Source: Cephalotus follicularis
Lineage: Eukaryota; Streptophyta; Magnoliopsida; Oxalidales; Cephalotaceae
Assembly: GCA_001972305.1 (NCBI GenBank)
Contig: BDDD01000310.1
Span: 181,305-245,304, forward strand
Reading direction: 5' to 3'
Length of the DNA stretch: 64,000 nucleotides
Positions 1 to 64,000 of the stretch are shown in pieces. Positions within the stretch are counted from its first letter, which is position 1. Each line of letters opens with the position of its first letter. The position numbers and the translations under genes were made by a program. The notes beneath the pieces were generated by a model. The model was not told where the DNA came from. It saw nothing but the letters and a program-made list of their open reading frames with translations, and ran no database searches.

Positions 1-687
1 TTATTTTTATTTATATAATCAACTGGCTCCTCATTCTTTCTTTTAGCCAATAGTTCCGGGCTCGCATGAAAATATCTAACAATCAGTAAACCATAGGTTA
101 ATCACAGGATTCAGGAACTAAAATTAATACATAAATCAGGTTCTGAAACAACAATTTCAGACCAACACTTCATCACTTTATTACCATTAAAACAAACAAT
201 TTTTTAGTATTACAGTGATGTTATTTACCACAGAAATGTTCTATAGCAAAATAAATAAATGATGAACAGCAGTTAACATGTATTAATTAAGCAAGGAAAA
301 ATTGAACAATAAATTTTCATATATAAGTAAGATAATGGGAATACCAGTTAAAGATGACTGCATAATGACCACATATGTAACTTTTTTATCCATCATCTAA
401 TTCTTGTAATCTGGTTTTATTTACATAATATGCTGAGATATTAGCACATACATAGCAATCATATAAAGCTTATGGTTCTCGTAATTATAAATCACTTCAT
501 ATGCACAATTGCACCATTAAATTTCTCCAACTTTAGCAAATGAATGGACTCAATGACTCTCATGCTCTCAATCCCCCTTTCAGATTCCACTCTCTTTTAC
601 ATGAAGTTGGCTCAAGAACTTGTCAATAGAAAAACACGCAAGCAATTCAAAAAAGATTAAAAGCAGAGTGAACGAAGTCAATTTACC

Positions 688-1830
688 GTATTAACGGTTC
701 TTTTGATAAAAGTTTGCAACAACAAGACCCCTGTAGCCATGAGCTGAAAGAGAATTCTGCAGCAAAATATGTGAGAATCTTTTTTATCATAATGTTTTAT
801 TTTTTTCGTCAATGCTCGAATAATTAAAAGAAAGATGGAAAACTAAGAGTTTGTGGCTGGATATTCACCACGAAGTCGTGCAAACTGTACTATGGACCCA
901 TCAATTAGTACAATCATGCAATCACACCAAAAAAAATACATATAACCAACATACTAAAGTAATTACCACAACTGCAGACATTTGATAACGTGGCTTTTAT
1001 TAAGTTTAATCAAAGGGAAATGCTATCACATAAAAAGCGTAAATGTGTTTTCAGTTTACCTTGTATGCATCCAACTGAACCAGACAGTGATTTTACAGAA
1101 ACCTCAAGCGTAGATGTAGAAATAGACCATGCTGCATGTCCTAGAGGTCTTGACGACAAAACTCTACTAAGACTAGTATGAAAACCCTGAAAAAAGAAGT
1201 CAATGTATTGCATAATGAGTAAAGGGGGTGCCTATAAAAGCTTTGAACATCTGATAGTTAGTTTTATATTTATCCACTCAAAAGTGGAACAAATTTCAAA
1301 AACTGATAGTTTAGCAAGCTTCGAAATAGCGCAGAGAACAATATGGCTTTGCATATACCATAACAAGTAAGGTTAACAGAAGCCAAATTAAGCCATGAAC
1401 TAGCAACAACGCTCAAGGTGTCAACTATACACACACACACATATACATATAAAAAAACTGACATCTAAATTTACAATAATATGACGTAACTAACCTTTTT
1501 GCCAAGCTGTCCCCAAGCCATTCATACATATATATTAGACACTGCACATTCAACAAAACAACATATCCATAAAAACACAAAATAAAAATTTATACAAAAT
1601 GAAATCAACATCGGATTTTCACTTATTTCCAATTCCACACCAAATAAAAACATTATAAAACAAATTGAAATCTTCTTAATCAAATTGAAAACATGTTTTT
1701 GAACAAGATTAATGTGGAATACAAACCTTACAAAGAAGAAATTTTAGAGGTTGTGGGGATTCATGTGACACGTAAGCCTTAGCTACTCAAGATAAGGGGC
1801 ACGATCAGTGTGTCGAGGGGTAGGGTTTTA
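688..1830 (-). CDS. Possible gene fragment, unidentified, with spliced-looking exons
   Basis: I do not recognise this gene. Three minus-strand blocks are bounded by good splice signals. A leader-like block (about 1830 to 1727) ends in AAG before gtttgt. An exon at 1186-1060 follows a ttttttcag acceptor and ends before gtaaac. An exon at 756-688 follows ttgctgcag and ends before gtaaat. The middle exon is open and encodes a Ser/Arg-rich stretch (FHTSLSRVLSSRPLGHAAWS, then a Val/Ser-rich part), which resembles an organelle presequence in composition. The two coding exons join in one open phase, and a stop could follow soon after in the next exon. No start codon could be fixed: the leader block holds only a seven-codon ORF beginning MNPHN. 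This could equally be a non-coding spliced transcript. Confidence 0.3.
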
Positions 1831-2034
1831 GGTTATTGAAGAAAAAAAGAGTGTCTTTTTGATCGATACAAGTGAAGATTTAGTTAAAGGTTTTATGGGG
1901 ATAAATGAAGTTACACTTGTTTTGTCAAAGAGAGATTTATCATGGGCTTTTCTCAGCTAGTCAGCTTCCTTGTTTTATCATATTTACTTTTGTACCCTTG
2001 TGCTTGTGATTTTCCACAATTACCCCAACTAGGG

Positions 2035-3455
2035 TCTTTATTCGGGTTTTCTCCTAACCGTGATTATTTGCGGTTCGGATATTCGGTTATTCGGATTGAA
2101 ATTCTGGGAACCAAAACCAAACCGAACTTAAAGTTTGGATTTGAGTTATCCGGTCCGAATTTCAAGTTCAGTTTTCGGATTTTTGGGTAAAATCCGAAAT
2201 TTGCTTTTTTCAAATTCCAACGTACTGCAATTCTTTTATTTTCAACCTACTACAATTTTTTCTTTCTTCTCAACTGTAAAAAAAAAAAAACATACAAAAT
2301 CAGAATTCCTCCTTTTTGAACACACACAGAGCAAAATAAAGAAAGTTTGAAAAAACAAAAACCAAACTACATTTCAATAAGACAATAAACCATACTCCAT
2401 TGAATGAGGAAAGTATGTTACTCATACATTACATACCTCAAATATAATCACATATTTTGACCAATTTGGTGGAGACGATTTGTGATGAGAGATATGGGTT
2501 TGTGATGTGAGTGAAACTTTGATTGATCGACTAATCGGTGGCGAGAGAGATGAGAAAACACTACTGTGACATTTTGATCGACTGAGATATGAGAGTGGTG
2601 ACTAATGACAGTGAAACTTCGATTGGTTGATGGATTTTTTATGTGGGTTTGATCGATCGATCGATCGATCAAGAGATATGGGTTTGTGATGAGAGTGAAA
2701 CTGTGATTGACGATCGATCAGTTGTGAGCGAGGAGGCTAATGTTTCTGTTTGGGTTTGGCAGAGATAAGGCGTGAGAGTGTATGTTGAGTTGGTGAGAAT
2801 GAGGCATGAGAGTGAAGGGTTTTTGACAGATCACACACCTCTGCGTTTTTGGATTGTTTGATTTGAGAAAGGCTAATGGTGGGTTTGAGGAGGAGAGGAG
2901 AGGAGAGGAGAGGAGATCTATTAATAGCGCCGTCAATTAATAGGACCGCCGTTTGATAGCTGGAGTGAGAGAGTGAGAGAAGAAAGCTAGGGTGTCGAGG
3001 AGATGTCTCTGTTGCACCGTTGAGAGTGAGAGAAAAGGAAAGTAGAGGTCTCAGTGTCACACCGTTGGCGCTGAGAGTGAGAGAGTGGAGAGGAGATGTG
3101 AAGGGATAGGTTTCAGACTTTCAGTTTGAGATTGGGAATAGATGATAAATGCCAACTTGAGAGTTCAGAGCTAATTTGCATAAAGAGTTTTCATCATTAA
3201 GTAATGCCCATTAAAATTTTGTAACGTGTAAGGCCTATTGATTGGACTTTTTGAAGGGTTGGTAGTAGCATAAGTTTTATAAATATAAAAAATTTCGGAT
3301 ACCCCGAATATCTGAAAATGCACAATTTAACATATATTAATCTAATCGTAATTTATGTTTTATCCGAAATCTTCAATCTGAATAACCGAACCTAAAAAAA
3401 TCAATACAATTCAGTTCGAATTTACGGTTTCAAGTAATTTTGCACACCCCTATAT
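2035..3455. mobile_element. Probable non-autonomous hAT-like element with degraded inverted ends
   Basis: Both ends carry the repeated TTCGGTTATTCGG-type motif in opposite orientation: around 2071-2110 on the left and, inverted, around 3360-3425 on the right. The right edge (inverted) reads TAGGGGTGTGCAAAAT, a typical plant hAT terminus. The left terminus is degraded (TAGGGTCTTTATTCGGG) and no clear 8-bp target duplication is visible. The interior is GA-rich and holds two direct copies of a block beginning GAGATATGGGTTTGTGATG (about 2488 and 2671), a (GATC)n stretch near 2651 and a (GGAGA)n array. Open frames in it are low-complexity Ser/Leu-rich and probably not genes. Family assignment rests on the end motif only. 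Confidence 0.5.
2887..2914. repeat. GGAGA/GAGGA microsatellite
   Basis: About five tandem copies of a 5-bp GA-rich unit inside the probable hAT-like element. No other function is visible. Confidence 0.8.
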
Positions 3456-3850
3456 ATATGTGTATAACTAATATCATTAATTTTTTTTTCTTTCTTTTAT
3501 CGTTATAAAGAATCAATCTCAATTTTAATCATTTTATGATTTTTTGGACACGTTTTAAATTGATTACAACGTAACTTTACGGACGAGTCTTGCATCATAA
3601 ATCTTAAAATACATAACATCAATTCTATTTTGGTTCTGATAGCTAATTTTATAATATGCTTAATTAATAATTTTAGCAAAAACTACGAAATATTGATCAT
3701 AAAATAAAGATAAAGTGTATCTATAATTCTTCACTTAATAAAAATAAAAAGAAAATGAGCTCGAGTTAATACTTAACAAGTAAACCAAATGAATGGATAC
3801 CATGAGTCAAACTTAGGGATGCCAATTATATTCGTAAAAATGGGTATTCG

Positions 3851-6777
3851 TGTCACGCCCCGAATCGTGGGATGAGCCCTACGACTCGACACGTGGCAAT
3901 CCGTACAATTATCATTATAAATAAGCATGAAAATTTAAAACTTAATAAAATAAATTAAAATCCAAAATCCTTTATTTACTGTGTGGATTACAGACCCAGT
4001 TCGAATCATATAAATTACATACTGCTATGAACCAGAATAAAATAAATACATAATTTATTTCCTGCAACTTGTCCACGGAAGCGTACTGTCGAGGAGGAAA
4101 AACTTACTATATTATTTATCCTTGCCGCTGCTGCGATGTGCCTCCAATACCTGCTCCTGTACCTGGCCCATTCAAAAGAATGGGTCAGCAACCCTGAGGG
4201 TTGTGTAGGTCACCCCATACACGGGCACATACCAGAGGAACAAACAATACAACAGAGGAGAAAAATAATAATAAATATGCAATCACAACCCAAACATAAT
4301 CATCATCATGCCTTTATCATCGGACTACTCTACTCGAATCATACATAAAAATCATATCATAGAGGAGTCTAGTCCGGTCATCCTATGGTTATGGTCAATA
4401 TACATGGTTCACCTTTAGGCTCACCTGCTCGCGAAATTCTCCTCCGGGTTCACCTGCCGAGCGGAATTCGCCCTTTGTTCACCTGCTCTGACGGTTCACC
4501 CTTTGGATCACCAGCTCTGGCGGAATTCACCTTTAGGTTCACCACTAGTGGATTCGCCCGAGGATCACCTGCCTCGCGGTATTCACCCCTTGGGTTCACC
4601 TGCTCGGCGGCATTCTCCCTAGTCGGGCTCACCAGCCTAGTATTATCCTTAAACTTCCTTTACTAATTCCATTCATTTCTTTAACATTTATAATCATTCT
4701 TAAGGCATAGTGAAACGCAATTAAGACACAAGTAAGCGCATGCATGAGTTTGGCGCTAAACGCACCGTGCGGCATTTGCTCCTAATTCCCTTCTCATTTC
4801 GTTAGCTGCATGCCATAACATTTAAATATTGGCGCCAAGCTCATCTTCGTTACTGTTCATGCATTTATTCTTAAATCCCTTCTCATTCGCTAGTTTGCAT
4901 GCATGCCCAGAACGCGTCTCTGCTTGTGCTAAGGCCATCCCTGTCATTGCATATCCTAGAGCCATGGCGCACGAAGTAGCTCACTGGGGACGTATGACGA
5001 TGGATGGTGCACGCTCAGGGTACATGGAGGACGTGCTTGGACGTCATATGGCACACATGGGCGTCATGGCAAAGGACAATCTCGACAGGTATGCATAGCA
5101 GAGGACAATGGTGTCCCTAACATTTGGTCCTCGGGTGTTTAGCGCTTTTGGCAGGGAACGAGCTCCATGGATGCAAGATGGCTCTGGTGCTCTGCTCTGG
5201 CGCATTGCCATGCTTGCATGGCTTGGCTTCCTTGGACACGTGAGACTGGTGCGTCTCCAGTGCTACGACAGAGAACGAGACGCATGGCAGGGGACAAGGA
5301 CGTCCTCTGCACATGGTGTTCTCGACGTCTTGCACGGATGAGTCCTCTGCACCTGTGCTCGGCGGTGGCACTTCGGCAGGTCACCTCGGCGCCACGGGTA
5401 TTTCTCCACGACCATTTCTCCTCGGGCGGTTGGCACCTCGGCGTCTTGGTTCCACAGGCATTAATCCATGGACTTTGCAGAGGATGGGACACATGCAGAG
5501 GACAATGGTGTCCTCTGCACTTGGCACCTCGGCGTCTTTACGGTGGGAGCTCGGCACCGTTGCATGCGCAGGACGCATGCAGTGCACAATGGTGAGCTCG
5601 GCTTGGCGTCCTCGGCAGTGTGTCCTCTACACTTGCGCTGGTGCGTCCTCTGCCTTATCCTCAGGCATGGTACATGACGCACGACGCTACACGCCTGCTC
5701 GGCACATCACGTCAGTACGCTCGGTAGTGCCCAGCACTGTGGCATCTCGGATGCATAACAATGGCACTTCGGACGCGTGTTGTTGGTTCCTCGGGTGTTG
5801 CCAATGGCTCCTTGCACAATGGCAGCGGCACGTCGTCTCCAACGTTGGTAATGAGGTTCAGGTGTGATAGGGGAGCATGGCCAGTAAAGCTCAACATCCC
5901 ACCACTCCTCTGCATGTGGTGTCCGTCACGGGTACACTATTTATGTGACAAGTGGCGCACGAAACGGCAGTGGTAGACAATCCCGCGCAAGGCATACTGT
6001 TAGCTAGGAAAAGCCTTCAGTAGCTTAATGTTCATTTCCTTCTCTACTACTATTACATGATTACAACCCATTTCAAACTAATAGCAACGAGAATAACAAA
6101 CAGAGGACACACACACAGCAGACAAGCAATAAAACACACTAAATAAATACATATATACACATGCTGGTAGGCACTCGGATATAGAGCAACCTACCTGGAG
6201 GTGGTTGGAAACGGAGATGGTCTACTTGCTCCTCAATTTATGGACTTCCTTTCTTGCCAAGGATTACCACACTTCAAGTAGTCTTCTTCCATCACTCTTG
6301 CTTTATTTCCTTTACTCCCATAAAATGGGTATTTAAAGATTGCAACAGGGACCTTCCTCTTGTCTTCTTTCTCATTCTTTTTCCAACAGCAGGTCCCCAC
6401 CTCCACTACCTCACTTCTCTCGAATTTTCTAGCACCAGAGCATATGAGAAATGCTAAAGATTATTTCATGGCCACCTTTGTCCTTTTATAGTTACCAACA
6501 GATGGCTCTAGAATTTTCATGAAATTCCAAGGAATGCAGGCCATTCTTCGGGCTTGGGCCACCATCTTCAATAGTCTTTTCTTTTTGAATTTTTAAGTCC
6601 AATAACCATATACAATGTTAGTCTTGGCCCAATAAAATAACCCTTAAGCCTGAGATTATAATTTACACCCCATTAAGGCCCAAATAAATACGTTATAAAT
6701 TCGGGTACAGCCCAAAAAGTGAGAAAAATAATTACAAGGCCCAATAAATATATTTTATAATATTTATGGCTCTTACA
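3851..6777. mobile_element. Probable solo LTR (fossil), 2.9 kb, nested in the hAT element
   Basis: The block starts TGTCACGCCCCGAATCG and ends GGCTCTTACA, so it has the TG...CA ends of an LTR. It is flanked by ATTCG (3846-3850) and ATTCA (6778-6782), a 5-bp target duplication with one mismatch. No gag or pol coding, primer-binding site or second LTR is seen, so it is best read as a solo LTR. The family is uncertain; the length and TGTCACGCCCCGA start recall large Ty3/gypsy LTRs of dicots. The middle (about 4900-5950) is much richer in G and C than the flanks. Apparent open frames there are not genes. Confidence 0.65.
4400..4645. repeat. Degenerate TTCACC tandem array inside the LTR
   Basis: Roughly seven or eight imperfect units of about 30-35 bp, each with a version of GGTTCACCTGCTC followed by a GCGGAATTC-like piece. 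All units point the same way. The array is internal to the LTR and explains the open frames here as repeat artefacts. Confidence 0.7.
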
Positions 6778-7548
6778 ATTCAACCCTACCCTACCCATAC
6801 AGAGAGGGTATTACCCCCAAAAAACACCAACGGGGACTGGGACGAAGAATTTTTAGGTACCCGACAACGGAGACGGTGAGGGTACGAATATAGTTTGTTA
6901 CCCTACCCTACCCTCCCCATACCCGTTTTTAATTTTATAACATATTCTTAAACTTTATTTTTATTACATAATTAATTATATATATAGATAGATACCAAAA
7001 AGTCATATATTTTAAGATATCACTATATTACTATTACTGCTAAGGAATAGGTAATATATTTAATTTCATCTATATCTCATAATAAAAAGTATTATAATAA
7101 ATTACCAAAATTAGTTTCAAACTTACCATGCACTCTTGTTGGATACTCACAATATTTTTAAAATATTATATTTATTTTATATTATTGAATATTGTATTAT
7201 GAGAACATAAAATTTTCTTTATATAAAGGAATAGTACGAGTAGAGTACAGGTATTAATAAGTTTTCGCGGGGACGGGGACGAGGACGAGGATTTTTAACA
7301 ATACTTGCACGAGTATGGAGAGGGTACAGGGCAAAATAAAAAAAATGGGGATGGAGACGGAGACTATATTATTCGTACCCGATCCTCCCCATTACCATCC
7401 CTAGTCAAACCCAAGATAATCAAACAGCTTATTTCACTAAAACTGGTAATAAAAAGTATTCAGCAAAATAAATATTGGACATACACAATCATTGAGCAAT
7501 CAAACGAAAGATTTTTCTTATCTATAACCAATCTTCAGTTTTAGAATT

Positions 7549-10500
7549 TCATATGATCCAAGAGCGACATAATACACCAAAGAGTAGCTTGCGGATCTCC
7601 AAGAAGAAGAAACAACCGGTGAGTATACCGAGCAAATGAAAGTGTCGAGGCATCCCTACATAATTAAACCAAAATTACCACTTGAGTGGCTTCTTTTCAA
7701 AATAACTTGGTTCATATTTGTAAGCAATTATCAGACAGAATAATAAACTGAGATATGTACTAACAAGGTATGGAAAGATGGCATAATTATTCCAAAAGGA
7801 AAAACGGGGGAAAAGGGTGTTAAAATTTCCGGAAACATTATCGATATATTATCTAAATAGTGCAAGAAGAAAATGACAACTTAATTTTGCAATCGATAAG
7901 ATGCATACCAAGATTACAAATTTACCACCCTGCCAACTGTAGTGCACATGTACAAACGGTAATGTGCACAAACATACACACTATGAGAAACCACAAAATG
8001 AAAATAACTCTAATGATAAATGGGCATGAAATAATGTTCTAGGATCAGGTCCAAACTGGAAGTACTATGGAGTTTTTCAAGTGACTTGTAGAAGTTTTCA
8101 CTTTTTCAATACTTGAAAAAAGAAAGGACATCAAACATAGGGTTCAAGCATTAAAAATGATCCACCATAATGGAGTCCTATACATGGGCTTACTTCTTAT
8201 TAATCAAATGATATGATCAGGATATATAAAAGAGAAGAGCATCTGATTACAATATGTTAAGTACTTCTTTAGTCCTCAGATATGACTAATAAGGACATGG
8301 GGTATAGAAAATGACTCTGTCATTTCAAAAGATAAAAGACAACAATAATTATGCTCCTTTATATTATCTCTCTTCGGTATGATAATCTGAATAAAAAGTA
8401 ATCACACTAAATGAGTAATCGACACTGAATATAATATAAAGAAGGGCATAATTATCATTCATCGTGGAAATTACCACTGGAAGTTTTTACGGAATACAAA
8501 GTCCAATCTTGCATCCAGAGAATTCTCTAAAACAATCTTTCCATCTCGTGGGGCCAACACTACACCTCCAGGGCTGCATAAGAAAAAGAAAAGTTGTTTC
8601 AATAACATTGTTTAAATTAGCAACCCAAACTTAACCTTAGCCCTAACCGCCTGGTCATTAATCAATAGCCCCATAAAATGATTGGGGAACCTTACAAGCA
8701 TACTCTATAGGCCAGCCAGATCACTCTGTAATATCTCATATAGTCCCATTCAAGCAGTTATTGATGCATGAAAACGAAAAGAAGTCCAACTAATTCATAA
8801 ATTTCAATTTAAAGCATGCAAATTACCAGTAGGGATCATGGGCATGATGATGGCTAGGAGAAGGTAGCAGAGACATGATGGTCAACAATTATCTTCGGCT
8901 GATGAACATTAACTTTCTCTGCATATTCCTCCTTTGCAGAATCCAGAACAGAATCCACCAAATCCAGGTCATCCTCCTGACAGCGCAACAATACAGCAGG
9001 CTCATTCAGTCTGAGCAAACACTGCAACACATAACCATTGCACTTTTTTCAAAAGAAAATAAAATCCAGAAGTGTATGTTTGGGCATCTCTTAATAATCA
9101 ATCACATCTATCCGTTATTTTTTTTGTCCTGTCATAACATCTAAGGCAACCATCTAATGTCACTGTGAGATTAGTTATGCAAAAGATGCGTCTAATATGG
9201 TTGCATTTTCTCAAATATCACAAATGAAGTAACTAAGTCCTATGCCATACATATATGTGAAATGTAGCTGGAACTTCAATCATTAAAGTGTCATGAATTT
9301 CAGCAATCTCTATAATATAATATGGAAGCCCTCAGAAATATATTCAGAAGCATGACATGTAAGAAAACCATAACAAACTGGTAACAGCACAAGGTCCATA
9401 CATTGACACATATTTCTTAACAGACAAACAAAGCAAATTCAATTTCAGTTTTTACTGACCTGAACAATGAGATCTTTCAGAAGCTTCCTGTACACATGGT
9501 GATCACGGCTCACATTCAGAAGTTCCTTCGATGTTGCCTCTTTTATGGAATTAACCACATCATCTTGAGCTTGAAGAAGTTTGATCCGAGAAGCATTGAG
9601 CTGCATGGAGTACTCACTTCAACCAAACCAAAACAACAAAAAATTATTATTTACAGTACCTGATCTAATTGAAACTACAAACAACCAATAAACTCATTCA
9701 CATTTCATACCAATTAAAGACAGACAACCAGTTAAACTTTGCCCAAAAATTCCTAGCACGAGATTTGGATACCCCCGATTCAATGCCAACTTTTTGCCTC
9801 AATTCAGATCAAAAGGGCTGTTCAGGGTAGTATCCATTGATATTGGAAATAAATCAACTTCAGCAATAACAATCAACTATCAACATAAAGAAAAAGTAAA
9901 GTCAATTTCAGCAACAAGAATCTCCACAATGGAACACACACAAGCAATTAAATCCATATAAAAATCAACACAATGATTCAAATCGCAACAAAAGCTAGTC
10001 ACTTCTAAGTAATTAATTAGGAGGGAAACAAAAACATATAGAAGCAGCAAAACAATTTCAACCAGAAAACCCAAAATGAAGATGACTAAAAGCATTTATA
10101 AACTAATAAGCAGAGAGATTCTTCCCAATATGAGGATCGGGAGTATAAGATTTCCCTTGGTATAAGAGCTAGAATCTACAAGATTCCAAACGGAAAGCAT
10201 AGGAAATGAGAAGTGAGATCTTTGCGGCATAACTCACTGATTTTCCGAACTATCAACGGTGTGTACAAATATATGAGTAGAATTCAGAAACTTACATTTT
10301 CTTTCGAACCTCAACTTGCTTTTGTTTACGCTCATACTCTTGCCAGATCTTCTTCTTTTCGGCCTCAACTAGTCGCAACTTCTGTAAACAAGAAGTTAGA
10401 TCGTGTTCTAGCAAACTGGAATGGCATAATCGCTTCTCTTTTAGTGTGGCTCATTTCCATAATCTAGGTGTCTCGGATCACTCTCCGGTTGCAGTCTCTT

Positions 10501-13500
10501 TAATGGATCGAAGGAGTTCAGGTAACAAGCCTTTCAAGTTCCTCAACTTCTAGGTAAAGGATGCTCGATTTATGGGCCTTGTGAACCATGTTTGGAAACA
10601 CAAGGTAGTTGGCAACCCGCTAGAATCAGTTTTATGTAAACTCAGGAACCTGAAAAGAGAGCTCAAGTATGTTTTTGGTAAACCCAACCCGAGTCCTAAG
10701 AGGGAGGCTCTTAGGGTGGAGTTAGATAGCATTCAAGCTAACCTCCTATCCGCCCCGTCAGATGCCGACCTTCTCCTCTAGGAAAAATTTCTTCTGTCCA
10801 AGCTGTGAAAAGCCAAAGAGGAGAAGGAGTCCTTCCTTAAGCAAAAGTCGCGTATTTCCTGGCTTAGGCTTGGGGACTCCAACACCAAATTTTTTCATAG
10901 ATCAGTTTCTGCCCTGCATCATAGGAATCACATTGGTAAGCTACAAAGATCTGACGGCAGCTGGCTGACTTCCTCATCTGAGATTGAGCAAGAAAGTGTT
11001 ATGTTCTTTAGAGGGCTCCTTGGGGAGCAGGGTCCTCCGGTCTCCTCCGTGTTTCAGCAGATGTATTCAAAGAAGCTAACAGAAGAACAAAAGGTGTTGT
11101 TGGGCAGGGGTATCTCGGAAGAAGAAATTAAGCATGCTTTTTGGGCTTTCAAACCTGACAATTCTCCGGGTCCGGACGGATTTAATGGGTTTTTCTTTAG
11201 GTCCGTGTGGTGAATTGTGGGAAGTGACGTCATAGCAGCTTGTAAGTTTTTCTTTGCTCATCCTTACATGCCTAAGGGGCTAAATGTTACTATTATCACC
11301 TTGGTGTCGAAATCGAAGAACTCTTGTAGCATGCATGATTTCAGACCCATCTCTTGCTGCAACTTCCTCTACAAAGTTCTGTCCAAGATTATAGCAGACA
11401 GACTCAAATGCTTCCTTGTTGATTTTGTGGATCCTGCTCAAACCGGCTTCATTCCAGGAAGAGTCATTAGAGACAATGTGCTCATTACACAGGAGTTGCT
11501 CAAGGGCTATGGTCAGAAAGGAGGTGTTCCCCATTGTGCCATCAAGGCAGACCTAAAGAAGGCCTATGACTCTATCAGCTGGGACTTCATTCTTCACCAG
11601 CTTAACATCATAGACTGCCCGCACCATGTCATTTCTTGGATCCAAGTCTGTATCTCCACCCCTCTCTTCTCAGTGGTGGTAAATGGTTCTCTCTGTGGTT
11701 TCTTTAAAGGGAAAAGAGGGCTTAGGCAAGGTGATCCGATGTCTCCCTTCCTTTTTGTGTTGGCCTTGGATGTGTTTTCTAGCTACTTGAAGGTTGTGTC
11801 TGCCAAAGAGGGCTTCTTGTTCCATCCTAGATGCAAGAGAACTGATATTACCCACCTGTTGTTTGCTGATGATATTCTTATGTTTTCTCAAGCGGATATT
11901 CATTCTGTGAATCTCCTCCTTGAAGGCATGAACCTCTTTTTAGAAGCATCTGGTATGAGCTTGAACCTTAGTAAATGTCTTGCAGTTTTTGGAAGTACCC
12001 CGAACAGGATCATGGAACAGATATGTGGCTCTCTGCGCTTCCAACCGGGTTCTCTCCCGGTAAGGGATCTTGGTCTCCCTCTTGTTTCTAGGAGGCTCTC
12101 AGTGATGGATTGCAAGTGCCTCGCCTTGAAGTTGGTAGATAAGATTCAGTCCTGGACCAACAAATGCCTGTCCTACTCAGGAAGGTTGCAGCTCATTCAG
12201 GCAACCCTGCTCGGTATTCAGAATTTCTGGATTAGCAATGCAATCCTTCCCAAAGCGACCTTGCTGCAATGTGAAAAGATTATGAAGACGTTCTTGTGGT
12301 TGGGGTCTGCGGTTAATAGGAGAGCTAAGGTCCCTTGGGCCACTGTTTGCTCTCCCAAGGCAGAAGGGGGGCTTGGAATTAGAAGGGTAATAGATTGTAA
12401 CAGGGCGGCTATGTTGAGGCTGATTTGGGATATCCTACAGGATAGACCTTCGCTATGGGTCAGGTGCAGCAAAGCAGAGATCCTAAAGAACTACTCCCTT
12501 TGGCAGGTGGAGCGTAAACAGTCTCTATCTATCACCTGGAAGTTTCTACTGGATCTCAGAGCTCAGGCAGTAAAAAATTTGGTATACTCTATTGGTAGCG
12601 AGTCCTCATGGTCCACTTGGCATGAACCTTGGTTCCAAAGTACAACGCTGGTTTCAAGGGCTATTTATGAATCGGGGCTTTCTCGAAATGCCTCTCTCGC
12701 TGAGGTTATCGCTGACTCGGCTTGGAACTGGCCTGCAAATGTGAGTCAATTGAGGGAAATTAGCCTAGCTTGTGAGGGCATTCCTATAGGGCAGTGTGAT
12801 TCCATCGATTGGCAAGCCAAAGGCCGGTCTTTCTCCTCCAAATTGGCTTGGGAGGCCGTTAGAGCCCAGCACTCGGAAGCCCCTTGGGAAAAATCTGTCT
12901 GCTTCCCTGGAGCTATTCCGAAGCATTCCTTTTGTATGTGGCTCACCTTTCACAAGGAGCATAGCACATTGGATAAGCTGCAGAGGCTTGGTATTGTACA
13001 GAGCAACCAATGTCCCTTCAATTGCGGTTTTGATGAGTCTATGAATCATTTGTTTTTTGAATGTCCCTTCACTAAAGCTGTGGGAGTGAAGTGTTGAAGC
13101 TTAACAATTGCCCATTCCCTTCTGTGTGGAGCTGGGAAAGCATGGCTTCTTGGGCCTTGGGGCGCACCAAAGGCAAGCGGTTCCATTGTAGGATGAGAAG
13201 ACTTGGGCTCGCCGCAACCATTTATCATTGCTGGAGGGAGAGGAATAACAGGGTTTTCAGGCAAACGGCGTATTACCTTCGATGTTGGAAGGAAAGCTTC
13301 TACCTGCAGGTATACTTTAGACTCTCCAACCAACAGAGCCATTGCAGAGAATTGGAAAATTGATGAAAGCGTATTTAGTAGGTCCAGTTTAGCGACTGGT
13401 TAGGGGTTCCGTATCGCCTTTCTAATGGAAGTATGGCTTGCAGGTGGTATGCTTGGCTTGCTGCCCCTGTTACATAGGTGTTTTGTCCAAGTTTTTGCGG

Positions 13501-14350
13501 GTTTCTTTTTGGTTTTTTGGTTGTATCTGGTTTTTGGCTGCTCTGGTTGTTTGCAGGTTCTCCCATTGTATTGGGTGACTTGGTTTTTTTTTTTTGGGCC
13601 TGCGTTTTCCTGAGGGTTTTTTTAACAGTGGTGATTATACTTAGAAAGAGTAATGCTTGATAAAAAGAGTATTGTTTGATAGCAAGACAGATTAGTTTTG
13701 GTTTTTGGCCCTTTCGGGATTTGTTTGTTTCCCTCATGGCTGCAGCATTTGTGGCGTTTTTGCCTGCTTGTAAAGGGAAGACATATATACCCCTTTTTCT
13801 CTATCTAATCAATATATATACTGAACTTTTCCAAAAAAAAAAAAAAAACCGTAACTTCAACAAAAATACCAAAATCGTCCTCCATAAACAATCATTTTCT
13901 ATTGACACAAAATCAATCAATCATTTACAATAATAAATAAATCAAAGTAAATTGTGTGACATAAATTACAAAAGTCGTTATCATACAGCACTAGTTATAT
14001 TAACAAAAATCCGCTACAGCACGAAACCGATCAAAATTTTCAAAATCATAGATAACAAAAAAGCCGCGAAATCAACATATATGCAACTACTCATAATTGA
14101 TTCAACAGAAATAACACTCGCTTTAACATAAATTCCAAAATCGTCCTCAATAACACACTCAATTGATTAAAATTTACAAAAATCATAGATTATGAAAAAA
14201 ACAGTGTAAACAACAAATCGAAGAGAGTTGAGTGAAAACGGTGCGTACTTCTTCAGCGAAAACGGAGATCTCGTTGAATTTCTCTTCAGCTTCTTGACGG
14301 ATGAACCTCACCATCTGCTGGATCTGCTTGGAGACATCTGCGTCGTTCAT
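7549..14350 (-). pseudogene. VHA-E: V-type H+-ATPase subunit E, decayed copy with LINE-filled intron 1
   Basis: Subunit E is a peripheral-stalk protein of the vacuolar proton pump. Exons on the minus strand are 14350-14249 (MNDADVSKQIQQMVRFIRQE...), 10381-10296 (KLRLVEAEKKKIWQEYERKQ...), 9616-9460, 9021-8827, 8573-8475 and about 7596-7549 (IRKLLF..., TGA). The order and sequence match plant VHA-E (about 230 aa). Several faults point to a pseudogene. The conserved EFNIE segment between exons 1 and 2 is missing at the LINE junction. Exon 4 is one base too long after VDHHV and runs into TAG. Exon 5 appears one base short near FRKN, with a displaced donor. The tail reads FGVLCRSWII rather than FGQVAA. 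Most splice sites are still good, so decay may be recent or partly assembly error. A TATA-like box lies near 14412-14419. Confidence 0.8.
10384..13848 (+). mobile_element. 5'-truncated LINE (L1-type), ORF2 remains
   Basis: The left end starts in the tail of the endonuclease domain (KKLDRVLANW, then VSDHSPV in another frame). The main open frame at 11217-13097 holds the reverse transcriptase: RPISCCNFLYKVLSKI, GFIPGRVIRDNV, KADLKKAYDSISWDF, GLRQGDPMSPFLF and the catalytic FADDILMFS. It is followed by a zinc-knuckle-like zf-RVT tail with CPFNCGFDESMNHLFFECPF. ORF1, most of the endonuclease and an RNase H domain are absent. Upstream coding is split over several frames, with a stop near 11213, so the copy is dead. 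It ends in a 16-A tail (13833-13848). CGCAACTTC (10374-10382) and CGTAACTTC (13850-13858) look like a diverged target duplication. It lies antisense to the host gene. Confidence 0.88.
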
Positions 14351-14770
14351 TTTCGTGGGATCGAATCACAAAGAATAGCTGTGATTTTGGATCGTGAATG
14401 AGAGGAGCAATTTTATAAGTGCCTTGATGCGAGATAAAGGTTATGTGAGAATTATGATTTTTTGTTTTTTATTCATTAATTTTTATTTTTCGATTATCTG
14501 AGTTTCGAATGTTACTGACATCTTTTGATAATTGCGTTCATGCCCTTTACGGTTTTCCAAATTCATAGTTTTTCCCTAAAGTGTGTGTAAATGCAATTAT
14601 TTTCCAAAACTTATTTTCCCTAAAGTTTGCCCTTAAACGCCCCGACGTCGTTTCCATTTTTCTTTCGACATATCCATATCCCTCTCACTGAACTCGGCCA
14701 CCACTCACCGGCCTCTCCCACTCTCACTCCGTTGGTTAGCATCTCTCGCTACCAAAACTTGTTCAAGGTA
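14351..14770. promoter_or_regulatory. Divergent promoter region between VHA-E copy and SWIM gene
   Basis: The V-ATPase E start codon (14350, minus strand) and the presumed leader of the SWIM gene (+ strand, about 14690-14769, C/T-rich with CTCTCCCACTCTCACTCC) are separated by roughly 0.35 kb. A TATA-like TATAAAAT on the minus strand near 14412-14419 would suit the E gene. No clear TATA box is seen for the SWIM side. A shared bidirectional promoter is inference from spacing only. Confidence 0.35.
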
Positions 14771-15147
14771 TTTTTTCAGTGTTAGTTTTCTTTATTTGTT
14801 TTTCTATCTTTGACCTATTTGCGGCATTAACCATGGTGAATTGTTTCTTAACCTATGATTCTCGTTACCTTTGGTTTTATGGATTCTACGCAGGTACACG
14901 ACCTCATCGTCACCAACCGCATATAGCTCGACGACTTCTTCTATGTCTAGCCACTGCCTCGACTTCGACTCCACCATTCCCGTGTGACTCTCCTCTCTTC
15001 TCAGGTACCCAAATATGTGCGTGTTGTCCAATGGGGTTTCAATTTTAAGAGTGCTCTGTCAATTTTATTGTTTTTTAGTTGTGTTATGTTCATTCACTAT
15101 TGTGTTAAATTATGAATTAGATTGGGAGACGATTATCCATTAAAGCT

Positions 15148-15376
15148 GCGTTTGAGAAACCATGGTTTTTGCTTTTGCTTTTGTTTTTTTTTTATTTGAT
15201 AACTTTTTAAGCTAAAACCAAAACTTACAGATCTTCAGTTTTTAGCTTTCTTGATGATTATATAAATTCAAAAACTAAAAATTAAGTTATTCTAAATTTT
15301 GATTTTAACTAGAAATAAAATTAAAAAAAGTTAAAAGTAAAAGCAAAAAGCTAAAAATGATGATTCCCAAACTCAC
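15148..15376. mobile_element. Small MITE with about 40-bp imperfect inverted ends
   Basis: The left end GCGTTTGAGAAACCATGG with TTTTTGCTTTTGCTTTT is mirrored on the right by AAAAGCAAAAAGCTAAAAATG then ATGATTCCCAAACTCAC. The 229-bp, AT-rich, coding-free body fits a MITE. The target duplication is not clear. It lies in the 5' leader or leader intron of the SWIM gene. Confidence 0.6.
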
Positions 15377-15450
15377 CTTTACCTTTCTCCTCTCAAGCAA
15401 AGGTAAACAAAGCTTTTGCTGAAATACCTGTTTTGTTTTGTTTTTTAATT

Positions 15451-15453
<3 letters not shown>

Positions 15454-15498
<45 letters not shown>
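15454..15498. repeat. (CT)n microsatellite, about 22 units
   Basis: Uninterrupted TC/CT run in the presumed 5' leader intron of the SWIM gene. Pyrimidine runs of this kind are common near plant transcription starts; no further role is visible. Confidence 0.9.
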
Positions 15499-15503
<5 letters not shown>

Positions 15504-15831
15504 AGTTTCATTTTAATTGTTTTTGTTAACTCTTAAGATTTTTATTGCAATATGGATGGCGTGGATTTAAGTTTGTGCATCAGTGGTTTCCTTTGTTTTC
15601 ATATAATAATAATAATGCAACGAGGGGTAGCGTGCAACTTGCGTGTAGTGAGAGGATCATTATGCCGAGCTCTGTCAAAACTTGCTTTATTGTGTATGCT
15701 GTTTCTTGTTATGTACTCCAACATTTTCATTCTTATTCTTTGTCTAAATTATGGTAGTTCTGTCCTATTTGTTTTGCAGATATGGTGCAAAATATTTTAC
15801 TGTTTCTATTTCTTCTGCAAGTGGCTTGACG

Positions 15832-18820
15832 ATGGAGGATATAGTTGAAAATTTATTTGATATTCCGGTGCAAGATCCACCAGAGGAGGATTTCTCTTTC
15901 AACGATTTGACTTGGACCAAATTCGGCACTGTTGAGCACAATGATGATGTGGCACTCATTCCTTATGCACGAGTTGATTCATTTATTATTGGAGAATGCT
16001 CTAACGTAGAATGTCCGACACGGTTTCATATCGAGAGGGGAAGAAAAAGAGAAACTGGTAGCTTGAAGGAGTACAAGGATGATGAGTATTTGGAATATCG
16101 GCAGTAAGTTACTCACTTGTTATATTACTTTTGCTACTTTCGTCATTATTTTGTTTTTCTTCTATGTTTATTTTGCATGTCATTGACTGTATATAATAAT
16201 GCAGTTCCAACATGCATCTTTAAAATTTACAGCATTTGTGATTCTTTTATCAGGTTCTCAACTTAGGAACTTGTTTTTGACTATGACTCTTGCCGTGTCA
16301 ACTATTTTACATTTTCAGAATCTAAGACATTTATAAGTTGGCAACAGGAGACTGGATACCGGAAACGTATATCGTAGGAAAACTTTGGGAATTCTTATCT
16401 TGTTCTGTTTCAGTTACTCTTAAATTTGAAGTGAACACTGTAACAGATATGTGACACCTTGCTATGTATGACCATGCATTTAAACGTAATATTTGTCTGG
16501 CAACTTGATATATGGGGCATTGAGCAGTACGGGTTTAGATGGTAATAAAAGGATATAACTTTATCCTTCATACTGGAATGGAATTTTCTTAAAGCTAAAC
16601 TAAGCTCTTATGTTGATTTTCGTCTTCAATGGTGAAGGTATTGGTGTTCTTTTGGTCCTGAAAATTATGGGGAAGGTGGAGAATTATTGCCTAGTCGAAG
16701 ATATCGACTTAACACTAGAAATCGTGCTGCTAGACCTCAATCCATGCGAGGCTGTACATGCCACTTCGTAGTGAAGCGCCTTTATGCTCGTCCATCACTT
16801 GCACTTTTAATTTACAACAACAGGCGTCATGTAAACAAATCCGGTGTTGTCTGCCATGGGCCACTTGATCAGGATGCCATCGGCCCTGGTGCCAAAAAAA
16901 TTCCATATATTTGTAATGAGATTCAGCAGCAAACAATGTCTATGATCTATCTTGGCATCCCTGAAGAGAGCGTCTTGGAGAAACACATTGAGGGGATTCA
17001 ACGATACTGTGGTTCAAATGCAAATGTCAATAGCCTTGCTTCCCAGTATGTCCAGAAACTATGGATGATAATCAAACGGTCTAGCCATGAATTGGATCTT
17101 GATGATCAAGCTAGCATCCGGATGTGGGTCGAACGCAATAAAAAATCCATATTCTTTTATCAGGATTCTTCCGAATCAGATTCTTTTATCCTGGGAATTC
17201 AAACAGAATGGCAGATGCAACAAATGATTCGTTTTGGGCATCGAAGTCTCATTGCAGCTGATTCGACATTTGGCATAAAGAGGCTTAAGGTAATCCATGC
17301 ATAAATCATCTTTTGCACAGAATTTTATAAACTATGGACGTGGGAATTAATGAAATGATCTGTTTGAATGGCAGTATCCCTTGTGTACGCTTCTTGTTTT
17401 TGATTCGAGACAGCATGCCCTGCCTGTTGCATGGGTCATCACACGTAGCTTTGCGAAGCCAGATGTGGCCAAGTGGATGAAATCTCTAGTTGATCGAGCT
17501 CGTAGTGTAGATCCAGGATGGAGGATCAGTGGATTTTTGATTGATGATGCTGCGGCTGAGATTGATCCCATAAGGCAGGACCCTCTTGCTTGGAGGCTTC
17601 TCTTCATTGAAGTAACCATGATTTTGCGCACATTCTTATATCTTGTACTGACTGGTTTTTCAGGGATATATTTGGTTCTCCTGTACTCTTCTCCCTCTGG
17701 CGTGTTCGTAGATCATGGCTGAGGAACATTGTTAAAAGATGCAGTAACATTGAAGTCCAAAGGGAGTTATTTAAATGTCTGGGTAAATTAGTCTACAGCA
17801 TTTGGGGTGGTTTTGATACGCTGATTGCTTTGGAAGAATTGATTCACGATTTTGTTGATCAAACAGCCTTCATAAAATATTTCAAGGCATCTTGGGTGCC
17901 TAAGATTGGTTAGATCTCTCTCTCTCTCACATAGACACTGACTGACAACCACACGCATGCACTCACTGCATGGAATTGCCTTGCAATTTGTGTCTATTCT
18001 AATTGTTGTTAGTTTTTGTTTAACAGATATGTGGCTTTCAACAATGAAAACTCTTCCACTTGCAAGTCAGGAAGCATCAGGTGCCATAGAAGCCTATCAT
18101 GTTAAGCTGAAAGCCAAGCTGTTTGATGATTCACATCTTGGTGCGTTTCAGAGAGTTGACTGGCTAGTGCACAAGCTGACGACTGAGTTGCATTCAAGCT
18201 ACTGGCTTGACCGCTATGCAGATGAAAGTGATTCATTTCAAAATGTCAAGGAGGAATATATTTCTTCTACATCATGGCACAGGGCTTTGCAAATTCCTGA
18301 TTCTGCTGTTACCTTGGATGATAAGGACCATCTATTTGCCAAAGTTTTAAGCCAGAAAGACGGCAGTTTAACACATGTGGTTTGGAATCCTGGATCAGAA
18401 TTTGCTTTCTGTGACTGTGCATGGTCAATGCAAGGAAACCTTTGTAAGCATGTCATCAAGGTTAACATGATTTGCGAAAATCATCAAGGTTATCAACCCT
18501 CCATGTCTATGCAGTCATTCAAAGAGATAGTAATGAATCTATTGAAAAAACCAATAGACGACTCAGTTGCACTAGATCAGTCAGTGGCCTGGACCCACCA
18601 GATACTTGATCAAATTAAACAACTCGTTGAACTGAATAGTTCAAACGATATTGGGACTGTGGTTCATAGGATGCCACTAAAATGGGTTTCTAAGAAAGTA
18701 AGAACATCTGTTGGAATACCATCATCTACCCTAGCTTTTCTATCTAGTTCCAAGAGTACAAAGAATGCCGTTGCTAGTAGAAAAAATCGAAAGCGAAAAA
18801 GGTTATCAAGATTGAGATAA
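15832..18820 (+). CDS. SWIM zinc-finger protein derived from a MULE transposase
   Basis: Exons 15832-16103, 16638-17289, 17375-17574, 17664-17908 and 18027-18820 join into an open 720-aa frame. From memory it closely matches the single-copy plant family of Arabidopsis At1g60560. An N-terminal region (ECSNVECPTRFHIERGRKRE, then RGCTCHFVVKRL) precedes a MULE-type transposase core with candidate acidic residues at ADSTFGIK (about 300), LIDDAAAE (about 365) and SGAIEAYH (Glu478). A SWIM zinc finger, CDCAWSMQGNLCKH (about 585-599), follows, then a basic tail (RKNRKRKRLSRLR). There are no terminal repeats, and there are introns, so this is a domesticated host gene, presumably nuclear. The start is chosen at MEDIVENLFDIP, just inside an exon with acceptor near 15779. 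Intron 3 (17575-17663) uses a GC donor. Leader exons probably lie at about 14690-14769 and 14896-15009. Confidence 0.9.
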
Positions 18821-20157
18821 TTGCAAGAGTAGGTAGATATGGGATGCTTCTTGAACAGTTCTGACATGTGCAAACGGGATTTTTGCAACGTTGTTCTGTT
18901 TCTATTTCAGGTGTTGATCATCCCAACTCCTTTTCTGTTGGATTATTGCCCTAAATTCTGATCTACGTGCCATCAGCATAGAATACCCACTGCCACAACT
19001 GATGATGTGTATTGATATGGGTGTTGAAAGAGTAAAGGTTCTTTGGAGGGGACTGAAGGTGTGTCTGGATATTCTCCTTGTGCGTTCTTATTTGGTTGCA
19101 TTTCTAGCGGGCACTTTTGAAAGGGTAACTGCCAAGATTTGCTTCAGATATTTAGAAGGCTTCTCGAGTACATAATTTTTGGCTTCTTCAGCTTCTGGTT
19201 GATTGCCTTACCTCTATTTGTTCATTATTTTTTTGAGGTTACTCAAGTACACTTTTTTTTTTATTATTTATAAAAAAGAAGTACACCACAGGAAATATGT
19301 AGACTAACGATTTTATATTACATGGAAAGATTTGTCTCGCATGCTAAACTTTGAGTTTGGAGAACCTAGGTGAAATTTTTTGTAAAGCTGGCAGGTTGGA
19401 ATTATGAAGCAGGTTTGGTTCAGGGTAAACGTTGTCAGAGTTTAAGCCTCCCTAACAGTGAAATTTATGGCACGTTTTCCCTTATATCAGACTTGTACAA
19501 ATAAGGGATAAAACCCTGGCTTTTTCCTACACCGTCTCTTTAATTTCAGTTGACTGATTAGAAACCCAAAACAGGGTATATAAAAGGTAGTCCCTCTTTT
19601 ATATATATAAAGTCACTCCTTAGATAATCTCTCTTTTTTATATATATAAAGTTACCCTTTACATTGGATCCAACGATTACGAATCTAAACCACAAATCAT
19701 AAACCTAGTAATTGTGCGTATTTAAAGCATTTCGATACCATGAACAATTGGAATCTTGTTTTTGGTATAGGCAACTGTTGAATGATGGATTAGTTTAGTC
19801 TGTTCTTATTGTTAATAAATTAATTTCAATTTGTCTTTTTCATGGAATTCATTTCCTTTCCTCCCCCTCCCTATATAAATCATAGGGTAGATACGGGGCA
19901 ATTTTTAGTAGGAATACTAGGTTAGCTCATTCATTTGCCAAATAAATAAGCAACCACCACAACAACCTTCACAGGTTGTACAAAACTCATTCGTTCACCA
20001 ACTATAACTAACTAGTAACGACTCCTCTCTCTTCATTTGCTTTTTATATATTAAATTCATAACCGTAATCTCTCCAGATCAGACACGGTGTATTATATAA
20101 TAATTCCAAGCGATATTTTAAACATTTCCAATCCATCTTCACTTTTTAACATTCACT
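18821..20157. other. Spacer between the SWIM and HPGT genes
   Basis: The first few hundred bases are probably the 3' untranslated region of the SWIM gene, possibly with a spliced 3' UTR (acceptor-like tttcag near 18905). A 30-40 bp AT-rich motif with TATATATATAAAG is duplicated near 19595 and 19640. The rest looks like the promoter of the downstream gene. No coding region is seen. Confidence 0.5.
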
Positions 20158-23100
20158 ATGACACAAATGCGTAACCGGATATCCAATAACCGCCAATTCG
20201 GTTTGGGTTTTAAGTCTCCCGTTTCGGCCCTGATTCTTGCCTTCTTTGCTACTATGGCTACCATTTTTGTTGCTGGACGGTTAGTTAGTTATTCCTTTTT
20301 TTTTTCCTTTTCATTTCTCTCTCTCCCTCTCTCCTTTTTTTAAATATTAATCATAAGAATATTTTATTGAGAATGTGTTACTGATAGTTTATGGCAGGAT
20401 GCAGAGTATAGAGCATTAATGATTCAAGAGCTTGATAAGGGAACTGTTCAGGTTTATTTGTAGTTCTACTAACATCTTGTGTTATTAATCTCTTTAGTTC
20501 CATGTTATTATTGATATTTCATCTAATTTTATGCACAACAGTTTCATGGAATTTAAGCTCAGTTGCTGTTGAATCTCAAACTTTGAACTGAAATATCACT
20601 TATCATTATTGTTTTTTTGCATTCTATTTTAGTTCCTAGAGAAGTGATAGCGTCACTCTTCAGAGCATATAAATAAAAGTGTGACAATCTCCACGGCAAT
20701 TTCTCTTCCTCACATTACGTCCTTTGCATAATACTTGTTGAATCATTAGCTAATATATACGTAAATCAAACTTTAAAGCCAATATATAGGATAATTTAAG
20801 CTATTGTGAAGTTAAGATGTATTAGTTGGAAAGTTAGATAAGGCAAATGGATTTTCGATTTCAGGGTCAAACTTCCATCTCTGTTGATGACACACTAAAA
20901 CTTATAACCTGCAGGTAATTTTTCTTATTTTTATTTTTTATGTAAATTATAGGATCATATTAGGCAGAATAGACTGTTAGGTTTATGGTGGTGGCTCTTT
21001 TATTTTGTAGGGAACAACGGAAGAGGTTATCGGCTATCCAGATGGACTTGGCTGCAGCTAGACAGGAAGATTTTGTATCAAAGTACTCATCAGATAATCA
21101 CGGTACGAAGTATCAGAAAAAGCTTTTAGCGGTTATTGGAATTATTACAACGTTCGGCCACAAGAGAAAAAGGGATGCAATTCGGAGGTTATGGATGTCA
21201 AGTGGTATACTTCTTTGTGATCCTCTTGTAAATTTTTTACTATTGGCAGTGCCCATTTCTTTTGTGTTTGGAATTCCATCTTCAGTGGGTGCCAAAACAT
21301 GAACTTGCGATGCCTAGGGTTTGGAGGCTCATGAGGTTTTTGGTATATGGCTATAAAAATATTACTCTAATGTTATCATATCTGTTTTCTAAGCTGTATT
21401 ATGTCTTAAGTTAGTACTAATCAGAAAAAGGTAGCTCATTAAAGTGATAGTGGAAGCTCAAGTTGAGACATGCCATGAAGCAGTTGTTTTAGGCAATTTA
21501 GTCACTAAAACTCATTTAAGAGAAGTTAAGGCATTGGATGACAAAGATTAAATATTTTTTTAATGGATCTAAATCCAGTGTCGTGGAGAACAACCTGCAC
21601 TTTCAATTTGGGGAATCAATGATGAGTAAGTGGTGGAATAGCTCCTGTGACTAGTCAATATTGATTAGGTTGGGTGGCCCATTAATTGGAACCGGAGAAT
21701 GATTGCTAGGATGTAATTGTTGTTGAAAATGGTTCAATTCCATGAGGCAAATCAAAAAGGGTGTAGATAAATTTGGTGGAAATTATGTGTTAACGTGCAT
21801 ACTGGTGGCAGTCAAGCACAGTTATTTGCTAAAGACTGAGATTTGACTTATCCACAGTTTTCCGGTAAATTCATGAACAAATTTGGTTTTGTGTACATAG
21901 AGGATATAAACATATCTATGCGTCTATCTAGTCAGGTTAATATGTCTACTTATGAAAAGAATAAAATATGATAAAATTGGTTGGTCATTGGTATGTTGCC
22001 TGAATGGCATGCCCTTTGTGATCTTCTAGTCACCACATCTCAGCTTAAATTTTGTAGTTTTCCATTTTATCAATCATCTATTCAATAAGCCTGTAACCTT
22101 TGGTTTTCAGTGTAGCTGTTGTCAAGTTCCTCTTGCTACAGCTTGCTAGGTACATTTTATTTTCATAATATGTAACGAGTCCCTTACTAAGACTGGGAAA
22201 GTTTAATTTCATCATGCACACATAAGGCTTGGACGTCTGAGGATTGACCATACATATGTGGGATACTTTGTATTGGTCTGACTTCCTATATCTTGCTATT
22301 TCTAATGGTGAATTTGATACCTCATGCAAAGTTTAATCTATGGATAATTATGCGCAGATGCAGCTTTAAAAAGATTGGAGGATGAAAAGGGAATTGTTGT
22401 ACGATTTGTTATAGGAAGAAGGTCTCTGTTTTGATGATCCGTATTATACATATAAAATATTTTTTTACAATTGTCTGCTTAGTGAATTGTTTAAGCTTAT
22501 TTATTACAGTGGAAATCATGGGGACAAAATGGACATGGAGATTGACAATGAAAATAGGGAGACCAAGGACTTCATTGTTCTTGTACGTAAATCTATTGAT
22601 ACTTTTTCCTTTCTTTAGTATACTCAGCAGGATTTGAAGATGAATAAATTCTCATCTTTTGGGGATGTAAATTATGTTATATTATACAATTGAGTCTGAA
22701 CATCTAAATGTATATATATATATGCGTGAAAGCCTATGTACTAGATTAGTTGATTTGTGTATCATGCATATTCTAGTTGGCAGTTTGGCAACTTGTTCAG
22801 TGATAGATAAGTTTGAGAGCCAAGTATTTGTTTGTTATTCTTTATTCTTATTGGCTTTAACAGGATGCTCATGTGGAGGCACCTGAGGAGCTCCCAAAGA
22901 AGGCAAAATCATTCTTTATACATGCTTTAGAGAACTGGGATGCTGAGTTCTATGCTAAGGTCACTGATGACGTTTATTTTAAAATTGGTATGTAGATCTT
23001 ATCATTAAATATAAAAAGTGAATTAATCTGCTAGAACTAGAACCTTTGTAGGTTGTCAAAAAACAACCATTCACTGCCTCGCCGGTAAGCTAAGAGGAAA

Positions 23101-24309
23101 CTCAAGTTTGCTCCTTTTCTTTTGTTTAAATAGATGTCCTGGGAGCAATACTTTCCACTCATTTGGATAAGCCTCGTGTTTATATTGGGTGTATGAAATC
23201 AGGACAAGTTTTCTCTGAGCCGTGAGTTCACTCAAGATATTCTGTTGATAACTTTTGCATTAGATGATTGTGATATTTGTATATAAAGTTAATTTATATG
23301 TCTGCATTTCATAGGGCCCATAAATGGCATGAACCAGACTGGTGGAAATTCGGAGATGGAAAATCGTGAGTGAGACGCTGAGTTATGATTTTGCCTTGTA
23401 TTGTTGACGGACGATTGTCTTCTAGCTATCAGCTTTGCTGTAGCTTGCCATTGTTAGTGCACTCTGAAGTCTCCAACAGTGATACTCCTATCCCTGTACT
23501 GTGCCACATATTCAAATTGCTCTTCTTTTTTTTTTTTTTTTACTTTAACCACCTTAATATAGCAATACAGGCAGAGCAGGTATATGCTATCCCAGTGAAA
23601 GAAGGAAATTTCACTGATCTTTAAGTCATTTTGCAGTGAGGTCCAGTTTTTCCTATAAGTAAATAAATCCAAAAATGGGGATGTAGAACTGTTTCTGGCT
23701 GATGCATGTTTCATTGTATTGCAAGGTTTGCAAATTGTCTCATCAATTTTATTAGAAGAATAACGTTGAATGCTGTGGTTTTAGTCCATAGAAGTTGCTA
23801 AGCAGTCTTGTGAATTAATACAATGGCAACTGGGCGTCTCCTTATTCTTGAAATTCTGAAATCCAATGTGCTTTTGTTGTTTACCTCTTAAGTGAGTTTT
23901 CTGTATGGTTCAGATACTTCCGCCATGCTTCTGGTGAGATATATGCCATTTCACGAGCTTTGGTGCAATTTATCTCAATTAACAGGTATTATCTCTCACT
24001 TAAATATATTAACAATATATATACTGCATGGTGCACACTCATTTTTGGCTGGACTAGTTTGACCATGTGCTACTGCAGGTTAATACTTCGTACATATGCC
24101 CATGACGATATAAGTGCAGGATCATGGTTTATTGGGCTTGATGTGGAGCACGTGGATGAAAGCAAGTTTTGCTGCTCATGGTCAACAGGTATCCTGCTCA
24201 ATATTTCAAATGCTGGTTTTTGCCTCCTTATTGTGACTGTTAGCACCAAAATGTGATTGTTGACATGACCTTGTAATATACTTCAGGTGCATTATGCACG
24301 TCTGTGTGA
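20158..24309 (+). CDS. HPGT: Hydroxyproline O-galactosyltransferase (HPGT group, GT31)
   Basis: Twelve exons (20158-20279, 20388-20451, 20865-20914, 21011-21204, 22358-22421, 22510-22582, 22864-22987, 23134-23221, 23315-23365, 23914-23985, 24079-24188, 24287-24309) join in frame to 344 aa. It matches plant HPGT1-3, Golgi type II enzymes that add the first galactose to hydroxyproline of arabinogalactan proteins. A short cytosolic N-terminus precedes a membrane anchor (about 19-40, ending [13 protein letters not shown]). A DUF4094-like stem follows, then a galactosyltransferase domain with [53 protein letters not shown] (the DxD-like site), [39 protein letters not shown] and a C-terminal CCSWSTGALCTSV. 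All splice sites are GT-AG. Length and layout are normal, so it is probably functional. Which paralogue it is cannot be settled here. Confidence 0.92.
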
Positions 24310-27300
24310 TTTGCGTTCCATATTCAACAATATCCGTATATTTTTAAGAAGTCCACGCTTTACCTGCACCTTCTTGGATGCCTATTCAAGATGGAATTCA
24401 GGAAGACTTTAGCATTGCATCTGCTGAAGTTTGATCTTTTTTTAGCTGCAGATGGATGGATTTGTTGATTAATGTGGATACAGTGACGCAGAACTTATGT
24501 TGAAAGCTAGTCAGGATTTTCTTAAAGCTTCACAACATTCTTACCATTTTCTAAGATTTGTAAGAATGCACCATAGTATTCCTGTTGATGATGTATCTTA
24601 ATAGCTTTATGTTCTAAGTTTATTCTTACTCCAATTATGAGCTCTCCCTCCATACGAAAATGAAGAGATTCTTATATTTACTGTGTTTAAAATTGTGTCA
24701 GTTATTGCTCATGTTAATTACAAGCTCAACTAGTAGGAATTTGTATTCTTGTTCACTGGATAAATATTAGTGTTTTTATTGCCTGGGAATCTATGAGGGG
24801 CACAGTTGCTGGCTTCAGTTCATTTTTTTCCTCATTTTAATAAAAGAGGATCACAGGATTCTGGCTTCAGTTCATTGTTTCGTCCATTGCTGTTGAACTT
24901 TTTCTTTCAGTATAACATTAAGCTTTTGTATTCATTTATATTTAAATATATATTGATATAAAGCGATGCACATTTTTTATTCAGTCTCTATTCAGAAAAA
25001 TTGAAAATACTGCATTGCTTGTCATAACATGATCAAGTCTTTTCTTTCTTTATTAAATTTTCTGTGTTTCAGGTAGATTTTCTTAGTTATTGTTATTATA
25101 GGTCAAAAAATTGTTGTGATTGCCTTGTTCCTGACAAAGGCGGTAAGATGGTAACCCAGCTATAGATATAGGGTTGGGTGGGTGCAGATACTAACCACAG
25201 AGAGGATCTAGCCACATAAAAGCATGTTTGGCATTGACTTTGCTAGATTTCTTTGATGTTTTTTCTTTTCTTTCAAGTAGGGAAAATAAAACGCGGTCAG
25301 TTGGTGAGTACTTAACCCAAATTGCATTGGCTTGGCATTTTTGCCTCTTCCAATGTCAACGCACTCGATTTTATTTGGTCTCGTATGATTTTAATCTTGC
25401 AGGCGCACTATCTGCAGCCATACATCTAATCTTCTAGTGATCACAATTGACAGATGCTAAGTGAACTACTAAACTCTGATATGTTGCACATTAGGTGGGT
25501 GGCAGGCAAATGTGAAGCTGTAGACACTAGACACAGAATCGTAGTGTCATCTTTTGAATTGCATTGTGCCTCAACTCCCCCATGCCATTGTCATTTTGTT
25601 GTTTGTTTGGTCTCTAGATTCTCGTGGGGATTTCATCAACACTTGCATGATGCGACTCACGAAAGGAAGGTATTTTTTCCAGATAATTTGGTTCTGCAAT
25701 GAGCAAGATACCACAAAATTAAAGCAATGTTTATAAAGTCCTTATAGTTTTGGTTTCTTCTAGTGTAAGGTGCCATATTCTAATTTCCCCGTGTTTCTTG
25801 TCATTCGTGGAGTGAAATTATACAATTTTTTTTTAAAATTAGGTGTTATTTCGGATGCCAATGATGAAACCAATGACTTGATATTACACTACTGGTGTCA
25901 AGATAATTTGTTTTCCGTACAATATGATATATGTGTATGATATTGAAATAGTGTATGAAATTTGAAGTTTTCGTATTTTGGATTTGTAAATCGTGCCAAA
26001 CTAATAGATCTATTTGCGTTTTGTTAGTCTTAGCATTGTAATTGATTTCAATTAACAAAAGACAAATGGTATTTCTGCGTCGTTCATAATTCAACTTTAC
26101 ATATGATTTCACTAAAACGGAGCAAACTTCGTGAAAACAAAATTTTGATGACCGCATATAAAACATATGTTGGTGTAGGATACTTTAGTGAGTAAAACCA
26201 CCAAGAAATCCTCTACTCTTTATAGCATAAACAAAAATTTTAAAAGCCTAATAATACACTTCTTAATTCTCCGACAACAGATATGATCACATCTATGATA
26301 CAGAAAGTGTGTTTCCCCTACCCAATCACCGTGGCATCAACCTGAAGTCGTTTCACGTATATTAGAATAAAAGGAAAAAAATTTAAGACAAGCGAAAGGA
26401 TTCGCCTGGGGAAAAAAAAAAGAGCTGTGAATTGTGTCAGCTAGATTTTTAAAATTTTACATTATTGTCACAGATCAACAATAGAAATAAAATTAAGAAA
26501 GAGGGCACAATCGACCGTTCAATGAACAATGACTACACTTTTGTTCTAATAATTTGGTCACCTAAAAGCAAAATTTAGCTAGGAGGCAAATGCGAAAGGC
26601 CTTTTAATGGGAATTGCGTGTGCATTTGAGTAACCGACTACACGTTGATCACCATTTGAAAGAATCATCGACTACGTACAATAAAATGTAATTCCTTGAA
26701 AGCAGATATAGCAGTTTGGTAACATATATATCTCACTCATTAGTCAAAATGTAAAAGGGAGAACATGCGGAGCATTTGTTGGACTATGTCCACCTTTAAA
26801 GTTGCAGGTAGAATCAGAGATGTTATCAGAGAATCTCTCAAAAATAAAATAAGTAAAGATTCTTTTTGTGTTATCTATAAATACTGTTCTCACCTAAGCA
26901 AGGTGGTGATACTGAATATTCAAAGGGATAATCTAAATTATTCAACAAATCAGTTGTTACAAAACAAAACAAAAAAAAATCTAACATTACAGCGAGTCAG
27001 CGACTATGATGTTTGTGGAAGGAACATCTATCTATCGTGACCGTGATCAACGTGTATCATTGTGGACAATGTGGATATTGATCAGTAGAACCAATTGACG
27101 CCAGTTTAAGTCTTTGAGAGGTATAAACAAAAAGGTTGCTGCTGCCCCATGACTCTGACATTAATTTAACCAATTCAACTCACATTCCATATTTAATCAT
27201 AATTCGTTTATGCAAAAAGGAGTGCTTTATATATTCATTACATATAAAATTGCAACTTACTTTTGAAAGGGAAAAAAAATTACAGTTACATAAACAATAT

Positions 27301-28920
27301 TCTTTGGAGAATAATGACATTATGAGAATCTATGTGGTCATGTTTGAGAGGTTAATATTTCATGTGATGATAAGTAAATAATGACATACATAACCATGTA
27401 AATGGTTCCTTGTTTCTTCTTCTTCTTCTCTTCTTTTTTTTTTTCTTTTTTTGAAAATGAGATTATATAACTATCTTTTGATCCAAAATAATTCATGACT
27501 TTTTATTTTTTGATTAAAAAAAACAATCTCCAAGTACCCAATCTGGAGTTATTAATATTATATATATATATATTGCGGAAGTCTCGTATCCTTTCCTCTT
27601 TGATCCTTGTGTTAAATAGCTTACTTTATTTATCAAGGGGTCGTTTATCGTTAATTCAGGTAACCAAGTTGGAAGGAAAGCATGTCCACACGTAAGTCCC
27701 CATCAAAGTGTGGACGCCACCCCATGCCCACCACCATTCCACGCCAAAAAAAACATTCATGGTTGACACGTCTCAAATCAATACAAATATCTTGACTTTT
27801 AACATTGTGTTTCTTCAAATATTGTGTTTTATAGTTAGCGACTTGGTCACCCTTCCTAAATATACACGAGGATTATACATATTTTGTGTATATCTATTTT
27901 AATTGATGTCTTATATTAGCATTATTTTATATTACTTCATTCATGTTGAATCTATTTAAACAAATCATATTTATATATCAATTTTCAAGTTAATCATCTA
28001 TATTAATAGATATTTCTATTTAATTAACTTAGAAATTATAAAACGATTAAACTTGTTGTTTAGATTTATATGTATGACCAACTATCAAATCCAACCTTAT
28101 TAAATTTTGATTATGATAATTATGTATGAGTGATATAAGGTAATTAATGATAATTATGATAATGCTAAATGTCTCTCATTAAGCCATCCTTCTAAGTAAA
28201 AAATACCATACGGTCATGCCAAATTGTACCTTAAATGCATGTCAAAAAGGGTGTTCGTTTGAATATTGAAGCCAACATTTCTTGGTTCCTATATGATAAC
28301 TGGTGAAACATAACTGTTACTCTCATAAATGTTTTTGTTTGAAACTGGGCCTTGGACCATTTTTTTCTTTTGTAGAAATTTATGATTTCTTGGTCTTATA
28401 TATTTTTGAAGCGTTGTTGGTTTCTTCTTTGAATTTTATACAGCTTGGTCATTTGGGTAACAGCTTCTTAATTTCTTTGTAACATTTTTGAAGATACTCA
28501 TACATATATATGGGTGGTTGGGTGGTTTTTGGAGACACTCTAAAATCTTTTGGTCTGTGTGCTTGCTTATCAGTGTTTTAAGGGACATGTGTATTGTTGG
28601 CAAGTTTTAGTGGTAATTAAATACTAAACAAAGAGATTGAGGTAGTTATAGTGGTGGTTGAGATTTTGGTTTTCAGTTCACAAGAAACTTGTTCTTTCAC
28701 AAGAAAGGTGTCAAGGGTGTGCAAGTTCATATCCTCAACTGCTTCCATTGATTGCTAATCAAGCCTTTTTTATACTGCAGAGGGGTCACTTGAATCACTT
28801 ATCTCTATGAAAAGTTGGTTTCAATCATTGTATTGAGTTTTCGAGACTTAAGATTGAAAGAGAGAGAGACAGATTTGTGTCGTTTTTTTTCTTATTTGTG
28901 TTATTATTTTGGCTTATACT
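24310..28920. other. Long intergenic spacer, no gene seen
   Basis: About 4.6 kb of AT-rich DNA. The first few hundred bases should include the 3' UTR of the HPGT gene. A perfect 8-bp hairpin (GTCCACAC...GTGTGGAC, about 27681-27712) and short AT runs occur. The last 150-200 bases contain the leader of the epimerase gene, perhaps with a leader intron ending at the tactgcag near 28780. No open frame here shows recognisable protein similarity. Confidence 0.55.
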
Positions 28921-31362
28921 ATGAATCATCCTGGGGCTGTAAATGATCAGAGATCAATAGTTGAAGTTACCAAGGATAGAAATGGTGTTCAGCAGGTTCT
29001 GCTTCGTAATTCTAGAGGAGCTTCTGTCACGGTCAGAATCTTTCTATAACCTCTCTGCTTTCATTGCTTGATATTTGCCTTTCTTGATGTTGAAATAGAA
29101 CGCAATGCAAAATTGAAATGCTTGATTTTGGTGATAAACGTCTTGTGGTTTCATCTTTATCTTGTACAATATCATTTTCAGGTCAGTTTACATGGAGGAC
29201 AGGTTCTTTCATGGAAGAATGACCGAGGAGAAGAATTGCTATTCACAAGCACTAAGGTAATGATGTGATTTAGTACCACCTGAGGCTCTCATCTTAAATC
29301 TTGTGCTGTGCAGTTAATTAACTTCTATTTTCATCCTGTGTAGGCAACCTTCAAGCCGCCACATGCAGTGCGAGGAGGAATTCCTATATGTTTTCCGCAG
29401 GTATTTTTATCCTTTTTTGTAAAGCAATCTGGTACAAATTTTGAAATATATCTGACTAGAGGGTGGGTTGCTTCCATATATATGTTTTAGTTTGGAAACG
29501 GAGGATCGCTTGAGCAACATGGGTTTGCAAGAAACAAAATTTGGGTCATTGATGACAATCCACCTCCATTGCATCCTAATGATTCCAATGGCAAATCTTA
29601 TATAGACTTGCTGCTTAAGCCATCAGAAGATGATCTGAAAATCTGGCCGCATTGGTATGTGACCTTGTGTCATTTCCCTCTCCAAAACAGTAACTAAAAT
29701 AGCATATCAGATATGACATGATCAATAGTAGCTAGCTTCTGATTATGTTGCTTGAGGTATAAATAAAGCCTATAGGCCTTTCACACAATAATTAATATAA
29801 GGGGATCTTTTCCATTTGGTGGACTACATGAGCAAAAAATTTGGGAAGAAACATTTTATTCTAAAAATCTCACCAGCCCAAAATTTTGCATTTGATTATG
29901 TTGCTGCATGCTTATTGAGCTTCAAGTTGTACTTGTTATATATATGTACATTAATGACAGTTCCAATTATTTCCAGTTTCGAGTTTCGTCTTAGGGTGTC
30001 TTTGACAGCAGATGGGAATCTAACCATGATATCACGCATCAGGAATGTAAACTGCAAGCCGTTCAGCTTTTCAATTGCGTATCATACATATTTTCTTCTC
30101 TCTGATATCAGGTATGTGCAGTATCCATTGGCAATGGATTAGATTCTACTTTAAAAGGATGTGCTATGGAAGCTTGCAGCACACGGTTTTAACCGCCTAA
30201 GAAACTTTCTAGGGATTTGCAACTGTATAATTCACTAATTTGCCACCATTAGCATATTCAGGTTAGATAAATCCAAAAAGGCATGCTGAAAACTCCAACA
30301 TGTTGAGAAACAACTAAATTGATGGTGGTGCTTAGTTGCTTTTGCCCCCCTTGCATAATGATAATCTCACCAGTGAAGTAATATTTACCATTGTCGTCTT
30401 CCATAAGCATGGAAATTAAATGAAAATCAACTGTGCAAACAGTGAAGTGAGGGTGGAGGGGCTGGAGACTCTTGACTACCTTGACAACCTTTGCCAAAAG
30501 CAGCGATTCACGGAACAAGGGGACGCCTTGACATTTGAATCCGAGGTAAGAAAAATAAATTGGTATCTTTAATTAGGTGGTCAGTTTGTAAGATATATTA
30601 GATTCTTAAGCATTCAGTTGCCAAAAACCTTGTCAGTGTTAAGAGGGTGCATAGTTTTATATGCATAGATTCACATAGATGCATAAAAATCTCAATATAA
30701 GACAGAGTTACATTCAGTTATTATATCCTCTTGGCTGCACTCCTTAGCTAAGGCCTCCTGCTTACCGAGTCCTTTCTAAATTGTAGGTGGATCGGGTTTA
30801 TCTTAATTCTAAAGATGTAATTGCAGTGTTTGATCATGAAAGGAAACGAACATTTGTCCTCCGGAAGGAAGGACTCCCAGATGTAGGTTAGTTTCGCCTT
30901 CTCTGATATGCCTTTTGGAAGCAACACTACCATCAGTGGTGGTGGGTAAGAAACTACTTTTGCAAGACATCATGATTTCTGCAACTACTTTACATCACCG
31001 ATTCCAGCATAAGTTTTCATTGAGTTAATTGAGACCTTTGGGTCATTAAACAATCATGAGAAGCTTTGAATTGTAGGCTTCAAATCAGTTCATTAGCTGC
31101 TTATTTCTTTCACCTCAAGTTTGTAACCATACTTTGCCATATACTGATGTGTGTTAACAAATTGTTGAATTTTGCACTGTGTTCTTGCATAGTGGTCTGG
31201 AATCCATGGGAGAAGAAATCTAAATCCATGTTAGATTTTGGCGATGAAGAATACAAACGTATGCTTTGCGTTGATGGGGCAGCGATCGAGAAACCAATCA
31301 CCTTAAAGCCAGGTGAGGAATGGACAGGCAGGTTAGAACTCTCAGTTGTCCCCTCAAGTTAA
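28921..31362 (+). CDS. Glucose-6-phosphate 1-epimerase-like (aldose 1-epimerase family)
   Basis: Eight GT-AG exons (28921-29031, 29182-29256, 29344-29400, 29491-29654, 29977-30111, 30443-30545, 30787-30886, 31193-31362) give an open 304-aa frame. The family (YMR099C/YeaD type) interconverts the alpha and beta anomers of hexose-6-phosphates. Diagnostic pieces are SLHGGQVLSWKNDRGEELLF, AVRGGIPICFPQFGNGG, LEQHGFARNKIW (a conserved His), SFSIAYHTYFLLSDI (second His), VVWNPWEKKSKSM and MLCVDGAAIEKPITLKPGE (candidate catalytic Glu). There is no signal peptide, so a cytosolic enzyme is expected. The start ATG opens MNHPGAVNDQ after a stop-rich leader. Length is normal for plant members (about 300-320 aa). 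Confidence 0.93.
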
Positions 31363-31997
31363 TCAGGTAAGTTTGTGATTCCCTCATGGATAGTTCTTGC
31401 AGAGTGAAGACTGATATATACATACTGATAAACCACTCAGGTATTCCCGCCTATGAAGATGTTCCATGCTAAGTGAATATGTATTTGTTACGCGTAAGTG
31501 AAATAGTTAAGGGCATGATCACCTTCCAATTCGGTGAGCCTTAATGATATATAGATTTTCCTGTTTTGGAAGTGGAGGTACTTGTTTTTAGTGTTTCTCC
31601 ATGGTTGCAATGTACACAAGTCATTCCCATTTGTGATTTTATGAGTTGTATAAATTCGATCAGTTGTTTACATGAGAAATGTGATGAAGATTTGGCAATA
31701 AAATTAATCATAATTCTGTAAGTAAAGAAGAGAAAAGTAACTCGAGACAAAATATAAGAAAATATAATTAATATCTATTATTTACGCTCAATTAGACGAT
31801 GAAAATAATATAATCAAATGGGGTTAATTGGATCACAACGTTCGACACTACACGACATTAACTTAAATAAATTTAATCTAAATATATTTGACTTATATTA
31901 AGGTTAATCTGTTTAATTTATTTTAAGTTCATGTCAATAGTCGGCATAACTAGACAAACACAACATAAACCCAATCACTGATTGATACACGTCTAAG
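31363..31997. other. 3' flank of the epimerase gene
   Basis: Presumed 3' untranslated region followed by AT-rich spacer. A possible 3' UTR intron boundary (gtaagt at 31367) follows the stop. Nothing else is recognised. Confidence 0.4.
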
Positions 31998-32215
31998 CAA
32001 TATGATACAAATTCTAAGGGCTTACTTGATTGGAGCTATGTGTCCTCAATAAAAAGAATGAAAGAATAAAAATCAAGTGTAAAGCAGCATATACGACTCA
32101 ACTAAGCCAATATGATACAAATTCTAAGGGCTTACTTGATTAGAGCTATATATCCTCTCGATAAGAAGAATGAAAGAGCAAAAATCAAGTGTAGAAACAC
32201 ATTTTCGATTAACAG
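31998..32215. repeat. Tandem duplication, two 110-bp units
   Basis: The unit beginning CAATATGATACAAATTCTAA at 31998 recurs at 32108, giving a period of 110 bp. The first 50 bases are nearly identical, and the copies diverge in the second half while keeping AATCAAGTGTA. It lies just upstream of the separately duplicated tRNA unit. Confidence 0.85.
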
Positions 32216-32332
32216 ATTGATAAATGAGCAACCATAACTGGAGCACAAAAACGAATCGATAAGAGCCTACAAAATTATTTTGACCAGAATTCACAAAGTT
32301 TAAAAAATGAAAAAAAAAAAAAGGTTTCTTTT

Positions 32333-32404
32333 TATGAAAGACAGGTTTCAATCGTGTGACCTGTGAGTTATGGGCCCACCACTCTTTGGTTGCGTCACTT
32401 TGAT
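32333..32404 (-). pseudogene. tRNA-iMet(CAT) pseudogene
   Basis: This 72-nt body aligns base for base with the intact copy 151 bp away and keeps the anticodon loop (GGGCCCATAAC). It has changes in the D arm (GACGCAACCAAAGAG), a broken acceptor-stem pair and a T-stem mismatch (ACACGATTGAAACCTGT). A long A-run on the plus strand gives a T-run downstream. It is probably not transcribed into a usable tRNA. Confidence 0.75.
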
Positions 32405-32465
32405 CTATTGATAAGCCACTACAATAAGATTATTTCGACAAGAATTCACAAAGTAAAAATATTGG

Positions 32466-32475
32466 AAAAAAAAAA
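32466..32475 (-). terminator. Pol III terminator of tRNA-iMet
   Basis: Ten consecutive T on the transcribed-sense minus strand begin 9 nt after the tRNA 3' end, a normal plant Pol III stop. Confidence 0.7.
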
Positions 32476-32483
32476 CTCTATTT

Positions 32484-32555
32484 TATCAGAGACAGGTTTC
32501 GATCCTGTGACCTGTGGGTTATGGGCCCACCACGCTTCCGCTGCGCCACTCTGAT
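32484..32555 (-). tRNA. trnfM-CAT (nuclear iMet): Initiator tRNA-Met (CAT)
   Basis: The minus strand reads ATCAGAGTGGCGCAGCGGAA...CTCTGATA, 72 nt, with the acceptor stem ATCAGAG/CTCTGAT typical of plant initiator tRNA. The anticodon CAT is at 32523-32521. The T loop has the initiator-type GATCGAAAC in place of TTCGA. There is no intron. From memory, the plant consensus T stem has C-G where this copy has A-T on both sides (GTCACAGG/CCTGTCTC), a paired change that keeps the stem. The internal A and B boxes are intact and a T-run follows. It is probably a working gene. Confidence 0.9.
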
Positions 32556-35103
32556 TTGTTGTTAGGGATTACAAACAAAGTAATTTGTACTTTGTTTTCT
32601 TTCGGTTCTTGCAAACAATGACCTCACTTGGGCCACTTCTCTCCTAATGGGATGTTCGGTTTCCTTGGAAGAAAATATTATTAACTCCTTATCTCATCTT
32701 AATTCTTTTTTTAAAAAAAAGTATAAGTTTCTAAGGGACAATATCTTATTTATTTTAATATGTTTCCCTTTTTCTTTTATGAATGTCTTTGAGGATTTAT
32801 AAGTGAACCTTATAGATACAATAATAAAATTTTCTTTATTTGATGGTGAGTTTATTTATAAAAATGAATAGAAATAATTCCAATTTCCAAGCAAGAATTC
32901 CAACCCTTCAAGGCCCACTACTACCCAAGCAAGATAAAACCAAAATAGCTCACTCCATAGGATAATGTGTCAACATTATGTCAATCTATATCACCTTGAG
33001 CAGCTTTATTACTCCTAAAGAAGTCCTACATTAATATTCTCTTTCTAAAATGGATAGTGACAAATTTGCCAAATCAAATTTGATATTTTTGTTGAATAAA
33101 TGTTAGACAATTGCATATGATGATGCCTATTTAAAGGTCTACCTTGTATTTGCTGTTTTGTGTTTGTATGGACTAGGTAGTTTCTCTAACAATTCCATAA
33201 ATTGGATACTTCCATTTGGAAATGCTCCATTTAACATTAATAATTGGATAAATGTAAGAAGGTTTGTCATTATTTGGGTAGTCATTTTGCTTGGGCCTTC
33301 TTGTGTTAAATTTCAAATTTACTACCAACCCAGAGAGACAAGAAGGGCCATGATTTAACAATATGTGTGATAAAAGCTAAAAGTTGGTTGAAATTGATTA
33401 ATGAGTTAGAGACATGTCAATTTTTTTTAGATAAAAGACATTTATGAGTTATAAAACCAATAGTATTTTTTTAATTGACCTTTTGTATGGCAGTTTGATT
33501 TTAACCTAACACATTAATAACGTGGTATGAGTTATTTATTTAAAAAAATAAAATTGAAAGTACAATCACAAGTTTAAGTTAAAACACATACATTATTAAA
33601 TGTTGAAGAAGTAAAATTTTTTTTTTTTTAAAACCACACCAAGGTAGTTATATAATTGGGTTTTTCCTTGAGATCAAATTGATGTCTTACGTGAAAGATC
33701 ACGATGATTTGTCTTGTACTAGTTTTATAGAGATTTATTTTATGGCTATTTATGTGAAATATATATAATTAATAATGTTGCTTTCATAAGTGTTTTTTGA
33801 AAGGTAAATGTTAGCATTCACGTCTATTAAAATGCTATTATGATACGTGGTAATACTTTTTTATTTTTAAGGAGCAAATCATAAATAGATGCATGCCTCG
33901 CCCCTTTATATAGGATGAAAATATTTGCTAATTAGGAAAGATAAAGAATAGCGCACAGAATAACATTTTTAAAAAAAGTTGAAATTTAAAATGTATATTG
34001 AGTTAGTTATTTCGAACTGATCTCTACCCTAATTTACACACGCAATAAATAAATAGAAGGGAGACTACATTAGTTCGGTGATTAGGATTATAATATGTTT
34101 GGATCAAAACTAATGTTTATTCTCTCATATTTTATTAATGATTATTAAATTTGATTTAATATTTATATATGTGTCAGGTTATTATGATCAACATACCAAC
34201 TCCATAACCATAAAAAGAATGGAAAAGATAAAATCATCTTTTGACTTTAGTGGTTTTGATGTGTTTTATATAACATTTGTTTTTATTGTATTATTTATTG
34301 AGTAATTGATGTAACGGTTTGCCGTTCACCGTCACCTGCCGGTCAACTTACTAAAACCCCACTAACCGCCAACCCCACGCTCCATTGGTATTAATCAGTT
34401 ATGAAATATAGCCATTAATAACCTTTAAAAAATAAAAAATAAAAACCACCGATAACAAACTTGGCTATTTAATCTCCAAAGAAATGAAATGAAATGATTT
34501 TTTTTTTTAGTTTGTTTGTTGCTTTAAGCACTTTTTGAATGATCATAGCTGAAGCTCATCTGCTTTGGATGCCCTACTTTTGCCAGTGAAATCATAACCA
34601 TCACGTTTTCGTTTCTCTCTTCAATATTTTCTTTTTTTTACTTGTTTCCATTTTGTTTAGTTATTTACCCGTATTTATTTTCTGTTACTAATTTGGAACT
34701 TCTCTTTTTTGTACCTTTCTTTAACGATATTTTCCATTTTTTTTTTATTATTTATAAAATTCGGATTTTAAGTACTCTGTTTTTTCTGTTTTAATTGCCC
34801 AAAAAATTCAATTTTTTGCGGGTTTTAAATTTAAACGAAAAAGCTAAAAAGAAAAAGAACAAACCTATAACACATTAACACTCTTATATTCAAAGCCTGT
34901 CACCGCACTGCCTCATTCCTACTTTTTTTTGGACAACAATCTTGGAATCTGCTCCTTTAAAAAAAATTATATTTATTTATAACTTACAACATTCTAATTT
35001 AAATATAGTACTTTAAAAAAAAAAACTTCATAAGCGAAAAACAAGCAAAACATCTCGTTTTTGGTTTTTTTTTTTTTTGTGTGTGTGTTGAAGGTGAAGC
35101 AAA
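32556..35103. other. Intergenic spacer upstream of the LRR kinase gene
   Basis: AT-rich, about 2.5 kb. No recognisable coding region. The last few hundred bases are the likely promoter and leader of the receptor-like gene, with a T-run and GTGTGTGTG at 35061-35089 shortly before the start codon. No clear TATA box could be fixed. Confidence 0.5.
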
Positions 35104-38100
35104 ATGGAAGCAAAGTACATTGTGTCATTAATTTTGGTTATGGGTTTGGTGTTATTGCAAGTGAATGCAGACCCAGTTGAAGATAAACAAGCTTTGCTTG
35201 ATTTTGTTACCAGTATGCGTCACTCTCGTTTTCTAAACTGGAATGTGAGCTCTCGAGTGTGCAATCACTGGACTGGAGTGACTTGTAGTGAAGATGGGTC
35301 TCGTGTAATAGCCGTTAGATTGCCTGGTGTTGGATTCTATGGCCCCTTTCCACCAAACACCATTAGCAGACTCTCTGGTTTGCAGATTTTGAGCCTTAGG
35401 TCCAATGCCATTAATGGGTATTTCCCTTTTGATTTATTTAAGTTAAAGAACTTATCTTTACTATATTTGCAATATAACAATTTCTCTGGTCCCTTACCTA
35501 GTGATTTCTCTGCTTTGAAGAATCTCACTATTGTTAATTTGTCTTACAATCATTTCAACGGGAGTATCCCTTCTTCTATGTCGAATTCGACACGACTTGA
35601 GGCTTTGAATCTTGCCCATAATGAGCTTTGTTGTGAAATTCCTGATCTAAATTTGCCTTATTTGCAACAGCTTAATTTGTCTAACAATAAGCTTAATGGC
35701 TCTGTACCAAAGTCACTTAGGATGTTTCCCAGACGGGTTTTTGCTGGTAACAATATATCCTTTGATGGTTTTGCTCCTCAAGCGTCTCCTGTGATTGCAC
35801 CATCTGGGGAATCCAATATGAAATCTAGGAGTGGTTTGAGACTTGGTGGAAATGTGTTTTGGATAGTTGTAGTTGGTGGTTGTGTTATAGGGATTGTGGC
35901 ATTTTTGTTTTTGGTATTTGTTTGCTGGTTTAGAAGGAAGACTGGGGATGATTTGTTTGCGGAGAAGTTGCAGAAGGGAGAGATGTCACCGGAGAAAGTG
36001 GTATCAAGGAGTCAGGATGCCAATAATAGACTATTTTTCTTTGAAGGGTGTAATTATGCATTTGATTTGGAGGATTTGTTGAGGGCTTCTGCTGAAGTTC
36101 TGGGAAAAGGAACATTTGGGTGCGCTTATAAGGCGAACCTAGAGGATGCAACCACAGTAGTGGTGAAGAGGTTGAAGGAGGTGACTGCAGGGAAACGGGA
36201 TTTCGAACAGCAGATGCAGGTGGTTGGGAGTTTTAGGCATGAGAATGTGGTTGAGCTGAAAGCATATTACTATTCCAAAGATGAGAAGTTGGTTGTGTAC
36301 GAGTATTACAGTCAAGGGAGTGTTTCTGCTATGTTACATGGTATGTTGCCTATGCCTAAAACTTTGTTGTTCTGCTTGTTAATCAAGTTATTTCAGGTGG
36401 CTCTTTTAATTTGTGACAAGTACTGGAGAAAATAATTGTTGATGATTGCAGTTATCTTTCTGCGGAAGCTAATTTTCGCATAGAAGTCTAATCTTAGGCA
36501 GGTCCTACTCGAATGTACATAAGAGCTGTAATCTTGTGGAGCTGTAATTTTCTCAGCTTTAGAGTATGCATTATAGATTGGGTGTACTTTACATTACTAC
36601 TTTATAGGTGGGCTTGGGTTTATGAAAAGATGAAATGTATGTCTTGGCTGTAACGGATGCATTATTAGAATGAAGTTAGGATAATTGCGGTTACTCCTTT
36701 TTTGTGTTTTTCTGTTGCAGGTTGCTAATTATGCAACTTTGGTGCAAGGAATATTAATTTGGATGTTCACCTTGTAGTTAAGCAATCAGAATGTAACCAT
36801 CCATTTGCTTTCAGTAGCTATTAATGAATTTAAACTTTTATGGTGTACTGAACTTTTCTACTGTTAATTAAGCAGAAAAGTGCAAGGTATAAACATAATA
36901 TGTGTGGACACACACACACACACAAACACTGTTTCTCACCTTTCTATGATATATAGACTCTAGCAAGTCTTAACTAAACTAGTTGGAGTCTGCTTCGTGA
37001 ATCCTTCTTCTCCACTGCACTCTATCAAAAGCTGTATACTTTATAAGCTCCTTAAAGAGTAGATATTTCTATAAAACTTGTAATCTGTGGTTTACTCTTT
37101 CCCTATTTTGGTCTGTTTATTTGAATCCTACTGCTTTTTCTCACATGAGCATTGTTAGGTCTTTGTTGAACATGTCATACAATCTAAGTGACTTTCACTT
37201 GGTTTATCCTCAATAGATGCCACCACAACATTCTTCTTATGGATGCATAATTTGAGTCATGAGCATAATAATTTAAATTCTGTTGGAGTCAGATTTTTTC
37301 CTATACCACTGCCTAAATTTATTTCTGAGATCTATTTTCCAGGTAGAGGATATCATTCTTAAGAAGAATGATTTGAAAGTAAGTATGGCCTTGCTAGATC
37401 AGAATGGTGATATTAAGAAATTAACCTAGTGTTTGTCTGTAATTCCGGAAGCAGTTCATGTATGAAGATTGACTTTTAAATTCGAATTCTTATCATTTGA
37501 ATACATTAGTTTTTTATTTGTACTCTACACAGTATGCTCTAGGTTAAACATGAAGTTTGTTTCTAACTGAAACATCAGTAGCAGAAGGTTGTCTCAATGG
37601 GGTTTTGTAAAACTGCAAAATCCAACGATTGTAAATGCAAATTAACCTTATTCTTTAAGATGTGGTGATTTTGTAGCAGGACTAGGTGCAGAGCCATCTA
37701 TCTCCATAGTCTCTAATTGCCTTCTGTCAGAAATGGTCATTGACTGCCAAGTGTATGTGTCCCGTGATCATCTGTAATTTGCAGGTAAAGGAGGAGAGGA
37801 AAGGACCTCTTTGGATTGGGATACCAGAATGAAAATAGCTGTCGGTGCAGCAAGAGGCGTTGCTCGTATCCATGAAGAGAATGGTGGGAAGCTTGTCCAT
37901 GGCAACATCAAATCCTCGAACATTTTTCTCAACTCCCGGAAGTATGGTTGTGTGTCTGATCTTGGTCTGACAACTATAATGAGCCCACTAGTCCCACCTA
38001 TCTCTCGCGCGGCTGGTTATCGCGCTCCAGAAGTGACAGACACCAGGAAGACAGCACAGCCTGCTGATGTCTACAGTTTTGGAGTGGTTTTACTAGAGCT

Positions 38101-38428
38101 CCTCACTGGAAAGTCCCCCATTCATACTATTGGTGGCGATGAAGTTGTGCACTTGGTAAGGTGGGTTCATTCGGTAGTCAGAGAGGAGTGGACAGCTGAA
38201 GTATTTGACATAGAGCTGTTGAGGTACCCAAATATAGAGGAAGAGATGGTGGAGATGTTACAGATAGCATTGTCTTGTGTGACAAGGATGCCAGATCAGA
38301 GACCTAAAATGGCAGATGTCGTGAAAATGATTGAGAATGTCCGGCAGTTTGATACTGAGAATCGGTCATCTTCTGAAAATAAATCTGAAAATTCAACACC
38401 ACCATTGGTGGTTGGGAGAGAGTCCTAA
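35104..38428 (+). CDS. LRR receptor-like protein kinase, class III, probably catalytically inactive
   Basis: Two exons (35104-36340 and 37785-38428) join to 626 aa. The architecture is a signal peptide (1-22), LRRNT_2 domain (about 24-61 with CNHWTGVTC), roughly five to six LRRs (about 70-205, for example [20 protein letters not shown]), a transmembrane helix (251-276, [20 protein letters not shown]) and a cytosolic kinase-like domain. This matches the plant family annotated as probable inactive receptor kinase (At4g23740-like). The glycine-rich loop ([12 protein letters not shown]) and the Lys (TVVVKRL, Lys355) are present. The catalytic HRD is HGN ([11 protein letters not shown]) and the metal-binding DFG is DLG (VSDLGLTT), as expected for a pseudokinase. 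Such proteins usually signal by scaffolding. The 1.4 kb intron interrupts the kinase domain at a position usual for this family. Confidence 0.93.
36341..37784. other. Single intron of the LRR receptor-like gene
   Basis: Donor gtatgt and acceptor tttgcag. It holds a short CA microsatellite near 36908-36925 and no coding or repeat element that I recognise. Confidence 0.8.
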
Positions 38429-39671
38429 TTCTCTTATTTTTATCAGCCTTTGTCTGTTTTCTTCATTGTTATTGTTTCTTTTTTCTTTTTCCAGTCTAGT
38501 GGTGTGCTTTTACCTCATTTTCTCTCTGACATTTTGTTTTGCCCCTTCTTAAATGAACAATTTCTGGTAAGATCTTCTCAAACTAATCCCATCATCCCAG
38601 TAAGGTAGAGGATCATGTTGAGCATGGGTGTATTAATTGCCTGTTGATGCTTCTCTCCGTGGTTAATAACATTGCATGAATTACTTAGTGAACATAGGAT
38701 GATCTCAAGTTGAGTTCCACCTTGTTAATGAGCAATTATTTTCTAAAAACTGGTTTTGCTTTTCCTCCATGACTAAATTAAATAAAGTAATTTGGTTACG
38801 AGAGAGAATCGGGGGTCAATTACTTTGTGGTAACGTTTTAGTCTTTAAATCCTATTATATGTACATATATCATATAAACATACATTCGATTTTGTGATGG
38901 GTATAAGCGAACGTAACAATATTTGAAATAAACTACATATTGAATTTTATTACATGAATATTCTCTTGTGATTATGAATTTAGTCATACTCTTTTATTAT
39001 GGTGAGTATTTGAATATGAAATTTGAATGTCTACTATTATAATTTAATAAAATTTTACAAAAAATGATGTTAATAATATATGATTATACATAATATATGA
39101 TGGAAAATAATAATAATTGTATATTAAATTTTTTTTATTAAATGACACATTATTTTATATGTATAATTATATACAGTATTATTGGAAGAGGAAAAAAAAA
39201 AATATATATATATAAAGAAGTGGCAAAATGGGGCACTTTCCAAAAAGTGAATAAAAATAAAAATGGAAAGAATCTATTATCTATATATCCAATCTTACCG
39301 ACCAAAAGTTAAAAAAAAAAAAAAAGAAATATAAAATGTGGGGTCAACATGAAGGGCAGAACCAACCAATAGCGAGTAGAAAAGAATAATGGGAATGTAT
39401 ACACCCTCATGCTCTCTTTGGTTCATTTAAATCCCATTTTCCATTTCACTCTTTCTCTCTCTCTCTCTCTCCTTTTATTAGATACATAATTATAGTAATA
39501 ATAAGAGGAGGATCTATCAGGTACTTTCTAATTCTCCTTCATTATTATTCGCTTCATTTTTTCAGATAAAAAAATTACTTTGAATGTTTCTATAAGCTAA
39601 AAACGATCTATCATTTGGTGATATAATTTAAGCTAGTTTTTTTTTTTTATGTATTTTTTTTTTTTTAGGTT
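38429..39671. promoter_or_regulatory. Spacer, promoter and spliced leader of the UBC gene
   Basis: The first 150-250 bases are the presumed 3' UTR of the kinase gene. A C/T-rich stretch with a CT microsatellite (39454-39472) precedes a short leader exon ending GATCTATCAG at 39520. A leader intron (39521-39668, GT-AG) follows, and the exon resumes three bases before the ATG. Leader introns of this kind are usual in plant UBC8/9/10-type genes. No definite TATA box is chosen. Confidence 0.6.
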
Positions 39672-44474
<4,803 letters not shown>

Positions 44475-46377
44475 TGTGGTGCTTTGTGTGTGATAGGAGG
44501 GGCTTCTTTCCCTGTGGCTTTGGTCTCTAAATTATTATGTCTCTAAAAGTGTAATCTTCTAAGTGGACCAGAAGGGAGAGGCCTGAATTCCGCCCTCCTT
44601 GAGGCGCATCTGCTTTTAAATTATTTTGTATGGAAAATTATCTTTCTAAGACTTTGACGAAATTAATGTTCCTAAAATCCTAGTGCAACTTGATCGTCTA
44701 TTCGAGTTTGCGTAATGTGTTAACATTCGATCCTCCTAGGCTTATAGATTATAAAAATTGCACTCACTTAATGTTGTGTGGGACCCGTGAATTCAGCCAT
44801 CAGTGTTATTGAATTATATGTTTGGAGCTAGATGATGTAGTAGTAGATGGAAGAGGTGGGAAAGAAAGAATAGGTGACAAGTGGTGGACAAATAGGCCCG
44901 CAATAGCAGACGGCCACAGGCCCACATAGGTTTTCGCCAGCCACTATTCACTGACACAAAAGTCATAAACGATACGCCTTCTGTACTTTGTTGTCTTCCT
45001 TTTCTATTCTTCTTGGTAAAAGGCTTTTCACTTGCAATACAGACAGACGGTGATGGTTTCCTTGGGAAGAGGTTTCCACTTGGTAGAGAGAGAGAGAGAG
45101 AGAGAGAGAGAATGGAAATTTAATGGTTACAACTTACAGCAATTGTTTTAAAATCATATACATATGCGTTTCTTTTTCTTGTTTTATGTTTATATATACA
45201 TTTTAAGTTTTAAAGTGCATGATGATTGATGTTTGGAGTTATTTATAGGGGGGTAAAATATTAATAATTTTTTATGATTTAAGATAGATGATATTTCAGT
45301 ATTTAAACTTTTAAAATAAACAAAAACAAAAAGAGTAATGCTATGGATAGTAATTAAAAAATCACAATAATTATTGATATATAACAAAAAAAAAGTAAAA
45401 TTGGAAGGAACCACCGTTAACTTAAATATGATGTGTCGTAATCTCAGTAGTTGTTTTTTTAGTTACTATCTAAAATATTATTATATAAAAAATGATATAT
45501 AAAAATTAAATTATAAAAGAAAGAATAGAAAAGGATAAGATAAAAATTATAAAATTATACTAACAGATATATAAACGATAATTTAACGAGAGTGTTAAAA
45601 TATTCTCCACCTTACTTCACAAAGATTTATTAATATTTTACGCATTAATATATAATGATATAAGAATGAATAATAGTTTTTGGATAAATAACACATTCAT
45701 GACTAATTTATGTTATTAGTTTAATATACAAGTCATGCCTGTGCACTTACGCTACGAATTTTTCCTACTCGTTGGGGAAAAAAAAATATATCAAATTTGG
45801 ATTGTTGATTGTGTGGGCAAAAATTAAACCAAAAGTTGATCACTAAAGATCGCTCAAAATTGATATAGGCAAAACATTTACAACGTGATGCGTCTCCTTC
45901 ATTAAATGACAAATAGTCTCATGGAAATACGGGTTGGCTTACTCTAGGCCTACATATGTATTATAAATTAACCTACATTATCCAACTAGATACCGACAAG
46001 ATCTCATTTATTTTACTATTTTAATCAATCTTTTTCTAATACTTTTTTGGGCTTTTTCAATTCCAAGGTATTATGTCCAAGGCAGTGTAATGTTATTTTA
46101 AAAATTTATGATTACTATTTTATAAATTTAACTATTTGATTTAATATTTTATTTATAAAAATTATTTTTGTAAATTTTTAAATAAATTGATTATCTATAG
46201 ATATTGTGTTTTTGTATATTTATGCATAATAATTCAAAAATTATACATAATTTACTGTGAAGCTCATATAATCGTTCAATTTTATGTATAAATGAAGAAA
46301 AACAAAATATTTATAGATATCTAATTTACTTGACAATTTACATAAATATTCTCCATATATAAAACATTAAATTAAAT
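44475..46377. other. 3' flank of UBC and AT-rich spacer
   Basis: The first 200 or so bases are the presumed UBC 3' UTR. A (GA)n microsatellite lies at about 45085-45111. The rest is very AT-rich with no recognised gene or element. Confidence 0.5.
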
Positions 46378-47727
46378 GGTAAATTACATAAAAACATCTG
46401 AATTTTATCTCCGTTGACACTTTAGCACCTGAAGATTCAAAACAAAAACTTTGACATTTATGATGCTGTTTGATAGACAGTTATACACCCGTCGTTAATC
46501 TGCTGTTAATTGATCCGTTAGTTTTACATCGCCATATTAATAACATTTTGTTAATATCAAAAGTAACCCTTCAGCTCATCTCCTCTGCAACCACCACCAC
46601 CACCATGGATAACAAATTGAAATTTTTTCTTTCTTTCCTCTCTTCTCTCTCTCTCTCTCTTCTTTTCGTATTCTGTTTTACTAAACCAAATTAAGGATTT
46701 CTTGTATAAAATAACTGCAAAAGGAAAAGAGAAATCAATCTTCTCTTAGTTTTTCGGTTGGATTGTGAATATAATTATTTGTTCTTTTAGATGGTACAAG
46801 CAATTATTATATTAGAGGACATGATTAAGACTGATTACTTGAGGAAAGAATGGTGGTATTGGTCATCGCTCTCAGCTGCTGCCAAAACTTCCACCCTGTC
46901 TTCGCTAGTACTACGTATATACTCCCTTGATGCTGCTGTTGTTTATGAGATGTCCTTGACTAACATAGATCCAACTGACAATATGAAGCCCAGCTAAACC
47001 AGACCAGAAGCCACTGCCCAAGTTAGATCTTGCTGAAAAGTGCAAGGTAAGCAGAAAGTCTACTAAGAAAAGGAAGGAACCAGAGTGTTGGTGGCATATT
47101 TCTGTTGTGAGATGATAAGATCCTAGAAACTGACACACGAATGAGTGTACTGGTGAAAGTTGATTTTGAGAACAATTTGAAGATGAAGGAAGGTTTGTGC
47201 GAAGCGGATTCAAGCGTCTGTGTATATACATAAAGCTGACATTCTAACTCGGATGCTAGTTTTTGGAAGCGTGGTTTATAAAATTCTGTTTGGGGGTTTA
47301 GAAGCACCAAGAGCATGCAGTTTTTGGAGTGATTTCTGTTGCAACTTTCAATTCGTTGCTTGGAATATAGGCAAGATGAAAGGATAATTTTCTCTCAAAG
47401 AGAAAAATTCTTATACTCGCGGAAAAGGAAATTATGTAAAAAGAAAAAAAAACAACAAATAGAAAACAACAAATAGTCGACTGAGCTGGTGTAGGCGAAA
47501 GTTTGAAAGTTTTGGGCTCAGGTGTGCTTCAGTGGGTTTTTCTCAAATTAACGTGTTTTATTGGTTTAAAATACACTAAGTGTAGATTTTTTTAGTATAA
47601 TGGTAGTATTGTATTTTGTAATTTCTGTTAAAAACATTAATAATGAGGTGTGACTTTGTCATTTTAGAATATTCAAGTGCTAAACTGTTAATAGAGATAA
47701 ACTCAAGTGTTTTTGTGTAATTTACCC
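46378..47727. mobile_element. Mutator-type element (Pack-MULE candidate)
   Basis: The left end starts GGTAAATTACATAAAAACAT. The right end, inverted, starts GGTAAATTACACAAAAACAC. The two match over about 65 bp (46378-46443 and 47662-47727) at roughly four in five positions, including GTTTAGCAC-type words. Long TIRs starting G(G)GTAAATTAC are usual for plant MULEs. The expected 9-bp target duplication cannot be tested because a copia LTR begins 2 bp beyond the right end. No transposase is present; the interior instead carries a host-gene-like coding fragment. Confidence 0.65.
46791..47110 (+). pseudogene. Captured fragment of a PTM-like (DDT/PHD-type) chromatin gene
   Basis: A coding stretch opens after a ttcttttag acceptor-like site with IIILEDMIKTDYLRKEWWYW, SSLSAAAKTSTLSSLVLRIY and SLDAAVVYE. 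It then continues in the next frame with KPDQKPLPKLDLAEKCKVSR and KSTKKRKEPE. From memory this order (an E-WWYWSSL-AAAK segment, an RIYSLDAA-VYE segment and a KKRKEPE basic patch) is found in plant DDT-domain PHD proteins of the PTM type. It covers only about 100 residues of a very large protein and is interrupted by a stop and a frame change. It lies wholly within the MULE-type ends, so transduplication is the natural reading. The identification is from recall, not from a search. Confidence 0.5.
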
Positions 47728-47728
47728 T

Positions 47729-50700
47729 TGTTAGTATATGGGTCGGGTTTGACCCGACCCATAACCCATGAACCACCCACATGAAATGGGTGGGTCATTT
47801 ATAACTCCCAGGCAGTTAGATAACTGCTGGGAGTTATTACAATGTCTATATATTTCTGTCTTATTGAATTGAGATAGAACTTAAGAAAATAACAGAAGAA
47901 GAACAACAGATGTTCTCTCCCTCTAAACTCTCAATCAGATTATCTTCTCTATCTCTAGAAACATCACCTATAATTTCTAGGACTTGTGAACGTGGATTTA
48001 TACGGAGAAACTCTAGTAGTATATCCTTGGATCAAGAACAAGCAATCTCAAATATATTGTAAGTTTCCTGTAATTATGTTAGTCATAATTATGTTTATTT
48101 AACATTGGTATCAGAGCATGGTTAATTTGAGATTGGACTGTATCATGTTAATATGCAATAAATTAAACAAAAAAAAAAACACAATCACAGTGTATATTTT
48201 TTTTTACACAATCTGGCAAACACCGATTATCAGTGCGATCGATTGTGGGATGAATCGCACTGATGAATGTTCATCGGTGAAACCGACGACGTTTTTACTG
48301 CATTTAATTTGTGATTGGCATCCCACAAAATTAAAAACACATTTTTTCATAACTAATCTAAGAACAGATTCAAAATTGATACATGAATAGTGTAAATGAG
48401 GCATTGAGAATCACAGGCCCAAAGTTTACACATAATTTCTGTTATACATGACAAAGACATTGATGAAATTGATTCTGTTTAAATTACAAAATTAAAAAAA
48501 AAAAATCAAAAACAAAAATGCCTGCGGTGGCAAGCGTTCGCTTTGCCACCGGGGAGAAGGCGAAAGAAGAGCGAAGAAGAGGCAGAGGCAGAGGCTTACC
48601 GTTGGCGTTGAGGACCAGCGCTGTGCGCCTTCTCTACCCGGCGAACAGGCGCTCGACAGCCCAGTGTCAAGCCATCGCTCTTCCTCTGTCCTGTGCCTGG
48701 CGCTATGATGAAGACGGCTCGCGTCTAATCGCGCCGCACACCTCGCACGCCCGGCGTCGATGGCGTCGATTCCTCTCTTCTCCTCCGCGATGTCGCCTGA
48801 TCGCTTCCTCTGCGATGATGTGCGCCTGGCGCTATGAAAGGGATGAAAGGGATTTTTTGTTTATTTGTTTTGTTCAGTTTCTTATAAGTAAATAAGTTAT
48901 TATTTACTAATTTTTTCTATTTCTCTCCTATACTGTTATTTGACCATTGGTTTTAAATTATATGATGTTATGCTACATTTACTGCATATTTTGGTTATAA
49001 TTTAAATTGAATGATTAAATAATTTCGTATTGAGATTTATTTAATGTTTATTGTTATAAGTCAAGGATTGTGGTTAATAATTGAATAAAATGTCTTTTCA
49101 GTTATATACATTTGTTCGAAACAATTATGCAAAATATATATTTAATTCACATACGTGGGAGATGATCATGAGCTTTATGCGAGTTTTCGATCTCACTGTG
49201 TGAAATAAAAATGTATTTTTCATAATTAAGCGTTTTGAATAAATAAAAAGAATGTGTATAATGTCATTTTGTGTATTCTAATTGTAGTGATAATATGGCC
49301 ACTAAAAACATTATTGCTGACCTTAATAAGGGAGAAAAGTTAACTGGCACCAATTATGACATTTGGCATAAGAAAATGACTTTTCTACTTAACGAGCAAG
49401 AACTTTTTGAGCATCTCACTACCATAATGACTAGACCACCAGAGGGAAATACTGCACAATCTCGTCGAGATCTTGAGGCTTTTGAGACATGGTCCAAAAA
49501 GGACCGTTGTGCGCGCTTTACTTTGCTAAGCTGCATGCATGACGACCTTATTGGCGCTTATGAGCACTGCGCCACAGCTAAGGAAATGTGGGACCAGCTC
49601 AGGTTTGATTTTGGGGGAACTTATGTTACTAGGCTCCGAAGCTTGGTTCTCAAGTTTGAAATGTACAAGAAAGACCCTAAGAACTCGATGACTGAGCATC
49701 TGAGGATTATGTCTGCCATGATTAGGGACTTGAAGAATGCTGAAGTTGCGCTTTCTGATGAGCAGCAAGTTCAAGCTGTGATTAGATCCTTACCTGATTC
49801 ATGGGTCAACATGAGGCAGATTCTGACCCATAATGAAAACATCAAGAATTTTGCTGATGTTTCTCGCCATGTGGAACTTGAGGCTGAGCGCGAGGAAGTG
49901 ATCCGCGCCACTGCTCTTTTCGCCCAAGGGGGCAAGCGCCATGGACATTGGTCCAAGCGTAAGAATAAGGGCAAATCAAGTATCAAAGAAGGATCTAGCA
50001 GTCAAGGGCCTAGGGTTGGCAGAGTTTCCAAGCGCCATAGGGGCAAGCGTGGTGGTAAGAAGGACAAGACAAAGGTCAAGTGTTATAACTGTCAAAAAAT
50101 GGGTCACTTTGCTCGTGAGTGTACTGAGCCGAAGCAGGTATCCATTTCTACCTCCTCTAGTATTATTTGTGTTTGTTCACATGTACTAGTTGCTCATACT
50201 TTTCCTATGTGGATTGTAGACTCGGGAGCAACAAGACATGTAACCAGAGATCGAGGAGGATTTGTAGATTATCACCGGATTCCAGCGGGTTCCCAAAGAA
50301 TCTACATGGGTAATGACAGTAGCGAGGAAGTATTAGGAGTTGGATGTTATCGACTTCCATTGCGTACAGGACGCACATTGCTACTACATGATGTTATGTA
50401 TGCACCTGGAGTTCAGTATAATTTACTGTCTGTCTTGTCTCTTATAACTTTGGGTTATTGTATTAATTTTAAGAATTTTAGTTTGGATATTACTTTGGAT
50501 AATATTATTATTGGACATGGAAATTTATGTAATAATTTGTTTATTATGGATTTGGTTGATTGCAAATGATATTGATTCTGTTACTTGGCATGCTATTATT
50601 GGGTCACATTGGGCAAGATAGGATGACTCGATTAGCTATAGAAGGTCTTTTAGGCCCACTCGCTAAGGTCAATCTTCCTATATGTGAGCCTTGTTTAGCT

Positions 50701-52260
50701 GGTAAGGCATGTAGAAAGCCTTTTGGAAAGGCTATTCGAGCCACTCATCCACTTGAGGTAGTTCACTCAGATATTTGTGGACCTATGAATGTGAAGGCAC
50801 GTCATGGTGCTATTTATTCCTTTACTTTCATAGATGATTATTCGCGTTTTGATCAAGTTTTTCTGTTAGCTCACCGTTCTGAAGCTTTGGATTGCTTCAA
50901 ACGCTGTATAGCAGAGAGTGGGAATCAGAAAGGAAGAAATTTAAAAAAATTTCGAACAGATCGTGGTCGCGAGTATTTATCAGCTCAGTTTAATGAACTT
51001 TGTGAGCTAAAAGGAATAAAAAGGCAGCTTACTATTCCTTACACTCCACAACAAAATGGGGTGGCTGAGAGAAGGAATAGAACTTTATTAGATATGGTTA
51101 GGTCGATGATGGCGCAAGCTAACCTCCCAATATCTTTTTGGGGGGGATGCTTTATTGACTGCAGCCTACATCCTTAACAGAGTGCCATCACAGTCAGTTT
51201 CCTCTACTCCATATGAACTTTGGAATAATCAAAAGCCTAATTTAAATCATTTGCGCCCATGGGGAGCCGCATGATATGTTCACAGTACTTCTCATAAATT
51301 TGGGAAGTTGGGACCTAGGGCTAGAAAGCATATCTTTATCTTTATTAGATATTCTGATAGCTCAAAAGGTTATGTGATGTATGGTGAACATCCAGATGGA
51401 GGAGGAATGACAGAGGTTGAATCACGTGATGTTATTTTCCTTGAAAATGAATATCCAAGTTTGGGTGAGACTTCGAAGAATCTAGACCTCTTTGAGTCAG
51501 AGGACAGTGGGAGCATCCTACCATCATTAGGCGAGGGTGGGGAAAATATTCCTTAACAGATCGCTAATGATAATAGGAGTGATCCCCAATCCAGTGGGAG
51601 TATACCAGATAATAAGAGTGTATCACCACCGAATATTCTGGATTCTCAAGTGCGTAAAAGCAAACGTGGGAATATTCCCTGTCGTCATTTTGAGATTGAG
51701 GGGAATCAAATTCTCATGTGTGCTATATCCAGTGATGATGAGCCTGCTTCTATCAGGGAAGCACTTTCTTCACAGGCTAGTGGTGAGTGGAAAGTAGCTT
51801 TGCAAGAAGAGCTTGATTCTATGGCCAAGAACAATGTTTGGGAATTAGTTGATCTACCACCAGGGCGTAAGGCCATTGGAAATAAATGGGTATTAAAGAT
51901 CAAACACCAAGCAGATGGATCAATTGACAAGTACAAGGCACGCCTAGTGACGAAAGGTTATACCCAAATGTAGGGTATAGACTATGAAGATACATTCTCC
52001 CCAGTGGTGAGAATTGCTTCTCTTCGCTTGATCCTTGCTATTGTGGCACAGCGGGATTTAGAACTTTACCAAATGGATGTTAAGACAGCTTTTCTCAATG
52101 GAGAGCTAGATGAAGAGATCTATATGACTCAACCAGAAGGTTTTGAGGTTAAAGGACAAGAGCGCAAAGTTTGTCGCCTTAAACGTTCTATTTATGGTCT
52201 TAAACAAGCATCTAGACAGTGGAATTTGAAGTTCCATAATTCCTTTACTGAAGGCATGAT
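47729..52260 (+). mobile_element. Ty1/copia element, broken (fossil)
   Basis: A 376-bp 5' LTR (47729-48104, TGTTAGTATATG...TTTAACA) is followed by a tRNA-Met-type primer-binding site, TGGTATCAGAGC, at 48106. A long leader leads to gag (from 49295; UBN2-type, with the zinc knuckle CYNCQKMGHFARECTEP), protease (WIVDSGATRHV), integrase (PCLAGKACRKPF; TPQQNGVAERRNR) and part of the reverse transcriptase (YKARLVTKGY; AFLNGELDEEIYM). The order protease-integrase-RT is that of copia. Homology ends near 52260; no RNase H region or second LTR is seen in the window. It is broken at several points, so it is an inactive relic. LTR-based dating is not possible with one LTR. Confidence 0.9.
48519..48840. 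other. GC-rich island in the copia leader
   Basis: About 320 bp much richer in G and C than everything around it lies between the LTR and gag. It contains CCTGGCGCTATGA twice (near 48697 and 48824) and many GGCG/CGCC words. An open frame covers it, but its Arg/Ala-rich translation resembles no family I know. It may be foreign DNA picked up by the element or simply a leader of unusual composition. Confidence 0.5.
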
Positions 52261-53011
52261 ATGAAATAACTCAAGGACTATGAAAAAACATAAGAAAGGA
52301 AAAGAAAAGCAAAAAACGAAAAGGAAAAGTAAAGAGCTTGACTAAAACAATGAGATTTACAAACTATCGAGGATAAGTAAGGCTCAAGTTTTCAGCTAAG
52401 GCAAAACTAGACAATATCAATATCCGTGGCAAGCATCGACAGCACGTCTCTCATTTTCCGCTTCTTTCACCTCCAAAATTTTTTAGACTTCTTCTTTAAC
52501 AAAGAGCTAAGTAAAGAAAAGTCGTTCACCGAGAGATCACCATAAAAATCAAAATCAGAGCATATCGGATCGAATCTTTCACATTGGTGAAACAACGAAG
52601 AAAATCCAAGTTGGGATTAGGGTATTGGACGGGTGGCAACGATCAAGGCACACAAGACATGCCAGTGTCCTCTGCCCTAGCCACCAAAGGAAGCTCACAT
52701 GAACCAACCCATGGTCTCCTGAGAACTAATTCAACTTCGTTTTCATATAAGAAGCACAAACAAACCATCAAATAAAGATAAAGATGGAATTTTAGCTTTG
52801 CCATTACTATATATAGTTTTTAATCCCCTTTTTCAATTTTTTTGTAATAACTTTCAAATATTGCGTATATATTCGACAGTACAAATGTAGTAAGTAGGAA
52901 ATGAACCCTTAAAGCAAATATTGAAACACACCACATCAAGTCATATGTTGTCTCAAAAACTTAAACCGACTCTTAATATGTTCATGCACCAAACTTTGGC
53001 TTTATTAAGAA

Positions 53012-53088
53012 TCCAGAAGTGTCAGCATCAATATCGATTGGTATCAACTTAATAAATCGCTAAATGTTTGATGCTGACACCTGCTGGA
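53012..53088. ncRNA. miRNA-precursor-like hairpin, candidate only
   Basis: The arm at 53012-53031 (TCCAGAAGTGTCAGCATCAA) pairs with the arm at 53068-53088. There are thirteen perfect pairs (GTGTCAGCATCAA with TTGATGCTGACAC), then one mismatch, one bulge and six more pairs. The 36-nt loop contains a smaller CGATT/AATCG pairing. Arm length, bulge size and loop size suit a plant miRNA precursor. The arms match no mature miRNA that I remember, and a short MITE or chance palindrome is possible. The strand of any transcript is unknown. Confidence 0.35.
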
Positions 53089-53633
53089 ACTCTCAATATA
53101 TGGAAATCAAGGGCATCAAGAACCATACCAGCTATCTCTTTCTCTCTACTTCAATTTTTTTAGGGATTTTTTAATTCACATGAAAAGAAAAAAGAACAAA
53201 TCTTAGTTACTTGCCTATAAGGAGCTGTGACCCATGTCTGTTTATGCCTAAAAAAATGGCATTGTGAGTATTTTTATCAACACTGGATGGTTTTCAACTA
53301 TATCTATAAGACCGTCATCTATGTGTGTTTCACACTGGTTTTGTTCCATAAAAAAGTGCCACTTGTAAACCCTAGCGCATGATTATAATAATTTCGCATT
53401 AAGCCCCGGCAGAGGACACGTGGACATGAGTTGGAAAGTACCCTTTGCCCCCTAAATATAAGATGGTCAGTTGGTCACCTACTAATCTCTAATATAATCA
53501 CACCATTAATGGATTTCCAGGGTTTGTCTCTTGAAGACAAGATTTTGACAATATACAACATGAACCCCACTAAACCCTAATGAATGTTTACATTCATAAT
53601 TGTGCTTTATTGGATTAGAGCACAAACCAGGTG

Positions 53634-53635
<2 letters not shown>

Positions 53636-53668
<33 letters not shown>
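53636..53668. repeat. (AT)n microsatellite
   Basis: About 16 uninterrupted TA dinucleotides. No other function is visible. Confidence 0.9.
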
Positions 53669-53671
<3 letters not shown>

Positions 53672-55443
53672 CGTGGTGGAATTGTCTCAGGAATTAGGAT
53701 GGATTAGTTTATCACTTTAGGATTTGTTTTGGAACTAAATTGGTTCTTTAATGATAATTCCTTACTTGCATTTTAATCATATTTTGACTCCAATCATTCA
53801 TTGAAACATTTGCACGCATTATACAGTGTTGCTTCTTTTTGTGGGCTTTAAGCTGAACTGATGGTTGGTTGGCATGTTCAATGGACTTAAATTTTAACAC
53901 ACAATGCCATTAATGCTCTTTGAGTTGTTATAAGAAATAATAAATGCTATTATTGCCACAAAACTACTTATTAACGGGACAGTCCTTCAGCAACCATACA
54001 TACCCCGTAGACAACTTACATTCCAATATCAATTAATATTTTAACACTCACATTTTTATTTAACAATATTCTTATAACACTCACGTTTATCTTGACGTGA
54101 TTTGACACAACATTTAAAACAACAATAAAAATAGGACATACAGATCAATTAATTACTCATATATGCGAATTGTGCTAATGTTTAACAATATCAACCCTTT
54201 TAGACAGGGTTTTGTTAAATAATGCATAAAGGGTATCTGTTAATCACTTTTTTGATTGGGTGATTATTAATTAAATCAATAAAAAATATGATATATTTAA
54301 TAAAAATTAATATTTTTGAGACAGTAGAAACAATCTACCATTCATAATTAAAAGGGATCTTCTTCAATTTTCCATTCCCACATTTTTATATTTTGGATAA
54401 GGGATTAGAATACGTAATCGCACATATTTCAAAACATATAAAACTGGAAACCGAACATATCCTCATCTAAGATTTTGTATCATACTAACAAAGGACATCT
54501 AATTAGAAAGAGTTCTCGTTAAAGTCATTAATTAAATGAAGAAAAAAATATATACAACTTTAAGTACCTAACCCATTAAAGAGTCACAAACATACATAAA
54601 TTCTTGTTTGGTCCTTAATGGAGGCCACTAAACCCTCAATTTGAGGACTTTGAACCATTTTTTAAAGTACAATCCAGCTTATTTTGCACAAAAAGATACT
54701 ATTTTTATATCAACAAGAAGAAGTAAATATAATAAGTGAAGCCTATTTGGTTTAATTAACTAGTTCCTAAGAGTATCAAAAGTAGTATTAACATCAAAAC
54801 ATTTGGGTGGAAAGTTCCAAAAACATACACCAATAAAAAAGTAATTCATAACACCAAATAATTTTATTCTATTTTTTGTTGTTTTCCTCTTCTCTCATAT
54901 TTTAGGCACACATTATTAAACTATTGTATATTCGTAATCAATGTGTTTCTTTATGTATACATATCTAGAATCCCATTACATATATTTGCCATTAAAAAAC
55001 AATGAAACATTGAATGGTTGAAATCCAACTTAAATTTTGTACCAGCGAATTAAGCAAATCCACATTCACCACTCGACCGTCTATTGCCTTTCATATATCT
55101 GGCAAAAAAAAAAAACTCCTATATATAAAATGAGTAATGTATGTTACTTTCTATATATATTGTACAAATGTTTTCCTAATTTTCCTATGTGTTATTGAGC
55201 TTATTAATAATTTAATATCATATCCATAATGTGCTGTTTTCCTCTGATTTATTGCCTAATTGAACAAAAACTGTACTAACACTTTCACTAAATTTGTTTT
55301 AGTAACGCATGTGGTTATATTCAATAAATGACATGGGTTAAGGTAGGACTCATCCGTGTATTTTGTTACCCATATGTCATTTAAAATAACTTGACGCATC
55401 ATGTTAGTAAAAAATAATTAATAAAAAAGGATATATAATAGAG

Positions 55444-55563
55444 TAGCTCTCACATAGTTATGTTAGAGTCAACGACCAGATTTTCTTGTAGCTCTCACAT
55501 AGTTATGTTAGAGTTACAAGAAAATTAAAGTTTTGAGTTATATCTTATAAATCTGGTCGTTGA
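55444..55563. repeat. Nested hairpin with a 26-bp internal direct repeat
   Basis: A 26-bp sequence (TAGCTCTCACATAGTTATGT plus 6 bases) occurs identically at 55444-55469 and 55489-55514. Around the second copy, 15-bp outer arms (TCAACGACCAGATTT at 55469 and its complement ending 55563) enclose 10-bp inner arms (TTTTCTTGTA at 55481 and TACAAGAAAA at 55515), all perfect. It is probably a rearranged MITE or palindrome. Confidence 0.7.
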
Positions 55564-57263
55564 ATATATATTATTTTTATTTAAATAGTACATATGAATT
55601 TTAAATTAATCAAATATTAAAAGATATTTTATCCATACATAACGGTTTCAAGTGTTATATATTCAGATATTTGATTGTATCTCTAATTTTTTTCACTCAT
55701 TCTCATCAACTCTATGCATTAAAGAGTATTCAATAAAATATCTATAAATATATATGATGGATTTGAAAATTTTTCTTTAATGATCTAGATAAAATATAAA
55801 AATTAACAATAAGCAAAAGGTTGCTCAATTTACTTTTATTATATGGTCAAAAAGTCTCCTTATTTACCCCATCCGTCCACGTGGTGCGCCCCACTTAGGA
55901 TTCACATATGGATTTTAACTTCTTAGAGATTAAACAATAATTAGACAATCAGATAGTGAATCGATGCAATCAAACACTAATCAACGCCTAAAATCACAAT
56001 TTGTTAAAGTTAGACATATAACCGAGGAACTATAGCAATTTTGTCAAAGTTTTTTTTTTATTATTTTATTTCATTTTGCCTTGTCATAAATTCATAGTAC
56101 TATCTCACTCTTTCTCTTGCTTCAATGTTTCATAAACAATATGATCATCTAATAATATGGTAACACATGCCAGTAGCGCCTAGGGATGTGGTTAGTCTCC
56201 CAATCAATAAAAAAAACAATAGCACTAATTAACTCCATTTTATGGCTCAAAGTTTTTTTTTTTTCTTTGGCCATCTAGGGGATGATGCTGCTTATTGACT
56301 TACACATCTAGGGTAAGGTTAAGGCACCTCAAAATTGCAATAAGAAAATGACAGGAATGTGTTAGTTTGAGATACCAACCAAACATGAATGTAATTTGTT
56401 ATGTTAATGTGACAAGATATCTCTAGGATTTGTTGAATTTGACGTACTTGTTTGCATGTTTTTATATATATGGTTTCATATAAATATTGAATACCGAGTC
56501 GAGTAGTGTTCGAGAAATCTACAGCTTTCTTTTTGTCCTTGTCAATCCAAAAATCTATTTCTCTTGAGCCGTTGGATCTCAAAACACTACTCTCAATGAG
56601 TTCTATATTGGGGGATTAATTTCAGTTTCTTTCCATATCCCTAATCTTAAGATATTATAGGCCATTGTTTTGTTTTATTTCTTTCCTTAATCAGAAGCTC
56701 ATTTTGAGAAAAGTCTAACTGTGACAATGAGAACCTACCAAGCGACCTTATTTTGTTGGTGTATGATATTATATATGTTTTATAAATTCGTGTGAAGCAT
56801 TTATGAGGAAGGATGAGTGTGAAATATTTGTTTGTCTTGCTGGGCTATTTAAAATTTAGATTTTTAATAATAGGTGATAGTTTTTAGAAATGTTATAAAC
56901 GCATGTGCGATACAATCATAGTTGAGTTGACAAAGCAACGTTGATGTTAGATGTTTTAGCTTTAATCAATATTGTTTATCGCTTCAGCTGTGAGCAATGT
57001 GATATTTTGAAATATCATTGATGATGTTTTTAACTTTTAACAAATGTTATTTCGTCATTTCAACAAGGTATCACACAGTACGTTTAATAACGTTTCTTAT
57101 CAGTTCTATGGGATGTCTTATTTAGTATAACTATCAATATCAAATGGCACCACGTACCAAATTAGATTGAGTATGGAAACCTGGAATCTCCAAATATTAA
57201 TACCAACAACAAAGGGTAATTGAAGTCAGGACGGATCCAACATAAATGCTTTTTTTTTGGGGG

Positions 57264-57368
57264 NNNNNNNNNNNNNNNNNNNNNNNNNNNNNNNNNNNNN
57301 NNNNNNNNNNNNNNNNNNNNNNNNNNNNNNNNNNNNNNNNNNNNNNNNNNNNNNNNNNNNNNNNNNNN
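57264..57368. other. Assembly gap (105 N)
   Basis: An unknown stretch that cuts the left edge of the repeat flanking the CACTA element. The true length of the gap may differ. Confidence 0.99.
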
Positions 57369-57531
57369 CGAGTTTTTAATGAACATAACGAGTCGAGCAT
57401 CCCCCTGTTCGAGCTCGGCTCGTTAAGCTAACGAGCCTTAAAATCGTGTTCGTGTTCGTTCGTTAGGCTTATCGAACGAACGCGAACAAGCCGTTATCGA
57501 GTCGAGTAGCGAGCTGTTCACGAACGGCTTG
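57369..57531. repeat. Left copy of a flanking direct repeat (hAT-like end family)
   Basis: Starts CGAGTTTTTAATGAACATAA at the gap edge and contains many CGTTCG/GAGTCGAG words. A second copy lies at 61489-61663. This copy was split near its right end by the CACTA insertion. CTCG/GTTCG-rich sequences of this kind are typical of subterminal parts of plant hAT-like elements; the family is uncertain. Confidence 0.7.
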
Positions 57532-57544
57532 CACTACAAAAAAA

Positions 57545-57905
57545 GGGGCAACGGCGAGGGCACGTCCCCTCGCCATTTCCCTCCTCGCCAGCCCTTACAG
57601 CGAGGGTATGGCGAGGGTAGAGTCCCCTCGCCGTGCACTGCCCTCGCCATGGAGAGGGTATGGCTAGGGCACTCTCCCCTCGCCATGGCGAGGGGAAGCC
57701 TCTACCCTCGGTATACCCTCGCCATGGCGAGGATATAGCTAGGGGCCTTCTCCTCCTCGGACTGCCCCTCTCCTCGCCACCCTCCCCGTGCCCTCGCCAT
57801 GACGATGGCATGGCGAGGGTTTGTGCCCTCGCTGTGTATGTTTGCTGCAGAATGCCCTCGCCTACGCCTCGCCATGCCCTCGTCGAGCCCTCGCCATTCT
57901 GCAAA
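57545..57905. repeat. Left subterminal repeat array of the CACTA element
   Basis: GCCCTCGCC and its complement GGCGAGGGC recur many times, often back to back as CCCTCGCCATGGCGAGGG-type palindromes. This explains the open frames on both strands here, which are not genes. Confidence 0.85.
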
Positions 57906-58139
57906 TTCTGCTGCAGGAACTATCAGCAGAATCTATGCCCTAAACTCCAAGCAAAACCTGCAATTCATTTCAGCAACAGCCACAATAACAGTTTATATTT
58001 CACAATTCTCAGCAGTCGACACATTTCATTCATTCTTAACTAACAAAACAATGGAAAAAAGCTTTGTCAGCATTTTATAAAAAGGATAATATGTCAAATA
58101 CATTTACAGACAGTGTTAGAATATATATCAGATACAACA

Positions 58140-59810
58140 GACTACTACTCGTCATCGCTATCGCTATCATCCGATTCTCCGGATGGCTGGAAGGGGGGGT
58201 GCTGAGACCGCGGTGAACTATGATCAGATGGTGAGCGTGTGGACTGAGACCCCATCATCTGCGTCATCTGAGCCATAAAAGTCTCCATCTTTGACTCCAT
58301 TCAGTTCAGCTGGCTCTGACGGTCTGAGACTCTGTCCGACCCTGGGCTGCTCTGTGACGAGTGTGAAGTGAATGGGCAACTCTGACCTCCCACTCCCGAC
58401 TGAGTACCTCGAAGTGCTTGTGATAGCATCTTCGTGGAAGTCATGTAATTCCCTAATCCACGGATCTTGCCCTTCCGCGGACCTCCAGTCACCTCCGTCC
58501 ATGCCACGACGTTCAAGGTAACCGGCACCCTAGTACCGTCGGGCCCCTCCACAATATCCAGCCCCGCAGCAGCCCGATACTTTTTCTACAAAAAATACAA
58601 GATTAATCAGTTAAGTGATTAACATATACAAGATTAATCAGTTAAGTGACACATTCATTTCAGTTTGTAACTCACCATCCTCTCCATTGTAATAGGAGGT
58701 GGAAGAGTATCATCCATCGCCTTCTTATGGGTGTCTAAGTATACTTCCACATGCGGTTTCCCCTTGGCCCCCTGCAAGTCAAATGGTATTTCGAATTAGT
58801 TTGAAACACAAATTAAGTTTATTAATCACCATAATCATAAATTTAGTTTATTACTTACCCCAATCTGCAGCTGTCTCTCCATCTTGTAATTACCGCCAGT
58901 GTAGGTGATGTGTGCTTCGTTCGCCTTATTGGCGACATTTGTTCTTGCTCGCTTCTGAAAATCCTTGGACAACCACCTGTTCACCATTTCATCCCACACT
59001 GGTCGTGGTATCTTTGCAGGGCCATGCTGCATGCACTCCGTGCTTATCTACTGTACCCCAACGCCCGTCATTACCTTCCTCCTATAGTTACACATCCATT
59101 TTGGGTAATTCTCCTGCGCGTAACTATAGAATGACAGTCTGATGTGTGTATCAGATGGAAGAAATTGGAAGTACTCCTACAAAACATCAGTGTCAAAACA
59201 ATTAGTAAGTCAAAAAAAACCTAAATAATATTTACGATAAATTGAAATAGTTTTACCCACCAATAGCTTCTCCCACAGTAGTTCCTTCTCTGAATCAGGC
59301 CACTGGCTCCAAGTGATTTATGCCTGTAGTATTCTGCTCTTGATGATGAACGCTATCGTGTTCTTCACGTCTATCTCCTCAAAACACCTGCAATTAAACA
59401 AACAAATATTAGCACATACATCATAGGTTAGTTTTAAAAAAAATGTACTTAAATTACTAGACACTTTACCCATTCAGACTGATATGCCGAATAGGTCTAG
59501 CGTCAACCCCTTGCGGGGGCAAGTCCGCCCCCCACTAGCTCCCCTCCTCCGTCGCTGATGGGAACCTGATTCAAAAACATGGTTACGTTTCACTGTAAAC
59601 ATATATAATAAAATATAACAAAAAAGTTTCGACAATACGAAAAACAGTTTAATGTCAAATATCGTGACATAACAAATTTCTTTACTAGCACTGGGAACAT
59701 CGATATCCTGCTCCTGTGACCCCAGCTCCATGGAGTCCGGTTCGGGATGTGTAGATCCTGAGGGTGTGCTGGAGTCTCCAGGGATATAGAGACGCGAGAC
59801 TCTCCGAGGC
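58140..59810 (-). pseudogene. CACTA second gene, Transposase_24 (Ptta/En/Spm) type, broken
   Basis: Read on the minus strand, blocks appear in this order: MPRRVSRLYIPGDSSTPSGS near 59812 as a likely start, GSHQRRRRGASGG near 59570, CFEEIDVKNTIAFIIKSR and SQWPDSEKELLWEKLL (59390-59262), EYFQFLPSDTHIRLSFYSYA with NYPKWMCNYRRKV (about 59175-59060), PRPVWDEMVNRWLSKDFQKR and ARTNVANKANEAHITYTGGN (about 59005-58880), then a Gly/Ser-rich tail with GPRKGKIRGLGNY. The R-N-AN-A--(H/Y)TGG signature and order match the plant Transposase_24 family that accompanies CACTA transposases. In-frame stops occur near 59320 and 59055, so it is not intact. Introns have GT-AG edges at several block ends. Confidence 0.75.
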
Positions 59811-60142
59811 ATATCTGCAAGAACTCACCATATTTAAAAACGATACAAACTACATACAATTGTCCTACTATATATTATCAAATTACAATATCGTGTCACA
59901 TTAGAACATTAAGAATACTATTACAAACAGTACTTACGACATATACTACACTATTAACTTACAGTTTAATCCATGCTATCAATATCCATGTTGTCCTGAC
60001 TATCGGAATCATATTCCATCACTCCGTCCTCCTCTTCCGTGTCAGAAACATCGTAATCCCATTCGTTTTCCTCGTCATCCGTATTGTCACGGTCTGACGT
60101 AGGATCTCTTATTCGAACATCTGGAGGCAATACTACCTCCTC

Positions 60143-60379
60143 TCATTCGTCATATCCTAAAAGGGAATCTTGACTTTCAGGTCCTAAATCAGCTGCAAAT
60201 GACCGTTGTGGATCGGTAGCGACATTTTCTTGCAATTTCATATCCATACCCAAATCATCGCCATCTTCTTCTTCATAATCAGGAAGGGTGTAGGAATTTC
60301 TAGGTTTCGTTTTTATTACAGTCACCCACCCTTTGTACCTACGATCATTGGAAACGCTAGGTGCGTAGAACACCTGCAC
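60143..60379 (-). pseudogene. C-terminal remnant of the CACTA Tnp2-type transposase
   Basis: The frame reads QVFYAPSVSNDRRYKGWVTV, KTKPRNSYTLPDYEEEDGDD and an acidic tail. A VFY...W-VV/T--K-R--Y--P pattern followed by acidic residues is how the DUF4216-type end of plant CACTA transposases looks. Everything upstream (the catalytic part) is replaced by an AT-rich stretch at 60398-60875. Further acidic coding (EEENEWDYDVSDTEEEDG-like) continues downstream to about 59970. Confidence 0.6.
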
Positions 60380-60397
60380 AGCCTGACTCGCTAGATA

Positions 60398-60788
60398 TTA
60401 CTAACTATTATATATATACATACTAACTAAATTATACATACATATATACTAACATACTAACTAAATTATTTATACATATATACTATATATATACATACTA
60501 ACTAAAGTATACATACATATATATTAATTAAATTATACACACATATATACTACTAACTATACATATATACTACTAAACTATACATATATATATATACTAA
60601 CATACTAACTAAATTATACCCTAACTAAATTATACATACTAACTAATATATACATATATAATAACTATTATATATATAACTAAATTATACTAAATTATAC
60701 ATATTAACTATTATATGTACTGTTAAATACAAATATATACATATATTTATACTGTTAAATATATACATATATACTATTATATATACTG

Positions 60789-60860
<72 letters not shown>

Positions 60861-60875
60861 TTACATAAACATATA
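60398..60875. repeat. AT-rich low-complexity block with a (TA)n core
   Basis: Degenerate repeats of TATACATACTAACTAAATTA expand into a pure (TA)n run at about 60788-60856. It occupies the place where the transposase body would be expected in a full CACTA element. Confidence 0.85.
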
Positions 60876-60889
60876 TGTATAAAAAAAAC

Positions 60890-61090
60890 TGTTAGTGAGA
60901 GAGAGGGAGAAAGAAATTACATGAGAAGGAGAAAGTGAGAAAGAGGGAGACCGGCAGTGGAGAGAAGAAGACCGGCGGTGGAGAGAAGGAGACCGACGGT
61001 AGTGAGAGAGAGGGAGAAAGTGAGGGCGGCGGGAGGGACAGGAAAAAAAGTGAGGGTAAGAGGGAAAATGGGGAAAAAAGAGAAGGCCGG
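60890..61090 (-). promoter_or_regulatory. Presumed transcribed leader of the CACTA element
   Basis: On the minus strand this is a C/T-rich stretch with repeated TCTCTCCACCGCCGGTC-like words next to the right subterminal repeats. This is the usual place of the promoter and 5' leader for the minus-strand genes. Inference from position and composition only. Confidence 0.4.
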
Positions 61091-61488
61091 TAAAAATTAG
61101 GGTACCGTCCGAGGGCATGGCGAGGGCATCGAGAGGGCAACAATGCCCTCGCCGTGCCTTTTCTTTAAATAAAAAATAAAAAATGGGCTCAACGGCGAGG
61201 GGATCATATGCCCTCGCCATGCCCTCGCCGTTGCCATGTTTTTTAGTAGTGTTGGTTTGTTTGTAGCCCTAATACCATTTCAAATAAATGATACCACAAC
61301 TGTTGTTTGAAAAGCTAATATTGGTATCATATCTCATAATTTTTATTGATTTGTAATATCGTGATATATGGAATATAAAGTGGTGAACTACATACCCTGC
61401 CTTTTTCATTTAGCAATTCATAATCGTTATATTATGCGCTAAAGTGGAGAGAACACTTACTGTTAAGGGTTATTATCGAGTTTATAAT

Positions 61489-61663
61489 CGAGTTTTTAAT
61501 GAACATAACGAGTCGAGCCGATCCCTGTTCAAGCTCGGCTAGTTAAGGTAACGAGCCTTAAAATCGTGTTCGTGTTCGTTCGTTAAGCTTATCGAATGAA
61601 CGCAAACAAGCCGTTATCGAGTCGAGTCGCGAGCTGTTCACGAACGACTTGGTTCGTTTGCAA
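61489..61663. repeat. Right copy of the flanking direct repeat
   Basis: Matches 57369-57531 over about 165 bp at around nine in ten positions, in the same orientation. It starts CGAGTTTTTAATGAACATAA and runs through GTTCGTGTTCGTTCGTTA to ACGACTTGGTTCGTTTGCAA. Inverted, its end reads TTGCAAACGAACCAAG, like many plant hAT-type termini. Confidence 0.75.
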
Positions 61664-63002
61664 CCATAGATAAAAATAGTTAAAAGAAAAAATGAAAACA
61701 GAGACAGTAATAATTTGCATCCATTTTTTTATTGTTTTGTCTGATGATACATACCAAAGTGCATTATATGCTGTCACCAATCACCAATGAGGCCTAAATA
61801 TTGATTCCCTTAAAAGCATTAAAGAACCTTCTTTATATCATCAAATACATATAAGCCATAACCATTTTTGTGATATGGTGTAACCGTGTAAAGATTCAGA
61901 CCTCAGATCTCGTAGACCCCGATACCATAACAGTGAAAGATTTATTATTAAACTAACTCCTTATTACCATTATCTATTAATAGTGGAGCACTATACTACT
62001 ATTTATCTTGAAACTCGTGTTTTGCACTAAAATTATCTTCATCTGAATTCACCATGAGCCTGCCAAAATACTTCTCGAGGTTAAAAAAAATTAAGGTAAA
62101 ATAATGGTTAAAAAATAGGGTAAAATATAAAAATCTTTTGAAATTTAAATCTTTAAATATTACATATAACCCATTGACTTATTATTTATATTTACATTAA
62201 AAGAGATTAATCGTTAAACATATTCAAAACTAAAATGTTAACGAGTTGTATTTTACTTAAAAAATAAGTTGAAACAAAGGAAGCCGGTTGCGCATACAGC
62301 TATTTTTGTTGTCACCTTCGCAAGACCGTCAACGTTTAACCAAATCATACCAAAACTGAATTGTGACAAAATAAAATTATACCAAAATGGACAAAGCCAA
62401 TGAAAGGATAACAACAATCAAGGCGGCTTCTTTGTTTGACACATATTGACACGTTATTCGAGGCTGTGTTTTAAAAATCATTCAAGTTTGCTAAGAAATG
62501 GCGGGTTGGTCCACGACTTAATTCGGATTCAGGCCCAATTTCTCTTTTACACCTACCACGCATTTAAGTGAATAGGCTATTTGAGATTCTTGGTAAATGT
62601 AAAGGTTGCAAACTTACCATCTAATTATTAATTATAAGGGATTGATATCATAAATATATCATAAATAAATTATTAATATATTATTAATAATTATTTTATT
62701 AAAAATTAAAACGTCATTAATTATATTTAAAAAATCACTAATAATATGTTATCATTATTTGGCTTGGCAAGTAATATCTTAGTGTATTTATTAGTTTTAC
62801 ATAACAATCTAAGTAAAATAAACACAAAAAATTTGTATATGGTAAAGTCAGATAGCCAGTGGGTTAATTAGTGATTGTTACAAACTAAATGATAACTAAT
62901 TTTAAAACCTGACGTGGGAAATTTTTTATTTAGAGAATATGTCAGATGTTTTTTTCAAGCATGGACACGTGACTCAGCGTTATAATTTGAATGGTATTAA
63001 TG
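61664..63002. other. AT-rich spacer, nothing recognised
   Basis: No convincing open frame, RNA gene or repeat seen. Local A/T runs only. Confidence 0.5.
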
Positions 63003-63449
63003 TGTCGTGATCCTTGAGCGCTGTCAGCCCACAACCATATATGTGCGCATGCACGACACCACGCATTGCAAGAAAGACGCACCAAATCCGGCAGAGATCA
63101 GGGGGAATGCCCGAGGAGCCCAGACATTTTCCTTAGGGGGCAACTATCAACTCATTTTTATACGCTCAACAGTTACATTGGATGTCTATAAATACAAAAT
63201 CAAACGACTTCAACAATATCGGCCACTTTAGCACTCAAAAGAACCTAGTATTCTCTATGCAATTACTAACTTGAGCATCGGAGTGCCCCCGGGAGAACAA
63301 CCTCCCGGACCTTCAACTTTTGTGCTCTTATTGTGCAGGGATCATCAACCATCAAACACAACCTTTCTCGGACAGATTCCAGCGTTTCCCTAAACAAATC
63401 AAGCCCTTATACGCGAGGTACTGTTGAGGGAAGGATTTTTGCATCAACA
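63003..63449 (+). mobile_element. Ty3/gypsy-like LTR relic (fossil)
   Basis: The block runs from TGTCGTGATCCTTGAGCGC to TTTTTGCATCAACA (TG...CA). It has a TATA box (CTATAAATAC at about 63187) and, about 80 bp later, the ACTTGAGCATCGGAGTG word, which I recall as common in the R region of Tat/Ogre-like and related gypsy LTRs of plants. No internal coding follows within the window and no clear 5-bp target duplication is seen, so it is a solo or truncated LTR. The short open frame here is not a gene. Confidence 0.65.
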
Positions 63450-64000
63450 AAACCAATCCGCAACCTCATTTATCTCACACTTGTGTTTGCATACTAAGCG
63501 AGCGAGCCTAAGGGATGCTCAAGTACAACCAAGATATTATTTGAATGTTAAGTGCTAAAAACTTACAATGTTACATACAATTATACTAAAGAGAGCTTAA
63601 AGTTTGGTTGTAATCGGTAGTGGTATATACCTTGATAATCGACCAATCACGAAAATAGATGAAATGATGGAGGCAAAACTTAATATACGATGGAGATGCA
63701 TCCCCTACAGTATTTTTTGTGCATAATTTTAAATGTTCATTTTTAATAAAATTTTATGGTTCAATTTTAAGGTAATTGGCTTATAAAAAAGTTACGTGTA
63801 TCGTTATTCAATAATTAGATTTCAATGAGTAACTCAGATTAAAAATATTATATAAATACTACACAAAAATAATAGTGCGGTCACTCTTTGAAACATATTG
63901 GCCAACGATTATGTTGTAGCTGTGGAAGAGTTACGGTTAACACTTTATGGTGTAATAAATTGATCAGACGAAGAATTGACCATCATGCATGATTGATAAT
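63450..64000. other. Right-edge spacer, nothing recognised
   Basis: AT-rich sequence after the LTR relic, without primer-binding site, gag-like coding or other recognisable features. Confidence 0.4.

Follow-up and report, generated by a model that had tools for sequence, protein, structure and literature searches.

A truncated LINE at the missing exon 2 splice acceptor of a V-ATPase subunit E gene copy in Cephalotus follicularis

Our data suggest that a redundant copy of the gene for V-ATPase subunit E (VHA-E) in Cephalotus follicularis was probably knocked out in one step, by the insertion of a LINE with concomitant deletion of target bases. The window, which is the whole stretch of 64,000 nucleotides analysed here (contig BDDD01000310.1, positions 181,305 to 245,304, forward strand, assembly GCA_001972305.1), carries this gene on its minus strand, and an L1-type LINE lies antisense within intron 1, with its 5' end adjoining exon 2 (Table 1). 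Relative to LINE-free copies of the gene, 22 to 26 bp are absent from the window at this point, the range reflecting two-base overlaps at both ends, and with these bases the native acceptor and the five codons for the residues EFNIE are gone.

Table 1. Features of the VHA-E gene copy and its LINE (window positions)
Feature	Position	Strand	Basis
VHA-E exon 1, ATG to ...AEE, donor GTACGC	14249..14350	-	tblastn, exon table
3' junction of the LINE, A-run against native intron CCGTAACTTC, 2-nt AA overlap	13847..13860	-	LINE-free copies
Plant L1-type LINE, judged 5'-truncated, antisense to VHA-E, in intron 1	10384..13846 (about)	+	copies elsewhere in the genome, Pfam, A-run
LINE-derived tract upstream of the acceptor, GATCTAACTTCTTGTTTAC, with candidate CTAAC branch site	10384..10402	-	sequence, AG-free distance, base counts
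AG of the present exon 2 acceptor, a 2-nt overlap (CT on the plus strand) of LINE 5' end and gene	10382..10383	-	LINE and gene copies
Remaining exon 2 (KLRLVEAEKKK...), without EFNIE codons	10296..10381	-	comparison with LINE-free copies
Exon 3; acceptor 9617-9619 is AAG	9460..9616	-	paralogue alignment
Exon 4; 2-bp deletion between 8870 and 8871, frameshift, nearby stop	8827..9021	-	paralogue comparison
Exon 5; 1-bp deletion in the run 8484-8488	8475..8573	-	paralogue comparison
Exon 6 remnant; acceptor GGAG; 27 nt including the stop codon gone	7575..7596	-	paralogue comparison, 27 nt by eye

The junction at exon 2 and the missing bases

Several VHA-E copies are present in the 1.58-Gb genome, with a close group on the contig of the window (C310) and on C524, C4482 and C4184, and a more distant copy on C4122. 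The paralogues C524a and C4482a have complete open frames, and in both of them each of the five introns begins with GT and ends with AG. The protein of C524a matches the family vATP-synt_E (PF01991, E = 2.2e-69; Pfam), which is also matched by the readings of exons 3 and 4 in the window (E = 1e-9 and 6.1e-10).

The empty site was reconstructed from LINE-free paralogues of the same genome, as a stand-in for an allele or orthologue. In the LINE-free copies, which likely retain the arrangement from before the insertion, the acceptor TTATTTTTTAG is followed by GAATTCAATATTGAG, encoding EFNIE, and then by AAGTTG. On the minus strand, the LINE-free copy L002 reads GAAGTTACGG TTATTTTTTAG GAATTCAATATTGAG AAGTTGCG, and the window reads GAAGTTACGG, a T run, the LINE and ACAG AAGTTGCG. 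The absence of EFNIE at exactly this point had been noticed in the preliminary description, which had also named a relative that has no LINE but lacks the same residues as evidence against a role of the LINE. Among the paralogues of this genome, where we looked for such a relative, the codons are kept in seven of the eight distinct LINE-free exon 2 copies of the close group and in the distant copy on C4122; the eighth (L007) has diverged upstream of AAGTTG. As far as the paralogues can show, we thus reject the idea that EFNIE was missing before the LINE arrived.

The proposed coincidence of the LINE boundary with the start of exon 2 was borne out. Seven of the eight LINE-free exon 2 matches terminate at position 10383 (that of L007 at 10381), and the LINE copies, read by eye, match the window from 10382-10383 (CT) onward. 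At the junction, the plus strand of the gene reads CGCAACTTCTCAATATTG, that of the LINE copies GGTAACTTTGCTGTAAACAAGAAG and that of the window CGCAACTTCTGTAAACAAGAAG; the junction sequences compared were GCTGTAAACAAGAAG / GCTGTAAACAAG for the LINE copies, CTTCTCAATATTG / CTTCTCAATATT for the gene and CTTCTGTAAACAAGAAG for the window. Many LINE BLAST matches run on to 10377, at the price of a 2-nt alignment gap in the LINE, because AACTT is common to LINE and gene there. Since the gene accounts for the bases up to 10383 without a gap, we placed the junction at 10383; if the LINE end is taken to have lost 2 nt, it could sit a few bases deeper in the exon.

The two overlap bases were the end of the last lost codon in the pre-insertion gene. 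The matching stretch starts with CT in 22 of the 29 other LINE copies scored, so that an AG is common at this point of the family's antisense strand; among the seven copies that lack the CT start is L041, whose match is spurious, this stretch being deleted.

The LINE and the mode of its insertion

Domains of the LINE were recognized within window positions 11214-13097 (RVT_1, E = 2.2e-37; zf-RVT, E = 1.2e-16; Pfam), and its 3' A-tail is present as an A-run at 13833-13848. The family is dispersed and multicopy, its 5' part being found in at least 40 places of the genome, the window included, a lower bound obtained by scoring 40 out of 142 candidates. The end of the LINE was located with the help of 29 other copies. 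The endonuclease domain was searched for in L039, a longer copy than the truncated one of the window; upstream of the reverse transcriptase, L039 contains an endonuclease domain of the apurinic type (Exo_endo_phos, E = 8.1e-11). The window LINE begins within the last part of this region, the domain being mostly cut off, and all 14 other plus-oriented copies inspected by eye show LINE-like sequence upstream of its start point. Judged against these relatives, the window LINE appears to be 5'-truncated.

The end branch of the window LINE, in a tree built from 30 LINE rows, amounts to 0.051 changes per column, which we take as an upper bound on the age of the LINE. The intron branch of the window gene, obtained by arithmetic from three-way distances, is about 0.048. 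Comparison of the two values indicates that the insertion may date back almost to the gene duplication.

A target-site duplication is usual for an L1-type LINE and is not required for a truncated copy; at this locus, no such duplication was found and bases were lost instead. We infer that a 5'-truncated L1-type LINE inserted near the end of intron 1 of the redundant VHA-E copy by target-primed reverse transcription, in an event that would have cost the native acceptor tract, its AG and the five EFNIE codons without generating a target-site duplication. The truncated end would have been joined to exon 2 over the 2-nt overlap CT, which by chance would have provided a new acceptor-like site, in frame with exon 1, with its AG. 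The window copy would now be a pseudogene, whose residual transcripts may splice at the new site while no longer serving a working gene.

Alternatively, the LINE may have arrived with an ordinary target-site duplication that left the native acceptor intact, and a later deletion over the 2-nt overlap may have taken the 5' part of the LINE, one copy of the repeat, the native acceptor and the EFNIE codons. Such a history, which we consider unlikely, would agree with a 5' junction that, taken alone, is compatible with any end joining at a 2-nt overlap, and with the further 5' extension of LINE copies elsewhere, but it requires an extra event, whereas truncation together with target-site deletion in one step is reported for L1 from a HeLa assay, as cited in PMC2912911.

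The candidate acceptor and the probable decay of the gene copy

The present exon 2 acceptor, TTGTTTACAG on the minus strand, consists of antisense LINE sequence with its AG at the junction, as had been proposed. What had been put forward as an antisense LINE stretch taken over as a 3' splice site was found in its anatomy: the T-rich tract and CTAAC come from the LINE, the AG is shared, and the frame with exon 1 is kept. The nearest earlier AG lies 24 nt upstream (10 to 56 nt in the ten acceptors of C524a and C4482a), and pyrimidines occupy 12 of the 17 positions from -20 to -4 (9 to 15 in the same ten), so that by these crude measures the candidate would be no weaker than the native sites. The CTAAC is private to the window LINE copy, as the 28 others scored read TTGG, CTGG or CTAG and the TTAG of the window occurs in none of them. 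The distance from its candidate branch A to the end of the AG is 14 nt, which is short for a plant branch site. Splicing via this acceptor would hold the frame into exon 4 and then meet a premature stop, according to the exon table. We regard the candidate acceptor as plausible, in frame and probably unused.

Lesions are found along the rest of the gene as well. The window copy has no intact frame, with frameshifts in exons 4 and 5 and its stop codon lost; its exon 3 acceptor reads AAG, in contrast to CAG in all five aligned paralogues, and its exon 6 acceptor GGAG, in contrast to GCAG in C524a and C4482a. Substitution rates were obtained from a three-way comparison of the window with these two paralogues over exons 1 to 5 and the introns between them, from which C524b, C4184 and C4482b were omitted as incomplete or rearranged. 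Substitutions private to the window number 28 in 641 exon positions and 78 in 1755 intron positions (Fisher p = 1.0); those private to C524a or C4482a, taken together, number 10 in 1282 and 62 in 3510, respectively (p = 0.011). Nonsynonymous changes make up 17 of the 28 private exon changes of the window, compared with about 22 expected without selection (p = 0.026), and this shortage implies constraint on part of the window branch, which also spans the time before the insertion, so that the constraint may have acted before or after it. The window copy is most likely dead. As for the alternative raised earlier, that the insertion deleted the start of the exon and killed the gene, the missing bases, the further lesions and the change at the intron rate speak for it; the priority of the insertion over the other lesions is the part that we infer.

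A less likely course, compatible with a single insertion with target deletion and adding a working phase to it, is that the LINE-derived acceptor was or still is used, the antisense LINE providing branch site, T-rich tract and AG. Subunit E without EFNIE would then have been made for some time before the later lesions. The exon rate of the window branch, which equals its intron rate, argues against such use, as do the two frameshifts with a spliced product that ends in exon 4, the restriction of CTAAC to the window copy, the short distance of its branch A, and a five-residue loss that would be expected to shift the coiled-coil stalk. The in-frame junction, an AG distance and pyrimidine count that both fall within the paralogue ranges, and the mild shortage of nonsynonymous changes point the other way, and mouse makes use of antisense L1 acceptors, as described in PMC2176070. 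That one insertion swapped the native 3' splice site for an antisense-LINE one, with the repair overlap as its AG and with EFNIE lost, and that the gene ran on this new site before it decayed, is in our estimation doubtful.

A true 9-bp target-site duplication in a gene that lacked EFNIE beforehand is very improbable, since the nine-mers that flank the LINE, CGCAACTTC (10374-10382) and CGTAACTTC (13850-13858), are both native and formerly close neighbours, EFNIE separating the intronic GAAGTTACGG from the exonic GAGAAGTTGCG in L002, and since seven of eight distinct close loci have EFNIE. The apparent target repeat of the preliminary description does not survive this comparison; with up to one mismatch, the nine-mer occurs 12 times in the window against 7.9 expected, a count reached by 16 of 100 shuffles. 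As this case illustrates, two similar sequences native to a locus can pass for a target-site duplication.

Related insertions and other VHA-E copies

The Karma LINE of the mantled variant of oil palm is reportedly an intronic plant LINE that supplies a 3' splice site, and its effect is said to be tied to loss of methylation. The window likewise holds a plant LINE in an intron together with a 3' splice site; unlike in Karma, this site is a candidate, and the native acceptor itself is gone. A limited search of the open-access literature for a plant LINE that replaces a native acceptor returned none.

The window case appears to fit two known kinds, namely, truncated L1 insertions with target deletion and antisense L1 splice sites. 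For the former, PMC2912911 cites a HeLa assay in which the target sites of truncated L1 insertions were often altered, deletions included, and a microhomology-joining model for the 5' junction; the collection of that study itself covers only target-site duplications of 5 to 30 bp. The human 5'-truncated L1 insertions considered there share with the window a truncated 5' end, an A-tail, a short 5' overlap and the loss of target bases, but the window has a plant L1-type element, and its lost bases hold a splice acceptor and five codons. For the latter, antisense L1 splice sites in mouse were seen in cDNAs and lead to exonization, according to PMC2176070. As in the window, an L1-type element within a host gene offers acceptor-like sequence on its antisense strand; in the window, however, the site is a candidate, and the LINE gives only intron sequence up to the AG.

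What distinguishes the present case is a coincidence, in that the two overlap bases happen to be the AG of an acceptor-like site that is in frame and takes the place of the lost one. To about two bases per end, it offers a readable example of an L1-type insertion into a plant gene in which target bases were lost and the splice acceptor was replaced. Since intact copies remain in the genome, knowledge of the V-ATPase is unchanged.

Several observations concern the surroundings and relatives of the gene. Beside it, at 16636-17304 on the plus strand, lies an open frame of 222 amino acids that has no Pfam match at E 0.001 and that we take, from a MULE-like impression, to be transposase-like. Near two paralogues, a second copy of exon 1, with an in-frame stop and in opposite orientation, lies upstream of the exon 1 that belongs to the gene, at a distance of about 1.3 kb (L017, L019, L029 and L034; about 20590-20694 on C4482 and about 634807-634908 on C524). 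The window has a single exon 1, and its stretch 14197-15624 matches the inverted copy on C524 and the accompanying sequence at 87%.

Further partial VHA-E copies with exon 2 are L007, L008 and L028. L007 departs from the close group upstream of exon 2, and both L007 and L008 depart from it about 70 bases past the donor, which gives the impression of moved or captured fragments. Finally, L005 (C4184) and L006 (C4482) have a stop in exon 3 in common and are followed after this exon by the same unrelated sequence; by the shared stop and shared following sequence, they look like older pseudogene copies of one origin.
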